NCBI GenBank assembly: GCA_017477425.1
Contig: JAFUVT010000029.1
Span: 1 to 64,000, forward strand
Direction of reading: 5' to 3'
Source: Bacteroidales bacterium
GTDB taxonomy: Bacteria; Bacteroidota; Bacteroidia; Bacteroidales; F082
DNA: 64,000 nt
This document shows, piece by piece, positions 1 through 64,000 of the stretch (its first letter is position 1; every line of letters starts with the position of its first letter). A program made the translations under genes and the position numbers. The notes below the pieces were generated by a model. That model saw only the letters and a program-made list of their open reading frames with translations. It ran no database searches and was not told where the DNA came from.

Positions 1-117
1 AGGGCTTTGCTCGGAAATGGTGGCGGCGGACGCACCGAAGTGAAGTTCCGCATCGAGGGCCGCGAGTTGGTGGGCATCATGAACAAACAGAACAACATCT
101 ATACAAGGGAAAAATGA
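1..117 (+). CDS. Phage tail tape-measure protein, C-terminal end (partial)
   Basis: Only the last 38 codons are present; the reading frame is open from base 1 and stops with TGA at 115-117. The visible tail, rich in Gly then ending in RIEGRELVGIMNKQ, resembles the C-terminus of tape-measure proteins of Bacteroidota prophages, which lie directly upstream of a large tail protein as here. The stop overlaps the next start as ATGA, showing translational coupling inside a tail operon. The identification rests on this short tail and on position, so it is an inference. Confidence 0.5.
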   Translation, partial: RALLGNGGGGRTEVKFRIEGRELVGIMNKQNNIYTREK

Positions 118-2513
118 GTTACGCGCTGGCATATACCACCCACTTCCGAAGCCTTGACAATACGCTTTGGGACATTGGGATTTACATCGACGGCTACGAT
201 GCCAAACCTGTGGAGATTTGTCTTGAAGGCGACGAGCCGTGTGTCATCGAATGGCAGGAAACGGGAAAAATGGATGTGGTGCAATCGGCCACCTGCACCC
301 TACGTGTGTCGAACGAAAGAGACCGGCAAATGGTGCTGTTGATGAATAAAACGGATGCTGCCATCATTGTCAACCGCAATGGGAAATCGTATTGGTGTGG
401 TTTCTTGGACGATGCCATCTACGAGGAACCCTATAGCTTCACCAAGGGTTATGTGACGGAACTCCCATTCACCGACTTTGGAGTCCTCAACCGCATCCCC
501 TTCACACTTTCCGGCAAGCAGAGTGTGGGTGCCATCGTGCTCGACTGCCTTGAAAAAATCATCGGCCTTGGTGCCATTTTCACTGTCAATATGTACACCT
601 CGCTCCTTGAGCCCGAGAAAAACCAGCCCGTCACACTTGACATGCTCTACATCAACGCCGACCGATTTTCCTCTGACGGGGACTCGTGGGGAAAGATGGC
701 GAAGAAGCGCGATGTCCTGGAAGAGATACTGCGTCCGCTCGGTCTGCGTATCATGCAGAAAAACGGGCAGATTTACATCTACGACATCGAATACCTCCGC
801 GACCACGACAACTTTTACAACTACCCTGTTTGGAAAGGAACCGATGCCTACCTAAAGGGCAGCGAGACCTTCGGATGGTACGAGGTCGCCTTTGAGCCAG
901 ACACAGTGAAGACGCTGGCCGAAGACGGCCTTGACTACGACTCAAGCCAATGGAATGACAGCGAGAAATACTTTGCCAAGAGCTATGACTTGGAGACCGA
1001 GACGGACAGCGACATCGGGTTCTATTTGGAGGTCAGGAACTATGCCTTTCAAGGGTCCAAGGTTCAAAAGTCGAGCAATGCCCGCTATTTCCGCACGAGG
1101 TCGGTCTTTACCGACAGCAACGACATAGGAGTGGCGTGGCGCATCAAATGCAAGGAAGTCCTTTATAACATCATATACAATGGCCATACGATACCCGTGG
1201 TCGCCGACACGGTTCTTCTGGGGAATCAGGCCGTGTGTCTTAACAGCAATGTGGAGGAAGTGTTTTGGATGGAAACCGGCTACTTGCCGCTTGCCCCGGA
1301 CAAGAATAAATACCAATTGCGCGTCAATCTGGATTTCCAGATAAGTTTCCGACCAAATCCTTTCGACAATCCGCCCGATGAATGGGCCGGAACACAAGAT
1401 TACTACGCGATGGAAGCTCATTGGGAGAATGACGCGGGTGTGAACGCATACTTGGTGCCTGTGATTCTCGAGGTGCTTGATGACCACGGGGATGCAGTGT
1501 ACCATTATGAGAACGCCGATTATGAGACCCACGGAGGCGATGTTTACAACCTGTATGCAACAGATGTCGTGCGTCCTTTCGGCATCAACCAAGGTCGTTG
1601 GATTGCCGGGGCTGGAACATACGGCCAAATGTATCTTGCCTATTACAATACAGACAACAATGATGACCCTCTTATTGAAAAGGACTGGGTGACCAACCGC
1701 ATCGCATCGCCTGCAAACTCGGCCATTAACGGGACACTCTATAGGGTACGCGATGACGGTGAATATGTCAGCCTTCCACCCGTGGCAGGCAGGTTGCGCC
1801 TAACTGTCGGAAACGGCATATTCGTGACCAAATACGCTTTATATGGCTCTTATGCAGCCCAGTTCAATGGCATATACGGTTTTGCGCAAGCCCTTTGCTG
1901 GCAACTATATCGCAACCCAAAGATTACATTGGTGAAGGCCGACCGTAGAGAGGACGGCATTGACGATGAAAATGTCTATGAGCGTGATATGATAAACCTT
2001 TACGCGGATAGCATCAGCGAAACCGTGAAAGCTGGATGTTGGAGAAAAGGCATTGCGCCTTCTTCTCGCGGGCTCTTTTTCAACGCCAGCGGGGTCGTTT
2101 GGGAAAAATTCATCAAAAACGGTTCGTCACGGACTCTGGAGGAACACCGCTTGCGCTGCATCGAAGACCAGACATTCTACACACAACCCGTAATATCTGG
2201 AACGGCTGAACTTGATGTCCAGTTCTGCGCGAAGCGTGAAAGGAGCACATCAGGGGTGTTCCTTGTCACCGCGCTTCGCCAGGATCTCCACCAAGACATC
2301 GAGGAAGTAACGATGGCCAGAATAGCCAACGTGGGCGGGTTCTGCTACGACTATTATTGGAACGATGCCGTTTGTGTCAAGACAGAGGCAATCCAATACA
2401 ACTTCGCTTGGAGCGGCCCGATTTGCGCAAAGGAACTGAAACCTGAATGGTCTTTTGTTTGGGAAAAACCAATATGCGTAACAGTAGAAAAGAAAACGGA
2501 AAAAGACAACTAA
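114..2513 (+). CDS. Large phage tail protein (distal tail/tip-like)
   Basis: A 799-residue protein with no signal peptide or membrane segment, rich in aromatic residues and Asp/Asn as is usual for beta-structured tail components. It overlaps the tape-measure C-terminus by 4 bases and is followed 12 bases later by a small tail-associated gene, the usual order of the distal tail/baseplate part of a siphovirus-like prophage. I recognise no enzymatic motif. It probably forms the tail tip or hub beneath the tape measure; the exact structural role is inferred from gene order only. Confidence 0.6.
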   Translation: MSYALAYTTHFRSLDNTLWDIGIYIDGYDAKPVEICLEGDEPCVIEWQETGKMDVVQSATCTLRVSNERDRQMVLLMNKTDAAIIVNRNGKSYWCGFLDDAIYEEPYSFTKGYVTELPFTDFGVLNRIPFTLSGKQSVGAIVLDCLEKIIGLGAIFTVNMYTSLLEPEKNQPVTLDMLYINADRFSSDGDSWGKMAKKRDVLEEILRPLGLRIMQKNGQIYIYDIEYLRDHDNFYNYPVWKGTDAYLKGSETFGWYEVAFEPDTVKTLAEDGLDYDSSQWNDSEKYFAKSYDLETETDSDIGFYLEVRNYAFQGSKVQKSSNARYFRTRSVFTDSNDIGVAWRIKCKEVLYNIIYNGHTIPVVADTVLLGNQAVCLNSNVEEVFWMETGYLPLAPDKNKYQLRVNLDFQISFRPNPFDNPPDEWAGTQDYYAMEAHWENDAGVNAYLVPVILEVLDDHGDAVYHYENADYETHGGDVYNLYATDVVRPFGINQGRWIAGAGTYGQMYLAYYNTDNNDDPLIEKDWVTNRIASPANSAINGTLYRVRDDGEYVSLPPVAGRLRLTVGNGIFVTKYALYGSYAAQFNGIYGFAQALCWQLYRNPKITLVKADRREDGIDDENVYERDMINLYADSISETVKAGCWRKGIAPSSRGLFFNASGVVWEKFIKNGSSRTLEEHRLRCIEDQTFYTQPVISGTAELDVQFCAKRERSTSGVFLVTALRQDLHQDIEEVTMARIANVGGFCYDYYWNDAVCVKTEAIQYNFAWSGPICAKELKPEWSFVWEKPICVTVEKKTEKDN

Positions 2514-2525
2514 AACCTTACAGAA

Positions 2526-2840
2526 ATGGCATACATCAACACAGGCTACGCACGATGCGCAACACTGACCGTCACCAAGGGAGATTATTTGCATTCCTAC
2601 GATATGCGATCGGGCTTCATATATGGCGGCACAACATACGCATCACTCTCCAACGACGGCTTTGCCCAACTTTCGGACAGAGACTATGAACGCAGAAGGG
2701 CTGACTTCATCTCGTATGTCTATTCCCTTGAGCCAGGCCTTCAGACCGACTGCCCCGACATGACGCAGGGCAGCGTGGAATACGACACCGTGCTTTGCCC
2801 GCTTTCCCAGTTGGGCAACCAATCAAACGAAGAAGAATAA
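2526..2840 (+). CDS. Small phage protein, unknown function
   Basis: A 104-residue soluble protein (MAYINTGYARCATL...) lying 12 bases after the tail protein and in the same operon. It begins with a segment of Gly, Tyr and Thr and ends in an acidic NEEE tail. I do not recognise a domain. Its position as the last gene before a strong hairpin at 2908-2958 suggests it closes the structural (tail) operon of the prophage. Confidence 0.5.
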   Translation: MAYINTGYARCATLTVTKGDYLHSYDMRSGFIYGGTTYASLSNDGFAQLSDRDYERRRADFISYVYSLEPGLQTDCPDMTQGSVEYDTVLCPLSQLGNQSNEEE

Positions 2841-2907
2841 CCATTGGCAGGGCCACGAAAACGGCCCCCGCCTCCAAAGTCAGGCCCTTACCCCTGACAA
2901 TGACAAA

Positions 2908-2958
2908 GGTGCCACAACACCACGGCAGAGGCCGTAAGCCTCTCGGTGTTGTGGCACC
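2908..2958 (+). terminator. Two-tier hairpin closing the phage tail operon
   Basis: A perfect 14-bp inverted repeat (arms 2908-2921 and 2945-2958) encloses a second stem, AGAGGC pairing with GCCTCT. It is followed by TATTTGTTTGT, only moderately T-rich. It lies between the last tail gene and the methyltransferase gene, so a terminator or RNA-processing element is the simplest reading; a phage operator is the alternative. Confidence 0.5.
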
Positions 2959-3017
2959 TATTTGTTTGTAAATGTAAGGGACTGCAAAAGTACAAAAAAC
3001 AACAAACACAAAACAAC

Positions 3018-3860
3018 ATGAAAGAAGAAAAGAAAACCTACACCCAAGCCCCACTGCCATTCATGGGGCAGAAACGCAGATGGAACCAGGAATTCAAACG
3101 AATCCTGAAAGCCGAGTTCACCCATTGCAACACCTTTGTCGACCTATTTGGAGGAAGCGGTTTGCTCTCCCATTTCACGAAGTCAGTGCGCCCTGACGCC
3201 ACGGTCATCTACAATGACTTCGACGACTATTCGCGCCGTCTGGAGGCCATACCGACCACAAACGCATTGCTGGCGGAACTCCGCGAGGTCATGGGTGACT
3301 ATCCTGGCAACAAACGGATCGAAGAGCCCTACCGAAGCCGTGTGTTGGAAACCATTGCAACGTATGAAAATCGTGGCTTTGTGGACTACATCACGCTTTC
3401 GGCATCCATCCTGTTCTCGGCCAATTACGCCACCTGTTTTGAGGAATTGCTGAAGGCATCGCTTTACAACACGCTCAAGGCCTCCGACTATTCCGCAGAC
3501 GGCTATCTTGACGGTTTGACCGTAACCCATAAGGATTACAGGGAAGTCTTCAAAGAATGGGAAGGCAGGGACGGGGTTTGCTTCCTGATTGACCCGCCAT
3601 ATCTTTCCACCCAGAGTTGCACCTATTCCAACTATTGGAGGCTTCGCGACTATCTTGACGTATTGCACACGCTCAACGGGACGAATTATTTCTACTTCAC
3701 CTCCGAAAAGAGTAGCATCATTGAGTTGTGCGACTGGCTCGACAAGGAATACAGGAAGGGCAACCCATTTGAGGGTGCGACGCGCATAGAGCTCAACACG
3801 CACCTCAATTACAACTCTGGCTATACGGACATCATGTTATACAAACACATAAAAGGATGA
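3018..3860 (+). CDS. DNA adenine-N6 methyltransferase (Dam/D12 class), prophage-encoded
   Basis: 280 residues with the class-alpha (D12) amino-methyltransferase order: an N-terminal PFMGQKRRW segment (FxGxK/R-type motif), the SAM-binding motif I FVDLFGGSGLLS at about residue 43, and the catalytic motif IV DPPY near residue 194. It would methylate the exocyclic amino group of adenine using SAM. ATG 3018 is preferred over an in-frame ATG 72 bases upstream that lies inside the hairpin region, because family similarity begins just after it. It overlaps the next gene as ATGA. In a prophage the likely role is protecting phage DNA from restriction. Confidence 0.85.
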   Translation: MKEEKKTYTQAPLPFMGQKRRWNQEFKRILKAEFTHCNTFVDLFGGSGLLSHFTKSVRPDATVIYNDFDDYSRRLEAIPTTNALLAELREVMGDYPGNKRIEEPYRSRVLETIATYENRGFVDYITLSASILFSANYATCFEELLKASLYNTLKASDYSADGYLDGLTVTHKDYREVFKEWEGRDGVCFLIDPPYLSTQSCTYSNYWRLRDYLDVLHTLNGTNYFYFTSEKSSIIELCDWLDKEYRKGNPFEGATRIELNTHLNYNSGYTDIMLYKHIKG

Positions 3861-4495
3861 ACAAGTATTATCAAACTCTCGCGAACATCGTCGCGAACGG
3901 TCAGCAACAGACCAACAAGAAAGGGGAAATCCACTATCTCCTCAACCAGCAACTGGACTTGCGCCCAGGCGACTTGCTGGACATTTTCGAAGGGCACAAC
4001 ATAGCCCGAAAGAAACTCCGCAACGAACTGCAACTATTCATGCAGGGCGAACGCCTGACGGAGCGATACCGTGAAGCGGGCATCAGTTGGTGGGACTATT
4101 GCGGGCCAATCCTCGTCAACAGTTATCCCACCTATTTCGAGAAACTTCCGCGCCTGATAGCCAAAATCAACGCCGAAAAGCGAAGCAGCAAGAACTATGT
4201 GCTTTTCCTTGGCGAAACGGGTGCAGAAAGCAACCAAGCCCCGTGTTTGAGTTTGGTGCAATTCCAGATTGACAAAGGGGAATTGGTCGTTTCGGCGTAT
4301 CAGCGTTCGTCTGATGCGAACCTTGGGCTGCCGTCAGACCTTTATCATCTGTATCTGATGAGCCGACAGATAGACCTGCCGTTGAAGTCAATCACGCTTT
4401 TCCTTGCGAATGTACACATCTACGAAACCAACCTTGAAGCGACCAAACAACTGCTTTCGGGCAACGAGGAAGTCAAGTTCGTATTGAATGTGTAA
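3857..4495 (+). CDS. Thymidylate-synthase-fold protein with Asn177-to-Asp change (possible dCMP-type pyrimidine modification enzyme)
   Basis: 212 residues that follow thymidylate synthase from end to end. The N-terminus MNKYYQTLANIVANG matches the family start. The catalytic Cys is Cys130 in APCLSLVQF; the dUMP-contact block is YQRSSDANLGLPSD (Arg150, Ser151, Asp153); the ribose-contacting His and Tyr are in ANVHIYE (187, 189). At the position of E. coli Asn177 it has Asp161, the change that marks dCMP-preferring members such as T4 dCMP hydroxymethylase. The two Arg of the SRR phosphate loop and the N-terminal Arg are missing, and the last 35 or so residues, including the closing C-terminus, are absent. 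It is coupled to dam by an ATGA overlap. The fold is fairly sure; substrate and activity are inference. Confidence 0.65.
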   Translation: MNKYYQTLANIVANGQQQTNKKGEIHYLLNQQLDLRPGDLLDIFEGHNIARKKLRNELQLFMQGERLTERYREAGISWWDYCGPILVNSYPTYFEKLPRLIAKINAEKRSSKNYVLFLGETGAESNQAPCLSLVQFQIDKGELVVSAYQRSSDANLGLPSDLYHLYLMSRQIDLPLKSITLFLANVHIYETNLEATKQLLSGNEEVKFVLNV

Positions 4496-4541
4496 ATGGC
4501 TTTTTAATAGCCTTTGAAGCACAATTTAACCCCTAAAAACG

Positions 4542-4575
4542 AATCAGGCACGAAGTTCAAACCTCGTGCCTGATT
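4542..4575. terminator. Hairpin at the prophage right end
   Basis: A perfect 12-bp stem (4542-4553 with 4564-4575, AATCAGGCACGA) and a 10-base loop sit 46 bases after the last phage gene. Read on the minus strand it is followed by CGTTTTTAG, so it could terminate in both directions. It lies between phage DNA and the porin fragment, near the inferred attachment junction. Confidence 0.45.
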
Positions 4576-4631
4576 TCGGAAAAAGTTGTATTTTTCAATT
4601 TAGAAAGATGTACTTTTCGTTTTTTCGATTA

Positions 4632-4826
4632 TACAAGAACGTGAAAATGGCCCTCAACTACCAATATGTCAACAACGACCGCTACGCCAACGGCAAAGGC
4701 AAACTCTATGTCGGTCTCGATGCCGCTGGCAACCCGACCAAGGACTTCACCCAAGTGGCTGCCCCCGATGGCGAGGCTGGCGTGAACTACCACATGTTGC
4801 TGGCTCGTTTCCAGATCGCTTTCTAA
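4632..4826 (+). pseudogene. Outer-membrane porin, C-terminal fragment (prophage-disrupted)
   Basis: The reading frame shows YKNVKMALNYQYVNNDRYA, then a loop, then HMLLARFQIAF and a stop. This is the pattern of the last two transmembrane beta-strands of a phosphate-selective-porin-like (porin O/P) barrel, ending in the aromatic residue that barrel assembly recognises. There is no signal peptide and no upstream porin sequence; the preceding bases belong to the prophage end. I infer that the rest of the gene lies beyond the other prophage end, outside this window. An alternative is a small orphan fragment left by a deletion. Confidence 0.55.
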
Positions 4827-4864
4827 TCCATCAGATTGTCTAACCCTTTAAAATTGAGAACACT

Positions 4865-6190
4865 ATGAAAAAGATAATGTTTGTGGCATTAGCCCTTTTG
4901 GTCGGTTTGGCTTCCTGCGTCAAGGATGAGCAATACCCTGGCATCAACATTGCGAATGTTAGCTACAGCCCGACCGCAGTCACTGAATATTCCGACGTCA
5001 CAGTAACGGCTACCATCACCAGCTTCAAGGATTTCACCGCCAAGTTGGTGTATTCCACCGACGCAGCTAACAAGGCAGAAGAACTTGCCATGACGGCTGG
5101 TGGAGAAGATGTCTACACCGCCATCATCCCAGCTCAGCCTGACGGAACGAAGGTGAGCTTCTATGTGCAAGCCATGAATGGCGAGGTTACCGCCGTTTCG
5201 CCCGCCATGGAATACGAAGTGGGTGCCGTCGCCGTTGACTACAGCGTGCTCCGCCTCAACGAGTTGAATGGCAACGACAAGTTTATCGAAATCTACAACG
5301 CTGGTGCCGATGCCATCAACCTGAATGGCGTCTACATCGAGAAAGACGGTGCCCAGAATTGGCTCGCCGACAACACCGTGACCATCGAAGCCGGTGGCTA
5401 CATGTTGCTCTATAGCGAGGACGTCACCCTCGACCATCCCGAAGTGCCCGAGGCGCTGATCTTCCACAGCGGCCTCTCTGCCAAGAAGAACGTCCGCATC
5501 CAGCTCTTCACGCCTACGGGAGCCTCCATCGACGACTTCAACCTGGTCGACATCGACCAAAACGGTGCTGCCTACGGCTACAGCGGCAACCAAGCCCCGG
5601 CTTCCTATAGCCGCAATGCCGATGGCAAGTGGTATTATGCCGATGCCACCCCAGGCGCTGCCAATGTTGACGGCGACAACATCGTCCTCGGCCTCGAAGG
5701 CGGCGACACTCCAGAGCCTCCAGCGGGTCCCGACTACACCAACCTCGTCCTCAACGAACTGAACGGCGACACCAAGTTCATCGAGTTCTACAACAAGGGC
5801 GACCTCGACCTGCCGATGGAAGGCATGTACATCATGAAGGACGACTACATCGCTGGTGCCACCTGGACCGCCGATGCCAGCGTCGTGGTTCCCGCCCATG
5901 GCTATGTGCTGCTCTACAGCGTCGACGTGCTTGCCGACCATCCGGAACTGCCCGAAAACCTCTTCTTCAACAGCGGCCTCTCCGCCAAGAAAACCGTCCG
6001 CATCACCCTCTTCATGCCCGATGGCACGGTGAGAGACGAGTTCACAAGAGGCACGGAATGGGGCTTGACCATCTCCAACGTGGCTCCACAATCCTATGCT
6101 CGCACTCCCGACGGCGGCGACTGGAAGTTGGCCGACCCGACCCCGGGCGAAGCCAATCCCGCCACTGGCGACGACATCCCGCAGGAATAA
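4865..6190 (+). CDS. Lipoprotein with two lamin-tail domains
   Basis: 441 residues. The signal peptide ends in the lipobox LASC (Cys19), giving an outer-membrane or surface lipoprotein. Residues about 25-120 form a beta-sandwich-like segment. They are followed by two lamin-tail (LTD) repeats, recognisable by LRLNELNG.DKFIEIYN and LVLNELNG.TKFIEFYN, each continuing to an AxYSRNxDGKW or SYARTPDGGDW motif and a PTPGxAN end. LTD domains in Bacteroidota are found on exported proteins and are thought to bind ligands or aid cell-surface anchoring. It ends GDDIPQE with no T9SS domain. It probably lay downstream of the intact porin. Confidence 0.75.
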   Translation: MKKIMFVALALLVGLASCVKDEQYPGINIANVSYSPTAVTEYSDVTVTATITSFKDFTAKLVYSTDAANKAEELAMTAGGEDVYTAIIPAQPDGTKVSFYVQAMNGEVTAVSPAMEYEVGAVAVDYSVLRLNELNGNDKFIEIYNAGADAINLNGVYIEKDGAQNWLADNTVTIEAGGYMLLYSEDVTLDHPEVPEALIFHSGLSAKKNVRIQLFTPTGASIDDFNLVDIDQNGAAYGYSGNQAPASYSRNADGKWYYADATPGAANVDGDNIVLGLEGGDTPEPPAGPDYTNLVLNELNGDTKFIEFYNKGDLDLPMEGMYIMKDDYIAGATWTADASVVVPAHGYVLLYSVDVLADHPELPENLFFNSGLSAKKTVRITLFMPDGTVRDEFTRGTEWGLTISNVAPQSYARTPDGGDWKLADPTPGEANPATGDDIPQE

Positions 6191-6198
6191 GGGTTTAA

Positions 6199-6276
6199 GT
6201 CATTGCGAGGAGGAACGACGAAGCAATCCAGAGAAACAACTTAATCCCTGGATTGCTTCGCTTCGCTCGCAATGAC
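6199..6276. repeat. Long inverted repeat (dispersed palindromic element)
   Basis: Arms 6199-6231 (GTCATTGCGAGG...AAGCAATCCAG) and 6248-6276 are near-complementary and could fold into a 30-bp imperfect hairpin with a 16-base loop. It lies 9 bases after the lipoprotein stop. Sequences of this type (GTCATTGCGAGG / GGATTGCTTCG) are, to my knowledge, dispersed repeats in several bacterial genomes. It may also act as a terminator. Confidence 0.6.
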
Positions 6277-6335
6277 GTTCACCCTCAAAACAACACTTAA
6301 ACAATTAAACAATCAACAATACAATACAATAATCA

Positions 6336-6980
6336 ATGGCAAAAGAAGAAATGAAAATCGGCGAAGAGTCGAAACCCAGATTCGAATTCCGCTCCTTCGG
6401 ACAGTGCTTCTGCGAAGCCCACAAGCGTATGGCTCGCCTTTCGGCACCCGTCCCTGAAAAAGTCTGGGAGCGCCTCAGCGATGAGATCTACATCATCTCA
6501 CGCAAGAACGACATCAACAACACCAAGATCCGTGACGGCAAGATGGACATCAAGACCTATGTGCAGACTGTCGACGGCTTGGAGCAGTGGAATCCCCTCA
6601 TGAAAGGCGAGTTCCCCATCAGCCGCGAAGTGCTCGAGAAGGAAGTGTTCCCCGCTTTCATGGTCGAGATGCCCAAGCTGACCAAGGACACCTACACCTA
6701 CGACGAGTTCATCGCTATGGTGAAGGCCAACCCCGACCTGGCTGCCGTGCGCGTCCACAAGCGCCGCTTTGGCTATATGGTGAACGACACCATCTGCGAG
6801 TTTGGCGAAGTGCTCATCAACGGCGCCAAGGTGGTGACCATCAACTCGGAGTCGACCGAGATCGAAGACATCAAGAAGACCATCAAGGATGTAGGTCTCG
6901 AGGGTGTCGAAAACATCAACTATTTACAGGCTATCAAGCGCGTCATCGGCATGTCCGACAAACCGCTTGCAAACGAATAA
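6336..6980 (+). CDS. Conserved protein, possible divergent CYTH-like fold
   Basis: 214 residues, soluble. The segment EIYIISRKNDINNTKIRDGK followed by MDIKTYV and GLEQWNPLMKGEFP resembles the beta-tunnel strands of CYTH-type triphosphate-binding proteins, and CEFGEVLINGAKVVTINSES resembles the later strands. The gene lies 6 bases upstream of a clear CYTH-domain gene, which supports a related or partnered role. The canonical ExExK signature is not seen, so activity is uncertain. A 47-base A/T-rich leader follows the inverted repeat at 6199-6276. Confidence 0.5.
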   Translation: MAKEEMKIGEESKPRFEFRSFGQCFCEAHKRMARLSAPVPEKVWERLSDEIYIISRKNDINNTKIRDGKMDIKTYVQTVDGLEQWNPLMKGEFPISREVLEKEVFPAFMVEMPKLTKDTYTYDEFIAMVKANPDLAAVRVHKRRFGYMVNDTICEFGEVLINGAKVVTINSESTEIEDIKKTIKDVGLEGVENINYLQAIKRVIGMSDKPLANE

Positions 6981-6986
6981 ACGACT

Positions 6987-7463
6987 ATGGCACAGGAAAT
7001 TGAAAAAAAATTTTTGGTAAAGGGTGACTTCAAGTCGGAGGCCTTCAAGGCCACGCGCATCACCCAAGGCTATCTCTCCAGTGTGCCCGAGCGCACCGTC
7101 CGCGTCCGCGTGAAGGGCGACAAGGGCTTCATCACCATCAAGGGCATCGGTAACGCCTCTGGCGCCGCCCGCTTCGAGTGGGAGAAAGAGATTCCCGTCG
7201 ACGAGGTGCAACAACTGCTCGAAATCTGTGAGCCTGGCGTCATCGACAAGACCCGCTTTCTCGTCAAGAACACCGATGGCAAGCACACCTGGGAAGTGGA
7301 CGAGTTCTACGGCGACAACGACGGCCTCACCGTCGCCGAAGTCGAGCTCACCGACGAGAACGAGCCCTTCGACAAGCCTGCATGGCTCGGCGAAGAGGTC
7401 ACCGGCGACCCCAAGTACTTCAACTCCATGTTGATGAAGAACCCGTATAAGAATTGGAAATGA
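6987..7463 (+). CDS. CYTH-domain protein (inorganic triphosphatase / class IV cyclase-like)
   Basis: 158 residues spanning one complete CYTH domain. It starts MAQEIEKKFLV, the ExExK metal/phosphate signature, followed by QGYLSS, RTVRVRVKGDKGFITIKG, RFEWEKEIP, the EVDEFYGDNDGL and AEVEL acidic strands, and the closing WLGEEVTGDPKYFNSML. Family members cleave triphosphate compounds such as tripolyphosphate or thiamine triphosphate in the cytoplasm; short bacterial stand-alone versions are usually inorganic triphosphatases. It is 6 bases behind the CYTH-like gene, likely one transcript, and ends just before a palindromic terminator. Confidence 0.85.
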   Translation: MAQEIEKKFLVKGDFKSEAFKATRITQGYLSSVPERTVRVRVKGDKGFITIKGIGNASGAARFEWEKEIPVDEVQQLLEICEPGVIDKTRFLVKNTDGKHTWEVDEFYGDNDGLTVAEVELTDENEPFDKPAWLGEEVTGDPKYFNSMLMKNPYKNWK

Positions 7464-7473
7464 TTGTCAAATT

Positions 7474-7508
7474 GTAGAGACGTAGCGCGCTACGTCTCTA
7501 CTAATTTT
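7474..7508 (+). terminator. 28-bp palindrome plus T-run (repeat family A, copy 1)
   Basis: A perfect palindrome at 7474-7501 with centre AGCGCGCT and arms beginning GTAGAGACG is followed by TAATTTTTTT. It would terminate the CYTH transcript. Its sequence is almost identical to the palindromes at 14616-14645 and 57535-57562, so it is also a dispersed repeat. Confidence 0.7.
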
Positions 7509-7515
7509 TTTCACC

Positions 7516-9108
7516 ATGAGCACATTCGACCCGCTGGATATGAACAATTACAGGATCGAGAAACTGCCCAAGATGCAGAAATCGTCCTTCGAGAAGTGGA
7601 TGGCCCGCCTCGGCGGCCCCTTGGCCATCATCGCTTTCATCGTGATTTATTGGTGCTGCCACATCGGTTTCATCGACAACCTGAACACCGAATCGTTGAC
7701 CGCTAAAGCTTTGAAGCGTTGCAACGAAATTGGTTTTGACGAGTTTCTCCGCACCAACTACGCCATGCTCGCCATCTTCGTCGCGGGTCTCATCCTCTGG
7801 ATGACGGAGGCCATCCCCAACTACCTGACCTCGCTCCTCATCATCCTCGGCATCGTGCTCTGTAACGTCACCACACAAAAGGATGCCCTCGCCCAACTCG
7901 GTCACCCTGTGATGTGGCTCAACATCCTTTCCTTCGTTTTGGCGAGTATGTTAGTCAAGACGCAATTTGCTAAGCGACTGGCCTTGGCTTTTGTCATCAA
8001 GTTCGGCAAGAGCGCCAAGGGCGTGCTTTGGAGTTTCTTGATTATCAACCTAGTGCTGTCGGCTTTCATTTCGGCCACCACGGTGAAGGCCACCATCATG
8101 CTGCCCATCTTCATGACCGTTTGCGCCATCTATGGTGCCTCCAACGGCAACCGCAACAACTTTGGCCGTAACCTCGTCATCCAGAACCTCTTCCAGGTAA
8201 ACATCGGCGCCAATGCATTCTACACCGGTAGCGGTGCCCACCTGCTGGCCATCTCGCTCATCGCCGGCTTCGTCGGCAGTTGCGACTTCGGCTATGCCGA
8301 CTGGCTCATCTCTTGCGGTCCCATGAGTGTCCTCATCCTTGTGATTGGCTTGCTGCTTGGCACATACGTCTTCTTCCCGATGAAGAAAGAGGAGCAGGTG
8401 CCTCAAATCGAAGGCGGCTTGGAGCGACTGAAGGAAGAGCTTAAGGCCATGGGAAAGATGAAGACAGAAGAATACAAGGCCGTGGCTATCTTCGTGTTGG
8501 TGCTTGTCCTTTGGGTTACGAAGGGCACCTTCCACAACATCGACGAGACCATCGTCGCCCTGTTGGGTGCTGTCCTGGCCCTGTTGCCGGGCATTGGCGT
8601 GGTGAAATGGAACGATGTCGACATCCCGTGGCACCTGATGCTCTTCTCGGCAGGTGCGTATACCTTGGGCTCGGGCCTCAATGCCACCGACCTGCCCAAC
8701 ACCATGGTCAATGCGGCTTTCGACAGCCTCGGCATCACGGCCAACACACCGTTCTGGGTGCTGTATGTCATCCTCACCTTCTTGATGATGTATTCGGGCT
8801 TGGTCTTCCAAAGCAAGACCATCCGCACCATGGTCTTCGTGCCCATCGCCTTGGGTGTGGAAGCGCGTTTCGGCTTCCCCGTCATGAGCCTCAGCCTGCC
8901 CGTGGCCATGCTCATCGAGCACTGCTACGTGCTGCCTTTCAACAGCAAACCTGCCGCCCTGTTGTACAACACCAACCAATACAGCCAGACCGACGCCTTC
9001 AAGTTCGGCATCACCATGATGACCATCTCATGGGTGCTCATCCTCGTCTGGGGCGAGACGGTGCTCCATTGGCTGGACATCACGCCAGGGTTGTTCTTTG
9101 TGAAGTAG
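7516..9108 (+). CDS. DASS/SLC13-family sodium:anion symporter
   Basis: 530 residues of inner-membrane transporter with more than ten hydrophobic segments. After a short cytoplasmic N-terminus and first helix (about residues 34-55) come MTEAIPNYLTSLLIILGI, the STTVKATIMLPI segment and a central cytoplasmic loop (residues about 290-315, KKEEQVPQIEGG). The second half repeats the architecture with WHLMLFSAGAYTLGSG and a FNSKPAALLYNTNQYSQTDAFKFG end. DASS carriers import dicarboxylates, sulfate or similar anions with sodium; the substrate cannot be told from sequence. It is preceded by a palindromic terminator, so it probably has its own promoter. Confidence 0.8.
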   Translation: MSTFDPLDMNNYRIEKLPKMQKSSFEKWMARLGGPLAIIAFIVIYWCCHIGFIDNLNTESLTAKALKRCNEIGFDEFLRTNYAMLAIFVAGLILWMTEAIPNYLTSLLIILGIVLCNVTTQKDALAQLGHPVMWLNILSFVLASMLVKTQFAKRLALAFVIKFGKSAKGVLWSFLIINLVLSAFISATTVKATIMLPIFMTVCAIYGASNGNRNNFGRNLVIQNLFQVNIGANAFYTGSGAHLLAISLIAGFVGSCDFGYADWLISCGPMSVLILVIGLLLGTYVFFPMKKEEQVPQIEGGLERLKEELKAMGKMKTEEYKAVAIFVLVLVLWVTKGTFHNIDETIVALLGAVLALLPGIGVVKWNDVDIPWHLMLFSAGAYTLGSGLNATDLPNTMVNAAFDSLGITANTPFWVLYVILTFLMMYSGLVFQSKTIRTMVFVPIALGVEARFGFPVMSLSLPVAMLIEHCYVLPFNSKPAALLYNTNQYSQTDAFKFGITMMTISWVLILVWGETVLHWLDITPGLFFVK

Positions 9109-9157
9109 GGGCTTTACTGGTTGATTTGCCTGATTTGCAAAATGTTTTGAATGGCAA

Positions 9158-10705
9158 TCACTCTTTCACAAACCTTCCGCCTATCAGTTCCTTTTCCGCG
9201 TTGTAGACGCGATAGGTGTAAATGCCCGCTTTGAGGCCCGAAACCCCCACCGTAAGCACATTCCCCTCGCCAAGGATAAACCTATCCAAGCAAGGACGGC
9301 CAAGGGCATCCGTGATGCTGATGCGGCAGCCGTTAAGACTCGCTATTCCGCTGATGTCGATGTTCAGCTCATCCCTCGCCGGGTTGGGATATGCCTTGCC
9401 TTGAATCTCTATCATAGGCATTTCCTTGACCGAGGTGGGTATGGGGCTCATATCCTCTCGGGTCAGTTTCATGACCTTGCTTGCCGCGTATGGCGACAGG
9501 AACTCGCCACCACCCATGACCAAGAGGCAGCCTCCGTCAGAATAGGGGAGAACAAACTCCGGCCAATATTTATCGTATTCGTCCTCGTCGAAATAGCGAC
9601 TGCCAAGGATTTCCATGTCACGGTCGAAAAGGCACAGCCCTGTTCGAAGGTTTTCCCCTAAATTATACCATGTGTAATAGCAGCCATACATGGTGGTGTC
9701 GTTCACCGTTGCCATGTGCTTGTTGCTGCTTTGCTCTTCATTCCTACCATCCTTATGATGGAAATTGGTTACAAAACGGTTGACAACGCCATAGTCGCGC
9801 TCCTTGCTTCCACCCAAATCGAGGTCGGCAAGGCAGAGATGATACTCGTCAATGCCATCATCTTCACATCTGGTACAAAAAACCAACATGCTGTTGTCCG
9901 AAAGAAGGTAATCGGAATAGCCTCTGTCGCCCAAAGCGAAAATGTATGTGGCTGTCCCATACCGATAGGCTTTCTGATATTGAAAGTTGTCATCGTAGAA
10001 TGCGGCTCCCATCCCTCCGTGGTCGCAAAGGAATATATAACCGTCTTCCAACGGGTTTTTGAAAATCTTATAGCACCGGAAGTCATGCAACTGGAAAATG
10101 GGGTCGTTATAAACATAGTTTTCGGGCTTTTCATAGCGGCAGGCCAATGTGTCGGCGTTTTCATCGAACCTGTACATATAAGGGAAGCGCCACCACAATT
10201 CTTCATACCATTCGCCGCAAGCCACCACGTTTCCGTCGTCTTCAACCAACAGGCAGGGGCTGCTTATCAATTCCAAGGTGTCTTGGGTGTAGACTTTGGC
10301 CTCCAATATGTCAAGGTTGTCATTGAGAACAATAGCCCACAACTCGTCGCCGCCATTATTGATCTTTGTCGTGTCCTGAATTCCTGTCGCCACCGTGAAA
10401 TAGTTGCCGTTCTTCAACTGAACGACATCCCTAAACAGAAGCATCTCTGGCAAATCCTCGCAAATGCGGCGTTCGTAACTGCCATCAGGATGCACCTTGA
10501 TGAATTGTGTGTTCCAATGGTAGATACGGCCAAACCGACCTATCAAAATGGCATCCTCCTTTGCGTCAATCATACCCGCATCGATGCGCGAGTGCTGGTT
10601 GATGTCGTTCTGGTCACCGAAGTCGAGTTCCCATTGCTGTCCGTAACTCGTCGCCGCCATAATCATCAGGCAGCAAAGCATCAAGATTTTCTTTGTCGTT
10701 TTCAT
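9158..10705 (-). CDS. Secreted protein with type IX secretion sorting domain
   Basis: 515 residues with a signal peptide (MKTTKKILMLCCLMIMAATSYG, cleaved before QQWELDF). The large central part has repeated WAIVLNDNLDILE-like strands consistent with a beta-propeller-type fold. It ends in a T9SS type A sorting domain: KAYPNPARDELNIDISG, then DALGRP, then GLKAGIYTYRVYNAEKELIGGRFVKE. The protein would cross the outer membrane through the T9SS and be attached or released at the surface. Function unknown. It is monocistronic between an upstream terminator and a convergent transporter gene. Confidence 0.75.
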   Translation of the reverse strand: MKTTKKILMLCCLMIMAATSYGQQWELDFGDQNDINQHSRIDAGMIDAKEDAILIGRFGRIYHWNTQFIKVHPDGSYERRICEDLPEMLLFRDVVQLKNGNYFTVATGIQDTTKINNGGDELWAIVLNDNLDILEAKVYTQDTLELISSPCLLVEDDGNVVACGEWYEELWWRFPYMYRFDENADTLACRYEKPENYVYNDPIFQLHDFRCYKIFKNPLEDGYIFLCDHGGMGAAFYDDNFQYQKAYRYGTATYIFALGDRGYSDYLLSDNSMLVFCTRCEDDGIDEYHLCLADLDLGGSKERDYGVVNRFVTNFHHKDGRNEEQSSNKHMATVNDTTMYGCYYTWYNLGENLRTGLCLFDRDMEILGSRYFDEDEYDKYWPEFVLPYSDGGCLLVMGGGEFLSPYAASKVMKLTREDMSPIPTSVKEMPMIEIQGKAYPNPARDELNIDISGIASLNGCRISITDALGRPCLDRFILGEGNVLTVGVSGLKAGIYTYRVYNAEKELIGGRFVKE

Positions 10706-10740
10706 ATCGCTTACTTTTTTTGAAATTGAAATTTTTCGGC

Positions 10741-10794
10741 AAAACTATAAAAAAAACAAAAACGAAAACCGCCTTGTCAAGACCCCAAGGCGGT
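10741..10794 (-). terminator. Intrinsic terminator of the AbiEii-type gene
   Basis: On the minus strand an 8-bp stem (ACCGCCTT with AAGGCGGT, 10768-10794) is followed by a long T-rich run down to 10741. It lies downstream of the toxin gene that ends at 10954 and upstream of the secreted-protein gene starting at 10705. Confidence 0.7.
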
Positions 10795-10953
10795 CTGTCC
10801 ATATCTTTTTTGGTTTTGAAAATTGCAGATTGCTGACAATCAATATCTTGAAAAAATCGGGCTTTTGAAAATGTCCCTACGATTTTTGGTTAAAGCACCC
10901 TTTAGCAAAACACCTTTTCTCGCGAAAAAATACTTGATGTATATACCACTTAA

Positions 10954-11577
10954 CTAATACCGCTTTTCGTATTCTTTTACTTTATTCAAAATGAAAGACT
11001 TGCATTGCTCCCAATCGAAGTCCACAAACATCTCTGGCATATCGAATTTTTCGGCATCTACAAAATAGGTCAAGCTCATCAAGGCACGGTATAAGGAATA
11101 ATTCGGGTATTTTTGGGCATAGAAATCCAGTATTTCTTCCAATGTGAAATGCTGTAGCAAAAAGTATATGTCGACAAAGTCTTTTCTTGAGCCTCTACCC
11201 TCTATCGCATTGATTTTCATAGCTGCAATATCCATAGGTGAGGCCAATCGCAAGCCGTCTTCCTCAACAGGATCTTCAAGCCAAGGATAAATCGAATAGT
11301 TTACAATGTCTACCTTAATTCCATTAATGTCGAAAATCCTGATGTTGGTCGATAGCTTTTGCTTTTCAACGCTTCCGTATTTTCTTAAAATCCCAAACAT
11401 TTCTTCCCCATCAACATCAAAAGCACCAAAGAAATCGAGGTCAATCGAGGAACGGTGGCCATATTGCAACGCCAAGGCTGTCCCACCAACGAGACGACAA
11501 TCTTTAAGAAAAGGCTCTTGCGTCAAACGTTTTAGGAGTTCCAAAGTGTCGGGAACGATTGTGCGAAATGATAGCAT
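10954..11577 (-). CDS. AbiEii/AbiGii-family nucleotidyltransferase toxin
   Basis: 207 residues of the MNT-fold nucleotidyltransferase family. The signature CRLVGGTALALQYGHRSSID and following LDFF hold the GG-x-A and Asp-Asp catalytic positions; VDIVNY supplies the third acidic residue; IAAMKINAIEGRGSRKDFVD is the typical later helix. AbiEii toxins transfer nucleotides to tRNA or other targets in type IV toxin-antitoxin and abortive infection systems. ATG 11577 is chosen because AAAGGAGG lies just upstream; an in-frame ATG at 11658 has no such site. It overlaps the DUF6922 gene by 46 bases, a typical antitoxin-toxin arrangement. Confidence 0.8.
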   Translation of the reverse strand: MLSFRTIVPDTLELLKRLTQEPFLKDCRLVGGTALALQYGHRSSIDLDFFGAFDVDGEEMFGILRKYGSVEKQKLSTNIRIFDINGIKVDIVNYSIYPWLEDPVEEDGLRLASPMDIAAMKINAIEGRGSRKDFVDIYFLLQHFTLEEILDFYAQKYPNYSLYRALMSLTYFVDAEKFDMPEMFVDFDWEQCKSFILNKVKEYEKRY

Positions 11578-11837
11578 CTGAAATCCTCCTTTTTCCGTCC
11601 AGAAAGGCAGCAAATAAAAGACAAAGCGACGGGATCCAAAGTCCTTAAATTCATGCAAACATAAGTGATTTTATCCATTCCATAATAATGCTTAATGTAA
11701 TGCCAATCATTCATGTTTCCATATTCCAAAACCCTGGGGATAAGCCATTCGGCGCTTTTGTCAATATCGAAATGGGTCGTATCGACATCCCAAAAAAGAA
11801 GTGGGCTAAGGCCGTGTAACTTATCCAAGTTTTCCAT
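11532..11837 (-). CDS. DUF6922-type putative antitoxin
   Basis: 101 residues with the pattern SPLLFWDVDTTHFDIDKSA, then RVLEYGNMNDWHYIKHYYG, then YVCMNLRTLDPVALSFICCL. This is the small protein family commonly encoded before AbiEii-like toxins in Bacteroidota. It has no membrane segment. It starts at 11837 downstream of a TAACTTTG -7 box and its 3' end overlaps the toxin start, so the two are co-translated. Role as antitoxin is inferred from context. Confidence 0.7.
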   Translation of the reverse strand: MENLDKLHGLSPLLFWDVDTTHFDIDKSAEWLIPRVLEYGNMNDWHYIKHYYGMDKITYVCMNLRTLDPVALSFICCLSGRKKEDFRCYHFAQSFPTLWNS

Positions 11838-11868
11838 GATTATTCGTCTACCGTGTAGTTTCAGGTGG

Positions 11869-11876
11869 CAAAGTTA
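11869..11876 (-). promoter_or_regulatory. -7 promoter box for the AbiEii operon
   Basis: TAACTTTG on the minus strand matches the Bacteroidota consensus TAnnTTTG, 32 bases before the DUF6922 start codon. Confidence 0.6.
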
Positions 11877-11995
11877 GGGGTTTCTTTCCAATTGCGCAAG
11901 CCTTTTTTGCATTGCCAATGCTGATGTTCATTGTTTGCCTTGAGACAACTTTTGCATTTCGATTGTTTTTTTTTGCCAAAATCCACAAAAACCCC

Positions 11996-12003
11996 TATCT
12001 TTG
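11996..12003 (+). promoter_or_regulatory. -7 promoter box for the lamin-tail secreted protein
   Basis: TATCTTTG matches TAnnTTTG. A TTTTG about 20 bases upstream (11971-11975) can serve as the -33 element. The start codon follows at 12028. Confidence 0.65.
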
Positions 12004-12027
12004 TCCTCTCCTAAAAACGCTAACGCC

Positions 12028-14610
12028 ATGAAAAAGATACTCTTATTCCTGTTTTTGCTGCCTTTCTCTCTTTTCGCACAAGTCACTGACGACTTCTCCG
12101 ACGGCGACTTCAGCCAAAACCCTGCCTGGTCGGGAACGACGGAGCAATATATCGTCAACAGCAACCAGCAACTGCAACTCAACGCCGAAGGCGAGGGGAC
12201 GGCCTATCTTTCCTTGCCCATCACCGAATACGAGACCATGGAATGGCAGTTCTGGATTCGGGAGGCTTTCGCCCCGTCGGGCAACAACTACACCGATGTG
12301 TGGCTCAGCGCCGACCAAGCCGACTTGAGCCAAGCCACGCAAGGCTATTTCCTGCGTTTCGGCGAAGGCGGCAGCAACGATGCCATCGAGCTGTTCCGCA
12401 AGGACGTCGATGGGCAACAGAGCGTCTGCCGAGGCACAGACGGCACCATCGCGGCCTCGTTTGCGGTGGCGGTCAAGGTGACCTGCGACCGCGAAGGCAA
12501 CTGGATGATTCAGGCTTGCTATGACAACTCGGGCGTTTACGTCATCGAGGCCCAAGGCGTTGACGACAGCTATGGCAAAGGCGGCTATTTCGGCTTTTGG
12601 TCCAAGTTCACGTCGAGCAACGCGAAGAAGTTTTATTTCGATGACATCTACGTCGGGCCGCGCATCATCGACCACGAGCCGCCCCAACTCCTGACTTGCG
12701 AGGTGCTCGACTTGACGCACTTGCAACTGGCTTTCAACGAGGCTCTGGATGAAGTCACGGCAATGAATCCATCCAATTATGCCATCGACAACGGCTTGGG
12801 TCATCCGGCCAGCGTTAGTTTCGGCGACAATCTGGCTTTTGTCGTCCTGGAATTGGAGCGCGAAATCGGCAACGGCATTAATTACACGCTGACCGTCAGC
12901 GGCATCAAAGACCTGTGGAACAACATGATGGAGCCGACCTCCATGGCCTTCTCCATCTACGAAGCCTCAGAATACGACATTGTCATCAACGAGATTATGG
13001 CGGATCCCAATCCCGTGGTGGGCCTGCCCGAATGGGAATTTGTGGAACTTTACAACGCCACTGACTTCGGCATCGACCTGAAAGACTGGCAGATACAAAT
13101 CGGCTCGAACGACAACACCTTTGGAAGTTTCGTCCTCGAGCCGCATGGCTATGTCATCCTGTGTCACAACGACGCCGTGTCCGAACTGCGTGAATATGGC
13201 GACTGTATCGGCTTCGGCTCTTTCTCGGTGGGCAACACCTCTTCGGCGATGTATCTTTACAGTAAGGCGGGCACACTGATTTCGAGGGTCAGCTTCAGCA
13301 ACACTTGGTACCACGATACGAACAAAGCCAATGGCGGCTGGTCGGTGGAGCAAATCGACCCGCTGACCCCCTGTGCGGGTGCCTCCAACTGGACGGCTTC
13401 TGTTGACGCCTCAGGCGGCACGCCGGGCCGCATCAATTCTGTCAATGGCGAAAACGACGTCCAGCCCAAGGTGGAGCGCGTGAGCATGTTTGGCAACCAA
13501 ATTGTCCAGCTTTGGTTCGACCAACAGATGGATGCTACCAGTTTGATGGAAACGTACCACTTCCTTGTGGAAGAGACAGGCGAGCAACCCCAGCAGGCTG
13601 TCGTCAATCCCCTGGATGGCACCTACGTAGAGCTGCAATTCGCCCTAGGCTTTGAGCAAGGCATCGTCTACACCTTGGTTATTAATGGCGTCGCCAACTG
13701 CGTGGGCAACGCCATCGAAGCCGACACACGCGTGCAGTTCGGCATCCCGAATGAGATTGCCGAAGGCGAAATTCTGATTAACGAAATCCTTTTCGACCCG
13801 ATTTCTCCTGGCGTGGACTATGTGGAGCTTTACAACAACACCGACAAGACCTTCGACCTCAGCACCTTGATGCTCGGCGTGATTCGCGAAGGCACCTTCC
13901 CCAATCCCGCCGACACCACCTTGAAGGAAATCACCGCCGACAGCCGTTTGTTCTTGCCGAACACTTACGTTCTACTCTCCACCAACAGCGAAATCGTGGG
14001 CGAGCAATACGATTGCCCGACCGACAACTTCGTGCAGATGGCTTCGTTCCCGAGCTACGCCAACGCGGGCGGCACGGCCATCCTCATGGGCAAGGGCGGC
14101 ACCATGGTCGACCAGATGGCTTTCTCCGAAAAGATGCATTATCCGTTGCTGAAAGTGACTAAAGGTGTGGCTTTGGAGCGCGTCAGCTTCGACCAGCCCT
14201 CGATGGATGCCGACAACTGGCATTCAGCCGCCGAAAGCGTGCACTTCGGAACGCCTGGTCAACCCAACTCGATGAGGCAAACCGCCGAGCCTTCCAACGA
14301 CGAAATCTCCATCAGCCCCGATGTGTTCTCGCCCGATGGCGACGGCTACGACGATGCCTGTTTCATCAACTACCGTTTCGACGAGGCGGGTTACACGATG
14401 AACATCTATATCTTCAACGTGGCGGGACAATTAATCCGTCATTTGGTGAAAGGCGAGTTGGTGGGGCAGGAGGGCAGCGCCCTTTGGAACGGCCTCGACA
14501 ACAACGGCAACAAGGCTCCCGTCGGCATTTATGTCGTCGTGACCGAGGTGTTCAATTTCAACGGTACGGTGAAACAATTCAAGAATGCCGCCGTGGTGGG
14601 GACGCGCTAA
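12028..14610 (+). CDS. Large secreted lamin-tail protein with gliding-motility-type C-terminal domain
   Basis: 860 residues with a signal peptide (MKKILLFLFLLPFSLFAQ). Domain order: a jelly-roll/laminin-G-like segment to about residue 210; an Ig-like (Big_5 type) domain beginning DHEPPQLLTCEVLD; a lamin-tail domain (DIVINEIMADPNPVVGLPEW); a second Ig-like domain (VERVSMFGNQIVQLWF); a second lamin-tail domain (EILINEILFDPISPGVDY); and a CHU_C/FlgD-like end (ISPDVFSPDGDGYDD ... NGNKAPVGIYVVV). The last domain type is linked to export by the T9SS. The start is set at 12028, since the promoter box at 11996-12003 excludes the upstream ATG at 12001. It is convergent with the phosphatase gene. Confidence 0.75.
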   Translation: MKKILLFLFLLPFSLFAQVTDDFSDGDFSQNPAWSGTTEQYIVNSNQQLQLNAEGEGTAYLSLPITEYETMEWQFWIREAFAPSGNNYTDVWLSADQADLSQATQGYFLRFGEGGSNDAIELFRKDVDGQQSVCRGTDGTIAASFAVAVKVTCDREGNWMIQACYDNSGVYVIEAQGVDDSYGKGGYFGFWSKFTSSNAKKFYFDDIYVGPRIIDHEPPQLLTCEVLDLTHLQLAFNEALDEVTAMNPSNYAIDNGLGHPASVSFGDNLAFVVLELEREIGNGINYTLTVSGIKDLWNNMMEPTSMAFSIYEASEYDIVINEIMADPNPVVGLPEWEFVELYNATDFGIDLKDWQIQIGSNDNTFGSFVLEPHGYVILCHNDAVSELREYGDCIGFGSFSVGNTSSAMYLYSKAGTLISRVSFSNTWYHDTNKANGGWSVEQIDPLTPCAGASNWTASVDASGGTPGRINSVNGENDVQPKVERVSMFGNQIVQLWFDQQMDATSLMETYHFLVEETGEQPQQAVVNPLDGTYVELQFALGFEQGIVYTLVINGVANCVGNAIEADTRVQFGIPNEIAEGEILINEILFDPISPGVDYVELYNNTDKTFDLSTLMLGVIREGTFPNPADTTLKEITADSRLFLPNTYVLLSTNSEIVGEQYDCPTDNFVQMASFPSYANAGGTAILMGKGGTMVDQMAFSEKMHYPLLKVTKGVALERVSFDQPSMDADNWHSAAESVHFGTPGQPNSMRQTAEPSNDEISISPDVFSPDGDGYDDACFINYRFDEAGYTMNIYIFNVAGQLIRHLVKGELVGQEGSALWNGLDNNGNKAPVGIYVVVTEVFNFNGTVKQFKNAAVVGTR

Positions 14611-14615
14611 TCTGT

Positions 14616-14645
14616 TGTAGAGACGTTGCGCGCAACGTCTCTACA
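14616..14645. repeat. 30-bp palindrome (repeat family A, copy 2)
   Basis: A perfect palindrome with centre TTGCGCGCAA and outer arms TGTAGAGACG lies between two convergent genes. Its right end contains the stop codon of the phosphatase gene (14641-14643). It probably terminates both transcripts. Confidence 0.75.
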
Positions 14646-15351
14646 TATCCATATTCGATTGCGCCACAATCTCTTTCGTATCAGGGTTGAAGGCCGTCAG
14701 GTTGCCCAGTCCAGGCTTGTCGGTCACGAAGACCCCGTTGTCCAAGGCGATGAAATCGTAGTTGTCATTTTGTTCGATGACGAGCGTCATGAAGCTGTAG
14801 TCGACGGGGATGTGGCCATGAATGATTTTCTTGCCGTGCGATTTGTTGAAGTCGACCTTGAAGCGTCGTGTCCACATCATGCTGCGCTCGTCTTCAAACG
14901 GGTCGGCGATGCTGAAGTTCATGCCCGCATGGACGAGAATATATTCCTCCAACTCGATGTAAGGCACGCAGGCGTTCATCCAGTCGATGTAAAGCTGCGG
15001 AATCTCGCGCGGATGCTTCACCCCGAAGCTGGCCAAAGTCGTTTTTGCACCCACTGCTTCCCATTCCTTCTGCTCGGGGTGCTTGCCGCCGAAGAGCTTC
15101 TTCTTTTGGTCGGCTTCGAAGGCTTTCACGCACATGTCTTCGTGGTTGCCTTTCAGGAAATGCACGTCATACTCTTCCTTTTGGAGGTGCATCAGATAGT
15201 CGATGACGCCTTTGCCGTCGGGGCCACGGTCTATGTAGTCGCCCAAGAAGAAGAGTTGGTCATGCTTGGTGACCTTGAGCATGTTTTCAAGAAGCACCTT
15301 CAGCGTTTTGACGCAGCCGTGAATATCAGGGATGATCCAGCGTTGTGCCAT
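14641..15351 (-). CDS. PPP-family metallophosphatase (serine/threonine phosphatase-like)
   Basis: 236 residues with the three metal-binding motifs of the PPP/calcineurin superfamily near the N-terminus: PDIHG (residue 8), GDYIDRG (37) and GNHE (68), then VHAG and HGHIPVDY for the later histidines. Such enzymes hydrolyse phosphoproteins or dinucleoside tetraphosphates (ApaH-like). Length fits small bacterial PPP enzymes. It is 10 bases downstream of the acyltransferase gene on the same strand, likely one operon. The stop lies inside the family-A palindrome. Confidence 0.85.
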   Translation of the reverse strand: MAQRWIIPDIHGCVKTLKVLLENMLKVTKHDQLFFLGDYIDRGPDGKGVIDYLMHLQKEEYDVHFLKGNHEDMCVKAFEADQKKKLFGGKHPEQKEWEAVGAKTTLASFGVKHPREIPQLYIDWMNACVPYIELEEYILVHAGMNFSIADPFEDERSMMWTRRFKVDFNKSHGKKIIHGHIPVDYSFMTLVIEQNDNYDFIALDNGVFVTDKPGLGNLTAFNPDTKEIVAQSNMDM

Positions 15352-15361
15352 ACTATGAGTT

Positions 15362-16651
15362 TTAGAACAACTTGTTGATATTCAATGCTTCATATTGCTT
15401 GCGGAGTTGGTTCTTAAAGGTCCAGCGCACATCGGAGATCCAGCGGCGCGACAGCTCGCAGTAGTCCACGAAGACGCGATAAGAGAAAAACAGGATTACG
15501 GTGCCCAACAAAGCCCACGGCCAATGCAGGTTGCAGAACAAAATGATGGTGCCGACGATGAAAATGAGGGGTGACAGCACAAACCTGACGCCGAAACTGA
15601 CGGTATTGCCAAAAGCGGGGTCTTTCAATTTGCTTCGGATAATCAGTGTGGTGACCCAAGTGGGGAGATTGACGATGGCCGATGCCGCAAAATAAGGGAG
15701 TCCCACCAGCAGCACGGCGAGCTTCCACAACGAATTGACCAGAGGCTTGCGCTTGGCGGTCGACATGACCGAAATTTTCTGTCTTTTGCGCTCTGTGGCA
15801 AAATCGAGCACCTTTTGGAAAAGATCCTTTGCTTCTTCTGGTTGCTCTTCTCTGTATTTCAACACGTTGGCTACGGTGCTACGGTTGCGGAGCATCTTCT
15901 TATAAAGTCCGCCGGCGCGTTTTTCGTTCTTCATCTTCACAATCTCCCAGATGGCATCGTAGTCTTCGTCGTCGGGGATGTAAGTGAACAATTTGGAGAT
16001 TTCGTCGTGCAGTCGCTCTTTCAGGATGTTGATATTGGCGGCTTCGTTCTCCTCGGTCGTAGACTTAAGGAATTCGGTCACGTTGATGGCTTGCCCGAAC
16101 TGAATCATAGCGGTGCTGCGATAACGGAAATAATCGCCATATTCGATGGCTGTGGGGACAATATAGACGGGCTTTTGGTCACCGAATTGCTTGTTGGCGT
16201 CAACGGCGATGTGAAACAGGCCTTTGCTCAAGCGGAGCAGCGAGTGCTTGGTGCGGTGCATGCCCTCGGGAAAGAGGTAGAGGTCGACATTGTCGTGGAT
16301 GACATCTACGGCCTTGTTGAGCGAGTCGTCGTTTTGGCGGACGGCAGCCACGCCATTACGGATACGGAAGATAGGCAGGATGCGCAAAAAATGCAGTATC
16401 TTGGCAATCACTGGGTTTTTGAAAATGTCGCCACGCGCGATGAACACTTTCTTCACGTTGTTCGACGACAACAGCACCAAGGCGTCCATCAGCGTATTGC
16501 TATGGTTGACGCCGAAGATGACAGCCGAGTCCTTCGGGACATTCTCCTTCCCGTGCACTTCAAACCTTCGGTACGACGTCCTCGTATGCCAGTTGACATA
16601 AGGCAGGAAAAACGAATACCAAAAGTCAGGATCTTGAATTTTCTTAGCCAT
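15362..16651 (-). CDS. PlsC-like acyltransferase with C-terminal membrane segments
   Basis: 429 residues. The acyltransferase core has motif I NHSNTLMDAL (catalytic His, with five residues to Asp as in long GPAT-like members), FIARGDIF, FRIRNG, and motif III LFPEGMHRTKHSL, followed by VPTAIEYGDY. The C-terminal part has two or three hydrophobic segments (about residues 325-400), so the enzyme sits in the inner membrane. It likely transfers acyl chains to glycerol-phosphate or lysophosphatidate in phospholipid synthesis. ATG 16651 is chosen because similarity starts there; the in-frame ATG 66 bases earlier encodes a non-conserved leader. Confidence 0.8.
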   Translation of the reverse strand: MAKKIQDPDFWYSFFLPYVNWHTRTSYRRFEVHGKENVPKDSAVIFGVNHSNTLMDALVLLSSNNVKKVFIARGDIFKNPVIAKILHFLRILPIFRIRNGVAAVRQNDDSLNKAVDVIHDNVDLYLFPEGMHRTKHSLLRLSKGLFHIAVDANKQFGDQKPVYIVPTAIEYGDYFRYRSTAMIQFGQAINVTEFLKSTTEENEAANINILKERLHDEISKLFTYIPDDEDYDAIWEIVKMKNEKRAGGLYKKMLRNRSTVANVLKYREEQPEEAKDLFQKVLDFATERKRQKISVMSTAKRKPLVNSLWKLAVLLVGLPYFAASAIVNLPTWVTTLIIRSKLKDPAFGNTVSFGVRFVLSPLIFIVGTIILFCNLHWPWALLGTVILFFSYRVFVDYCELSRRWISDVRWTFKNQLRKQYEALNINKLF

Positions 16652-16758
16652 TTCAGTTTTCGAATAAAGGTACAAAATTACATATTTCCCCCTTACATAG
16701 GCCTTTTTTTCAATCAAATCATAAAATTTCGTACTTTTACCGCCCCAAAACGCACGAA

Positions 16759-18183
16759 ATGAAGATAAAAAAACTTGCCATCTTTATGGTGACGTTGTTC
16801 TGTGGGACGCTGTTTGCCTGTCAGGATCGAACGCAACCCATGGAGGAAAACGAGGATGAAACCGACACCTTGACCGTCTTGCAGCACCTGCAGGAACGCG
16901 GCACGTTGAAAGCCGTCACCAATTGCGAGCTCATCAACTACAACACACAAAACGCCAAGCCCTCGGGCTTCGAGTTTGAATTGCTGAGCGACTTCTGCAA
17001 AGCCAACAACCTCGAGCTCGAAATGGTCGTCAACGAGAACCTGGACTCGTGTTTCAGCCTTCTCGACTCGTGCAAGGTTGACGTGGTAGCCGTCGGCATC
17101 GGGTCCAACAAGGATGTCAAACGTCGTTTTCTGGTGACCAACCCCATCCTGTTGCAACGCAGCGTGCTGGTGCAACGCATGCCGAAAGACTGGAAGAAGA
17201 TGTCGACCGCCAACGAGGTGGAGAACCAGTTGTTGCGTTCACCTCTCGACCTGGCGGGCAAGACCATCCATCTGCCTTCGGGAAGCCACGAGGTCAAATT
17301 GCTCAACCACCTCTCCGACCAAATTGGCGACACCATTTATGTCGTCGAATGCGACACGATGAACAGTGTCGACTTGGTGCAAGCCGTTTCGGAAGGAATG
17401 ATCGACTACACCGTGGTGGAAGAATATGTGGCACGTATGGCCTCCATCGGCCTCGGTGGCCTCGACACCAAGCTCATGGTCAGCGTCGAGCAGCCTCTAG
17501 GCTGGGCTTTGGCTAACCATGAGGGCGACTCGTCGCTGCTCCTGGCCGTCAACAGTTGGATCGACAGCTTCGAGCAACGCAACCTCAACCGCATCTTGGC
17601 TAAGTATGTCAACAAAGGCAATGTGTTTGGCACGAAGAAACCCAAAGCGGGCGAGCTCTCAGGCTTCGACGCCATCATCAAGAAAACGGCCAAGGAAATC
17701 GGTTGGGACTGGCGGTTGCTGGCTTCGCTCATCTTTCAGGAGTCGCATTTCCGGCTCGACCTCGAGAGCGAGAAAGGCGCCTTCGGCCTCATGCAGCTCA
17801 TGCCCGTCGTCATGGAGCGTTATGAAATCGACTACGACGCCACGCCCGAAGAACAACTGGAGGCGGGCGGCAAACTCATCAAATACCTCGGCGACTGCTT
17901 GGCCAACAAAGTGGCTGACAGCACCGAACGGGTGAAGTTCGTCCTGGCTTCCTATAATGCCGGCCTCGGCCACGTCTACGATGCCCAGCGCCTGGCACTC
18001 AAATACGGCAAGGACCCCGAGGTGTGGGACAACAACGTCGACTATTTCATTCTCAACAAATCGAAAGCACAATACTATAACGACACCTGCTGCAAGGCGG
18101 GCTACCTGCGCGGCACCGAGACCTACCGTTTTGTCGAAGAGGTGCTCGACCGCTATTATCAATACCAAGCCACTTATAATTAA
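16759..18183 (+). CDS. mltF: MltF-like lytic murein transglycosylase (SBP3 + SLT domains), lipoprotein
   Basis: 474 residues. The signal peptide ends in a lipobox-like LFACQ. Residues about 50-280 form a periplasmic amino-acid-binding (SBP_bac_3) domain (RGTLKAVTNCELINY, FEFELLSDFCKANNLELE). Residues about 300-450 form an SLT transglycosylase domain with catalytic Glu in LIFQESHF, then GAFGLMQLMP and FVLASYNAGLGH. MltF enzymes cleave the glycan strands of peptidoglycan between MurNAc and GlcNAc; the SBP domain regulates activity. Start at 16759 follows a TACTTTTA box. Confidence 0.85.
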   Translation: MKIKKLAIFMVTLFCGTLFACQDRTQPMEENEDETDTLTVLQHLQERGTLKAVTNCELINYNTQNAKPSGFEFELLSDFCKANNLELEMVVNENLDSCFSLLDSCKVDVVAVGIGSNKDVKRRFLVTNPILLQRSVLVQRMPKDWKKMSTANEVENQLLRSPLDLAGKTIHLPSGSHEVKLLNHLSDQIGDTIYVVECDTMNSVDLVQAVSEGMIDYTVVEEYVARMASIGLGGLDTKLMVSVEQPLGWALANHEGDSSLLLAVNSWIDSFEQRNLNRILAKYVNKGNVFGTKKPKAGELSGFDAIIKKTAKEIGWDWRLLASLIFQESHFRLDLESEKGAFGLMQLMPVVMERYEIDYDATPEEQLEAGGKLIKYLGDCLANKVADSTERVKFVLASYNAGLGHVYDAQRLALKYGKDPEVWDNNVDYFILNKSKAQYYNDTCCKAGYLRGTETYRFVEEVLDRYYQYQATYN

Positions 18184-18189
18184 CGTCAA

Positions 18190-18215
18190 GGGCTCCTGAG
18201 CCTGTCGAAGGACCC
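18190..18215. repeat. Dispersed repeat family B, copy 1
   Basis: A stretch containing CTGAGCCTGTCGAAGGACC lies between mltF and the next gene. Related copies, in either orientation, lie at 57228-57250, 62145-62158 and 62203-62217. Confidence 0.65.
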
Positions 18216-18234
18216 GATTTAATAGAGATCAACC

Positions 18235-18870
18235 ATGAAAAAGATTTGTACCAGCCTTATCGTTTTAGCTTTTTTGCTCATTGGCTTTTCTAGAGCCTCA
18301 GCCCAATCCTTCAACGCCGGCCTGACCGTTGGTCCCACCTTCTGCCAAGTGGACGGCGACAGCTACGCAGGATTCCATCAACTAGGCTTCACGGCAGGCG
18401 CCTTCGTCAACCTTCCTTTTGACGACTATCTCTCGGCCCAAATGGAGTTGAAATATTCGCTTCTTGGGGCGCATTCGTCCGACAGGGAAGTGAATGAATT
18501 CTATTACAACCCCTACAGCCTGCGTTTGCATTATGCCGAGGTGCCGCTCATGCTGCGCTATAATATGGGGCTTTTTAGGATGGATTTCCTCACCTTGGAG
18601 GCCGGTGTCAGTGCCGATGTCCGTCTCAGGGCTACCGAGGACGTGGATGGCGATTACCAAATCACGACCTCGCGTTGGAATGTCTTCTCGATGACGGCCA
18701 ACGCCGGCGTGCATCTCGCCATCAATGAGCATCTTGGCGTCGGCGCACGCTTCATGTACTCCGTGGTGCCCATTCGTTTTACGGGCAATCCAGGGTGGTT
18801 CTACAACCAATATTACAACAAAGTGGTTCAAATCACGCTGACCTACAACATCAATTCGCCCCTAAGATAA
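18235..18870 (+). CDS. Outer-membrane beta-barrel protein (PorT-like)
   Basis: 211 residues with a signal peptide ending ASAQ at about residue 24. The mature part shows alternating strands typical of an eight-stranded barrel: SFNAGLTVGPTFCQVDGD, LGFTAGAFVNLPF, LHYAEVPLMLRYNMG, LTLEAGVSADVRL, and a last strand VVQITLTYNINSPLR. This matches the small PorT-like barrel family of Bacteroidota. Its stop overlaps the convergent queG stop by 20 bases. Confidence 0.7.
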   Translation: MKKICTSLIVLAFLLIGFSRASAQSFNAGLTVGPTFCQVDGDSYAGFHQLGFTAGAFVNLPFDDYLSAQMELKYSLLGAHSSDREVNEFYYNPYSLRLHYAEVPLMLRYNMGLFRMDFLTLEAGVSADVRLRATEDVDGDYQITTSRWNVFSMTANAGVHLAINEHLGVGARFMYSVVPIRFTGNPGWFYNQYYNKVVQITLTYNINSPLR

Positions 18871-19921
18871 GATCTTTGTCGTGAACTGCGTCCCGCAGTT
18901 CACTATTGGAAATAAACTCAATATTCCGTTTCAGTCCCTCATACCCAGCGCGTTTCACGGCCGAACGCTTGAATAGAGCCTCAAATCCAGCTTCGTCGAG
19001 GGACTTCCAGTCGGCTTCACGCATGGACAAAAGCTGTTCCGAAGGCTGGAATTCAGGCTCCATATTAGGCAATGCGAAACGGTTGTAGGGACAAACGTCC
19101 TGGCAAATGTCGCAGCCATACATCCAGCCTTCGAATTGCTCTCGGTCGTGTCCTTCGAGGCTGCCTTTGTATTCGATGGTCAGGTAGGAGATGCACTTGC
19201 GGGCATCGATTTGAAAAGGGGCTTCCAAGGCTCCTGTGGGGCAAGCGTCAATACACTTCGTGCAACGACCACAGCGGTTGCTCATCGGTTTGCCTGTTTC
19301 CTCTAATTCGATGGGCAAAAACAGATGCCCGATGAAAAAGAAGGAACCGCCGCATTGTCGCTGATTGCTTCTCGCAATCAGTTCGGTTTGGTTTGGATTG
19401 CGTCCCGCAATCAGTTCAATTTTGTCCAGACTGCGGGACGCAGTCTGCGACAGTGGAGGATGAATCAATAGCGTGTTTTTTCCGATAAACCCCAAGCCGC
19501 ATCGCACGGCCCAGGCGCGGTCGAGCACGGGTGCCGAGTCGACGAAGACGCGGGTGCCTTCGAGTTGGCCCGTCTGAGTCTCAATGCGTTCCAGCAGTTG
19601 GCGCATCTTGCATTTCAAAACGTCGTGATAGTCGGCGCCATAGGCGTATTTGGCGATTTTGTAATGCTCACCGTCGCCAACGGTTTGTTGGGGAAAGTAA
19701 TTGTAAAGCACGGTGACGATGCTCTTGGTGCCTTCCACGAGCAGGCGCGGGTCGTAGCGTTTTTCCTTGTTGCGGGTCAGGTAGCCCATCTCGCCTTCAC
19801 GTTCTTCTTCGAGCCATTGTTCCACGTGCGCCGATTCCTCATCCAAGGCCGTGGCACAGGCTATGCCACAAGCGTCGAAGCCCATGCATTTGGCTTCTTC
19901 GACAATCCATTTTGAGGTCAT
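18851..19921 (-). CDS. queG: Epoxyqueuosine reductase QueG with palindrome-derived insertions
   Basis: 356 residues. It has the cobalamin-binding N-terminal part (AKYAYGADYHDVL, DSAPVLDRAWA, CGLGFIGKNTLLIHP) and two 4Fe-4S clusters, CGRCTKCIDACPTGA and CDICQDVCPYN. QueG reduces epoxyqueuosine to queuosine in tRNA wobble positions, using cobalamin and the clusters. After NTLLIHP the family normally runs directly into GSFFFIG; here about 34 extra residues (PLSQTASRS...NQRQ) intervene, encoded by three palindromes at 19361-19446. The C-terminus is also made from a fourth palindrome (18881-18903). ATG 19921 is chosen since similarity begins at MTSKWIVEEAK. Confidence 0.85.
   Translation of the reverse strand: MTSKWIVEEAKCMGFDACGIACATALDEESAHVEQWLEEEREGEMGYLTRNKEKRYDPRLLVEGTKSIVTVLYNYFPQQTVGDGEHYKIAKYAYGADYHDVLKCKMRQLLERIETQTGQLEGTRVFVDSAPVLDRAWAVRCGLGFIGKNTLLIHPPLSQTASRSLDKIELIAGRNPNQTELIARSNQRQCGGSFFFIGHLFLPIELEETGKPMSNRCGRCTKCIDACPTGALEAPFQIDARKCISYLTIEYKGSLEGHDREQFEGWMYGCDICQDVCPYNRFALPNMEPEFQPSEQLLSMREADWKSLDEAGFEALFKRSAVKRAGYEGLKRNIEFISNSELRDAVHDKDLILGAN
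18881..18903. repeat. Palindromic repeat family C, copy in queG C-terminus
   Basis: A perfect 10-bp stem GTGAACTGCG / CGCAGTTCAC with loop TCC. It lies inside the last codons of queG and belongs to the same family as the three palindromes at 19361-19446. Confidence 0.75.
19361..19446. repeat. Three tandem palindromes of repeat family C inside queG
   Basis: Stems at 19361-19368/19374-19381 (CTGATTGC), 19396-19402/19406-19412 (GATTGCG, loop TCC) and 19428-19435/19439-19446 (AGACTGCG, loop GGA). All have the plan of a 7-10 bp stem with a 3-5 base loop and a shared TGCG(TCC)CGCA-type core. Together they encode the extra peptide in QueG without breaking the frame. Confidence 0.8.
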
Positions 19922-19928
19922 CGCAGGT

Positions 19929-20636
19929 TTAGAACGGAGCAAACGACACACCCACCGACAAAGGATGAATCTCTGGGGCCTCGTGACCAACGGCAAACAC
20001 GGGCGAGATCTGATAGGCGGCAAAGGCGCTCACCCATCTCCAGCCCACACGCAGTGTTGCGGTATAGGCATAACGCTCCAGGTTGTTGATATAGGTGTAT
20101 TTCTCGTGGACGGTCACGCCACTGCCTTCATCAGCCAAGATGCCGTCGGTGTAGTCGGGACCGACGTATTTCGCTTTGGCGGCCAGCATGACGCCGAACT
20201 TGAATCCGACGCCAATCTTCACCTGTTCCTTGATGCGGAAACGCAGCTCCAGAGGCACTTCAACATAGGTCGGGTTGATTTTGGCACGCTTGAAGTCGTC
20301 GTTGCCGCGATACGACTCCGAAAAGCACATCGTGTCGTTGGTGTAAGGGTTGGTGAGGCGATTATAGGAATAATAGTTGTGCGACGACATGCCCACACCG
20401 ACGGCGACGGTATGCTTCGAGCTCTCGCCCATAGGGAAGTTGTAGGTCAAGGCAAGGCTCATGCCTTGGTTGAAACCACGGGCATCCCAGTTACTGTTGT
20501 TAGCTTTTGCGAATTGGAAATCGCTGAAGAGGTCGAGACCCAATGTGACTTTGTTGTCGGTCTTGTTGGCAATCAGCTGGGCATACGACACGACGGAGAA
20601 TGCCAGCGCGATGAGGGTGAAAAAAACTTTCTTCAT
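19929..20636 (-). CDS. Outer-membrane beta-barrel protein
   Basis: 235 residues with a signal peptide ending VSYAQ at about residue 20. The rest is alternating beta-strands (NKVTLGLDLFSDFQFA, GMSLALTYNFPMG, YVEVPLELRFRI, VKIGVGFKFGVMLAAK, YTATLRVGWRWVSAFAAYQ) ending in VGVSFAPF with a terminal Phe, as expected for a protein folded by the BAM complex. No specific function is recognisable. It lies 7 bases upstream of queG on the same strand, so the two may share a transcript. Confidence 0.7.
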   Translation of the reverse strand: MKKVFFTLIALAFSVVSYAQLIANKTDNKVTLGLDLFSDFQFAKANNSNWDARGFNQGMSLALTYNFPMGESSKHTVAVGVGMSSHNYYSYNRLTNPYTNDTMCFSESYRGNDDFKRAKINPTYVEVPLELRFRIKEQVKIGVGFKFGVMLAAKAKYVGPDYTDGILADEGSGVTVHEKYTYINNLERYAYTATLRVGWRWVSAFAAYQISPVFAVGHEAPEIHPLSVGVSFAPF

Positions 20637-20656
20637 ATGCGTGTTTGTTTATCTTT

Positions 20657-21112
20657 TCAATGATTCAGTTCTGCCATAATGGCCATGCGTTCGTCCAAAA
20701 GGCGGTTGATGTCCTCGTCGGAGAGACCTCCGTCGCGCAGCTGGTCGTCGATGGCGGCCAGGTGAGCCTCAAGGTTCTCGGTCGTCCCCGGGATATCTGT
20801 CAGCTGTTTTTCCTTGTTGACAGGGGGCTCTTGTGGTGCGACACTCGGGTTGACGACTTGCGAGTTGGCATTGGTGAGGTCGTTCAACTGCCCCATCACC
20901 ATGCCCACCATCTGCTTGGTGAACGGGTCGAGTTTGTAGATCTCCACCTTCATGTCGTCTTTCAGCTCGTCGAAGTCTTCGAGAAACATCTTCAGCTGTT
21001 CTTTCTGTTCCTCGTTGATGCCCGGAATAGCGTCAAGGTCTTGGCTTTCCATCAGCTTCTTAAACATGTTCAAAAATCCTTCGAGGTTGTTATTGATATT
21101 GCTTTCGTCCAT
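20657..21112 (-). CDS. Small acidic protein of unknown function
   Basis: 151 residues, strongly acidic, predicted helical and without a signal peptide. It starts MDESNINNNLEGFLNMFKKL and contains FLEDFDELKDDMKVEIYKL and FTKQMVGMVMGQLNDL, then a Pro-rich linker (PSVAPQEPPVNK) and a C-terminal helix. I recognise no domain. It is 20 bases upstream of the barrel gene and in the same orientation, so it may be cotranscribed with it and queG. Confidence 0.55.
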   Translation of the reverse strand: MDESNINNNLEGFLNMFKKLMESQDLDAIPGINEEQKEQLKMFLEDFDELKDDMKVEIYKLDPFTKQMVGMVMGQLNDLTNANSQVVNPSVAPQEPPVNKEKQLTDIPGTTENLEAHLAAIDDQLRDGGLSDEDINRLLDERMAIMAELNH

Positions 21113-21294
21113 ATTTATGTTGACTTTTGTTTTGGGCAGGATTGAAATCGCCTGCTTGTTTTCGGGTCGCCCCTTCGGGGCTTTGCTGGAGGTGTCAAAA
21201 ACCGTTCCGCCTGCAAAGTAACGCTTTTTTCGTGGATTGATTGCGACAAATTGACAATTTTTTCCGAATATTGCAATTTCAAACGCATAGGAAT

Positions 21295-22080
21295 ATGGAT
21301 TTTAACACGATAAAAGTGCAACTAGGCGAAAGTGTGGCATGGGTGTGTCTCGACCGACCCGAAGTGCGCAACGCCTTGAATGCCGAGCTGATACAGGAGC
21401 TGACCGAGGTCTTCGACTGGCTCGACAAACGCGACGACATCCGTGTCGTCGTCCTCAAAGGCAACGGCAAGGCGTTTTGCGCTGGTGCCGACCTCAATTA
21501 CATGAAGGAGATGGCGCAGTTCAGCCACAACCAGAACATCGCCGATGCCGAAAAGCTGTCGAAGCTGTTCCAGACCATCCATTTCTGCAACAAGGCCGTC
21601 ATCGTCGAGGTGCACGGCGCCTGCATCGGCGGGGCCAATGGCATCGTTGCGACTGCCGACATCGTCATTGCCGAGCGCGACACCAAATTCGCCTTCTCGG
21701 AGGTGCGCCTGGGTCTCACGCCAGCCACCATCTCGCCTTTCGTCGTGAATCGCATCGGCAGCACCCACGCCAAGGAACTGATGCTCACAGGACGCCGCTT
21801 CACGGCCGACGAGGCCAAGGATTTCGGCCTGGTGAATCGCGTCGTCGAGGAGACGGATATGCTTGCCACAGAACGCGAATACATCGACTATTTCATGCAA
21901 GCCTCACCCGATGCCGTCGCCGAGTGCAAGAACCTCCTCCGCATGGTCGGCGGCACCGCCGACCGTTTCAACCCCGTCTTCTACCAGACGTCGCTCCTCA
22001 TCGCCTCGCAACGCATTTCCATGGCGGGCCAGGAGGGCATGAAGGCGTTTTTCGAGAAACGAAAACCTGCTTGGGATTAA
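21295..22080 (+). CDS. Enoyl-CoA hydratase/isomerase family protein
   Basis: 261 residues of the crotonase fold. The oxyanion-hole segments are AFCAGADLNYMKEMAQF (about residues 59-75) and HGACIGGANGIVATADIVIA (about 103-122), with FAFSEVRLGLTPATISPFV next, where crotonases place a catalytic Glu. The pattern is closest to methylglutaconyl-CoA hydratase-type members of leucine degradation, but substrate is not certain. ATG 21295 is preferred; an in-frame TTG upstream adds a non-conserved leader. It is followed 20 bases later by elbB. Confidence 0.8.
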   Translation: MDFNTIKVQLGESVAWVCLDRPEVRNALNAELIQELTEVFDWLDKRDDIRVVVLKGNGKAFCAGADLNYMKEMAQFSHNQNIADAEKLSKLFQTIHFCNKAVIVEVHGACIGGANGIVATADIVIAERDTKFAFSEVRLGLTPATISPFVVNRIGSTHAKELMLTGRRFTADEAKDFGLVNRVVEETDMLATEREYIDYFMQASPDAVAECKNLLRMVGGTADRFNPVFYQTSLLIASQRISMAGQEGMKAFFEKRKPAWD

Positions 22081-22100
22081 TCTTTAACACACCATACACC

Positions 22101-22757
22101 ATGAAGAGATTTGCAGTAATCTTAGCTGGCTGCGGTCGAAAAGACGGCAGCGAAATCAACGAAGCCATCACCCTTTTGCTCTCCATCGAGCAGCACCATT
22201 GTGAATACCAATGCTTTGCGCCCAATCGCCCGCAAACTGAAGTCGTCGACCACTTGACGGAAAAACAAGTGGACGAACAACGCAACATCCTCACCGAAGC
22301 GGCCCGACTGGCACGCAGCCGTATCCTGCCCATCGAGGAGTATAAAGCCGAAGACTACGACGGCTTGCTTTTCAGCGGCGGCTATGGCGTGGCCAAGAAC
22401 CTGTGTGACTATGCCTACAAAGGTGCCGATATGGAGGTGCAGCCCGACGTGGCCCGCGCCATCATCGAGACCCGTGAAGCTGGCAAGCCTTTAGGCGGTA
22501 TGTGCATCGCACCCGTGATGTTCGCCAAGCTGCTGCCTGGCGTGTGTGTCACCCTTGGCAACGAGGGTACTCCTGACGCCGACAATGTCCGTAAAATGGG
22601 CGCTTATCACGTACAAACGGAGCATGGCGACGTGTGCGCCGACAACGAAATGCTGGTTTTCACCACTCCAGCCTATATGCTCGACGCAACACTGAAAGAT
22701 GTGTATGACGGGGCTTACAATTTGATTGACTCAATCATTGAGACCTTAGACCATTAA
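22101..22757 (+). CDS. elbB: ElbB-type glyoxalase / DJ-1-PfpI superfamily protein
   Basis: 218 residues matching the class-I-amidotransferase-like ElbB family: MKRFAVILAGCGRKDGSEI at the start, the LLFSGGYGVAKNLCDYA segment, and the nucleophile-elbow region PLGGMCIAPVMFAKLLPG containing the catalytic-position Cys, then the GNEGTPDADNVRKMGA block. ElbB has glyoxalase III-like activity and was named for a link to isoprenoid synthesis. It probably shares a transcript with the hydratase gene 20 bases upstream and is convergent with the U32 peptidase gene. Confidence 0.85.
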   Translation: MKRFAVILAGCGRKDGSEINEAITLLLSIEQHHCEYQCFAPNRPQTEVVDHLTEKQVDEQRNILTEAARLARSRILPIEEYKAEDYDGLLFSGGYGVAKNLCDYAYKGADMEVQPDVARAIIETREAGKPLGGMCIAPVMFAKLLPGVCVTLGNEGTPDADNVRKMGAYHVQTEHGDVCADNEMLVFTTPAYMLDATLKDVYDGAYNLIDSIIETLDH

Positions 22758-22759
22758 CG

Positions 22760-23998
22760 TCATTCTGTGGCAATCACCTTGTATACTTTATCCCCGCGCC
22801 TGACCAACGACTCAACGGGGATGGAACAATACTCGCCCTTGACGGTCTGCTCCACTTGCCCCAAATCCACGCGGATTTCGCTGAGCGTGTCCTCGTAGAC
22901 GCCCGTCGTCGGGCCGATGATCATAATCGGGTCGCCGAGGCTGAGCTCACCAGAGTCCATTCGGATTTCGGCAACACCTAACTTGCTGTAATAGTTGGTG
23001 ATAAGACCAATGTATTCCTTGGTCTGTGTGGCCAACGAGCCGTATTTCTCCGACCATTCGAAGGTGCGCCGACCCAGATAATAACCGTCCCAGAAACCAC
23101 GGTTATAGACGCTGCGCAAGCGTTCCATCCATGCGTCGATCTTCTCCTGCGTGAACGTGCCTTCCTGGATGGCCTTGATGGCCTCGCTATAGACCTGCAC
23201 CGTCACCTTAGTATATTCCGGCGAGCGGCCGCGCCCTTCAATCTTCAGGACTTCAACGCCAGCATCGAGCACTCTGTCGAGGAAAGGCAAAGTGCAAAGG
23301 TCTTTGGGCGACATGATGTATTCGTTGTCAAGCATCAGCTCGTAGCCTTCCTCGCGTTCGCGCACGTCGTAACTGCGGCGACAAAGTTGCAGACAAGCGC
23401 CTCGGTTGGACGAGGAATTGAAGAGGTCCTGGCTCAAGTTGCACTTGCCCGAAATGGCCATGCAAAGCGCGCCGTGGCAAAACACCTCGATGCGAACCAA
23501 GTTGCCGTGAGGTCCGCGAATCTGCTGTTTTTCAATCTCTTCGGTAATGTATCTCACCTGGTCGATGTTCAGTTCGCGGGCGGTCACCATCACGTCGGCG
23601 AACTGCGAATAATAGCGCACCGCCTCCAAGTTGGTGATGTTGCATTGCGTGGACATGTGGACCTCCACCCCGATTTGTCGGGCGTATTGAATCACACTTT
23701 GGTCGGAGGCGATGATGGCCGAAATACCGTTGGCCTTGATGGCGTCGAGCAACTGGTGCATCTCATCCATCTCCTCGTCGTAAATGACTGTATTGACTGT
23801 GACATAGCTCTTTACGCCATTTTCATTGCACGTTTCAGCAATTTGACGCAGGTCGTCGAGATTGAAATTCTTCGCCGAGCGTGAGCGCATATTGAGTTTG
23901 CCGATGCCGAAATAAACGCTGCCGGCACCGGCTTGTATGGCGGCTGCCAAGGCTTCGTAGGAGCCCACGGGAGCCATGATTTCGATGGTTGGTTTCAT
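22760..23998 (-). CDS. Peptidase U32 family protein (TrhP-like, tRNA hydroxylation)
   Basis: 412 residues. It begins IEIMAPVGSYEALAAAIQAGAGSVYFG, the U32 N-terminus, and has the family signature EVFCHGALCMAISGKCNLS with conserved Cys (CHGALC, SGKC), then RGACLQLCRRSYDV. The C-terminal domain is a beta-barrel-like segment ending VRRGDKVYKVIATE. U32 proteins of this length (TrhP/YegQ type) act in 5-hydroxyuridine formation at tRNA position 34. The next feature upstream on the same strand is the tRNA-Pro gene. Confidence 0.85.
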   Translation of the reverse strand: MKPTIEIMAPVGSYEALAAAIQAGAGSVYFGIGKLNMRSRSAKNFNLDDLRQIAETCNENGVKSYVTVNTVIYDEEMDEMHQLLDAIKANGISAIIASDQSVIQYARQIGVEVHMSTQCNITNLEAVRYYSQFADVMVTARELNIDQVRYITEEIEKQQIRGPHGNLVRIEVFCHGALCMAISGKCNLSQDLFNSSSNRGACLQLCRRSYDVREREEGYELMLDNEYIMSPKDLCTLPFLDRVLDAGVEVLKIEGRGRSPEYTKVTVQVYSEAIKAIQEGTFTQEKIDAWMERLRSVYNRGFWDGYYLGRRTFEWSEKYGSLATQTKEYIGLITNYYSKLGVAEIRMDSGELSLGDPIMIIGPTTGVYEDTLSEIRVDLGQVEQTVKGEYCSIPVESLVRRGDKVYKVIATE

Positions 23999-24012
23999 TC
24001 TAACAACTTTAC

Positions 24013-24040
24013 AAAAAAACCAGCCTGAAACTCAAGCTGG
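24013..24040 (-). terminator. Terminator of tRNA-Pro
   Basis: On the minus strand CCAGC...GCTGG pairs across 24020-24040 and is followed by seven T residues, just 3' of the tRNA gene. Confidence 0.75.
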
Positions 24041-24050
24041 CTTTGAAAAG

Positions 24051-24124
24051 TCGGGATGACAAGATTCGAACTTGCGGCCTCTTCGTCCCGAACGAAGCGC
24101 GCTACCGGGCTGCGCTACATCCCG
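24051..24124 (-). tRNA. tRNA-Pro (anticodon CGG)
   Basis: The 74-base minus-strand sequence folds into a full cloverleaf. The acceptor stem is CGGGATG with CATCCCG and discriminator A; the D-arm region is GTAGCGCAGCCCGGTAGCGC; the anticodon stem CTTCG/CGAAG carries loop TTCGGGA with anticodon CGG (reads CCG); the T-arm contains GTTCGAATC. CCA is not encoded, as is common in Bacteroidota. A terminator follows directly. Confidence 0.95.
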
Positions 24125-24198
24125 AACCGTTTTGCGCTGCAAAAGTACACATTTTTTTGATACGGTGTGCAAAATGTTGCCTTGTTTTTTCTTTTTGC

Positions 24199-24771
24199 TC
24201 AAAAAGTGATCACGCCCAAATGCTCCAGTAATATCTTCAATCCAATGACAATCAATATAATACCTCCGACTATCGTCGCCGATTTCTCGAACTTCGAGCC
24301 AAAGACATTGCCGATTTTCACGCCTAATACCGAGAAAAGAAAGGTTGTGATGCCGATGATGAGCACCGACGACCAGATTTTCACCTGGATACAGGCAAAC
24401 GAAACGCCTGCCGCCAAAGCATCGATGCTGGTGGCGATGGCCAGCAGCAGCATCGTCTTGAAATCGAGGGCACCACTGTCCTCGCCTTCCTCCTTCTTGC
24501 CCCAAACGGCCTCGCGAATCATATTCGCCCCGATGAGGAACAGCAGGCCAAAGGCAATCCAATGGTCGAATGTTTCAATTAGTCCCTGAAACTGAACACC
24601 CAAATAATAACCGATGACAGGCATCAAAGCTTGAAACAAGCCGAACCAAAGGCCACAAACCAAGGCCATTCGCCACGAGAAACGCTTGGTGGTCAAGCCT
24701 TTGCACACCGACACCGAAAAAGCATCCATCGAAAGGCCTACGGCAATCAACAACAGTTCGAGGAAATTCAT
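24199..24771 (-). CDS. mntP: Manganese efflux pump MntP
   Basis: 190 residues with six hydrophobic helices in two related halves: [23 protein letters not shown] (Asp at the metal site) and [20 protein letters not shown], with a short charged loop KKEEGEDSG between them. This is the MntP/YebN family, which exports Mn(II) across the inner membrane. ATG 24771 is chosen because the conserved first helix starts there and a TATTTTTG box lies at 24790-24797. No yybP-ykoY riboswitch fits in the 76 bases upstream. Confidence 0.9.
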
Positions 24772-24789
24772 TGTTTTTGATTTATGGCG

Positions 24790-24797
24790 CAAAAATA
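24790..24797 (-). promoter_or_regulatory. -7 promoter box for mntP
   Basis: TATTTTTG on the minus strand, 18 bases upstream of the mntP start codon, matches TAnnTTTG. Confidence 0.55.
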
Positions 24798-24847
24798 GCA
24801 TTATTCAAAAAATTGTCTTTATTTTGCACTGGAAAAATTTCATCCCT

Positions 24848-26221
24848 ATGAAAAAACATCTCCTCCTATTTCTCGCCCTGATTTTGGCGGTGGGCGGTTT
24901 CGCGCAAGGCGAACAGAAAAAGAAAGCCAAGAAAGAAAAGACCTACAACGAAAAAGGCGAAATCATCAAGAAAGGCTGGAATTTCGGCCCGCTGCCTGTG
25001 GTGGGCTTCGATGCCGACTTGGGCTTCCAATACGGCCTTTGCTGCGACATCTTCAACTACGGCGACGGCTCGCGCTATCCCAAATACGACTACAAGTTCA
25101 ACGTGGAGGCCTCGCGCTACACGAAAGGCTCAGGCGTGTTCCGCTTCTACAGCGATATGCCTTACGTGGTGAAGGACACCAAACTCTTCTTCGATGTGAC
25201 TTATTTCTATGCCAAGAAATACGAGTTCTTCGGTTTCAACGGATTTGAGGCCAGCACTTTCGACCCATACGCAGGCCTTGAAGACGTCAAGAGTGGCTAC
25301 CACTTCATTAACCGAAACCAGTTCCGCTTTGTGGGTAGTATGCAACGGCCATTTTTCCACGTGCCGAACTTAAACTGGACGGCTGGTTTGGCTTACTACA
25401 ACACCAAAGTCGACCGCATCAATTTGGAGGGTTATGAAGGCCAAGTGACGCTGTATGAGAATTACGTGAACGCTGGCATCATCAAGGAAGACGAAGCCCA
25501 CGGCGGCAGCACCGCGCAACTGCGCCTTGGCCTCGTCTACGACAGTCGCGACCACAACAGCGACCCGACGCGAGGCATTTATGCTGAATATACTTTTGTC
25601 GGCTCCACCGACTGGCTGGGTGGCAACAACGGCTATAACAACTTGAGCGAGACGGTTTTATGGCGGCATTACATCCCTGTCTATCGCGACAAGCTCACCT
25701 TCGCCTATCGTTTGGGCTTGCAACATTGCATCGTTGGCAGCTCGCCTTGGTATATGATCAACAACCTGAACACGATGTTTTTCCAGAAGATGTACACCGA
25801 AGGTTTGGGCGGCAGCGTGACTTTGCGCGGCGTGAACCGTAACGGTGTGCTTGGCGAAGGCTTTGCTTTCGGCAACTTGGAAATGCGCTGGCGCATCGTC
25901 GGCTTCCAGCTCATCAACCAGAACTGGCAAGTGGCCCTGAATCCTTTCTTCGACGCGGGCGCTGTAATTCAGCCTTTCCGCGAGGAGGAGATGAAAAAGG
26001 CTCAGGAAGAATACGAAAGCCCAATCGACCCGCTGCCTGGACAAGAAGTAAATAAGGTTTACTACAGCGGCGATAAAGAAAGCCTCCACATGGCAGCTGG
26101 TTGCGGCCTGAAGCTTATCATGAACCGCAACTTGGTCGTTTCCGTCGATTTGGGCAAGGCCCTCGACAAGCGCGACGGCGAGAAACTGAAGACGTTTATT
26201 GGGTTCAATTACGTGTTCTAA
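24848..26221 (+). CDS. BamA/TamA-like surface antigen outer-membrane protein
   Basis: 457 residues with a signal peptide ending GFAQ at about residue 20, a Lys-rich linker, and then a barrel. The Omp85 hallmark is the late segment GGSVTLRGVNRNGVLGEGFAFGNLEMRW, holding the VRGF-like RGV motif of the inward loop. The preceding strand GLVYDSRDHNSDPTRGIYAEYTF is also typical of the bacterial surface antigen domain. It lacks POTRA repeats, so it resembles the short surface-antigen family rather than BamA. It ends FIGFNYVF. A bidirectional terminator follows. Confidence 0.8.
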   Translation: MKKHLLLFLALILAVGGFAQGEQKKKAKKEKTYNEKGEIIKKGWNFGPLPVVGFDADLGFQYGLCCDIFNYGDGSRYPKYDYKFNVEASRYTKGSGVFRFYSDMPYVVKDTKLFFDVTYFYAKKYEFFGFNGFEASTFDPYAGLEDVKSGYHFINRNQFRFVGSMQRPFFHVPNLNWTAGLAYYNTKVDRINLEGYEGQVTLYENYVNAGIIKEDEAHGGSTAQLRLGLVYDSRDHNSDPTRGIYAEYTFVGSTDWLGGNNGYNNLSETVLWRHYIPVYRDKLTFAYRLGLQHCIVGSSPWYMINNLNTMFFQKMYTEGLGGSVTLRGVNRNGVLGEGFAFGNLEMRWRIVGFQLINQNWQVALNPFFDAGAVIQPFREEEMKKAQEEYESPIDPLPGQEVNKVYYSGDKESLHMAAGCGLKLIMNRNLVVSVDLGKALDKRDGEKLKTFIGFNYVF

Positions 26222-26224
26222 AAC

Positions 26225-26253
26225 AAAAAAGGGCGGTTGCAACCGCCCTTTTT
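26225..26253. terminator. Bidirectional terminator
   Basis: A perfect stem GGGCGGTTG / CAACCGCCC (26231-26248) is flanked by A-run and T-run and serves the surface antigen gene and the convergent gpmA gene. Confidence 0.85.
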
Positions 26254-26255
26254 GT

Positions 26256-27002
26256 TTACTTCGCTTTGCCTTGGTTGGCGACGGCGGCCATCAGCGCGGC
26301 CACCTTTTCGGGGTCGCCGAGGAAGAAGTCCTTCTGGAGCTTCATCTGGTCGTCGAACTCGAAGACATACGGGATGCCCGTCGGGATGTTGAAGGCGATG
26401 ATTTCGTCGTTCGTCATGCCTTTCAGCACCTTCACCACGCCACGCAGGCTGTTGCCGTGGGCCACCACCAGCACTTGGTCGTGGGTCTCGAAAGCCTTCA
26501 TGATGTTGTTTTCGTAATACGGCATCACACGCTCGATGGTGTCGCAGAGGGCTTCGGTGAGCGGGATTTGCTCATCGGTGAGTTCGGCATAGCGCGGGTC
26601 CATGCGGGGGCTCTTGGGGTCGTTCATGTCGAGCGCAGGCGGACGCACGTCGAAGGCGCGGCGCCACAGACGCACTTGCTCATCGCCGTATTTCTCGGCG
26701 GTCGCCTTCTTGTCGAGACCTTGCAGCTGGCCATACGACTTTTCGTTGAGTCTCCACGACTTATAAACAGGCAGCCAGTCCATGTCCATGGCTTCGAGGG
26801 CCAGGTTGAGGGTCTTGATGGCGCGCTTCAGGTAGGATGTGAAGCAGATTTCGGGCTTGTAGCCGTTCTCTTTCAGCACCTTACCGGCTTCCTTGGCTTC
26901 TTCGACGCCTTTTTCCGAAAGGTCCACATTGGTCCACCCCGTAAAGAGGTTCAGTTTGTTCCATTCACTTTCGCCGTGACGGATGAGGATGAGTTTCTTC
27001 AT
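26256..27002 (-). CDS. gpmA: 2,3-bisphosphoglycerate-dependent phosphoglycerate mutase
   Basis: 248 residues, the normal dPGM length. It begins MKKLILIRHGESEWN with the phospho-accepting His, then NLFTGWTNVDLSEKG, TSYLKRAIKTLN, WRLNEKSYGQLQG, the RR-x-FD-RPP loop and VVAHGNSLRGVVK with the second His. It interconverts 3- and 2-phosphoglycerate in glycolysis and gluconeogenesis. It lies 12 bases downstream of the OstA-like gene, which is probably a chance operon. Confidence 0.95.
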   Translation of the reverse strand: MKKLILIRHGESEWNKLNLFTGWTNVDLSEKGVEEAKEAGKVLKENGYKPEICFTSYLKRAIKTLNLALEAMDMDWLPVYKSWRLNEKSYGQLQGLDKKATAEKYGDEQVRLWRRAFDVRPPALDMNDPKSPRMDPRYAELTDEQIPLTEALCDTIERVMPYYENNIMKAFETHDQVLVVAHGNSLRGVVKVLKGMTNDEIIAFNIPTGIPYVFEFDDQMKLQKDFFLGDPEKVAALMAAVANQGKAK

Positions 27003-27014
27003 ATTGATATTATT

Positions 27015-28676
27015 TTAATCGTTTTGTATGTCTTTTCGTGGTCTATGGCGAGGCTTCTCCTTTTCTTGAATCGGTTCTTCCTCGGCAAATTGGGATTCTT
27101 GTGGCGTTTCCGAGACCTCCTTTACCACCTGCGGCATCTCGGCCTCAATGCGACGGAAGATGTCATCCTTATCGGTGGGTCGCGCCTCGCTGTGCCACTT
27201 GAAGCCCGGCAGATAGCGTGCCGATTCCATTAGGTCTTCCTCGGGATACATCGTTTCGTTAATCGCCTTGAATCCTTTGATGATGGAAATCGACTGGTTT
27301 TCCATCTCGATGACCATGGTCTCTGAATCGGAGACGTCGATGCCGATGAGCGAGCCGTCGTCGTCCCGAATCCAATAGATGGTTTCGGCCTTGGTGCCGT
27401 CCACATTGACGCGGTGGATGTTGCCGTCCTTGAACCGAGAGATGATGTCGGCGCCCTTGATTTGGTTGTAGCCTTCAATCGTGTCTTGCGAGATAATGAA
27501 AGCATTACCTCGTTGCACGACCCATTCGGCACTCTGCTCCTTCACCTTGATGTCGATCTCTTCGGCCGACAACTGGCTGTCTTTGGCCCAAAGGATGGGG
27601 TTGACGCGCATCCGAATGGTGGAATCGGCCATCAGGTAGGTTAAGGTGTCGCACTTGCCCTGCATGTCCGACTTGAAGAAACGCACGTTGCGCCGCGCGA
27701 TGAGTTTTTCGACTTCCTCCTTCTGCTTGTCGAAGTGCATAAACAAAGTGTCGCCGTGGATGTAGAGCGAATCACCACCGTCGTAACTGATGGCGTAAGC
27801 GCTGTCGGTGGCAAAGCTAAAGCCTCGGTTTTCCCACATCTCGATGTAATCGCCGCGCATGACGACCTTATAAGAGGTGTCAATCATATCGACGCGGTCA
27901 TAGGCCTGTGCCAGTCCCTTGGTGCGGTCGTAGAAGATGGAGTCTGACCACATCTGCTGCGTTTCGTTATGCATGAAAGGCCGTTGGAAAAGGTGTACGT
28001 GGTCCTCGTTCACAAGATAATAGCCACGTTTTCCTTCGAGCACGTTTTTCTCGTTGACGATGGTTGTCGGCCCCTCGAACCACATCTTTTCGATATTGGT
28101 GTTATAAAACAACGTATCGGTATACATCTGGTATTTAGGGCTAGTGACTTCCACATTCTCGAAAAAAGAGAACTCCTTAAGCCGGTCGCGGTAATAGCCG
28201 TAATGGCTTTTCAAGGTCTTGTCGCCTCGTACCGTAGTTGCACTATCGGGATAGCTGGCCAGATGCAAGTTGCGGTCGTATGTCATATATTCCGTGAACA
28301 AGGTCGTCGAGTCGTCCATCAGCTTCACGTTGTCGAAAAACTCGGCAAATCGCGTATTACCGTCATAATCAAGCAAATCGCTAAAAACCTCAACACTATC
28401 GTTGACAATGATATGCACATGCTGAAAAGCCTTGAAGCTATTGGTCTTTTCATAGAAATGGGCCGAGTCGCAAAAGAAATAGGCCGAGTCGTGGCGCATC
28501 CTCACATTGCCTATCAACCGCTGCATGTCGCCCATGCTTTTGGAGAAGGTGGCCACGTCGTAATGCTCAATGTGGATGCGGGTTTTCTTTCGCTGCACAG
28601 TGTCCTGCTCCTGAGCCACAACGCATTGCGACAACAAGAGAAAAATGAAAACTATGAGCGGGATTCTTGCCTTCAT
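27015..28676 (-). CDS. OstA-like protein (LPS-transport LptA/LptD N-terminal fold)
   Basis: 553 residues with a signal peptide (ending VVAQ, about residue 22). The mature chain is a run of beta-strand repeats of the OstA type, such as RLIGNVRMRHDSAYFFCDSA, EFFDNVKLMDDSTTLF and FFENVEVTSPKYQMYTDTLFY. These form the jelly-roll ridge that LptA, LptC and LptD use to pass lipopolysaccharide across the periplasm. The C-terminus is Pro/Glu/Lys-rich and probably disordered. ATG 28676 is chosen because the signal peptide starts there and a TACTTTTG box is at 28694-28701. Confidence 0.75.
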   Translation of the reverse strand: MKARIPLIVFIFLLLSQCVVAQEQDTVQRKKTRIHIEHYDVATFSKSMGDMQRLIGNVRMRHDSAYFFCDSAHFYEKTNSFKAFQHVHIIVNDSVEVFSDLLDYDGNTRFAEFFDNVKLMDDSTTLFTEYMTYDRNLHLASYPDSATTVRGDKTLKSHYGYYRDRLKEFSFFENVEVTSPKYQMYTDTLFYNTNIEKMWFEGPTTIVNEKNVLEGKRGYYLVNEDHVHLFQRPFMHNETQQMWSDSIFYDRTKGLAQAYDRVDMIDTSYKVVMRGDYIEMWENRGFSFATDSAYAISYDGGDSLYIHGDTLFMHFDKQKEEVEKLIARRNVRFFKSDMQGKCDTLTYLMADSTIRMRVNPILWAKDSQLSAEEIDIKVKEQSAEWVVQRGNAFIISQDTIEGYNQIKGADIISRFKDGNIHRVNVDGTKAETIYWIRDDDGSLIGIDVSDSETMVIEMENQSISIIKGFKAINETMYPEEDLMESARYLPGFKWHSEARPTDKDDIFRRIEAEMPQVVKEVSETPQESQFAEEEPIQEKEKPRHRPRKDIQND

Positions 28677-28693
28677 CGTGATAAAATAACGTG

Positions 28694-28701
28694 CAAAAGT
28701 A
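28694..28701 (-). promoter_or_regulatory. -7 promoter box for the OstA-like gene
   Basis: TACTTTTG on the minus strand, 17 bases before the start codon, matches TAnnTTTG. Confidence 0.55.
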
Positions 28702-28787
28702 CGATTATTGTCCGAATTGGGCAAAAAAGATGTGGAGGCGGTGTGCACTCCGCCTCCACTGAACAATGAATTCAAGATGATTACAAA

Positions 28788-30530
<1,743 letters not shown>

Positions 30531-30585
30531 AGGTCTGTGGTGTTATAAAATAACTACTAACTTCTAACTGAAAACTACAAACTGA

Positions 30586-32325
30586 TTAATAGGCTTTGTA
30601 TTTGTCGCCCGTCTTCTCAATCAGGATTTCATAGTACTCGTCACTGTATTTCGGGTGTTTGCTGTCAATCGGCACATATTTTTGGCCTTCGACAGGGGTT
30701 CCGGGCGTGTTCACGTTGCCGTCCATGTATTTCATGAAAAGGTCATGGTAGAACTTCTTCCAGGCTTGCGTCATCTTGCTGGCTTGGTTGCACGAGAACT
30801 GCGTCAGTTCCTTCACTTGGGCTTCCCTGCCCTTGATGGTGAAGACGCGTTTGTCGAGCTCAGGGACGGCCGTTTTCACCCAATTCTCTTCCATTTCGCG
30901 TTGGCGCTTGCGGATCTCGGGATGGATGTAGTCGTACTTGGTGTAGGCCCAGTTGCTCATCTGATTGAAAGTCCAGAAGGCGGAGGTCTCCGACCACTCG
31001 CTCATCGAGCCGTTGCCTTCGCGGAAGCACTCGGGGATTTCGGTCATGCAGGTGTACATCGGGCAATAGACAGTGTTGTCGGTGTCGTCGACGCCGAACC
31101 AAATGATGCCGCCGATGGGCCATTCGTATTGGCCACGGCATTGGGCCACAAACGAGAAACCGGTCTGTTGCGTGGCGGTGGTGCGCTCATGCACATAAGT
31201 CTCGCCGTTCACGTCAAACTCCATCGGGCGCCAGCGGTAAGGGCAGTGGAACGGGCCCGCGCCCACGTCTTGCGACATGTCGAGCTCGGTGCCTTCGAGG
31301 TGGTCGCGCATGAAGTCCATCATGTCGAGGACGCTCACCTTCTTGTTGGGCAGCACCCAAAGAGGCATACGGTTGGTGGGGAAGTTGTCGGGCGTTTGGC
31401 ACATGCCAGCCTTGTAAGGTTCCACGCGCTTGATGTCGCGACCCGTGGCATAGTCCCAATAGTCCTTCATGTTGTCGGTCACCTTGTTGAACATCGCCCA
31501 CACGCGGAGGTCGCAGAAGCGGGCGCCGCTGAAGTCGACGGGGTTATAGACATCGGAGAACGAGAACTTATCGTCGGGACCGCTGTAGAGCTTCATCTCC
31601 TTGGCGAAGCTGATCACGTCGTCGGCATAGACGCAGTCGATGTTCTTGTCCTTGAAAAGCTTGTCGATTTGCTTGAAGGTGATACTGGTCTTGTTCTTCT
31701 TGGCCAACGGGAAGGTGGTGATGCGGGCTTGGTTGGCGTGACCGCTCACATAGCCGTCGGGGATGCGGCGGGCTACCCACACGGCGCCCTTGTTGGCTTT
31801 GCCTTTACCAATCATTTCGAGAATCCAGACCTCTTCGGTGTCGGCGATGGAGAACGATTCGCCCTCGCTGACGTAGCCGTAGTTGGCCACCAGTTCGCCC
31901 ATGCACTTGATGGCTTCGCGGGCGGTCTTGGCGCGCTGCAAGGTGATGTAAATCAGGCTACCATAGTCGATGATGCCTTGGCCTTCCCAAAGGGCTTCGA
32001 GGCCACCGTAGGTCGTCTCGCCGATGGCCAGTTGGTATTCGTTCATGTTGCCGACCACGTTGTAGGTGTGGGCAATCTGCGGGATCTGGCCGCGATACAT
32101 ACCGCCGTCCCAGTCGTACACGTCGAGCATGGCGCCAGCAGGCCAGTCGGTGGCGGGATAATGGTAAAGTTCGCCGTAGAGCACATGGCTATCGGCAGCG
32201 TAGCTGATCATACAGGAGCCATCCGCAGAGGCGCCCTTGGTGATGAGGAAATTGGTGCAGGCCTTGGCTTTCCCGAAGGAGAAAACGAGAGCCAAGGCCA
32301 GGATTGCTGAAAATACTTTTTTCAT
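30586..32325 (-). CDS. C69-family dipeptidase
   Basis: 579 residues. A signal-like N-terminus (MKKVFSAILALALVFSFGKAKA) is followed immediately by CTNFLITKGASADGS, the conserved start of C69 peptidases, where the Cys becomes the N-terminal nucleophile after processing. Further family blocks are NVVGNMNEYQLAIGETT, EEVWILEMIGKG and GYVSGHANQARI. These Ntn-hydrolase enzymes cleave dipeptides; secretion suggests use of peptide nutrients outside the inner membrane. The start at 32325 is supported by a TATTTTTG box at 32365-32372. Confidence 0.85.
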   Translation of the reverse strand: MKKVFSAILALALVFSFGKAKACTNFLITKGASADGSCMISYAADSHVLYGELYHYPATDWPAGAMLDVYDWDGGMYRGQIPQIAHTYNVVGNMNEYQLAIGETTYGGLEALWEGQGIIDYGSLIYITLQRAKTAREAIKCMGELVANYGYVSEGESFSIADTEEVWILEMIGKGKANKGAVWVARRIPDGYVSGHANQARITTFPLAKKNKTSITFKQIDKLFKDKNIDCVYADDVISFAKEMKLYSGPDDKFSFSDVYNPVDFSGARFCDLRVWAMFNKVTDNMKDYWDYATGRDIKRVEPYKAGMCQTPDNFPTNRMPLWVLPNKKVSVLDMMDFMRDHLEGTELDMSQDVGAGPFHCPYRWRPMEFDVNGETYVHERTTATQQTGFSFVAQCRGQYEWPIGGIIWFGVDDTDNTVYCPMYTCMTEIPECFREGNGSMSEWSETSAFWTFNQMSNWAYTKYDYIHPEIRKRQREMEENWVKTAVPELDKRVFTIKGREAQVKELTQFSCNQASKMTQAWKKFYHDLFMKYMDGNVNTPGTPVEGQKYVPIDSKHPKYSDEYYEILIEKTGDKYKAY

Positions 32326-32364
32326 AGGATATAGTTTTAATGATAATACTTCTATTAGAGCGTA

Positions 32365-32372
32365 CAAAAATA
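32365..32372 (-). promoter_or_regulatory. -7 promoter box for the C69 dipeptidase
   Basis: TATTTTTG on the minus strand, 39 bases upstream of the start codon. Confidence 0.55.
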
Positions 32373-32440
32373 GTAAATTGTTCGATTGGAAAGTGCCGAT
32401 TTGTTATATTGTTTTTTATTCTGCTGGCTCATAAAGAATT

Positions 32441-32500
32441 ACCCGACAGCAAACGACAACAAACGACTACTGTCGACAACAAACGTTTAATCAACGGCTT
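32441..32500 (+). repeat. 60-bp upstream repeat, copy 1
   Basis: This block starts ACCCGACAGC and ends TCAACGGCTT. It is identical at 59 of 60 positions to 34071-34130. Inside it the unit CGACAACAAA recurs at about 10-bp spacing, followed by a GTCGAC palindrome. Each copy sits about 45-50 bases upstream of a small gene, next to a CTTTGCAGC promoter-like box, so it looks like a shared operator/promoter region. Confidence 0.8.
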
Positions 32501-32549
32501 GGTTTTGGTAAGGGTTGTTTCTTTGCAGCGGAAATAAACACAAACTATT

Positions 32550-32720
32550 ATGGAAACACAAGACAACAAACCCATGTTGATTCCTATGGGGAACAGCAAA
32601 GAAGAGCTAAAACTTCGACAAGAAGTCATCTCTCAGGCGTATCGAAAATGGACTGAAGAAAACCCTAATAAAAGAGTCTACAACCGCTCGTTGAAAGATT
32701 ATATCAACATACGCTCATAA
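32550..32720 (+). CDS. Short ORF, probably the truncated N-terminus of a BECR-type toxin-like protein
   Basis: 56 codons beginning METQDNKPMLIPMGNSKEEL, then a helix (LRQEVISQAYRKWTEENPNK) and VYNRSLKDYINIRS before TAA. The sequence reads as the opening of longer Bacteroidota proteins that, as I recall, continue after NIRF-S-I-ET into an RNase-like (Barnase/EndoU/RelE-type) domain; here it stops at NIRS. It is preceded by upstream-repeat copy 1 and a CTTTGCAGC box, so it is probably transcribed. The truncation is an inference from memory of the family. Confidence 0.45.
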   Translation: METQDNKPMLIPMGNSKEELKLRQEVISQAYRKWTEENPNKRVYNRSLKDYINIRS

Positions 32721-32868
32721 CAGCGATAGAGGCATAAAAAAAAAATCGACAGGCTGGCTCGCTCGAAAGGTCATCACCAAATTTTGGACGTCTACGGACT
32801 GTTCCCCTATTGATTTCTGCCTGCAAAAGTACAACTTTTTCCTAATACAGCGCATTTTTCCACAAAAC

Positions 32869-33096
32869 TCACTCTTTTTTCCTCTCGTTCCTCCAATCCG
32901 AATAGCACTTGAAGAAATCGTAATCCAGCAAGTCGCAGATTTTGAGGAGCAAGTCGGTGTAGATCCACTTGCGGCTGAAGATCTTGTAGGCGTTTTGCCG
33001 CGAGCAGCCCAGTTGCCCGGCCAGCCAAGTGATGGTAAGCCCACGGCGGGCCAATTCTGCCTTGATGAGATGTCCGATGTGGGGTTCGTCTTCCAT
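32869..33096 (-). CDS. Small Cro/XRE-type helix-turn-helix protein
   Basis: 75 residues forming one HTH domain: MEDEPHIGHLIKAELARRGL, then the two DNA-binding helices TITWLAGQLGCSRQNAYKIF, then WIYTDLLLKICDLLDYDFF. It has no other domain. It lies between the two copies of the 60-bp upstream repeat, so it is the natural candidate to bind them, though nothing shows this directly. Confidence 0.7.
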   Translation of the reverse strand: MEDEPHIGHLIKAELARRGLTITWLAGQLGCSRQNAYKIFSRKWIYTDLLLKICDLLDYDFFKCYSDWRNERKKE

Positions 33097-33413
33097 ACTG
33101 CTTTCGTTGGATTGAGCCAGCTCTTGAAAGCATACAAAAAAGGCGTGAAACCTTTTGCATTACCTTCTACTGTGGATTATCTGGACTACCAATGCAAGCA
33201 AGTAAGTACAAAAAGCCCACGCCAATCGGCGTGAACTTTATGCCTTATTCTCTCTTGCATTTGAAAGTGTCCAGTTTTCAGTAGCGAGAACAAGAGCGTA
33301 AAGCTCGGTTTTGTTATGTCAGTATTCTAATCTAATCTATTCTTTTCTTTTTCTTTGATTTTATTGGGGACAAAGGTAGGAATAATTTGTATTTAAATGT
33401 CATTCTACAAAAC
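33097..33413. other. Intergenic region with one hairpin
   Basis: No convincing gene. A 6-bp stem CACGCC/GGCGTG at 33218-33233 is followed on the minus strand by CTTTTTG and may be a weak terminator. The remainder is A/T-rich and shows no other structure I can support. Confidence 0.5.
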
Positions 33414-33449
33414 AAAAAAAGAGAACAGCTACAAAAAAGTTGTTCTCTT
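33414..33449 (-). terminator. Terminator of the 33472-33918 lipoprotein gene
   Basis: On the minus strand AAGAGAACA pairs with TGTTCTCTT around a 13-base loop and is followed by a seven-T run. Confidence 0.7.
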
Positions 33450-33471
33450 ATTACATTGTATGCGATATTTT

Positions 33472-33918
33472 TTACATCACAGTTCTACCAACAGCACCAG
33501 AAATGTCTTGCTTGATAGTACTTAACAAACGGGTATCAAAGCCTCTAATCCAACTAGTACCTCCTCCAAACTCTGCTTCGGTTTTAATATCCACTTTCTT
33601 TCGGTCATTTGAAAACTTGAAAATCACACGAGTTCTATATTTCTCGGTATATTTTCCATTATCATTCCATGTATAACACCAATTAGTCCTACCATAGCCA
33701 CCATCTTTTGAAATCATATCCATTTCAAAACGTCTGGCTACAACATCAATTACTTCATTGAATGCTTGGTCATAAGAGAGGTCCTCTCGTATCATTATTG
33801 AGCTCCAAGACCCGCCATCAGTAGCTTGTACAAAACTTCTTGGTTTTATCGCTCCACAACTTGTAAACAAGAAGCATGAAATGAGAGCAACAAACATGAC
33901 ATTAATAACTTTTTTCAC
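33472..33918 (-). CDS. Small lipoprotein of unknown function
   Basis: 148 residues. The signal peptide ends in the lipobox FTSC (Cys21). The mature part (FVQATDGGSWSSIMIREDLSY, AFNEVIDVVARRFEMDMIS, RTNWCYTWNDNGKYTEKYRTRVIFKFS) looks like a single alpha/beta domain, and the strand VDIKTEAEF is followed by SWIRGFDTRLLSTIKQDI. I recognise no named family. It is a monocistronic gene with its own terminator, inside the small accessory patch. Confidence 0.6.
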   Translation of the reverse strand: MKKVINVMFVALISCFLFTSCGAIKPRSFVQATDGGSWSSIMIREDLSYDQAFNEVIDVVARRFEMDMISKDGGYGRTNWCYTWNDNGKYTEKYRTRVIFKFSNDRKKVDIKTEAEFGGGTSWIRGFDTRLLSTIKQDISGAVGRTVM

Positions 33919-34070
33919 ATTTATCTTGCCCAGTTCTATCCCATCGGGCGCGTCGGTTTTAGTGAATTATTGAGGAAGCAAAAATACAGATAACCAAAGG
34001 AAGGCAATCTTTTTCAGCGTCAACTATTTTGAGCAAGATTATACCTATTAGTTGACAAAATCAGCATTTT

Positions 34071-34130
34071 ACCCGACAACAAACGACAACAAACGACTAC
34101 TGTCGACAACAAACGTTTAATCAACGGCTT
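34071..34130 (+). repeat. 60-bp upstream repeat, copy 2
   Basis: 59 of 60 bases match copy 1 at 32441-32500 (A instead of G at one position). It lies 47 bases upstream of the start of the next small gene, with CATCTTTGC as a -7-like box between them. Confidence 0.8.
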
Positions 34131-34177
34131 TTTCTTGACAAGGTTTGCATCTTTGCAGCATCAAAATTGAAAAAGAT

Positions 34178-34597
34178 ATGAAGCAATTTGAAAATGTGCC
34201 GGAAATACGGTCAGAACTCAGCGCCCTGAACAAGGCAGAGCTTAGAAGGTATGTGCTTGATTATTACAAGAACAACCTGAAAGGCAAAGAAGTAATAAAC
34301 CTTGATACAGGGATTACCATCCATTTTTCTATGACTTCTGGAAGGAAGACTGCCATGGGAGAAGCCATGTATCAGAAAAAGGCTGAAATGGTCAGGATTC
34401 TGCCTGAGTTAGTGAAGTATGCCCTTTATAATAACTTTGGGAAGCGAAAGCCAGATGAAAACGAGGAAATCATAGGTTACTTGAATTTCAAAGGACGATG
34501 CAAACTTGATGGTAAAATCCAGAATGTCAGAATCGCCGTTCAATTTCAACGAAGCGCGAAGTTCTATTACAACATTGAAGTGAATATGATCAAATGA
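34178..34597 (+). CDS. LPD3/BECR-type nuclease-like small protein
   Basis: 139 residues. After an N-terminal helix (LSALNKAELRRYVLDYYKNN) comes KGKEVINLDTGITIHFSMTSGRKT, then EMVRILPELVKYALYNNFGKRK, then paired strands IIGYLNFKGRCKLDGKIQNVRIAVQFQ and FYYNIEVNMIK. This layout resembles the small Barnase/EndoU/ColicinE5/RelE-like (BECR) domains found in polyvalent phage proteins and toxins. It is preceded by upstream-repeat copy 2. The family call is tentative and no catalytic residue is certain. ATG 34178 follows a purine-rich leader. Confidence 0.45.
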   Translation: MKQFENVPEIRSELSALNKAELRRYVLDYYKNNLKGKEVINLDTGITIHFSMTSGRKTAMGEAMYQKKAEMVRILPELVKYALYNNFGKRKPDENEEIIGYLNFKGRCKLDGKIQNVRIAVQFQRSAKFYYNIEVNMIK

Positions 34598-34840
34598 AAA
34601 CGGATGGAAATCTAAAGAGTCCTGTTGCCGGTGTTCTCTCATCCCGATTTCCACCCGTATGGGTCGCCGCGAAATGCGGGCAGCAGTCGTACTTAAACGA
34701 TAGGCCTCCGCGCGGACTTGACGGATGGTCGTGCCGAACTCCCGACTTATATCTGCCTGCAAAATTACAACAAAATTCTAAAATAAACCCAAAAAATGGA
34801 AAATAATCTCTACTTTAGCCACATGAACGCGATAAAAAGC

Positions 34841-37324
34841 ATGGCGCAACAAACCTTTGTCAACCAAAAACTTGACTTTGTCGAGGAACTGGTGCTCTTC
34901 ACCGACTCGCACATCTTTCTCACGGGAAAGGCGGGCACGGGAAAGACCACTTTCCTGAAGAATCTGCCGCTAAAGACCTACAAGCGAATGGTCGTGGTGG
35001 CACCCACGGGCGTGGCTGCCATCAACGCGGGCGGACAGACCATCCACTCGTTCTTCCAACTGCCTTTCGGTCCGCAAGTGCCTGATGCGCAAACCGCTAC
35101 GGCACAACTTCACCGCATGAAAAAGAGCAAGCTCAACCTGATGCGTAGCCTCGACCTGCTCATCATCGACGAAATCAGTATGGTGCGTGCCGATGTGCTG
35201 GATGCCATCGATGCAGTGCTGCGCCGCGTGCGCCGCTCGCAGAAGCCCTTCGGCGGCGTGCAACTGCTGATGATTGGCGATGTGCACCAACTGGCGCCCG
35301 TGGCCAAGCCCGAGGAATGGGAGGTGCTTGCACCTTATTATAATACGCCTTACTTCTTCGGCAGCCTCGTGCTACAAAAAACGCCCTACGTCTGCGTGGA
35401 ACTGGAGCACATCTACCGCCAGCACGACGACGACTTCATCACCTTATTAAATAAGGTGCGCAACAACCTGATGGACGCGGAATGTGTGCGCCTGCTCAAC
35501 ACGCGCTTCAAGCCAGGTTTCGTGCCCAAGGACGACGAGGGCTACATCACCCTAACCACCCACAACTACCAAGCCGACCAAATCAACGAGAGCAAACTGG
35601 CGGCCATCAAGGAGAAGCCACTGCACTTCAAGGCGGAAATTCAGGGCAACTTCCCCGAAAACACTTATCCGACCAAGGAGGATTTGGAGCTGAAAGTCGG
35701 GGCGCAAGTGATGTTCGTCAAGAACGACCCGACTCCAGAAAAGGCATTTTTCAACGGGAAAATCGGGCGGCTGGTCGGCTATGACGAGAAAGAAGGCACG
35801 GTCACGGTGGAAAGCGACGGCGAGCGCATCACCGTCCCCAAACTGCGCTGGCAGAACATGGAATACGCCATCAACCCTGAGAATCAGGAGATTGAAGAAA
35901 ACGAAATCGGCAGCTTCACCCAGATTCCGCTGCGTTTGGCTTGGGCCGTCACCATCCACAAGAGCCAAGGCCTCACCTTCGACAAACTCATCGTCGACGC
36001 GGGACAAGCCTTCGCCCACGGGCAGGTGTATGTCGCCTTGAGCCGTTGCACCTCATTGGAAGGTTTGGTGCTGAAAACCCGCATCAATTCGTCAGCGTTG
36101 ATTAACGATTTCTCTGTCAATCAGTTTGTTGAAACCCTTCCCGAGAAAGAGCCTACGCAGGAAAAAGTGGACCAGTTGCGACACGAATACGAATTGGAAA
36201 CGATGCTTGAACTCATCGATTTCGACAGCATCCACAAGGATTTCGGCAAGCTGATGAAGGTGATTTACGCCAACGACACCCTGTTTGAAGGCGCGATGAT
36301 CCAAGACCTTTCGCAACGGCGGCAAAAGATTTACGATGAACTTTGCAGTATCGGCATCAAATTCGAAAGCCAAATCAGGAAACTTCACGCCGAATGTCCG
36401 TCGTGCGAGCAAAACCCGACCTTGCAGGAGCGATTAATCAAAGGCGTGGCCTATTTCGACGAGCATCTGAAAGCCATCGCCGTCGGACTTTTCGAACTGC
36501 CCTTCAAGACCGACAACAAGGCTGTGAACGAACAGCTTACGGAAGCGCTGAAGCAACTCAAGGAGGATATTTACCTGAAAGGCTGCTGCTTGGAGGCCTG
36601 CAAAAGCGGCTTCACGATGAAGGAATACCAAAGGACCAAGTCCGTGAAGGCCATCGAGGCGGAAAAGACCGAGAAGAAAAAGGTGGAAATCAAGGACGAC
36701 GTGATGGACAAGAGCCCGCTCTATGCCCGACTGAAGGCCTGGCGGTCGGAGAAAGCCGACGAAATGGATGCCGAACTCTACGCCATCATCCCCAACAAAC
36801 CACTGAAAGCCATCGCACAAGAAAAACCCGTCACTTTGGCGGAACTGAAAAACATCGAAGGAATGGGGCCGAAGCGCGTGAAGGCTTTTGGTCCCGAAAT
36901 CCTCGACATCGTGCTGAAATTCTTGGGACAAGAAGGCATTGAAACCGCCGACATTGGCGAAATGCCAGAAGAACCTGCGAAAACCCCGAAGAAACCCAAA
37001 GGCGAGACTTATCGGCTCACCAAAGAGCTGTTCGACCAAGGAATGACCGCAGAGCAAATCGCCAAGGAAAGAGGTCTGGCCGTCAGCACGATTTTCAGTC
37101 ACTTAGTGCGCTTTGTGGAAAAGGGCGAATTGGAAGCCTCGCAAATCGTTGAAAAAGAAAAATATAACGAAATCCTGGACTATTTCGAATCGACTTTCGA
37201 CCCGAACATCGGCATCGCGAGGGAAGTGCTCGGCGACGAATACACCCACGGCGAAATCAAAGCCGTCCTCGTCGAATTGCAGCGGGAACATTTCTTCGAT
37301 AACGTTCCTAACGAGGAGGATTGA
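34841..37324 (+). CDS. PIF1/RecD-like DNA helicase with HRDC and HTH C-terminal domains
   Basis: About 827 residues. SF1 helicase motifs: Walker A LTGKAGTGKTTFL near residue 28, then VVAPTGVAAINAGGQTIHSFF, Walker B LLIIDEISMVRADV, GVQLLMIGDVHQLAPV, RQHDDDFITLLNKVR and the late motif AVTIHKSQGLTFD followed by VYVALSRCTSLEGL. After about residue 600 come an HRDC-like segment (LYAIIPNKPLKAIAQEKP) and a C-terminal HTH of the RQC type (MTAEQIAKERGLAVSTIFSHL). It would unwind DNA 5'-to-3' in repair or recombination. ATG 34841 fits a TACTTTAG box at 34811-34818; ATG at 34796 or 34823 is possible. Confidence 0.8.
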   Translation: MAQQTFVNQKLDFVEELVLFTDSHIFLTGKAGTGKTTFLKNLPLKTYKRMVVVAPTGVAAINAGGQTIHSFFQLPFGPQVPDAQTATAQLHRMKKSKLNLMRSLDLLIIDEISMVRADVLDAIDAVLRRVRRSQKPFGGVQLLMIGDVHQLAPVAKPEEWEVLAPYYNTPYFFGSLVLQKTPYVCVELEHIYRQHDDDFITLLNKVRNNLMDAECVRLLNTRFKPGFVPKDDEGYITLTTHNYQADQINESKLAAIKEKPLHFKAEIQGNFPENTYPTKEDLELKVGAQVMFVKNDPTPEKAFFNGKIGRLVGYDEKEGTVTVESDGERITVPKLRWQNMEYAINPENQEIEENEIGSFTQIPLRLAWAVTIHKSQGLTFDKLIVDAGQAFAHGQVYVALSRCTSLEGLVLKTRINSSALINDFSVNQFVETLPEKEPTQEKVDQLRHEYELETMLELIDFDSIHKDFGKLMKVIYANDTLFEGAMIQDLSQRRQKIYDELCSIGIKFESQIRKLHAECPSCEQNPTLQERLIKGVAYFDEHLKAIAVGLFELPFKTDNKAVNEQLTEALKQLKEDIYLKGCCLEACKSGFTMKEYQRTKSVKAIEAEKTEKKKVEIKDDVMDKSPLYARLKAWRSEKADEMDAELYAIIPNKPLKAIAQEKPVTLAELKNIEGMGPKRVKAFGPEILDIVLKFLGQEGIETADIGEMPEEPAKTPKKPKGETYRLTKELFDQGMTAEQIAKERGLAVSTIFSHLVRFVEKGELEASQIVEKEKYNEILDYFESTFDPNIGIAREVLGDEYTHGEIKAVLVELQREHFFDNVPNEED

Positions 37325-37528
37325 TTACGGCTCAGGCAACTGCTTCTGCTGCGGCACGATGATGGCGCAAATGATGTAGGCCAGCAAACCGGCACCGCCG
37401 CAGAAAGTGAAGATGACCCATAATAGTCGAATCAAAGTGGGGTCCACTTCAAAATATTCGCCTAACCCTCCGCACACGCCGCAGAGTTTCTTGTCCGCCA
37501 TCGAACGATACAGTTTCTTGTTGTTCAT
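37325..37528 (-). CDS. PspC-domain membrane protein
   Basis: 67 residues: KLYRSMADKKLCGVCGGLGEY, FEVDPTLIRLLWVIFTF, then a hydrophobic helix CGGAGLLAYIICAIIVP. This is a single complete PspC domain, a small inner-membrane protein of phage-shock or envelope-stress responses. The start at 37528 is chosen since the domain begins there and a TACTTTTG box lies at 37556-37563. It is convergent with the helicase gene. Confidence 0.85.
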   Translation of the reverse strand: MNNKKLYRSMADKKLCGVCGGLGEYFEVDPTLIRLLWVIFTFCGGAGLLAYIICAIIVPQQKQLPEP

Positions 37529-37555
37529 TTCGTTGTTGTTTTTGCGTTCAGGCCG

Positions 37556-37563
37556 CAAAAGTA
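37556..37563 (-). promoter_or_regulatory. -7 promoter box for pspC-like gene
   Basis: TACTTTTG on the minus strand, 27 bases before the start codon. Confidence 0.55.
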
Positions 37564-37627
37564 AGTATATTTCCGAAAACGCAGGTTGTTTTTGCGGGAG
37601 GCTTTTGCAATAAACCTCACCACAGTT

Positions 37628-37704
37628 CGGTCGGATTTGCAATCCGACCGTATCGAAAAGGGGATTTGAAATCCCCAATCCAACTTCGCCGGATTGCAAA
37701 TCCG
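37628..37704. repeat. Cluster of three short palindromes
   Basis: Stems: CGGTCGGATT with loop TGC (37628-37650), GGGGATTT with one-base loop (37660-37676), and CGGATT with loop GCA (37690-37704). All share a GGATT core, like the palindromes in queG. They lie in the 345-base gap between pspC and the TPR regulator, which otherwise holds only the two promoters. Confidence 0.7.
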
Positions 37705-37823
37705 TCGAAACGAAGGAGGAAAAAGTTTGTAAACCAAACTTTCAAACCATTGATTATCAACGATTAGATTTTGTAAAAGTTTGTAATGGCGCTGAAATTG
37801 CATTTTTCAGGCATTTTTTGTAA

Positions 37824-37831
37824 TATTTTTG
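37824..37831 (+). promoter_or_regulatory. -7 promoter box for the TPR/HTH regulator
   Basis: TATTTTTG matches TAnnTTTG, 42 bases upstream of the start codon. Confidence 0.55.
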
Positions 37832-37873
37832 CAGTCGAAATCGAAGATTCAACGTAGTTAAAAACATCGGAAA

Positions 37874-39439
37874 ATGACAAACAGAAAAATGAAACGGATT
37901 TCACAAACCATGGCGCTCTTTTTCGGGATGCTCCTGCTGCTGACCGCCTGTCACACGAAAGGCAAGACCGAACGCATGGCCGCCATCGTGGCCGAGGTAC
38001 GCGACGCGTACAAGGCCTACGAAGACATCAGCACGAGGGAGGACATCTTTGAGGCGTACACCTATTTCGTGAAGCACGACGACTTCGCCAACGCCGCGCC
38101 CGCCGCGCTCTACAGCGGCTGCGTGCGCCAAGCCAACAAGGAATACGAGGCCGCCATGAACTGCTACAAAGAAGCCGACCGCTACGGGCGCATGGCGGGT
38201 GACTCGGTCAGTGCGGCCTTCGCGCAATATTATATAGGTGACCTCCTCAACGCGAGCGGCAACGAAGCCGAAGCCATCGCCAACTACAAGGAAGCCGCCG
38301 CGCTATGGGGCGACAGCCTCTCGCGCAAGGCCAAGTGCCTCAACGCCGTAGCTATGATGGACCTCGTCGTCGATGAATACGACAGCGCGTTTGTCTACCT
38401 CAAACAAGCCCTAAACCTTGCCCAAGCTTCCATCGACAAGGTCACTGAAGCCTCCGTTTGGAACAACTATTCCGTTGCCTACCAACTGGTTGACGAATAC
38501 GACAACGCCTTGGACTGCCTGCGGAAATCCGTGCCGTTGGTGGACGAGAAACGCCGCCCCATCGCGCTGCTCAACTTGGCGAAGGTCTATCTGGCCTTGG
38601 GCGAGCGCGATTCGTTGGAATACTATAAGTCGCAGATGTTCAACGCGATGGAAAGGGTGGAATGCAGTCCCGAGACCCAAGCCGCAGTGTACGGCTTCCT
38701 CATCAAGGACGCGCTCGCCGTGGGCGACTACGAAAGCGCCTATCAATTTGAAAAACAGCACGAACAGGTGGCCCTTGACCTCCTCTCCGACCAAAGCCAA
38801 AGTTCCGTCCTCGAAATCCAGAAAAAATACGACTTTGAGGCGCAAGCCAACCAACACAACCGCCAGATGCTCTCGCGGCAACGATGGATTATCGTGTTGG
38901 TCATCGTTTTGTTGGCGGCTTTGGTCGCGGTCACCCTCTTGATTCTCAACGCCTTGAAAAAGAAACGCATCGAGGCGGAAATCAATGCGAACCTTTTGGA
39001 ACTGAAGAAACGCAATGCGCAACAGCAACAGGCGCAAAGTCTGATGCAAGAGCAATTGCAAGCCCAAAGCGAATTGCGCGAACAATACGACGGTCGCCTA
39101 AAAGACGAGTTTTTGCAAAAATGTCACATCATCCGCTGCTTTGAAGTGCTTTCGCACGACCGCAGCAACGCCATGGCCTTCAAGGACTTGGAAAAGTCGC
39201 TCTTCGAGGGCGAAGACCATTGGGCGGGTTTCGAGGCGGCCTTTGAGGGCGTGCATCCAGGCTTCATCGCCTCCATCCGAGAACACTATCCCGACTTGAA
39301 CGATTTGGAGTTCCGCTACTGCCTCCTCTCCCACTTCAAGCTCTCGCGACAGGAATACGCCGACGTGTTGGGGTGCAGCGTCTATAACGTCGACAAAGTT
39401 CGGGCAAGTCTCAACAACAAAATGAAAACAAATGAATAA
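37874..39439 (+). CDS. TPR-repeat membrane-anchored regulator with C-terminal HTH
   Basis: 521 residues. The N-terminus is a signal/lipoprotein-like segment ending LLLTACHTKG. Residues about 60-300 are tetratricopeptide-type repeats (YEAAMNCYKEADRYGRMAGD, AIANYKEAAALWGDSL, DSAFVYLKQALNLAQ, ALDCLRKSVPLV). A transmembrane helix (WIIVLVIVLLAALVAVTLLIL) is followed by a Gln-rich coiled coil and a C-terminal LuxR-like HTH (LNDLEFRYCLLSHFKLSRQ, then EYADVLGCSVYNVDKVR). Bacteroidota use such proteins to pass an envelope signal to DNA. It overlaps or abuts the next gene, so it probably controls its own cluster. Confidence 0.75.
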   Translation: MTNRKMKRISQTMALFFGMLLLLTACHTKGKTERMAAIVAEVRDAYKAYEDISTREDIFEAYTYFVKHDDFANAAPAALYSGCVRQANKEYEAAMNCYKEADRYGRMAGDSVSAAFAQYYIGDLLNASGNEAEAIANYKEAAALWGDSLSRKAKCLNAVAMMDLVVDEYDSAFVYLKQALNLAQASIDKVTEASVWNNYSVAYQLVDEYDNALDCLRKSVPLVDEKRRPIALLNLAKVYLALGERDSLEYYKSQMFNAMERVECSPETQAAVYGFLIKDALAVGDYESAYQFEKQHEQVALDLLSDQSQSSVLEIQKKYDFEAQANQHNRQMLSRQRWIIVLVIVLLAALVAVTLLILNALKKKRIEAEINANLLELKKRNAQQQQAQSLMQEQLQAQSELREQYDGRLKDEFLQKCHIIRCFEVLSHDRSNAMAFKDLEKSLFEGEDHWAGFEAAFEGVHPGFIASIREHYPDLNDLEFRYCLLSHFKLSRQEYADVLGCSVYNVDKVRASLNNKMKTNE

Positions 39440-39443
39440 CAAT

Positions 39444-39854
39444 ATGAAAAACAAGATTTTAGCATTTACAAGCGCTGTAATCATTGCAGTCATTGCCGCT
39501 TCGTGCAGTAAATACCCTGATTTTTACTCGCTCATCGACGACAAGGACAAAATCGACATCAAGGGTTCGCTGATGGGCGGCGACATGAGAAGTCCCAACA
39601 TCGAGGCGGGCTACTTGGGCAAGACGGTCTATGTATACTTCCACGACTACATGGACTACTGCACCGTGACCGTCAGCAACGCGCAGGATTCCATCCTGTT
39701 CCAGGAAGAGACCCCGACTTATCCCAACGCCGAGGTGCGCTACTATATGGGCAACCTGCCGCTGGGACGTTACCATCTCGTCATCAGCGACGGCACCGAC
39801 GAGGCCGAGGGATGGTTCAATAACTTCCGCATCGTGGCGGTCAAACCGCATTAG
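39444..39854 (+). CDS. Small secreted lipoprotein of unknown function
   Basis: About 136 residues from ATG 39444 (an ATG at 39432 overlaps the regulator). The signal peptide ends with lipobox AASCSKY. The mature domain is beta-rich (IDIKGSLMGGDMRSPNIEAG, TVYVYFHDYMDYCTVTVSN, LPLGRYHLVISDGTD), like the small DUF3244-type beta-sandwich domains. It is directly behind the TPR/HTH regulator and likely cotranscribed. Confidence 0.55.
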   Translation: MKNKILAFTSAVIIAVIAASCSKYPDFYSLIDDKDKIDIKGSLMGGDMRSPNIEAGYLGKTVYVYFHDYMDYCTVTVSNAQDSILFQEETPTYPNAEVRYYMGNLPLGRYHLVISDGTDEAEGWFNNFRIVAVKPH

Positions 39855-39905
39855 GAGATTCCAAGATCCAAATTTCAAATTTCAAGATTTCAAATTCAAT
39901 AAGTT

Positions 39906-40499
39906 ATGAAGAAATCAATAATATTCATTTGGCTGATACTACTCGCATTCGGCCTCTGCGCCCAAGAAAAAGGCCAATTCGTGCTTCAGGCTGAGGCTAA
40001 TGCGGGCGTGCTTTTCCACGATTTGTTGAAAGACAATCGAAAAAACCATCCCGAAATCGCCCTTGGAACGGTTTTCGGCTATCAAGTCAGCGAACATTTA
40101 TGCCTGGGCGTTGGCGCCAATATCCGTCAAACTTCAGATGTAGACACTTGGCTGCCCGTGTTCGCCTCGGTCAAGTATCGTTTCAATGGAGGCAATGTCA
40201 GACCTTTTGTAGAGGCTCGTTGCGGCTACGCCTTTTGTTTGTTGGGCTTAGGCTATAAAGGCGGCTATGACAAAGGCAATAGCTATGTGTCGTCGGCCTT
40301 ATGCGAGGGCTTTTATGCCTCCTTGGCAGGTGGCTGTTCGTTAGGACGTTCCGACCTCGGCCTTGGTGTGCAATTCGTCAATATACACACCCACGAAATG
40401 GGGTGGAACATTGCGGGAGAGCCTTTCACATACGAGAGTCAAGACATTAAGCCCGCTGTGTTCGTTAGTTATGCGTATAGATTTTACTTTGGAAAGTAA
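39906..40499 (+). CDS. Outer-membrane beta-barrel-like protein
   Basis: 197 residues with a signal peptide ending GLCAQ at about residue 20. The mature part consists of alternating strands (GQFVLQAEANAGVLFHDLL, IALGTVFGYQVSEHLCLGVGAN, FASVKYRFNGGNVRPFVEARCG) and ends FVSYAYRFYFGK. No specific family recognised beyond a small barrel. It is the third gene of the cluster headed by the regulator. Confidence 0.6.
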   Translation: MKKSIIFIWLILLAFGLCAQEKGQFVLQAEANAGVLFHDLLKDNRKNHPEIALGTVFGYQVSEHLCLGVGANIRQTSDVDTWLPVFASVKYRFNGGNVRPFVEARCGYAFCLLGLGYKGGYDKGNSYVSSALCEGFYASLAGGCSLGRSDLGLGVQFVNIHTHEMGWNIAGEPFTYESQDIKPAVFVSYAYRFYFGK

Positions 40500-40520
40500 A
40501 AATTTAAAATTCAATAGTTT

Positions 40521-41144
40521 ATGAAAATCAAATTAATTCTTCTCGGCTTGCTCGTCGCCCTGGCAATGCCCGCCTTCGCACAGCGCGACACCATCCGAAG
40601 CAACAAAAACGAGTTCAGCTACGGCTACGGACACATGCCTGCCAGCAGCTTCCGCTTCCGTCCAGGTTGCAGGATCTATCCTGAAACGGACAACATCGGA
40701 GCCATTTATGTCACCTACACGCGCCGCCTCACCAAGGTCGTCGGCATTGGCATCACCGCCTGCATCGACCCCATCCATCTCGACTACAACGGTATGGTAA
40801 ACGGCGAATACTCCCCCGTCTGCAAGGTGCGCGAAAACAGCATCGCCATCCTGCCTCACCTGAAAATCAACTGGCTGAACACCAAGTATGTGAACCTCTA
40901 CAGCAAGGTGGCACCCCTTGGCGTGCGCTATTGCACCTACAACCAAAAAGAATTCTTCCCCGACCTCTATGAGGTGACGTCGCCCTTTGACTCCTTCTCC
41001 GACAGGATCGGCTATGCCTACCAATTCACGCCCATCGGCGTGGAGGTTGGCACCAAGCGCTGCGCCGGATTCCTGCAAGTCGGCATGGGCATGGAAGGCA
41101 TGATCAGCATCGGTTTTCGTTACGGACTAAAAGATAAGGAATAA
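40521..41144 (+). CDS. Secreted beta-barrel-like protein
   Basis: 207 residues with a signal peptide ending PAFAQ at about residue 20. The strands GAIYVTYTRRLTKVVGIGITA, ILPHLKINWLNTKYVNLYSKVA, YQFTPIGVEVGTKRCAGFLQ and GMISIGFRYGLKDKE indicate a small outer-membrane barrel. It is 21 bases after the previous gene and 5 bases before the next. Function unknown. Confidence 0.55.
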   Translation: MKIKLILLGLLVALAMPAFAQRDTIRSNKNEFSYGYGHMPASSFRFRPGCRIYPETDNIGAIYVTYTRRLTKVVGIGITACIDPIHLDYNGMVNGEYSPVCKVRENSIAILPHLKINWLNTKYVNLYSKVAPLGVRYCTYNQKEFFPDLYEVTSPFDSFSDRIGYAYQFTPIGVEVGTKRCAGFLQVGMGMEGMISIGFRYGLKDKE

Positions 41145-41149
41145 ACACC

Positions 41150-41710
41150 ATGAAAAGACACTTGATTTATTGCTTGGCCATCATCGCCATAATGACTTCC
41201 TGCGTAAAAGAGCCTACCATCCTTCGCCGACTTCCAGCCGAGGACGCTGCCGCCATTCCCTACCAGAAGGGGCAGACGCTCGACTTCATGAACGAGAACG
41301 GCGACACGCTCACCTTCACCGTCACCTACGACGAGATGAAACCTTTCTCGGAAGACAATTGGAGTTTTAATAACTACGACGCGAAGATGTCCATCATCCG
41401 TCAGCCCTGGTGCTATGCGCGGACGGTGGTGCTTGCTTGCCATACCGATAGCGCTTCCCAGGATTTGATATTCACTGTGATTCCCGAAAAATACCTTTAT
41501 TTCCGATGGAACTACGAACTTGAAATTGTCGACATCAACCTCAATGGCGCAACGGAGACTGTGGAGGTGAACGGCATGACATACGAGAACGTCCGCGTCG
41601 ATTCCCACACCAACCCCACGGGCGAATATTTCCATCTGTGGTACTACAACGAAGAAGTCGGCCTGATTGCCGTCAAGAACCAGAGCCATTCGCTGACGTT
41701 AGTGCCGTAG
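41150..41710 (+). CDS. Lipoprotein, NigD-like beta-sandwich (tentative)
   Basis: 186 residues with a lipobox MTSC (Cys18). The mature part starts with VKEPTILRRLPAEDAAAIPY and has the beta-rich block DTLTFTVTYDEMKPF, IFTVIPEKYLYFRWNYELEI, and YFHLWYYNEEVGLIAVKNQ. The layout resembles NigD-type lipoproteins of Bacteroidota, but the match is weak. It ends the envelope cluster and is convergent with the GreA-Nudix gene. Confidence 0.5.
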   Translation: MKRHLIYCLAIIAIMTSCVKEPTILRRLPAEDAAAIPYQKGQTLDFMNENGDTLTFTVTYDEMKPFSEDNWSFNNYDAKMSIIRQPWCYARTVVLACHTDSASQDLIFTVIPEKYLYFRWNYELEIVDINLNGATETVEVNGMTYENVRVDSHTNPTGEYFHLWYYNEEVGLIAVKNQSHSLTLVP

Positions 41711-41713
41711 TTT

Positions 41714-42730
41714 TTAGTCTTTGATAAAAAGATTGAGATAGTCATCCATTTCAGGGGGCATGGGAAGGTTTTCCTTGGAAACAACCGTGAAAACATAAAC
41801 CAGCTCCCTTTCGGTTTTGGCCTCCCTGATGTATTGCCGCTTCAACTTCGGATTCACGCCTGAAAAGCCAAGCGTTTCCGCCATCTTCCGCTTGAGTGTT
41901 TTCTCCGGCGTTTCGCCAAAGGCCACATGCCACCAGTAAAGTCTTGTGGCCTCGCCCTTGCCATTCATGACATGCAGATGCACGACTGGATGCAGCATCT
42001 TGTTGCCTTGGTGCAATTCCACATACATTGCACGACCAATGATGTTGCCACGCTCGTTGACGACGGGCAAGAACTCGGTGTTATTCACCTCAGGCTCAAA
42101 CCGTTGTGACCCTTGCTCTTCGGGCAATGCGTCAATGGCTTCGGCTTCTGCAAGCGGCTCTTCTTGTGTTATCGGATCGGGGCTTACCTCGATGGTTTTC
42201 CGCGGGCGTCTTCCTGTTGTTGCCATTGTTGTTGTAGGTATGTCATGAACCATCTGTGTGAGTGGCATCGGCTCAAACGACACTGCCTCCACCGTGATTC
42301 TTTCCGAGCTCTTCAACTCGATGACATCGCCCGCCCTTTTCCCAGTCAGCGACTTCGCCAACGGCGAGATGAACGAAATGAGGCCTTTGTTCACATCCGC
42401 TTCGTCCACGCCAACAATCCGCACCACGCGCCCGCCATAGCGCACCCACGCGCCAAAACTCACCTTTTCCTTGTCGGCCTTGGAAAGGTCGATTTCAACC
42501 GCACTATTAATACGGCTAATGAGCAACTTCATCTTTGCCTCGATGAAGTTGCTCATGATGTAATTGTCACCTGCCTTGACGCGCTCAGCTTCAAGGTTTT
42601 TCAGTTCTTCTTTGAGCACGTCAAGACCTTCTTTTGTGACATAGTTGGGCACACCCTCAGGCAGATAAGCCCGCATCGGCACCCTCGGAATCTCTTCCTG
42701 GTCGCCTTCCTTGATGAAACCTCTGCTCAC
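41714..42730 (-). CDS. GreA/GreB-family factor fused to a degenerate Nudix-like domain
   Basis: 338 residues from GTG 42730. The start MSRGFIKEGDQEEIPRVP is the usual N-terminus of Bacteroidota GreA-like factors and overlaps the preceding stop as GTGA. Residues about 20-85 form the antiparallel coiled coil (NYVTKEGLDVLKEELKNLEA), and residues about 90-150 the GreA/GreB C-terminal domain (VSFGAWVRYGGRVVRIVGVDEA, FISPLAKSLTGKRAGDVIEL). After a linker, residues about 215-335 follow Nudix/IDI order (VVNERGNIIGRAMYVELH, HPVVHLHVMN), but the box reads GETPEKTLKRKMAETLG, lacking the central catalytic Glu pair. It is transcription-related by family; the role of the Nudix part is unknown. Confidence 0.65.
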   Translation of the reverse strand: MSRGFIKEGDQEEIPRVPMRAYLPEGVPNYVTKEGLDVLKEELKNLEAERVKAGDNYIMSNFIEAKMKLLISRINSAVEIDLSKADKEKVSFGAWVRYGGRVVRIVGVDEADVNKGLISFISPLAKSLTGKRAGDVIELKSSERITVEAVSFEPMPLTQMVHDIPTTTMATTGRRPRKTIEVSPDPITQEEPLAEAEAIDALPEEQGSQRFEPEVNNTEFLPVVNERGNIIGRAMYVELHQGNKMLHPVVHLHVMNGKGEATRLYWWHVAFGETPEKTLKRKMAETLGFSGVNPKLKRQYIREAKTERELVYVFTVVSKENLPMPPEMDDYLNLFIKD

Positions 42731-44868
42731 TTGATCACCAGCTCGTCGATGATGTTCTGGCACTTGCCCACCTTCTCGATGCACCACAGCAGATAGCGCG
42801 CATCGACGCAGATGGTACGCTGCACCTTTTGCTCGAAGCTGAGGTCACCGCTCATGGCTTCCCAGTTGCCGTCGAAAGCAAGGCCGATGAGGTTGCCCTC
42901 GCCGTCAATGACGGGACTGCCCGAGTTGCCACCCGTGATGTCGTTGGTGGTGATGAAGTTGACGACCAACTCACCGTTTTCGTTGGCATAGCGGCCATAG
43001 TCCTTCTTCGCCACGAGGTCGCGGACATTTTGCGGAATGTCGAACTCCCAGTTGCCGGGCACATACTTGGCCATCACGCCGTCCATGGTGGTGTAGTAGT
43101 TGTAGTTGACGGCATCGGCGGCTTTGTAAGGCTCCACGGTGCCGTAGGTCAGGCGCATGGTGAAGTTGGCATCGGGATAGAAGTTGCGGTCGCTTTGCAT
43201 CTCCATCAGGCCCTTCATGTAGAGGCGTTCGCCTTGGTTGCCGAGGTTTTGGGCTTCCTCATAGCGGGCATAAAGCACTTGGTAAGAGTCGATAATGTTC
43301 ATTGCAAGGGCATAAATCGGGTCCTTGTCAAGAGCTTTAGGTTTCTGCATCCATTTTTCGAGGCGGGCTTGGTCCGTGAAGATGGACTTCTCGAAGGCCT
43401 TGGACACGTAATTGGTGAAGTCGCCGTTGTTTTCCAAACCGATTTTCAGGATTTCGCTCGGCATGAGGTTGGCGGAGATGTTCTTGTAGAACAACGCGAG
43501 CAAGGCGGCGGTCACATCTTGGTCAAGCGGCATGCTGTAGTCTTTGAAGAAGGTCTCCACTTGGGGTTGCATCTTCTCGACAGCGGCTTGGATGTCGGCT
43601 TTGTCGGCCTTGTCCTCAAACATCTTGTTGATGCGCATGAACCTACGACTGAAGGCGATGGCCTCGCCACCGTTCCAACCCGCCTCGCGGTGATAGACAA
43701 ACGACTTTTCGATTTCATCGAGGATGTCCCATTTCTGCTTGATGCCCGTGAAAATATCGCCATATTCGGCCTTACGCTGCGGGTCGGCATTCACCCAATT
43801 CATAAAATCCTCCTCTTGGGCTAAACGCTTCTCATACACATGATTGCGCTTGAGTTGCTTCACCTGACCGATATAGTATTTCCAGTAGTTCGACACGCTG
43901 GCCTGCTTGGAGGCGTACATGATGAACACCTCTTGGTCGGCGTCCATGTGCTTGCGGTAGTTGTCAAGCTTGGTCGTACGGCAGTCGATGATGGCGGGGC
44001 CTTCCTCGTAAATGACGTTCTTCACGGTGTAGGAAGTCGAATAGCGATCGGTCGAGCCAGGATAGCCGAGAATCATGGCATAGTCGCCGGGCTTCACGCC
44101 ACCTAAATTAATAGGCAGGTACCATTTGCTCTTCATCGGGACGTTGTCAGCCGAATACTCGGCAGGACTGCCATCGGGAGCGGTGTAGACGCGGAAGATA
44201 TTGAAGTCGCCCTTGTGGCGCGGCCAAGTCCAGTTGTCGGTATCGGCACCAAACTTACCGATGCCCCAAGGCGGGCAGCACACGAGGCGCACGTCCTTGT
44301 ACTCGTCGTACTCAAAAAGGATGTACTGGTTACCGCTGTAGAATGGCACGATCTCGACACGCACGCTGCGGTCGCCCTTGCGTTCCTTGGTAAGTTCGCG
44401 GCTGTTCTTGGCTACCAGTTCTTCACGTTCGGCTTCGCTGGTTTGTGCGGTCACGCCTTTCAGCACGGCTTCGGTCACGTCTTCCACCTTATCCAAAAAG
44501 AGAACGGAGAGACCGGCATTCGGCAGTTCCTCGCCTTTGCTCTTGGCCCAGAAGCCGTCGGTGAGGTAGTCGTGTTCGATGGACGAGTGCTTCTGCACAT
44601 AGCTCAAGCCGCAGTGGTGGTTGGTGAGCAGCAAGCCTTCGGGAGAGATGATCTCGCCCGTGCAGCCGCCACCGAACTGCACGATGGCGTCCTTTAGGCT
44701 GGGTTGGTTGAAACTGAAAATCTGTTCCGCCGTGAGCTTGCAGCCCATGGCTTGCATTTCGGCCAAGTTCTGGCCATTGAGGGCGTAAGGCAACCACATG
44801 CCTTCGTCGGCGCGGGCTGCCATGACGGTCAGCATCAGCGCCACAATTAATGAGACTACTTTTTTCAT
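42727..44868 (-). CDS. S46-family dipeptidyl-peptidase (DPP7-like)
   Basis: 713 residues with a signal peptide ending ARA. The serine-protease catalytic triad is in LLLTNHHCG (His), FGADTDNWTWPRH (Asp) and TGGNSGSPV (Ser). Eighteen residues after that Ser is Gly (LAFDGNWEAM), the residue that marks DPP7 specificity for hydrophobic P1; DPP11 has Arg there. S46 enzymes take dipeptides from peptides in the periplasm of Bacteroidota. Its stop overlaps the GreA-Nudix start. Confidence 0.9.
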   Translation of the reverse strand: MKKVVSLIVALMLTVMAARADEGMWLPYALNGQNLAEMQAMGCKLTAEQIFSFNQPSLKDAIVQFGGGCTGEIISPEGLLLTNHHCGLSYVQKHSSIEHDYLTDGFWAKSKGEELPNAGLSVLFLDKVEDVTEAVLKGVTAQTSEAEREELVAKNSRELTKERKGDRSVRVEIVPFYSGNQYILFEYDEYKDVRLVCCPPWGIGKFGADTDNWTWPRHKGDFNIFRVYTAPDGSPAEYSADNVPMKSKWYLPINLGGVKPGDYAMILGYPGSTDRYSTSYTVKNVIYEEGPAIIDCRTTKLDNYRKHMDADQEVFIMYASKQASVSNYWKYYIGQVKQLKRNHVYEKRLAQEEDFMNWVNADPQRKAEYGDIFTGIKQKWDILDEIEKSFVYHREAGWNGGEAIAFSRRFMRINKMFEDKADKADIQAAVEKMQPQVETFFKDYSMPLDQDVTAALLALFYKNISANLMPSEILKIGLENNGDFTNYVSKAFEKSIFTDQARLEKWMQKPKALDKDPIYALAMNIIDSYQVLYARYEEAQNLGNQGERLYMKGLMEMQSDRNFYPDANFTMRLTYGTVEPYKAADAVNYNYYTTMDGVMAKYVPGNWEFDIPQNVRDLVAKKDYGRYANENGELVVNFITTNDITGGNSGSPVIDGEGNLIGLAFDGNWEAMSGDLSFEQKVQRTICVDARYLLWCIEKVGKCQNIIDELVIK

Positions 44869-44907
44869 TTGTATAGTTATTTAATTGATTTACAATAGAA
44901 TGATTAT

Positions 44908-45183
44908 TTATCCAAACAAGTCCGAATGTGTTCCGGTATCGAGCAGATACAGAACCAACTTTCCATTGTCTATTCTGTAAATGAGCAACCAATCAGGCTG
45001 TATATGGCATTCACGACAACCTGCATATTTGCCACTTAACCAATGGTCCTTATATTTTTCGGGTAATGCTTCCTGACTTGCTAGTTTCAAAACAACTTCA
45101 TTGAGTCGCTCGATAGGCAAACCACGTTTTATGGCTCGCTTATATCCTTTTTTGTAAATATGGGAAGTCTCAATGCTTAACAT
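44908..45183 (-). CDS. YafQ-type mRNA interferase toxin
   Basis: 91 residues in the YafQ/RelE fold: YKKGYKRAIKRGLPIERLNEV, ALPEKYKDHWLSGKYAGCRECHI, then DWLLIYRIDNGKLVLYLLDTGTHSDLF. The conserved HxxH-like (H at DHWL and H at GTHS), DWLLIY and Phe positions of YafQ are present. It would cut ribosome-bound mRNA. Its start overlaps the stop of the antitoxin gene by one base. Confidence 0.85.
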   Translation of the reverse strand: MLSIETSHIYKKGYKRAIKRGLPIERLNEVVLKLASQEALPEKYKDHWLSGKYAGCRECHIQPDWLLIYRIDNGKLVLYLLDTGTHSDLFG

Positions 45184-45368
45184 CAGGCGTTCATTTTAGC
45201 CAGATAATCATCGAAATCAGAGCATTTGATGGTGTCGCCTTTTTCGACTTCCATGATGGCCCGATCCAATTCATTTAATCTTTCTTTGGCACCAAGGGCA
45301 AGAATGGCCTCAATCAATTTCTTGATTACCAAGTTCTTTTCGTCATAATCCAAGGTTATCGATGTCAT
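45183..45368 (-). CDS. RelB/DinJ-type antitoxin
   Basis: 61 residues, mainly helical and acidic at the C-terminus (KGDTIKCSDFDDYLAKMNA), directly before the YafQ-like toxin gene with overlapping stop/start. This is the expected antitoxin position; the C-terminal part would wrap the toxin. Sequence alone does not show the ribbon-helix-helix clearly. Confidence 0.65.
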   Translation of the reverse strand: MTSITLDYDEKNLVIKKLIEAILALGAKERLNELDRAIMEVEKGDTIKCSDFDDYLAKMNA

Positions 45369-45680
45369 ACTTCTTTTTTATTTACGCCTGCAATATTACG
45401 AAGAAAATCCGAAACTCAGGCGGTTTGTTCGGGCAAAAGCACAAAAAACCCCTCCTGATGGGGAAAAAGGAGGGGAAAAACAATATAAAGATTATGAAAA
45501 AAATCCGTATTTGGTTTTCTCAATGCTTTAGCATCGAAAAGCGATGCAAAGATAAGCATTATTTTCATTCACGGCACAACTTTTTGAGATTTTTTTGAAT
45601 TAATATCCACGATTCGTCTCAAATCGGGACACAATCCGCCCCAACAATCCCTCTCGGGTGCCGTGTTCAGGCGCCAGCAA
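45369..45680. other. 312-base intergenic region, mostly A/T-rich
   Basis: It holds the promoter of the antitoxin gene (a TAATATTG box near 45395 on the minus strand) and the terminator at 45441-45475. An inverted pair CACGGCAC/GTGCCGTG is too far apart (about 45572 and 45657) to be convincing. I see no gene. Confidence 0.5.
45441..45475 (-). terminator. Terminator downstream of rpmF
   Basis: On the minus strand CCCCTCC pairs with GGAGGGG (45449-45455 and 45469-45475) and is followed by TTTTTTG. It lies 206 bases after rpmF. Confidence 0.55.
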
Positions 45681-45866
45681 TCACTGCTTGGCGGCCATGA
45701 CCAGCTGACCTCTATAGTACAGGTCGCCGTCCACGTAGTAAGCACGGTGCATCACGTGCATGGTGCCGGTGACGGGATCGATGGTCACGTTAGGCGTTTC
45801 GGCCTTGTAGTGCGTTCTTCTCTTAGCGCCTCTGGTGTGAGACTGTCTTCTTTTAGGATGTGCCAT
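45681..45866 (-). CDS. rpmF: 50S ribosomal protein L32
   Basis: 61 residues starting MAHPKRRQSHTRGAKRRTHY, the usual L32 N-terminus, and a core TIDPVTGTMHVMHRAYYVDGD. The Cys pairs of zinc-binding L32 are absent, so this is the Cys-free form (C-). Preceded by yceD with 34 bases between, the standard yceD-rpmF order. Confidence 0.95.
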   Translation of the reverse strand: MAHPKRRQSHTRGAKRRTHYKAETPNVTIDPVTGTMHVMHRAYYVDGDLYYRGQLVMAAKQ

Positions 45867-45900
45867 TTCTTTGTTATTTTAATCGTTAATTACCTGTTGT

Positions 45901-46431
45901 TTATTTATCGTTCAATTTAATGTCTTTCAAAGCGGCCCAGCGCGGGTCGATGTCGTCGCTAGCTTCCTCTTCAGCGGGAACTTCCGCTTCCGCATTGAGC
46001 ATGGCCAGCACCTCGGGGTTGCACTCACCCTCGGGATGCACGCGGTGCATCGGGATGGCGAGGATGATGTATTCGTACACCAAGGGGCGGATGTCGTATT
46101 CGCTCAACTCGGCGGAGACGACAGCCACATCATCCGACTCTTCGGCATTCTCCGTTCCCAACTTGAGGAAGAAATCCTGACTGCTTTCGATGGGCAAATC
46201 GAACTCGTCGGCGCAACGGTCGCAAGGCACGCGTACGCTTCCCTTGAGGTCGAAATGCAGCGTCAGCATGGTCTCTTGGCGGTCGATATCCAACTTCACA
46301 TCCACCCTACCTTGCTGAACCTCAGAGTAATCCATCCCAGCGAAGAAATCATCGTCGATTTCATACTGGAAGGAATGGCTCCCCAAAGCGAGGCCACTGA
46401 CCGGAATCAAGAATTCGTTCTTCTTCTCCAT
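45901..46431 (-). CDS. yceD: YceD/DUF177-family protein
   Basis: 176 residues. DUF177 markers are VPCDRCADEFDLPIE, with the Cys-x-x-Cys pair, then ELSEYDIRPLVYEYIILAIPMHRVHPEGECN, and it lies directly before rpmF, as throughout bacteria. In E. coli YceD is linked to 23S rRNA accumulation. It starts 22 bases after a TACTTTTG box (46453-46460). Confidence 0.9.
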   Translation of the reverse strand: MEKKNEFLIPVSGLALGSHSFQYEIDDDFFAGMDYSEVQQGRVDVKLDIDRQETMLTLHFDLKGSVRVPCDRCADEFDLPIESSQDFFLKLGTENAEESDDVAVVSAELSEYDIRPLVYEYIILAIPMHRVHPEGECNPEVLAMLNAEAEVPAEEEASDDIDPRWAALKDIKLNDK

Positions 46432-46452
46432 ATCTGCCTAAAAATCGGGCTG

Positions 46453-46460
46453 CAAAAGTA
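46453..46460 (-). promoter_or_regulatory. -7 promoter box for yceD-rpmF
   Basis: TACTTTTG on the minus strand, 21 bases before the start codon. Confidence 0.6.
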
Positions 46461-46512
46461 CGGAATTAATTTGAATGTGGAGCATTTGGGATGGAATTTT
46501 CGCAAAAATCGC

Positions 46513-46520
46513 TATTTTTG
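46513..46520 (+). promoter_or_regulatory. -7 promoter box for the FMN reductase
   Basis: TATTTTTG, 25 bases before ATG 46546, matches TAnnTTTG. Confidence 0.6.
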
Positions 46521-46545
46521 CACCTTGCAACAAGTACCTAAACCT

Positions 46546-47084
46546 ATGAAAAGATCCTTTTCATCATCGGTTCGTTGAGGGCCAAGTCCTTCAACCGCCA
46601 GCTGGCCATGATGGCCAAGGAAATCATCGGCGACCGCGCCGAAGTGTCGGAACTCGACTACAGCGACCTGCCGCTGATCAATCAAGACCTCGAACAGCCC
46701 GAGCCCGCCGCCGTGGCCCGCATCCGCAAGGCCATCGGCGAGGCCGACGCGCTTTGGGTCTTCACGCCCGAGTATAACTCCAGCTATCCCGGACACATCA
46801 AGAACCTGTTCGACTGGCTCTCGCGTCCCGTGAAGCCCTTGGATTACGCCATGCCCACCTGCATCAACGGCAAGCGTGTCGCCATCAGCGGAGCGGGCGG
46901 AAAGGCCGCCACGGCCAACTGCCGCGCCAAGCTCACCGAGCTGCTCACCTTCGTCAAAGCCGATGTTCTGCTCGAGCAGACCGGCATCGCCGTCCCCGCC
47001 GAGGCTTGGGGCACAGATATCCTTACGCTCACCGACGAGCAGATGGCGCAATTGAAAGCACAGGCAGAAAAGATTCTTGGATAA
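46546..47084 (+). CDS. NADPH-dependent FMN reductase family protein, frameshifted at its start
   Basis: The main frame encodes a flavodoxin-like fold: IIGSLRAKSFNRQLAMMA (phosphate loop), ALWVFTPEYNSSYPGHIKNLFDWLSR and GKRVAISGAGGKAATANCRAKL. The ATG at 46546, 25 bases after a TATTTTTG box, reads MKRSFSSSV and stops; adding one A to the run after ATG would give MKKILFIIGSLRAKS, the expected start. So a single-base deletion at about 46549-46552, or a sequencing error there, separates start and body. Translation from TTG 46575 would drop the first strand and part of the FMN loop. Confidence 0.7.
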
Positions 47085-47098
47085 AAAGATTTGAAAAA

Positions 47099-47131
47099 GG
47101 GCAATGCTAACATCGGCATTGCCTTTTTTTT
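47099..47131 (+). terminator. Terminator of the FMN reductase gene
   Basis: GCAATGC pairs with GCATTGC (47101-47107 and 47116-47122), followed by eight T residues. Confidence 0.8.
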
Positions 47132-47133
47132 CT

Positions 47134-47141
47134 TATTTTTG
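47134..47141 (+). promoter_or_regulatory. -7 promoter box for the AAA-TOPRIM pair
   Basis: TATTTTTG directly after the terminator and 25 bases before ATG 47167; first box of the defence island. Confidence 0.55.
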
Positions 47142-47166
47142 CAGAATCTTATTATCTTGGAGTATT

Positions 47167-48243
47167 ATGGATGGATTTAAAAATCTGGAAATCAAGAACT
47201 TTAGAGGAATTGAGCATCTGACAATTGATGATTTTTCACGGGTCAATGTTTTCCTTGGGCAAAACAACTCGGGAAAAAGCTCAATATTGGAAGCTATGGC
47301 TATGCTCACAGGCATGTCGAATCCCGACCTGCCACAAGCCATCAATGCCATTCGCGCTCGCAAAGCCTTTAGCAAATTCATAGAAACCCAGTATTTTTTC
47401 AACAACTTAAATGTTGCATTTCCACCAGAAATCAGGTCTGAATTAATTGATGGCACATCTAGGCGTTTGAAATTGGCATTGTCGTATGTATTTGACGAGT
47501 TGGCGGAACCGAAAAACGAGACGCAACAACAGGCCGGTACGGTGAGCTATGTGAACACGTTAGAGATGGATTTCGACGTCACAGAAGGCACAACGAACCA
47601 CAACTTCAAAAATTGGCTACGAGTAAATGCCCAAGGCATGGTGGTCAATCGAAAAATGGCAGACGGTTATTTGGAGAACATGAGGGCTTGGTTGATTCCT
47701 TCCGACTTGATGACGAGCAACTTAGCTAATGATTTGGCCGAGTTGTTCAAGCGAAACCGCAAAGACACCATCATCAATTTGCTGAGACTCTTTGATAACC
47801 AAATCAATGGCATAGAGATTCTAACAGACGACATCTATATAGGATATGAAGGAATGTCTCAAATGCTGCCAGTCAGTATGATGGGCGACGGACTTCGCCG
47901 CTACCTGAACATTGTGGCAAGCGCCGCCAATCCTTTGACAAATGTACTTCTTATTGACGAAATAGACAATGGTTTACACTATTCCATTTATAAGAAACTA
48001 TGGCAAGCATTGTTTACATTGGCCGTTACCACTGATAAACAGATTTTTGCCACAACCCACAGCAAAGAGACATTGCTTTATCTAAATGAGATGCTTCAAG
48101 AGAATCCCCTCAATAAAGATGAACTACGGTTGTACACGCTGGAGAAGACGCTCAAGAAGGGGTTGCAAGCATACAAGCTAACACACGAGGGCTTACAAGA
48201 AGCTTGTGAAAATGAGATTGAAATTAGAAGCGTTGTGTTATGA
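47167..48243 (+). CDS. AAA15/21-type ATPase (OLD/PARIS-like defence protein)
   Basis: 358 residues of an SMC/OLD-like ATPase. It begins FKNLEIKNFRGIEHLTIDDF, then Walker A FLGQNNSGKSSILEAM near residue 30. The signature region SMMGDGLRRYLNIVASAAN is followed by Walker B NVLLIDEIDNGLHYSI near residue 258 and THSKETL as the switch His. ATG 47167 is chosen because the FRG core starts there. It overlaps the TOPRIM gene by 4 bases (ATGA), so the two act together. In PARIS, an AAA protein holds a TOPRIM effector until a phage trigger appears; a similar role is inferred. Confidence 0.75.
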   Translation: MDGFKNLEIKNFRGIEHLTIDDFSRVNVFLGQNNSGKSSILEAMAMLTGMSNPDLPQAINAIRARKAFSKFIETQYFFNNLNVAFPPEIRSELIDGTSRRLKLALSYVFDELAEPKNETQQQAGTVSYVNTLEMDFDVTEGTTNHNFKNWLRVNAQGMVVNRKMADGYLENMRAWLIPSDLMTSNLANDLAELFKRNRKDTIINLLRLFDNQINGIEILTDDIYIGYEGMSQMLPVSMMGDGLRRYLNIVASAANPLTNVLLIDEIDNGLHYSIYKKLWQALFTLAVTTDKQIFATTHSKETLLYLNEMLQENPLNKDELRLYTLEKTLKKGLQAYKLTHEGLQEACENEIEIRSVVL

Positions 48244-48875
48244 AGAAAAGGTTTCTTATCATCGTAGAAGGTGATGCTGATAAAAAGTTTCTGAAAGACT
48301 ATTATCATCATCTGTTTTTGGAAAATGCTCCAAGCAACAGCATTATTCATACTGGCGAGCTAAAAAAGGAAACCGGAGGTTATAACAAACTGACCTACGA
48401 AATCAATCTACATCAGATGCGAATTAATTCTGACCAGGGAGGAATCAATTTGGTCATCTTTGACGCAGACAAAAACATTGAGGCTCGTCGTAAAGAATTG
48501 CTGTCCATCAAAGACCGGTATGGCGTTGATTTTGAGTTGTTCCTGCTCCCCAACGACAAAGATGCTGGCGCATTGGAAGACCTATTGGAAAACATCATCA
48601 ATCCGAACAACCAGCCCATCTTCGATTGTTGGGAAGACTACGAAAAAGAGCTTGTGAAACTGGATATTCCCGGCCGTACACCACCGCCGTTGACCACGCC
48701 CGCCAAGAAAACGAAGATTTATGGGTATCTTGAAGCGTTGCTTGGACCATCAAATGTAGAAAAAGAGTTAATCAAGGAGCGCAACAGGAAATATGACAAC
48801 ACGATGCATTGGAATTTGGATGCGGAGTATTTGGGGGCGTTGAGGGAGTTTTTGGAGAGAAATTTTAAGGAATAA
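48240..48875 (+). CDS. DUF3226/TOPRIM-domain nuclease partner
   Basis: 211 residues. The TOPRIM core starts FLIIVEGDADKKFLKDYYH with the catalytic Glu, and the second acidic motif is LVIFDADKN. Then FLLPNDKDAGALEDLLENI matches DUF3226 proteins. OLD-type systems use such a TOPRIM domain to cut nucleic acid; here it is a separate chain from the ATPase gene it overlaps. Immediately after it lies a copy of a lost methyltransferase start (48868-48910). Confidence 0.7.
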   Translation: MKKRFLIIVEGDADKKFLKDYYHHLFLENAPSNSIIHTGELKKETGGYNKLTYEINLHQMRINSDQGGINLVIFDADKNIEARRKELLSIKDRYGVDFELFLLPNDKDAGALEDLLENIINPNNQPIFDCWEDYEKELVKLDIPGRTPPPLTTPAKKTKIYGYLEALLGPSNVEKELIKERNRKYDNTMHWNLDAEYLGALREFLERNFKE

Positions 48876-48910
48876 TTATGCCCAAGAAAAAATATACATT
48901 CATAGACTTT
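48868..48910 (+). repeat. Direct repeat, copy 1: 5' end of a lost C5-cytosine methyltransferase gene
   Basis: AAGGA...ATTATGCCCAAG and the following codons read MPKKKYTFIDF, the N-terminus of Dcm-type C5-cytosine methyltransferases (normally FIDLFAGxGG). The frame then breaks: 48911-48963 still shows shifted remnants such as LFAVAGFF. The same start occurs again at 50857-50900 with few differences. The two copies bracket the TcmP/DUF5131 pair. Confidence 0.7.
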
Positions 48911-48993
48911 TCGCTGTTGCTGGCTTCTTCCACACAACTTGGTATAATGAAGGAAATTACAGGATGAAATTTGATCGAAACCAGAATAGAATA

Positions 48994-50133
48994 ATGGCAA
49001 AAAAAGACATAAATAAATCGGAGTTCTCTGAAGAGACAAAACTAAAATTAGATTTGTTCAGAGAATGCTATAGAGAGTGGTTCCCTGTATTTGTTCATAA
49101 TCCATACATTAAACATATTTTTGTTTACGATATGTTTGCCGGAAGCGGAACAGATTCTGTTGGCAATCCAGGCTCTCCTATTATTTTGTTTCAAGAATCC
49201 CGTGGAGATAGAAAACAGCACTGCAAGTCGTTGTTGAAAAAAAATGCTCCGCAAGTTACATTTGCGTTTAATGAGTTCGAACCAACAAAAAAGGATGAGT
49301 TGGACGAAAATGTATCCAAAGAATTCAGCGCTTGCAAATCACAATGCACGGAAAATGAATGTCCTTTTGAAAAATCCTTTTACTGTGGGCAAAATGATTT
49401 CTCAAATTTGATAAATGGAAACGCAAATTTTAACCAGATTCTTTCTAACAAAAACTACGCCAAGTTCATTCTATTGGATCAATACGGATTCAAGCAAATC
49501 AATGATGATGTTTTTTTGAAACTGGTCAATTCACCCAACACTGATTTTATCTTTTTTATAGCATCCTCTTTTATCAAGAGATTTAAGGATCTGCCAGCGG
49601 TAACAGCATATTTTGACAACAAAAAAATCAGTTATGACGAAACCAAACCCAAAGAATGCCATAGGGTTATTACTGATTATTTCAGGAATTTGATTCCGCC
49701 TGAAAAAAACTACTATTTACATTCTTTCACTATTCAAAAAGGAACAAATTATTATGGATTGATATTTGGCACCAACCATTCCCTCGGGATGGAAAAGTTT
49801 GTCAAAGTGTGTTGGAGACACGACAAACAGGCAGGGGAATCAAATTGCAATATTGACAATGATTTCGAACTTGGCACGTTATTCTATGACCCGAATAACT
49901 CCATCAGAAGAAATACCATGGAAGGCATTGTTGAGTCAAAGATCCTGCAATCTGAAATAACAGACAATATAACAGGGCTGAACTATGTGTTGAAAAATGG
50001 ATGTGAGCCAAAACTTTTTGTTGAAGTTGTTAAAAAACTGCTTCAACAAGGCAAAATACAGGTGGATGGCAAATTCAACAGCCAATCCACAAATATACAC
50101 AAGGTTGAAAAATATAAAATTGTAATTATATGA
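48994..50133 (+). CDS. TcmP (three-Cys-motif partner) protein
   Basis: 379 residues. After MAKKDINKSEFSEETKLKLDLFRECYREW, the segment IKHIFVYDMFAGSGTDSVGNPGSPI resembles the SAM-binding motif I of methyltransferases; FILLDQYGFKQI follows. A Cys-rich insert (CKSQCTENECPF) is present. This is the TcmP family, which is encoded beside three-Cys-motif DUF5131 proteins, as here by ATGA overlap at 50130. The pair's activity is not known to me. ATG 48994 is preferred over 48964 because family similarity starts there. Low GC compared with the flanks suggests transfer. Confidence 0.7.
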   Translation: MAKKDINKSEFSEETKLKLDLFRECYREWFPVFVHNPYIKHIFVYDMFAGSGTDSVGNPGSPIILFQESRGDRKQHCKSLLKKNAPQVTFAFNEFEPTKKDELDENVSKEFSACKSQCTENECPFEKSFYCGQNDFSNLINGNANFNQILSNKNYAKFILLDQYGFKQINDDVFLKLVNSPNTDFIFFIASSFIKRFKDLPAVTAYFDNKKISYDETKPKECHRVITDYFRNLIPPEKNYYLHSFTIQKGTNYYGLIFGTNHSLGMEKFVKVCWRHDKQAGESNCNIDNDFELGTLFYDPNNSIRRNTMEGIVESKILQSEITDNITGLNYVLKNGCEPKLFVEVVKKLLQQGKIQVDGKFNSQSTNIHKVEKYKIVII

Positions 50134-50855
50134 AAACCACCAAAATAGAATGGACCGACAAGACTTGGAATCCCGTTACAGGATGCACCAAGATTTCGCA
50201 AGGATGCGCCCATTGTTACGCTGAGGTAATGACACGGAGGCTGAAGGCAATGGGACAAGAAAAATATGCCAACGGATTTCATGTGACGTTGCATAACGAA
50301 TGTCTGGGAGAGCCGCTCGCTTGGAGAAAGCCACACACCATCTTTGTTTGCTCTATGAGTGACCTCTTCCATAAAGATGTACCATTTGAATTTGTTGACA
50401 AGGTGATGAGAACCATCTGTCTTACGCCACAGCATCGCTATCAGTTGCTTACAAAACGTGCAGAGCGGATGGCTGAGTATTTTCTCACACACGATATTCC
50501 TAAGAATGTTTGGCTCGGTGTAACAGTGGAAGCCCAATCATCCAAATCAAGAATTGACTGTCTTCGGGTATTGGATGCCCCGATACGCTTCCTGTCGTGC
50601 GAACCGCTGATAGAGGATTTAGGTGAACTGGATTTGACGAATATTGATTGGGTGATTGTGGGCGGTGAGAGTGGACCATACGCCCGTCCGATGAAAGAGG
50701 AGTGGGTGCTCTCCATCAAGGAACAGACAGAAAAGCAAGGCTCTGCCTTTTTCTTCAAGCAGTGGGGAACCTGGGGTAGCGATGGTGTAAAACGAAGCAA
50801 ACATGCAAACGGAAAACTGATTGACGGCAAAGTCTTGCAGGCGATGCCGGTGTAA
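50130..50855 (+). CDS. DUF5131 (phage Gp37/Gp68) three-Cys-motif protein
   Basis: 241 residues. It starts IEWTDKTWNPVTGCTKISQG, then CAHCYAE, three Cys (about positions 19, 26, 29) that resemble a spaced radical-SAM-type iron-sulfur site. The core continues FVCSMSDLFHKDVP, YQLLTKRAERM, NVWLGVTVE, FLSCEPLI and WVIVGGESG, then FFFKQWG. A family of phage and mobile-element proteins, always paired with TcmP in such loci. The start overlaps the tcmP stop. Confidence 0.75.
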   Translation: MKTTKIEWTDKTWNPVTGCTKISQGCAHCYAEVMTRRLKAMGQEKYANGFHVTLHNECLGEPLAWRKPHTIFVCSMSDLFHKDVPFEFVDKVMRTICLTPQHRYQLLTKRAERMAEYFLTHDIPKNVWLGVTVEAQSSKSRIDCLRVLDAPIRFLSCEPLIEDLGELDLTNIDWVIVGGESGPYARPMKEEWVLSIKEQTEKQGSAFFFKQWGTWGSDGVKRSKHANGKLIDGKVLQAMPV

Positions 50856-50856
50856 A

Positions 50857-50900
50857 AAGGAAAATTATGCCCAAGAAAAAATACACATTCATAGACTTGT
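50857..50900 (+). repeat. Direct repeat, copy 2: 5' end of a lost C5-cytosine methyltransferase gene
   Basis: AAGGAAAATTATGCCCAAG and following codons read MPKKKYTFIDLFVGK, then a stop. It matches copy 1 at 48868-48910 with few changes, so an insertion at, or recombination over, a former dcm start is likely. Confidence 0.7.
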
Positions 50901-50939
50901 TCGTAGGTAAATGATACAAAAACAATAAGCAATTTGATT

Positions 50940-53153
50940 ATGGCAAGTTTTAACATAGAAAAACTACAATTCTACATAAATGAATACCAGAAAGCTCTGC
51001 CTTCTTTTTGGGAAGACGAAAAATACAAATGGGAAGCAGTACAATGCTTTCAAAAAAATTGGGACATTGAAAGCGAAGATTTTGGGCAAATGCTCAAAAC
51101 GGCAACTCGAAAACATTTGAATTTATTGAGTTCTGGCAATTATTTTCCACTTGGTATGCTTCAAGAATTTGTCGCCGTTGACAAAGAACGAGTCCGCAAG
51201 ATGTTCCGACTACTCTATGATGAGAGCCGGGATGTCGTGGAACGTATTGCGACGTATCAAGCAGAGGCAGAACAAATGAGGCTTATTGCCCCAGAGAAAT
51301 GGAAAAATCATTATCAAGACATGAGAGCCATTAGTGTGCTTTTATGGTTGCGCTATCCTAACAAATACTACATTTACAAATACAGAGAACTTCATAAAAC
51401 TCTTAAAGACATTGATTCTGATTTTTCAACGAAAAACAGTTCAAAACCTGTATTTTACAAGTCTTTTCTTGAGTTTATGAACGGTTTATGTTCAATCATC
51501 AGTCAAACACAAGGCTTGAAACAAATGTTGAAATCCTTGATAGACAATAATCCGGATGTGTTTCCTGACAATGATTTCCATATAACAACAGTTGACTTCG
51601 TGTTTTATCTTGGAAAACGTTACATACCAGTCGATATGGAAGCCTATCCTTCAGAAATATCAAATACAAACGATTCCCAAGGGTTTACTATTAAAGAACA
51701 ATTTAGAGCATATCTTTCAAATTGTGTCAAAACAAACAGGTCAACAGATAGTTCTTTCATCATTGGCAAAACCACTGTCGATAGTTATGTATCCTTTGCT
51801 GAAGTTGATAAATTATTTGATTATGCGCCTGAAAAATGGAAAAGCATAGCAAGTATTTATGATATCACTTCCTCACAATCAATTATGGATATTATTGAGG
51901 AGTTGTCCAAAGATAGTGCTTTCAAAGCAAAAGATTCGAATGAAACTAGCCAGTATTTTAGATCAAATGCTATAAAACAATATTATTGTTTTCTTAAAGC
52001 GCGTGAACTATTCGAAGATTGTGAAGGAAAACAGATAGTATCCGAAAAATCCAATATTACATCCTTTCTTCCCAGGCAAATCTTTAATATAACGTCCGTT
52101 ATCGAAACCATCCTCTCCACCGGCCTCATCTATTCCCCCGCCCTCATCAAACGCCTCGCCTATTCGCTGATGGCCAAGCCTTTCGTTATCCTCAGCGGGC
52201 TGGCGGGTTCTGGAAAAACACAGTTGGCATTGGCTTTCGCCAAGTGCTTGAGCGAAAACATTGAGGAACAAGTTTGCACTGTTTCCATCGGGGCGGATTG
52301 GACCAACAGGGAGCCACTATTAGGCTATCCAAACGCTTTGAAGGAAAATGAATATGTGGAACCAGAAAGCGGTGTGCTGCAACTCTTGAGGCGAGCCAAC
52401 GAAGATCCATCCAAGCCCTACTTCCTGATTCTCGATGAAATGAACCTCAGCGTGGTGGAACGCTATTTCGCCGATTTCCTCAGCGCCATGGAGTCAGGTG
52501 AGAAAATCAAACTTTGGGACAATGAAGCAGGAAACGTTCCCAAAGAAATTGAATTACCCAAGAACCTCTTCATCATCGGCACCATCAATGTCGATGAAAC
52601 CACCTATATGTTCAGTCCCAAAGTGCTCGACCGTGCTAATGTTATCGAGTTCAAAATCGCACCCGAGGAGATGGAGCAATACCTCAATGAGAAAAAAGAC
52701 ATTCACCTCGAAAACGCCTACTCGGCTTGCGCCGATATGGCCGTGGACTTTGTCAACAAGGCAACAAGTCAGTTTGAAATCAAGAATGACGAAGAAAAAG
52801 CCGTTCTGCTCTCGTTCTTCAAGGAACTTAAAAAAGTCAATGCCGAGTTTGGCTACCGCACCGTGAACGAAATCTGCCGCTACCTGCACTTTGCCGAAGG
52901 AGATTTGGCTGACGATATGGCAATAGACACCGCCATCCTGCAAAAACTGCTGCCCAAGTTGCATGGATCTGCCAAGAAACTTAAGAAAGTGCTTGAACCA
53001 ATGTGGCAACTTTGCTTGAAAGATGGCGTTGCCAAAGATATAGATGCCGACTTCAACGCCACCGATTTCAAATATCCCGAATCGGCGGAAAAAATTCAGC
53101 GGATGTACCATGCCGTGGTGGACAATGGATTTACTAGTTTTGCGGAGGCGTAA
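50940..53153 (+). CDS. McrB-like AAA+ GTPase with large N-terminal domain
   Basis: 737 residues. The C-terminal AAA+ module has Walker A LSGLAGSGKTQLALA at about residue 420, VSIGADWTNREPLLGYPN, Walker B YFLILDEMNLSVVE at about 494, and the McrB signature IIGTINVDETTYMFSPKVLDRANVIEF. The first 400 residues are a helical region unlike the E. coli McrB DNA-binding domain (MASFNIEKLQFYINEYQKAL; WLRYPNKYYIYKY) and would set target choice. It drives translocation for the nuclease encoded next, in a type IV-like restriction system. ATG 50940 is used; the upstream TTG has no support. Confidence 0.85.
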   Translation: MASFNIEKLQFYINEYQKALPSFWEDEKYKWEAVQCFQKNWDIESEDFGQMLKTATRKHLNLLSSGNYFPLGMLQEFVAVDKERVRKMFRLLYDESRDVVERIATYQAEAEQMRLIAPEKWKNHYQDMRAISVLLWLRYPNKYYIYKYRELHKTLKDIDSDFSTKNSSKPVFYKSFLEFMNGLCSIISQTQGLKQMLKSLIDNNPDVFPDNDFHITTVDFVFYLGKRYIPVDMEAYPSEISNTNDSQGFTIKEQFRAYLSNCVKTNRSTDSSFIIGKTTVDSYVSFAEVDKLFDYAPEKWKSIASIYDITSSQSIMDIIEELSKDSAFKAKDSNETSQYFRSNAIKQYYCFLKARELFEDCEGKQIVSEKSNITSFLPRQIFNITSVIETILSTGLIYSPALIKRLAYSLMAKPFVILSGLAGSGKTQLALAFAKCLSENIEEQVCTVSIGADWTNREPLLGYPNALKENEYVEPESGVLQLLRRANEDPSKPYFLILDEMNLSVVERYFADFLSAMESGEKIKLWDNEAGNVPKEIELPKNLFIIGTINVDETTYMFSPKVLDRANVIEFKIAPEEMEQYLNEKKDIHLENAYSACADMAVDFVNKATSQFEIKNDEEKAVLLSFFKELKKVNAEFGYRTVNEICRYLHFAEGDLADDMAIDTAILQKLLPKLHGSAKKLKKVLEPMWQLCLKDGVAKDIDADFNATDFKYPESAEKIQRMYHAVVDNGFTSFAEA

Positions 53154-53184
53154 GAACAACTAATAGTACAAAAAGTGTCTTAAT

Positions 53185-55503
53185 ATGACCGACCATCTCG
53201 ACATATCCATCAAAGGAAAGCACGAAAACGTGAGGTTGCTGGTGTATCCGCAGTCCTCAAACGCAAAGGTGTTTGAAGAGTTGGAACCGCAGGATGGTGA
53301 ATCGAGATGGCAATTGGTGGAAGGAGAAGAATACGAATACGAGTTTACCCCAAACGACTACTCTTTTAAAGCGAATGAGCTTGTCAGCCCTTCAAAAAGC
53401 AATGCCTCAAGAGGTTTAATAAAAACTGGAGTATATGTCGGTTGCTTGACATTAAAAGTCGTTGACAAAGCAGAAAACGAAATTGCCGATGTTGACTTTG
53501 AGGTTCGCTCCGTCAAAATGGACTATAGGACCGATTACAAGACCATGCTTCACGACATCACCTGTCATTTCACGGAGCTGGTGATGATGCAAGGTGCTCC
53601 GATAACCCAACGGTTTGAAGTCAACCCCGATGAAGACAGTCGTACTCTCTATCAGCAATTCGCATTTATGAAATCGCTGATTGACTGTGAGGAATTTGAA
53701 GAGGCCTTGAACAAAATTCTTTACAATCCCATCCACAAATGGACAGGAACGACCATAGAAAAAGACATTTGTTCTGTAAAAAGACTGGGACGGCAGGAAT
53801 TAAAACAGATTGCATCCTGCAAGAATCGGCTGCCATTGGGCGAGGGAATAACTATAGGCGACCATATCGGCAGCGTGCCGCGCAGATTGTCCGTTTCCTA
53901 CAAAAAAGACACCGTGGATGTGGCGGAAAACCGTTTCGTAAAGTTCGTACTGCAATCGTTTTCCTCGTTTTGCAGCATGATTCAACAATGCAAAAACGCC
54001 AGTTCGAGGCTGAAAACCGAGGCAGAACTCGCGGCTGACAAACTGACGGGCTGGTTGAGCCGCAGCTTTTTTCTGGATGTATCCAACTTGCAGACCATGA
54101 CCTTGAACAGTCCCGCCTTGCAACGAAAAGAAGGCTATCGGGAAGTGTTGCAAGCCTGGATGATGTCGAAACTGGCGGCACAAATCACTTGGAAAGGCGG
54201 CGACAACGTCTATCAAGCCGGCAAACGCAATGTGGCCGCACTTTACGAGTATTGGGTATTCTTCAAATTGCTGGATATCGTCAAAAACACCTTCCATTTG
54301 GAACTGACAGAGGAGGACGAAAAGAAGTTGGTCAAAACCGACAATGACAATATCAACCTTGAACTGAAGCAAGGCCATACGAAAATGATTGGCGGACAAT
54401 TCCATGAAGCCTCCCGAACATTGAATGTACGCTTGTATTACAACCGGACTTTCAGTACGTCCGACCAGTTGGACAAAAGCGGCTCTTGGACAACTGCCAT
54501 GCGCCCGGACTACACGTTATCCATTTGGCCGGGAAATATCAAGGAAACGGAAGCGGAAGAGCAAGACCTCATCGTCCACATCCATTTCGATGCGAAATAC
54601 AAGCTGAACAGAATCCTGCTCAGCGAAAAAGAGCCCGACGGTACACATACGTTTGTGGATGAAGACGCGGACCTCTCTGAGGAAGATTTGTTGATGAATC
54701 AGGAAAAACGTGAAGAAGAAAAAGGTATTTACAAGCGAGTGGATTTGCTGAAAATGCACGCATATAAAGACGCTATTCGCCGTACGAGTGGCGCATACAT
54801 CCTTTATCCTGGTTCGGAAAACAAAAGACTAAAAGGTTTTCATGAAGTATTGCCTGGTTTGGGCGCTTTTTGCTTATCGCCAAACAGCGTTGAAAAAGAC
54901 TCAAAGGAAATTGAGCGTTTCCTACACGACATCTTGGAGCACATGCTGAACAGGGCTTCTCAGCGAGAGCGAATGTCATATCACATATACGAAATCTACA
55001 AGAATGAGCCATCGATTGTCAGCGAGTCTATGCCCGAACCGTATGGGAGCAACCGCGATTTGATTCCAGAGGAAACATACGTGTTGTTGGGTTCTTTCCG
55101 TGACGAGAGCCACCTGAAATGGATCTTGAAAAACCAGATTTACAATACACGGACTGACTCAGGAAACGGCTCTATTCGCCTCAAGCCTGAGATTTCGTCA
55201 GCGAAATATGTATTATTGCACAATGGGGGAACACAAATCATGCTTAGATTGAGCCCAAAAGGTCCACGGGTGATGTCAAAGGAAAGACTATGTGACCTTG
55301 ACAAGAATTCTTCCTATAAGCCATCATTACCTTATTATGTGGTTTTTGACTTAGTTGGAACAGAGCCTGAAGAAGAATACCAAAATGTACAATGGGATTT
55401 TAATAAGATGATCAATGAAGACATCATCAAGAAAGGTCATTTGAGTGCCGAACCCAAAGGCATTTCATTGGCTGAATTAATGAGATATAAGAAGAAAAAC
55501 TAA
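53185..55503 (+). CDS. DUF2357 PD-(D/E)XK nuclease, McrC-like partner
   Basis: 772 residues. The N-terminal half (MTDHLDISIKGKHENVRLLV ... VRSVKMDYRTDYKTMLHDI) is the DUF2357 module. The nuclease core holds the acidic residues in AMRPDYTLSIWPG (about residue 440) and VHIHFDAKYKLN (about 466), the D-(D/E)xK pattern of PD-(D/E)XK enzymes. DUF2357 proteins commonly stand beside McrB-like GTPases instead of McrC. It follows mcrB by 31 bases. It would cut DNA, possibly modified DNA. Confidence 0.8.
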   Translation: MTDHLDISIKGKHENVRLLVYPQSSNAKVFEELEPQDGESRWQLVEGEEYEYEFTPNDYSFKANELVSPSKSNASRGLIKTGVYVGCLTLKVVDKAENEIADVDFEVRSVKMDYRTDYKTMLHDITCHFTELVMMQGAPITQRFEVNPDEDSRTLYQQFAFMKSLIDCEEFEEALNKILYNPIHKWTGTTIEKDICSVKRLGRQELKQIASCKNRLPLGEGITIGDHIGSVPRRLSVSYKKDTVDVAENRFVKFVLQSFSSFCSMIQQCKNASSRLKTEAELAADKLTGWLSRSFFLDVSNLQTMTLNSPALQRKEGYREVLQAWMMSKLAAQITWKGGDNVYQAGKRNVAALYEYWVFFKLLDIVKNTFHLELTEEDEKKLVKTDNDNINLELKQGHTKMIGGQFHEASRTLNVRLYYNRTFSTSDQLDKSGSWTTAMRPDYTLSIWPGNIKETEAEEQDLIVHIHFDAKYKLNRILLSEKEPDGTHTFVDEDADLSEEDLLMNQEKREEEKGIYKRVDLLKMHAYKDAIRRTSGAYILYPGSENKRLKGFHEVLPGLGAFCLSPNSVEKDSKEIERFLHDILEHMLNRASQRERMSYHIYEIYKNEPSIVSESMPEPYGSNRDLIPEETYVLLGSFRDESHLKWILKNQIYNTRTDSGNGSIRLKPEISSAKYVLLHNGGTQIMLRLSPKGPRVMSKERLCDLDKNSSYKPSLPYYVVFDLVGTEPEEEYQNVQWDFNKMINEDIIKKGHLSAEPKGISLAELMRYKKKN

Positions 55504-55507
55504 TACC

Positions 55508-55675
55508 ATGTCCTGCCTCCAAGTCATCCTAGCCATCATCTTCCCGCCGCTGGCGGTCATCGACCGCGGCTGCGGGTCGATGCTTATCGTGTTCCTGCTG
55601 ACCTGCATCGGATGGGTGCCGGGCGTCATCGCCGCGCTGATTATCCTGAATAAGAATGAGAAAAACAGCAAGTGA
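55508..55675 (+). CDS. YqaE/Pmp3-type small membrane protein
   Basis: 55 residues: MSCLQVILAIIFPPLAVIDRG, then MLIVFLLTCIGWVPGVIAALII and a charged tail KNEKNSK. Two hydrophobic helices with the FPPLAV and GWVPGVIAA motifs define the Pmp3/YqaE family, inner-membrane peptides linked to salt and membrane stress. It is 5 bases after the nuclease gene but more likely belongs to the chromosome than to the defence system. Confidence 0.85.
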   Translation: MSCLQVILAIIFPPLAVIDRGCGSMLIVFLLTCIGWVPGVIAALIILNKNEKNSK

Positions 55676-55687
55676 GGCCTCTGGACA

Positions 55688-56530
55688 TCACTTGCCAAAA
55701 ACACTTCTAAAGAACTCCACTGTGTTGGCGACGACCTGTTTGCGATGGCGGGTGATGGTGTGGTTCTCGCCTTCCACCACCTTTAGGATGGCGTGTGAGC
55801 CGTATGCCTCCAGGTAACGCTCGCTGCACCACATCGGCACGATGCCGTCGTGGTCGCCGTGAAGGAGGAGCACGGGGCCTTGGAAGGTTGCCGCAGTGCC
55901 ATAGATGTCGAGCTGTTGCGTGGTGACGAGGTACTCGCGCCCAAGCTTATAAAGGCCCCAACAGCGGATGTATTCCGGCGGGTCCTTGGGGTCGAAGGTG
56001 GCATTGAAGAATTTGCCGCCTTGACAAGCCTCCTTGATGACCGAACCTGGGGCTATCAGCACTACCCCATCGGGCACTGTGCCCTCGGTGGACAATCGTC
56101 CAGCCAACATCGAGGCGATGACACCCCCTTGCGAATGGCCCAACAGCCCCACGCCTTGCACATACGGAAGGTCTTGCACATAATCCCAGACGGCACGCGC
56201 CTCTGTTATTTCTTTTTCGATGGTCATGTACTGCTTGCGACCTTCGCTCCTGCCGTGCCCACCAAAGTCGAAACGGATGGAGGCGATGCCTGCCTCGGCA
56301 AGACCTTTCGCGAGCTGCGGTATAGGACCAAAGTCCTTTCTGGAGAAGATGCCGTGCATCAGGATCACCATCGGGCATTGGTCGGTTGACGGGTCGAACC
56401 CATCGGGCAAAGTAATCATGTAGGCTATCTCGCCTTGTGGGCCCCGGATGGTGGCTTTTTGCGCCTGGCAATTGGTCAGAAACGCCAGTCCCAACGTGCT
56501 CAAAAGTAAATAAATAACGAATTGTCTCAT
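55688..56530 (-). CDS. Secreted alpha/beta-hydrolase
   Basis: 280 residues. A signal peptide MRQFVIYLLLSTLGLAFLT is followed by NCQAQ, where the Cys could carry lipid, though Asn before Cys is unusual. Core motifs: VILMHGIFSRKDFGP (oxyanion), the nucleophile elbow GLLGHSQGGVIAS (Ser), VLLLHGDHDGIVP (Asp) and EGENHTITRHR (His). Serine hydrolase/esterase-like; substrate unknown. ATG 56530 begins the signal peptide. It is divergent from the phosphatase gene. Confidence 0.8.
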   Translation of the reverse strand: MRQFVIYLLLSTLGLAFLTNCQAQKATIRGPQGEIAYMITLPDGFDPSTDQCPMVILMHGIFSRKDFGPIPQLAKGLAEAGIASIRFDFGGHGRSEGRKQYMTIEKEITEARAVWDYVQDLPYVQGVGLLGHSQGGVIASMLAGRLSTEGTVPDGVVLIAPGSVIKEACQGGKFFNATFDPKDPPEYIRCWGLYKLGREYLVTTQQLDIYGTAATFQGPVLLLHGDHDGIVPMWCSERYLEAYGSHAILKVVEGENHTITRHRKQVVANTVEFFRSVFGK

Positions 56531-56594
56531 AAAGAGATAACGAAGTTTTCGTTGCATTATTGTAACAACAGAAGCTTCAACAATGGAATATTTG

Positions 56595-56602
56595 TACATT
56601 TG
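56595..56602 (+). promoter_or_regulatory. -7 promoter box for the HAD phosphatase and vsr
   Basis: TACATTTG matches TAnnTTTG, 18 bases before ATG 56621. Confidence 0.6.
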
Positions 56603-56620
56603 CAGCAAATTAGCCAAACC

Positions 56621-57307
56621 ATGAAATACCAACTCGTTCTCTTCGACCTCGACGGCACGCTCATCAACACCATCGATGACCTCAGAGAAGCCGTCAACCA
56701 CGCTATGACGCTGCGCGGATTCCCGACCTACACGCGCGACGAAGTCATGACTATGGTCGGCCACGGCATCCGTAACCTGGTCATCAACGCGCTGCCTTCC
56801 CAATACAAAGACGATACAGCGATGGTGGAGGCCGCCCTCGCCGACTTCACAGCCTACTACAAGGCCCACATCGACGTGCACACCCGCCCCTATCCAGGAA
56901 TGCAAGCGCTGACGGAAAGGCTGCATCAAGAAAGTGTCTTCATGGCCGTAGCCTCCAACAAGTTCCAGGAAGGAACGGAGTACCTGGTGAAGAAGTTCTT
57001 CCCCGAGATTCCTTTCGTGGCGGTTCTCGGCAACCGACCTGGCTACCCGCTCAAACCCGACCCCGAGATTGTCGGAGAAGTGCTGCGCAAGGCTGGCGTC
57101 AGCCGTGAAGCAGCCGTCATGGTGGGCGACTCACCCACCGACATGAAAACCGCCGAAAACGGTGGCATCAGAGGCATCGCCGTCAGCTGGGGCTACCGCG
57201 ATATGAAAGATTTGGCCAATTCATCGGCCCTTCGACAGGCTCAGGGACCTCAGGACTTGATGGTTGTAAAATCAGCCGAGGAACTGCAAAAGCTGCTGCT
57301 CTCATGA
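56621..57307 (+). CDS. HAD-family phosphatase (phosphoglycolate phosphatase-like) with repeat insertion
   Basis: 228 residues. HAD motif I is LVLFDLDGTLINTI, motif II is AVASNKF, and the Lys and motif IV are GYPLKPDPEIV and MVGDSPTDMKTAE. These match Gph-like phosphatases that dephosphorylate 2-phosphoglycolate or similar. Near the C-terminus the codons of ALRQAQGPQ come from dispersed repeat family B (57228-57250), placed in frame. It overlaps vsr by 4 bases (ATGA). Confidence 0.8.
   Translation: MKYQLVLFDLDGTLINTIDDLREAVNHAMTLRGFPTYTRDEVMTMVGHGIRNLVINALPSQYKDDTAMVEAALADFTAYYKAHIDVHTRPYPGMQALTERLHQESVFMAVASNKFQEGTEYLVKKFFPEIPFVAVLGNRPGYPLKPDPEIVGEVLRKAGVSREAAVMVGDSPTDMKTAENGGIRGIAVSWGYRDMKDLANSSALRQAQGPQDLMVVKSAEELQKLLLS
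57228..57250. repeat. Dispersed repeat family B, copy inside the HAD phosphatase gene
   Basis: CCCTTCGACAGGCTCAGGGA and following bases lie in frame and encode LRQAQGP. Related copies are at 18190-18215 and around 62145-62217. Confidence 0.75.
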
Positions 57308-57876
57308 CCGACCGTCTCACACCCGAGCAACGTCACCGCGTGATGTCGCGCATCCACGGCAAGGGCACCAAGCCCGAGCTGAAGGTGCGGCAGTGGCTGT
57401 GGCGACATGGCTATCGCTACCGCCTCAACGTGAAGAGCGTGCCGGGCAAGCCCGACATCGTCATGCGGCGTTATCGGACGGCGATTTTTGTGAATGGGTG
57501 TTTTTGGCATGGGCATAATGTGGATTTATCCTCTGTAGAGACGTTGCGCGCAACGTCTCTACCATCTGTCGCCAATTCAACCTGTTGCAAAATCCCGCAA
57601 ACCAACAGAGATTTTTGGGTGAACAAAATCAAGAGAAACCAAGAACGCGACCATAAAGACTACCAAATCCTGCACGACAACGGCTGGCAGGTCATCGTCG
57701 TTTGGGAATGCCAACTGCAACCTAAACTATTGGAAAACACAATGCTGCAAGTGGAACTTCGGTTGAATGAAAACTTCCTCGCTTTGCACCAACCGAAAGT
57801 GGTGCCCTACGCCTCACAAGAAGAAACTTACCTGCCCATGGCCGCCGAGGATGCCGCTGGATATGCGCCCTCCTAA
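57304..57876 (+). CDS. vsr: Very short patch repair (Vsr) endonuclease with palindrome insertion
   Basis: 190 residues. Vsr features: MSRIHGKGTKPELKVRQWL, GKPDIVMRRYRTAIFVNGCF (catalytic Asp), WHGH, then KIPQTNRDFWVNKIKRNQERD and WQVIVVWEC. Vsr nicks T:G mismatches left by deamination of 5-methylcytosine. Between WHGH and KIPQTN the family has a short run; here about 20 extra residues (NVDLSSVETLRATSLPSVAN) come from the family-A palindrome at 57535-57562. No intact Dcm methyltransferase is in the window, only the two remnants. Coupled to the phosphatase gene by ATGA. Confidence 0.85.
   Translation: MTDRLTPEQRHRVMSRIHGKGTKPELKVRQWLWRHGYRYRLNVKSVPGKPDIVMRRYRTAIFVNGCFWHGHNVDLSSVETLRATSLPSVANSTCCKIPQTNRDFWVNKIKRNQERDHKDYQILHDNGWQVIVVWECQLQPKLLENTMLQVELRLNENFLALHQPKVVPYASQEETYLPMAAEDAAGYAPS
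57535..57562. repeat. 28-bp palindrome (repeat family A, copy 3) inside vsr
   Basis: A perfect palindrome with centre TTGCGCGCAA, identical over 28 bases to the core of 14616-14645. It sits in frame in vsr, encoding part of SVETLRATSL. Confidence 0.85.
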
Positions 57877-57884
57877 AAACCTCA

Positions 57885-60038
57885 TCACTTCACGAAAATC
57901 TCATCGGTGAAAATCCAAGCCTTTTCGCCTGCCGCTCTGTGCCAAGACGGAATTTCGGGAAGCGGTTCCGCCACAATACGTAAATACTTGGCCTCTATCG
58001 GCTCATCGCTCTTGAAAGCGACCGTGTGAATGGAAGGCGTGGCCAAGACCTCGGGACTCTCGAGATATTCCTCGTCTATCTTCCGCCAAGTTTTCTGGTC
58101 ATCAGAAACATAAAAAGCAACACTTTGCGGCAGGAAAATCCAAGACAACGGATAGAAATAGAAGTCGAGGCTGACGCTACTGAAAGTCGTATTCTCGCCT
58201 AACTCAACCGTCGCGTCTATAGTTTCGCCCCAGAAGCCCAACCAGTCGTTACGGTAGTCAAGGATGCCGACGCGGCCATCGTCAAGCTGGTCGGTGTTGT
58301 AAGGCTCTGTAGCAGGTTGGCGCAAAGTGACGGGATAGTGTGGATGTTCGCCAAAGGCCTTGTCAGCGTAATGGCAGAGGTTGTCGTAATACTTGCGCGG
58401 CGTGTGGCCCATCTCCATCATCATACTGACGCCATAACGCTCCAAGTCATCCACCATGTCGCCCGCCAACGCCATCAACTCCTTTTCGGTAGTGGGCATC
58501 TTGCCCGCAGTCTGTAGTTCGACCTTGGCAAAGTCGAGCGCCAATTCAAAGAAACGCAAGCGGTCGCGAATGGTGCTATCAGCGGTGGCGTATGCTTGCG
58601 TCATCATGCTGTCGTAGTGTTGCAACAAATGGGGTTGAAGATATGTATCAGCAGCATCGACGGGATATCCATAAATGTTGAGACGCATCTTGCTATCAAC
58701 CATGGCGCTGGTCATTGTGTCGATGATTTCCTTAACGTACTTTCCAGCCTCGCCATAATAACCTTGGTAGAAGTCATCCATAATGGCATCGATGTCGGCA
58801 TCGGGGTTCCAAAGCAGCTTGGCAATCATATAACAACGAATATCCATCCACGAGCTGACATTGTTGGGGCCCGTGCCTTGCTCGAACATCATCTGTGCGC
58901 CATTGTCGCGGAAAAACTGCAGGTTGGACCGCAACACATGCAGATTGGGGAACGGGTCCCAAAAGTTGCGGAATTGCACCACATAATCCCAAAGATAGAT
59001 ATTGTCGGTAAGCCGGTGCCAGTCCTCCATGTCCCTGCGGAAAGAGCCTTCTTGCGGCGACGCTATGGGTTGCTCGCGACCTACCTCGATGGGACAAAGC
59101 ATCACCTGAAGGTTCTCTGGCAGCTCAGGTGGACAAACAGCTGTGGGTAACGGCGCCTGCCGCGTGTATTGGTAAGCCAAAGTGGAGATGGTCTTGTCGG
59201 GAAAACGGCGCGCCACCTTGCCAACGAACCACATCAGCGTGCCGGAATGACCGCCATAGAGGCTGTCCAAATGTCGACATTCGGAGCACTCGCAGACGTT
59301 GTAGTTGTCGTTGGGCGACACCGACCAAATCTGCGCCTCGGGGCGCTGCGACATGGTATCAGAAAGGCGAAGACAAAGTTCTTCAAAAACCTCGGGATTG
59401 CTCAAGCACAACTGTCCGTCACGCATCCGACGACCCTTATTCAAGGAATACCATTCAGGATGCGCGTCATAATACTTCGATGGCGGCAACAATCGGCCAA
59501 AAGTGTGCACGTACATGCCAAAAAGGCTGTCGCGGTCGGCCATGGTGTGCAGGTGATGCCAGTCGGCATAAAGCTGGCTGTGGTTGGGATAGTAATAGGC
59601 CACCTCGCGATAGCGGAAAGCGGGATTGCTCAACTTACGGCATACAGGCAGTTCCATTTGGCTCACGTCAGGCACCACCATTGCCTCGGGGGTATAAAGC
59701 CAGTAGCCCATCATTTCGAGGAAAGCATACATGGCGTAAAGCGTCCCTTTCTCGCCTTTTCCGTAAAGCACGAGGTCGTGGCCGTCGCCGACGATGATAT
59801 AGCCATCGTCCCGAAGGCTGTCGACAAGCGGCTCATATTGTTCCTGCAAGACAGGCGGAAGGCCCAAATAAATCGTACGCGCCGAATGTCCGCCGAATGT
59901 CGTCCGACAACCGCCCTGCTCCAGCAATTCTTTCAGCTGCATCGCCGTTTCCTTGTCGGAAGCGACGATGCGTATCGCGTTTTGCTTGCAAGCCGTTAGG
60001 CAACAAAGGATGAAAAATGCCGCCAGACAATGCTTCAT
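57885..60038 (-). CDS. DUF4838 lipoprotein (glycoside-hydrolase-like)
   Basis: 717 residues. The lipobox is LTAC (Cys17). The DUF4838 layout follows: an N-terminal nucleotide-binding-like alpha/beta part (IRIVASDKETAMQLKELLE, IIVGDGHDLVLYGKGEKG, TLYAMYAFLEMMGYW), then a TIM-barrel-like core (FRYREVAYYYPNHSQLY, WSVSPNDNYNVCECSEC, YLWDYVVQFRNF), and a C-terminal discoidin-like segment (VGILDYRNDWLGFWGE). Such proteins are surface-linked carbohydrate-active candidates of Bacteroidota. It is 1 base after the upstream T9SS gene's stop, so one operon. Confidence 0.8.
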   Translation of the reverse strand: MKHCLAAFFILCCLTACKQNAIRIVASDKETAMQLKELLEQGGCRTTFGGHSARTIYLGLPPVLQEQYEPLVDSLRDDGYIIVGDGHDLVLYGKGEKGTLYAMYAFLEMMGYWLYTPEAMVVPDVSQMELPVCRKLSNPAFRYREVAYYYPNHSQLYADWHHLHTMADRDSLFGMYVHTFGRLLPPSKYYDAHPEWYSLNKGRRMRDGQLCLSNPEVFEELCLRLSDTMSQRPEAQIWSVSPNDNYNVCECSECRHLDSLYGGHSGTLMWFVGKVARRFPDKTISTLAYQYTRQAPLPTAVCPPELPENLQVMLCPIEVGREQPIASPQEGSFRRDMEDWHRLTDNIYLWDYVVQFRNFWDPFPNLHVLRSNLQFFRDNGAQMMFEQGTGPNNVSSWMDIRCYMIAKLLWNPDADIDAIMDDFYQGYYGEAGKYVKEIIDTMTSAMVDSKMRLNIYGYPVDAADTYLQPHLLQHYDSMMTQAYATADSTIRDRLRFFELALDFAKVELQTAGKMPTTEKELMALAGDMVDDLERYGVSMMMEMGHTPRKYYDNLCHYADKAFGEHPHYPVTLRQPATEPYNTDQLDDGRVGILDYRNDWLGFWGETIDATVELGENTTFSSVSLDFYFYPLSWIFLPQSVAFYVSDDQKTWRKIDEEYLESPEVLATPSIHTVAFKSDEPIEAKYLRIVAEPLPEIPSWHRAAGEKAWIFTDEIFVK

Positions 60039-61541
60039 TTATTCCTTCACCAATTTGATGGTGGTTGAGCCTGAGGCACTTGTAATGCGAGCGAAATAAA
60101 CACCTTGGGCGCACTTGCTGAGGTCGAGTTCGGCTTGGCCTTCGTAGACTTGTGCCACAGCCACTTGCTTGCCGAAAACATCAAATACGGTAACGGTGCC
60201 GTCGAGGGCATTGGCGTTCACCTTGATTTTCCCTGTGGTAGGATTCGGATGGACAGAAGCCTTGACAGCGGGCGTTTCAACAAAGCCGACACCCTGCTCA
60301 TTGCCTACGCGCACCTCGTCGACATAGACGCCGTTGGCATTGAAAGAAACGCCCATGAAGCAAATCTGATAGGTGGCCGAAGGGTTGGGCAAACTCAAGG
60401 TTACAGGTTCCCAATTGGAAGCAGCCGTGTTGTAGGCATCCAAAAACTGCCATTCCTCGTCCTCGGAAGTGCGGTAATAGACCGACAGTTCGTCAACGGC
60501 GCCACTCAAAGCGGGCTGCTTGCGGTTGAAGGTAAGCGTCGGGTTGGTGACGGCGGTGAGGTCCAAAGGCGCAGAAATGAGTCGCGCAGCCTCGCCCAAC
60601 CAAATGAAGAAAGCGGTATTGTTGGGATTGACATAACCTGGATCCACAACCCAGCCATAAGGACCGGCAACAATTTCATCCTGCCAGCAAACGAAAACCT
60701 CAGAGGATTCAAAATCATCGAAGTAGGGCTGGTCGTCAAGGATGACAATCACATCACACAGCGTGGTGAAGGTGTAGGTCATCGACCAGTCTGATTCCGA
60801 TCCGCCACCACAGTTGGCCTTCACGCGGAAGGTGTAATCTCGTCCCGATGCCAGATTTTCCATCAGATAAGGTTGGGTGGCGACGTTATGTTCCACTCCA
60901 TTCAGCTCGACAGTCCAGCTCTCCTCGCTGCCCGTGGTCGACCAGTGAAGCAGCGCCGCAAAAGGCGTGATATCGGAGACATCAAGGTCGATAGGACGCA
61001 CGCAGCCGCCCTCACCTGTGATTTCTACATTGTCGACAAAGATGTAATAACCGCCATGGTCGATACCCAAAAACGAAATCTGATAGGTGGCAGAGAGGCT
61101 GGGCAACTCATACACTTGTTCATAAAAATTCTGCCAGTCGCTGAAACTGAAACTGCCCAAATCGTGCCAAGGGTCGCTTTCGGAGCTGCGATAGCTGATG
61201 ACGAACTCATCGGCATCGGTGAGGCCCATTATGGCGTAGGTGAAATTCAATGTGGCGCCGCTCACGCCCGACAAGTCGAAGGTAGGCGAAATCAAGCGGC
61301 TTTCGGAATTGGTGTAACTTCCGTCGTGGGAGTATGCCATCGCGTTGGATTCTGTGCCTTCGAGCCACATCCAACTAGAACCTTCGCCGTTTTCCACCGT
61401 CCAACATTCCATGCCATCCTCAAAGTCCTCATGGAAGGGCTGAGTGTCGGTGACAGGGATGACGCATTGTGCGAAAGAAGCCATAGAGCAGCAGACGAAT
61501 GCCGCCGCAAGAATCGTGTTTTTCAAGTAGGTGTTTTTCAT
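60039..61541 (-). CDS. T9SS-exported multidomain protein (MAM-like, FN3, sorting domain)
   Basis: 500 residues with a signal peptide ending ASFAQ. Two jelly-roll choice-of-anchor J/MAM-like domains (about 30-180, FHEDFEDGMECWTVENGEGS; about 275-410, YFDDFESSEVFVCWQDE) flank a fibronectin type III domain (IDLDVSDITPFAALLHWST). The C-terminus is a T9SS type A sorting domain: SVHPNPTTGKIKVNANALDG, VFDVFGKQVA, GVYFARITSASGSTTIKLVKE. It would be placed on the cell surface, perhaps with the DUF4838 lipoprotein encoded next. Confidence 0.8.
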   Translation of the reverse strand: MKNTYLKNTILAAAFVCCSMASFAQCVIPVTDTQPFHEDFEDGMECWTVENGEGSSWMWLEGTESNAMAYSHDGSYTNSESRLISPTFDLSGVSGATLNFTYAIMGLTDADEFVISYRSSESDPWHDLGSFSFSDWQNFYEQVYELPSLSATYQISFLGIDHGGYYIFVDNVEITGEGGCVRPIDLDVSDITPFAALLHWSTTGSEESWTVELNGVEHNVATQPYLMENLASGRDYTFRVKANCGGGSESDWSMTYTFTTLCDVIVILDDQPYFDDFESSEVFVCWQDEIVAGPYGWVVDPGYVNPNNTAFFIWLGEAARLISAPLDLTAVTNPTLTFNRKQPALSGAVDELSVYYRTSEDEEWQFLDAYNTAASNWEPVTLSLPNPSATYQICFMGVSFNANGVYVDEVRVGNEQGVGFVETPAVKASVHPNPTTGKIKVNANALDGTVTVFDVFGKQVAVAQVYEGQAELDLSKCAQGVYFARITSASGSTTIKLVKE

Positions 61542-61568
61542 AGGATATAGATTTTGAATAATTTGCAG

Positions 61569-61576
61569 CAAAGATA
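61569..61576 (-). promoter_or_regulatory. -7 promoter box for the T9SS/DUF4838 operon
   Basis: TATCTTTG on the minus strand, 27 bases before the start codon at 61541. Confidence 0.6.
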
Positions 61577-61602
61577 GCGGTATTTTCTTATCATCCGCCA
61601 AA

Positions 61603-62439
61603 TTATTTCTTACCGAACCAATATTGTCCCTTACCCACAGTGGCCTTGCCATACTGGATGGCATTTACCGGACAATGGTGATAGCAAGCCATGCAAATGG
61701 TGCAGTTGCCGTGCCAAACGGGGCGACCATCCTCAAGGGTGATGTTCTGCAACGGACACACTTTCACGCACTTGCCGCAATGGATGCAAGCCTCGGTGGA
61801 GCGGTATTTCTTGTCGTCGGTGGCAAAACGATTGAAGCCCGGATTGACCAGATAGCTCTTCAGCCACGCCGCACCGCCCACAATCATTTTGGAAAAACTT
61901 TCCTTTTTCTGAAGACGAGGCATAAACCCCGACAGGGCTGCGTTGGCAGCGTCAATCTTGCGCTGGGCGTTCTCGTCGGTATCAAGTTTGAAGCCAGGCA
62001 TACCGATGTAAGTTTCAGGCATTTGCAAACTGAAACAAGCCGAAAGCGTCCAGCCTCGGGCTTCCACGGCCTTGCGGAAAACCTTTTCCGTGTGGCCACA
62101 TTCGTCACCGCAGGTGCAGGCGAAATAAACGTAAGGCAAGGTCGTTGAGCCTGTCGAAATCGAAGATTCAACGAAGTTAAACCCGTTGTTCTGGATCGGC
62201 CCTTCGACAGGCTCAGGGACCTCAACTTTAACTTTTTCCACAAAATCGAGCACCAATTTCGGCGGGCCCCAAGCATAGACAGGAAAGACAAAGCCAAGGC
62301 TTTCGCCTTCAGCCAAAGTGTAATCATATCGGTTGCTTCGAGCCGCCTCGGGAATGAAGACCAATTTGTCATTGAGACCTGCAGCGATGGTCTCGGCCAC
62401 ATGTTGGCTGTTGCCACAGCCGGAGAAATAGAAGATCAT
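61603..62439 (-). CDS. EFR1-family flavodoxin-ferredoxin protein with repeat-derived insertion
   Basis: 278 residues. The N-terminal flavodoxin-like part begins MIFYFSGCGNSQHVAETIAA, the FMN phosphate loop. The C-terminal part has two 4Fe-4S motifs: CIHCGKCVKVCP and CTICMACYHHCP. EFR1 proteins couple flavin and iron-sulfur electron transfer. Between KVKVE and YVYFACTCGD an extra segment of about 30 residues (VPEPVEGPIQNNG..., ending TGSTTLP) is encoded by two inverted family-B repeats (62145-62217) in frame. ATG 62439 follows a TATTTTTG box. Confidence 0.8.
   Translation of the reverse strand: MIFYFSGCGNSQHVAETIAAGLNDKLVFIPEAARSNRYDYTLAEGESLGFVFPVYAWGPPKLVLDFVEKVKVEVPEPVEGPIQNNGFNFVESSISTGSTTLPYVYFACTCGDECGHTEKVFRKAVEARGWTLSACFSLQMPETYIGMPGFKLDTDENAQRKIDAANAALSGFMPRLQKKESFSKMIVGGAAWLKSYLVNPGFNRFATDDKKYRSTEACIHCGKCVKVCPLQNITLEDGRPVWHGNCTICMACYHHCPVNAIQYGKATVGKGQYWFGKK
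62145..62217. repeat. Inverted pair of repeat family B inside the EFR1 gene
   Basis: TTGAGCCTGTCGAA (62145-62158) and TTCGACAGGCTCAGGG (62203-62217) are inverted copies of the repeat at 18190-18215 and 57228-57250. They could form a hairpin with a 44-base loop. The insertion keeps the reading frame. Confidence 0.75.
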
Positions 62440-62462
62440 AGTTTTCCAAATTATTTTGACTG

Positions 62463-62490
62463 CAAAAATAAATAGTTTGTCGTACTTTTG
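62463..62490. promoter_or_regulatory. Divergent promoter boxes for EFR1 (-) and MATE (+)
   Basis: TATTTTTG on the minus strand at 62463-62470 serves the EFR1 gene; TACTTTTG on the plus strand at 62483-62490 serves the MATE gene. Both match TAnnTTTG. Confidence 0.6.
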
Positions 62491-62510
62491 CAACTTCAAA
62501 ATCGTTTCCT

Positions 62511-63824
62511 ATGCGCCAAGACTCCCTCAACCGTTCCATCCTGAAGCTCGCCATCCCGAACATCATCAGCAACATCACCGTGCCGCTGTTGGGATTCGTC
62601 GACATGGTGCTCATGGGCCATCAGGACAGCATCGCCTATATCGGAGCCATCGGCTTGGGTGGCACGATTTTCAGCGTGATGTACTCCATTTTCAGTTTCA
62701 TGCGGGCGGGTACCACGGGCTTCACGGCGCAGGCCTACGGCGCCAACGACCGCACCGAAATCGCCTATTCGCTCTATCGCTCGCTTTGCATCGCGCTGAT
62801 TGCCACTATTTTGGTGCTTTCGCTGCAAAACGCGGTGGAATGGCTCAGCATGAAACTGCTGCACGGCAGCGAAGAAGTGCTGCATTATACTTCCATTTAT
62901 TTCCGAGTGCGCATCTGGGCGGCTCCGGCGGTGCTTTGCCTCTATGCCTTCAACGGCTGGTACATCGGCATGCAGAACACCACTATTCCTATGGTTATCG
63001 CCATTCTCACCAATGTGGTGAACATCGTGCTCAGCGTCATCTTCGTCAACGCAATGGGTATGGGCGTGAGCGGCGTGGCCTTGGGCACGGTCATTGCGCA
63101 ATACTGCGGCTTGGTGACAGCCATCGTTTTTCTTTTTGCCAAGTTTCGCCATCATCTCATCCCCATCCGTAGGGTCATCCTGCTGCAAGCCGACAAGCTG
63201 AAGCGTTTCTTCTCGGTCAATGCCGACTTCATGATTCGCAGCATCCTCCTCGTGCTGAGCATCGCCTACTTCAACAACCAGTCGGCCAAGCTCGGCGACG
63301 ACATGCTGGCGGTCAACATGATTCTGATGCAGTTCTTCTACATCTTCTCCTATTTCACCGATGGCTTTGCCTACGCGGGCGAAGCGCTCGTTGGTCGTTT
63401 CACGGGCGCCAACGACCCAAAACAACTGCGCCAAACCGTGAAACTACTGCTCGTTTGGGGCATCGTCATCGCCATCCCCTTCACGGCGCTCTATGCCCTC
63501 TTCCCCGACTGGTTCATCGGCCTCGTCAGCGACCAGCCCGAAATCATCCCCATGGCCCAGCCTTATCATATCTATCTTGCCCTCATCCCACTCATCACCT
63601 TTGCAGCTTTCCTTTGGGACGGCATCTACATCGGGGCCACGGCCGCCTGCGCCATCCGCAACACGATGCTGATTTCCGCCCTTGGCGTATTCCTGCCCGC
63701 CTCCTTGTTATTAATGCCGCCTTTCGGCAACCACGGCCTTTGGATTGCTTTCCTCCTGTTTATGGTGGCTCGCGGCCTTTCCATGACTTTGATGGCGAAA
63801 AAGGCGGTCTTCTCGACGAAATAA
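62511..63824 (+). CDS. MATE-family efflux transporter (DinF-like)
   Basis: 437 residues with twelve hydrophobic segments in two six-helix halves. The N-terminus MRQDSLNRSILKLAIPNIIS leads into VPLLGFVDMVLMG; later blocks are SFMRAGTTGFTAQAYGAND (cation-linked Asp/Gln region) and FAYAGEALVGRFTGANDPKQL in the second half. MATE carriers expel organic cations or drugs using sodium or protons; DinF-like members are the common type in Bacteroidota. Divergent from EFR1. Confidence 0.85.
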   Translation: MRQDSLNRSILKLAIPNIISNITVPLLGFVDMVLMGHQDSIAYIGAIGLGGTIFSVMYSIFSFMRAGTTGFTAQAYGANDRTEIAYSLYRSLCIALIATILVLSLQNAVEWLSMKLLHGSEEVLHYTSIYFRVRIWAAPAVLCLYAFNGWYIGMQNTTIPMVIAILTNVVNIVLSVIFVNAMGMGVSGVALGTVIAQYCGLVTAIVFLFAKFRHHLIPIRRVILLQADKLKRFFSVNADFMIRSILLVLSIAYFNNQSAKLGDDMLAVNMILMQFFYIFSYFTDGFAYAGEALVGRFTGANDPKQLRQTVKLLLVWGIVIAIPFTALYALFPDWFIGLVSDQPEIIPMAQPYHIYLALIPLITFAAFLWDGIYIGATAACAIRNTMLISALGVFLPASLLLMPPFGNHGLWIAFLLFMVARGLSMTLMAKKAVFSTK

Positions 63825-63829
63825 TTCCC

Positions 63830-63837
63830 TATCTTTG
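63830..63837 (+). promoter_or_regulatory. -7 promoter box for the DUF2461 gene
   Basis: TATCTTTG, 15 bases before ATG 63853; matches TAnnTTTG. Confidence 0.6.
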
Positions 63838-63852
63838 CCAAAATTTTCACCC

Positions 63853-64000
63853 ATGGAAGAAATCCTCAAATTCTTGGAAAATGTGCTCCACAACAACAAC
63901 CGCCCATGGTTTCAGGAGCATAAAAACGAATATCTGAAGGCGCAAGCCAATTTCAATGTCTTGGCCGAGCAAATCATCGCTGGCGTGCAGAAGTTTGACG
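63853..64000 (+). CDS. DUF2461-family protein, N-terminal part (cut by window end)
   Basis: 49 codons visible: MEEILKFLENVLHNNNRPWF, QEHKNEYLKAQANF and VLAEQIIAGVQKFD. The NNNRPWFQEHKxEY block opens the DUF2461 (TIGR02453) family of about 220-residue proteins of unknown function. It has its own TATCTTTG promoter box. The rest lies outside the window. Confidence 0.75.
   Translation, partial: MEEILKFLENVLHNNNRPWFQEHKNEYLKAQANFNVLAEQIIAGVQKFD

Follow-up and report, generated by a model that had tools for sequence, protein, structure and literature searches.

The window (the whole 64,000-nucleotide stretch analyzed) lies at the beginning of contig C8 in its genome, and its first bases already lie inside a prophage, the right-hand features of which are given in Table 1. 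The coordinates, the reading frames and the ATGA overlap (3857-3860) between a DNA adenine methyltransferase gene and a gene for a thymidylate synthase (TS)-like protein agree with those of a first-pass annotation of this DNA.

Table 1. Features at the right end of the prophage (window positions)
Feature	Position	Strand	Remarks
Phage protein, function unassigned (phrog_30639), 799 aa	114-2513	+	Homolog in relatives comes after the tape-measure gene
Small phage protein, 104 aa	2526-2840	+	Retained ahead of the methyltransferase/TS-like pair in close relatives
Inverted repeat, 25-nt arms, 84% complementary	2897-2969		Between the preceding phage genes and the methyltransferase gene
D12-class N6-adenine DNA methyltransferase, 280 aa	3018-3860	+	Contains FVDLFGGSGLL and DPPY; overlaps the TS-like gene by ATGA
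TS-superfamily protein, 212 aa, putative cytosine type (Asp161)	3857-4495	+	PF00303 profile, alignments, model
Hairpin, 16-nt arms, 94% complementary	4542-4575		3' of the TS-like gene; also in eight other aligned rows (two identical)
Phage right end, two TGTA(C/T)TTTT boxes, last bases ...CGATTATA	4576-4633	+	Flanks of related copies diverge beyond

The upstream frame, read from the ATG at 3018, matches MethyltransfD12 (E 5e-7) and possesses both the SAM motif (FxGxG) and the DPPY motif of D12 enzymes. DPPY is found in 161 of 162 distinct methyltransferase orthologs and a stricter form of the first motif in 142, a count from which two D12 genes belonging to a different subtype (L061, L079) were excluded, both of which are included as D12 in the tally of 200 loci given below. 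For this protein PADLOC returned type II and orphan methyltransferase models as well as a weak PD-Lambda-5 row.

The inverted repeat at 2897-2969 is a possible transcription boundary, and with one such repeat before the methyltransferase gene and another after the TS-like gene the two may form a separate unit within the phage. The downstream hairpin has a terminator-like score on the - strand only, and the four terminator-like sites between 2500 and 5000 are not above shuffled sequences (3.1, sd 1.6). A promoter scan of the + strand ahead of the pair, which does not cover Bacteroidota promoters, revealed no sigma-70-like site.

Carrier phages

Nine aligned right ends are common up to ...GATTATA and then diverge into eight flanks (two ends are identical), which places the prophage end at about 4633 and is as expected for a transposing phage. 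Directly past it lies a frame (4865-6190) that appears by eye to be lipoprotein-like, with two similar stretches (LNELNG..KFIE..N). Among 44 IMG/VR records chosen for length, 29 match the MuA model phrog_310, as does hankyphage, the same model also matching 6 of 14 control genomes. No MuA match was obtained for the other 15 records; the window's phage has its three closest relatives among them, in records of 27-31 kb that may be fragments, and MuB is present in one of these three. Close relative G101 encodes a MuB-type protein (phrog_296, 6.4e-60). It has in addition a second, distinct DNA methyltransferase (phrog_67; L322:2455-3216). On the evidence of the MuA and MuB genes and of the eight differing flanks, the carrier group is assigned to the transposable (Mu-like) phages. 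The TS-like gene is probably not limited to these, since in locus L016 the next gene codes for a tyrosine integrase and the record of L017 (G109) is without a MuA match.

The genome also contains the right end of a sister prophage (G000:C28:1-3062; L261, L002), from which the methyltransferase gene and TS-like residues 1-173 are deleted; the remaining 39 residues are 97% identical. Contigs C8 and C28 open with identical phage bases, so the remaining phage sequence has probably been collapsed as a repeat. The MuA of hankyphage has no match in the window's own genome, where the window's contig starts inside the phage. Contig C39 was considered as the missing part and rejected: its phrog_310 match spans only 324 bases, and C39:1-35000 shares no DNA (blastn, E 1e-5) with L190, L191 or L193, which are phage loci of the relatives.

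In hankyphage p00 the ortholog lies at the right end (41030-41668 of 42831), and the gene after it (41764-42618) encodes a D12 methyltransferase. Excerpts of PMC12135933 report that every hankyphage gene is expressed on induction, name this the "methyltransferase" end, and describe lysogens and an induction system available in laboratory Bacteroides thetaiotaomicron; the word "thymidylate" is absent from its main text. No published study or test of the TS-like family was found among open-licence PubMed Central papers, PMC3338817 being, in its excerpted part, concerned with the thymidylate synthase of another phage.

A thymidylate synthase relative with Asp at the 177 site

The TS-like protein matches PF00303 over residues 3-203 (E 1.7e-17), and the best match of its predicted structure is ThyA, in keeping with the fold proposed at first pass. 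This profile and modeled fold, together with a nucleophilic Cys and a catalytic Glu, assign it to the TS superfamily. Residue equivalences were taken from MAFFT and hhalign alignments against E. coli ThyA and T4 gp42. Cys130 corresponds to C146 of ThyA, Arg150/Ser151 to R166/S167, Asp153 to D169, His187/Tyr189 to H207/Y209 and Glu57 to E58, so the catalytic residues singled out earlier align as claimed; both methods likewise place Asp161, and not an Asn, opposite N177 of ThyA and Asp179 of T4 gp42.

Relatives were fetched as the best 80 of 126 IMG/VR matches, the best 80 of 265 genome-contig matches and the best 80 of 268 by profile. Asp161 and the named catalytic residues are invariant in all 185 distinct sequences, and Glu57 is present in 184. 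One of the two patterns behind the genome-contig and profile scans includes Asp161, and 41 of the 53 distinct IMG/VR sequences match a pattern that does not. Asp161 is also present in 74/74 sequences of a further sample, which was fetched by a pattern that leaves out site 161 (Lys112 and Asn113 being fixed by it) and overlaps the 185 set in records; 80 of at least 120 loci were listed there, one of them (L330) lacking a TS-like frame, and 74 distinct long sequences were counted. Chance is thus ruled out for the combination of Asp161 with the catalytic residues, as judged from these alignments. Identity to the window protein is 71-96% in the 185 set and extends down to 63% in the pattern sample, figures that are a lower bound on the diversity of the family since only best-ranked matches were fetched.

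The phosphate-binding arginines had been described as missing. R126 and R127 of ThyA are indeed replaced by Lys112 and Asn113 (each 185/185) and R21 by Lys21, the counterpart of Lys28 in T4, with Lys in the R21 loop of 163 and Arg in that of 15 of the 185 sequences; R166 and S167 are retained, however, and the site is altered rather than lost. The acid site three residues before Cys130 is occupied by Gln127 in 185/185 and 74/74 sequences. Two positions that are hydrophobic in TS are changed (Leu143 to Gln127, Trp83 to Cys82), and the segment from Trp79 to the next helix is far shorter than in ThyA. The two alignments disagree on the equivalents of Tyr94 and Val93 of ThyA, which are therefore uncertain: for Tyr94, MAFFT pairs Tyr93 (preceded by Thr92) and hhalign pairs Leu86, in a region where the model is weak (81-90).

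The chain ends 12 residues past the last helix (190-200), and the ThyA tail has no sequence counterpart; VIA aligns the last residues, which are of low pLDDT, to TS chain ends, a result compatible with a short lid. The missing lid had been listed as an oddity hinting at an unusual cytosine substrate. The long tail is absent, but according to excerpts of PMC6400193 the T4 dCMP hydroxymethylase is also without a C-terminal lid, and the hint is therefore not borne out.

In the same three pairs dN/dS is 0.05-0.07 for the TS-like gene versus 0.10-0.12 for the partner methyltransferase, revealing strong purifying selection on the former at the sequence level, and 184/185 TS-like sequences are at least 205 residues long. 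The family profile gives an hhalign probability of 97.8 against ThyA versus 12.0 (E 0.0025) against T4 gp42; this closer fit to canonical TS suggests that Asp161 probably arose independently of the T4 enzyme. T4 dCMP hydroxymethylase is absent from the top 50 rows of each of two fold searches, which excludes nothing. The methanogen-type short TS model (TIGR03283), similarly short at 201 positions, matches positions 11-199 (9.4e-10) with a score of 38.3, far below its cut-off of 174.55, and was compared by profile score alone.

ThyA is thus the best match in sequence and structure, with all catalytic residues in common, whereas the TS-like protein departs from it at Asn177 (Asp), Arg126-Arg127 (Lys-Asn), Leu143 (Gln) and Trp83 (Cys), lacks the long tail and has 212 rather than 264 residues. 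With T4 gp42, also a phage protein of the TS superfamily, it shares the Cys and Glu, Asp at the 177 site, the absence of a tail, a small residue for Trp83 and Lys in the R21 loop, yet identity is 13%, the water-activating Asp145 is replaced by Gln, the Arg123-Arg124 phosphate pair by Lys112-Asn113 (185/185), and no kinase, dCTPase or glucosyltransferase gene was seen beside the TS-like gene. In the CMP hydroxymethylases MilA and BcmA, too, the 177 site is Asp and the Arg126 site Lys, the latter as described in excerpts of PMC5175136. Unlike the TS-like protein they have Ala where Ser151 stands (the Ser167 site), possess additional C-terminal helices and belong to an antibiotic gene cluster rather than a phage.

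Distribution and linkage to the methyltransferase

The titles of the genome contigs (best 80 of 265) name Bacteroidales-type or Bacteroidia organisms, bar one "uncultured bacterium." Of 50,697 phage records, ranked by letters covered multiplied by identity, 21 show 60-80% identity and 1229 fall below 60%; after those 21 the next full-length match has 26.9% identity over 93% of the query, partial ones reaching 38% among the matches listed. This gap sets the family apart. A plasmid search returned three Phocaeicola records at 75-80% and then at most 25% among the matches listed (10 of 93), while 99 genomes of the genus gave eight full-length matches (74-100%), the rest being partial and at most 38%, bar the deleted copy in the window's genome. 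Intermediates bridging the family and canonical TS were sought, and none occurs in the phage, plasmid or genus-genome matches listed. The gene is present in 8/99 genomes of the genus, one being that of the window, but in 2/395 across the phylum, which is indicative of a mobile, patchy gene; one of the two phylum-wide matches (G348) belongs to another order of the same class.

A same-strand D12 methyltransferase gene lies within 4 kb of the TS-like gene in 152 of 200 distinct loci, upstream in 78 and downstream in 74, with 17 ATGA-type overlaps (-4) in each gene order. The linkage noticed at this one locus therefore holds for most of the family examined, and these loci supply the other such pairs whose search had been proposed for Bacteroidales prophages; one family member (G348) lies outside that order. 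Of the 48 loci without D12, an ABC-GNAT gene is present at 2, and the other 46 have neither gene; among these 46, the flank is shorter than about 1.2 kb on one side in 22 and at least 1.2 kb on both sides in 24, and the deleted copy in the window's genome is one of them. In the pattern sample D12 is found in 59 of 74 loci, the ABC-GNAT gene in 1 and neither in 14 (9 with a short flank). Viewed in reverse, a TS-like gene is present within 4 kb in 21 of 46 D12 loci and absent in 25 (L272-L312), some of which end at a contig end. A linkage that persists when the two genes swap order is good evidence for a common task, DNA modification being the simplest candidate, and a DNA-modification module, as first suggested, is the likeliest reading of the pair, on the strength of this linkage and not of a measured base.

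In one hankyphage-like record (L009:8926-10032) the TS-like gene is followed by a gene for a 368-residue phrog_11143 protein whose ABC-ATPase and GNAT matches are weak and fall short of the Pfam cut-offs; it is another candidate modification or defence gene.

A possible role in cytosine modification

We consider the chances about even that the TS-like protein is a compact TS relative, its active site switched to cytosine, that aids in forming a modified cytosine in phage DNA. Sequence and model reveal the features behind this reading: the TS fold, Cys130, Glu57 and Asp161, an altered phosphate site with no long tail, purifying selection, and linkage to D12 at the ends of transposable phages. 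Asp179 is the named cytosine determinant of T4 gp42 (excerpts of PMC6400193), and the equivalent Asp is so named for MilA, BcmA and T4 (PMC5175136, in part); excerpts of PMC8670742 state that TS homologs from modified-cytosine contigs mostly carry Asp at 177 and that N-to-D mutants shift to dCMP. Lys112 represents the MilA state and Ser151 the deoxyribose state, and MilA given Ser at its ribose-site Ala position gains dCMP activity (PMC5175136, excerpts); the expected substrate is accordingly a cytidine nucleotide, probably deoxy. Cys130 would attack C6 of the deoxycytidine nucleotide, Asp161 would hold and protonate N3, and methylene-tetrahydrofolate would supply the one-carbon unit to C5, the methylene presumably being finished as 5-hydroxymethyl and less likely as 5-methyl or another adduct. 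The modified nucleotide would enter phage DNA in replicative transposition, the passage from nucleotide to DNA being the weakest step, and modified cytosine together with the partner's adenine methylation could shield the DNA from host nucleases.

Asp161 had been regarded as the mark of dCMP hydroxymethylase and CMP-type enzymes. The Asp is in place, but MilA's Ala is replaced by Ser151 and the acid of T4 by Gln127. The hydroxymethylation signature published in PMC6400193, as excerpted, consists of an acid (Asp or Glu) three residues before the Cys and a Ser/Thr-Tyr arrangement (Ser94, Tyr96) holding water, and the T4 D145N mutant is inactive. For the Ser/Thr-Tyr pair, Thr92-Tyr93 would be the candidate by MAFFT but not by hhalign. 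Gln127 stands in place of the acid, so that part of the signature fails, and the identity of the protein as a dCMP hydroxymethylase proper is not established.

Besides Gln127 and the closer fit to canonical TS, several observations count against the cytosine-modification reading: the 48/200 loci without D12, the 25/46 D12 loci without a TS-like gene, the 15/44 records without a MuA match, and the absence of "DNA modification" or "modification" from the main text of two hankyphage papers. A scan of part of the hankyphage ORFs, covering MuA, MuB and the seven early ORFs of at least 130 residues (PHROGs) and ten ORFs (Pfam), turned up neither a nucleotide kinase nor a dCTPase or polymerase; early ORFs 5244-5642 and 6559-7464 have no PHROGs or Pfam match, and three late ORFs no Pfam match. 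T4 needs enzymes of these kinds to use hm-dCMP; here, host kinases may do the work, cytosine may be replaced only in part, or the enzyme may use a substrate other than dCMP. This gap holds our confidence at a moderate level and is why a different substrate or nucleophile is still entertained. In such a scheme, which we judge unlikely, a third cytosine chemistry of the superfamily, neither the water-adding one of T4 nor a methylating one, would act on dCTP or DNA cytosine, or another nucleophile would trap the C5 methylene, yielding a new modified cytosine in one step. It is suggested by Gln in place of the water-activating acid, the absence of a long tail and the loosened phosphate clamp.

The variability of the slot, with an ABC-GNAT gene at 2/200 loci and neither gene at 24 loci that have at least 1.2 kb on both sides (the deleted copy being one), and the Lys at the Arg126 site, as in excerpts of PMC5175136 on MilA/BcmA, would suit a counter-defence or pool-changing factor acting on a cytidine nucleotide (for example a cyclic or free ribonucleotide), to which the methyltransferase would be a mere accessory gene of the same slot. 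We hold this to be improbable: the ribose site has Ser151 and not Ala, D12 linkage in both orders exceeds what a shared slot needs, and PADLOC returned no match for the TS-like protein. It is slightly less probable still that cytosine is modified within DNA, or on a di- or triphosphate, instead of on dCMP. The Lys-Asn clamp invariant in 185/185 sequences, an active site with no long tail over it and the shortened segment after Trp79 could admit a larger substrate, no phage kinase would be needed where the scanned ORFs reveal none, and the partner works on DNA; yet Arg150/Ser151 and His187/Tyr189 are invariant, and the residues equivalent to the latter pair in TS and T4 gp42 bind the free 3'-OH (PMC5175136, excerpts). 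Nor is any TS-fold enzyme known to us to act on a polymer.

A genuine dTMP-making TS serving phage DNA synthesis is what the database name "thymidylate synthase" in the annotated records of H1-H20 implies, and the profile is nearest to canonical TS, but such a function has little to recommend it: the Asn at 177 of dTMP-forming enzymes is Asp in 185/185 and 74/74 sequences, N-to-D mutants turn to dCMP (PMC8670742, excerpts), the long tail is absent, Leu143 and Trp83 are changed, and the host genome has a separate ThyA-like gene (C1:50463). The GenBank name is probably a misnomer for the protein of hankyphage and related gut phages. An inactive, degenerate TS relic, which the short chain, the lack of a tail and the loss of one phosphate arginine might suggest, is very hard to reconcile with the conserved length, the invariant catalytic residues and a dN/dS below that of the partner.

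Should the TS-like protein prove to alter cytosine, a DNA-modification system for which no published study was found would be carried by widespread transposable gut phages, and this could affect restriction escape and the sequencing and detection of phage DNA. Phage Mu has its mom region at the right end. The TS-like/D12 pair, also of DNA-modification type and occupying the same end in transposable phages, may fill the role of mom; Mom is a GNAT-fold adenine modifier, and homology is not claimed. Were the third chemistry correct, the pair would be the Bacteroidota counterpart of mom, and hankyphage would be one of the widespread gut phages that carry it. In Mu, com lies before mom, an order that the short protein encoded directly 5' of the TS-like gene may recall. 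In hankyphage (L108:40709-40951) this protein is weakly Mor-like (Pfam Mor 0.0036, below cut-off; annotated Mor-like in one relative), and those at L134:8634-8912, L188:8650-8925, L234:9690-9935 and L235:1345-1587 are alike by eye.
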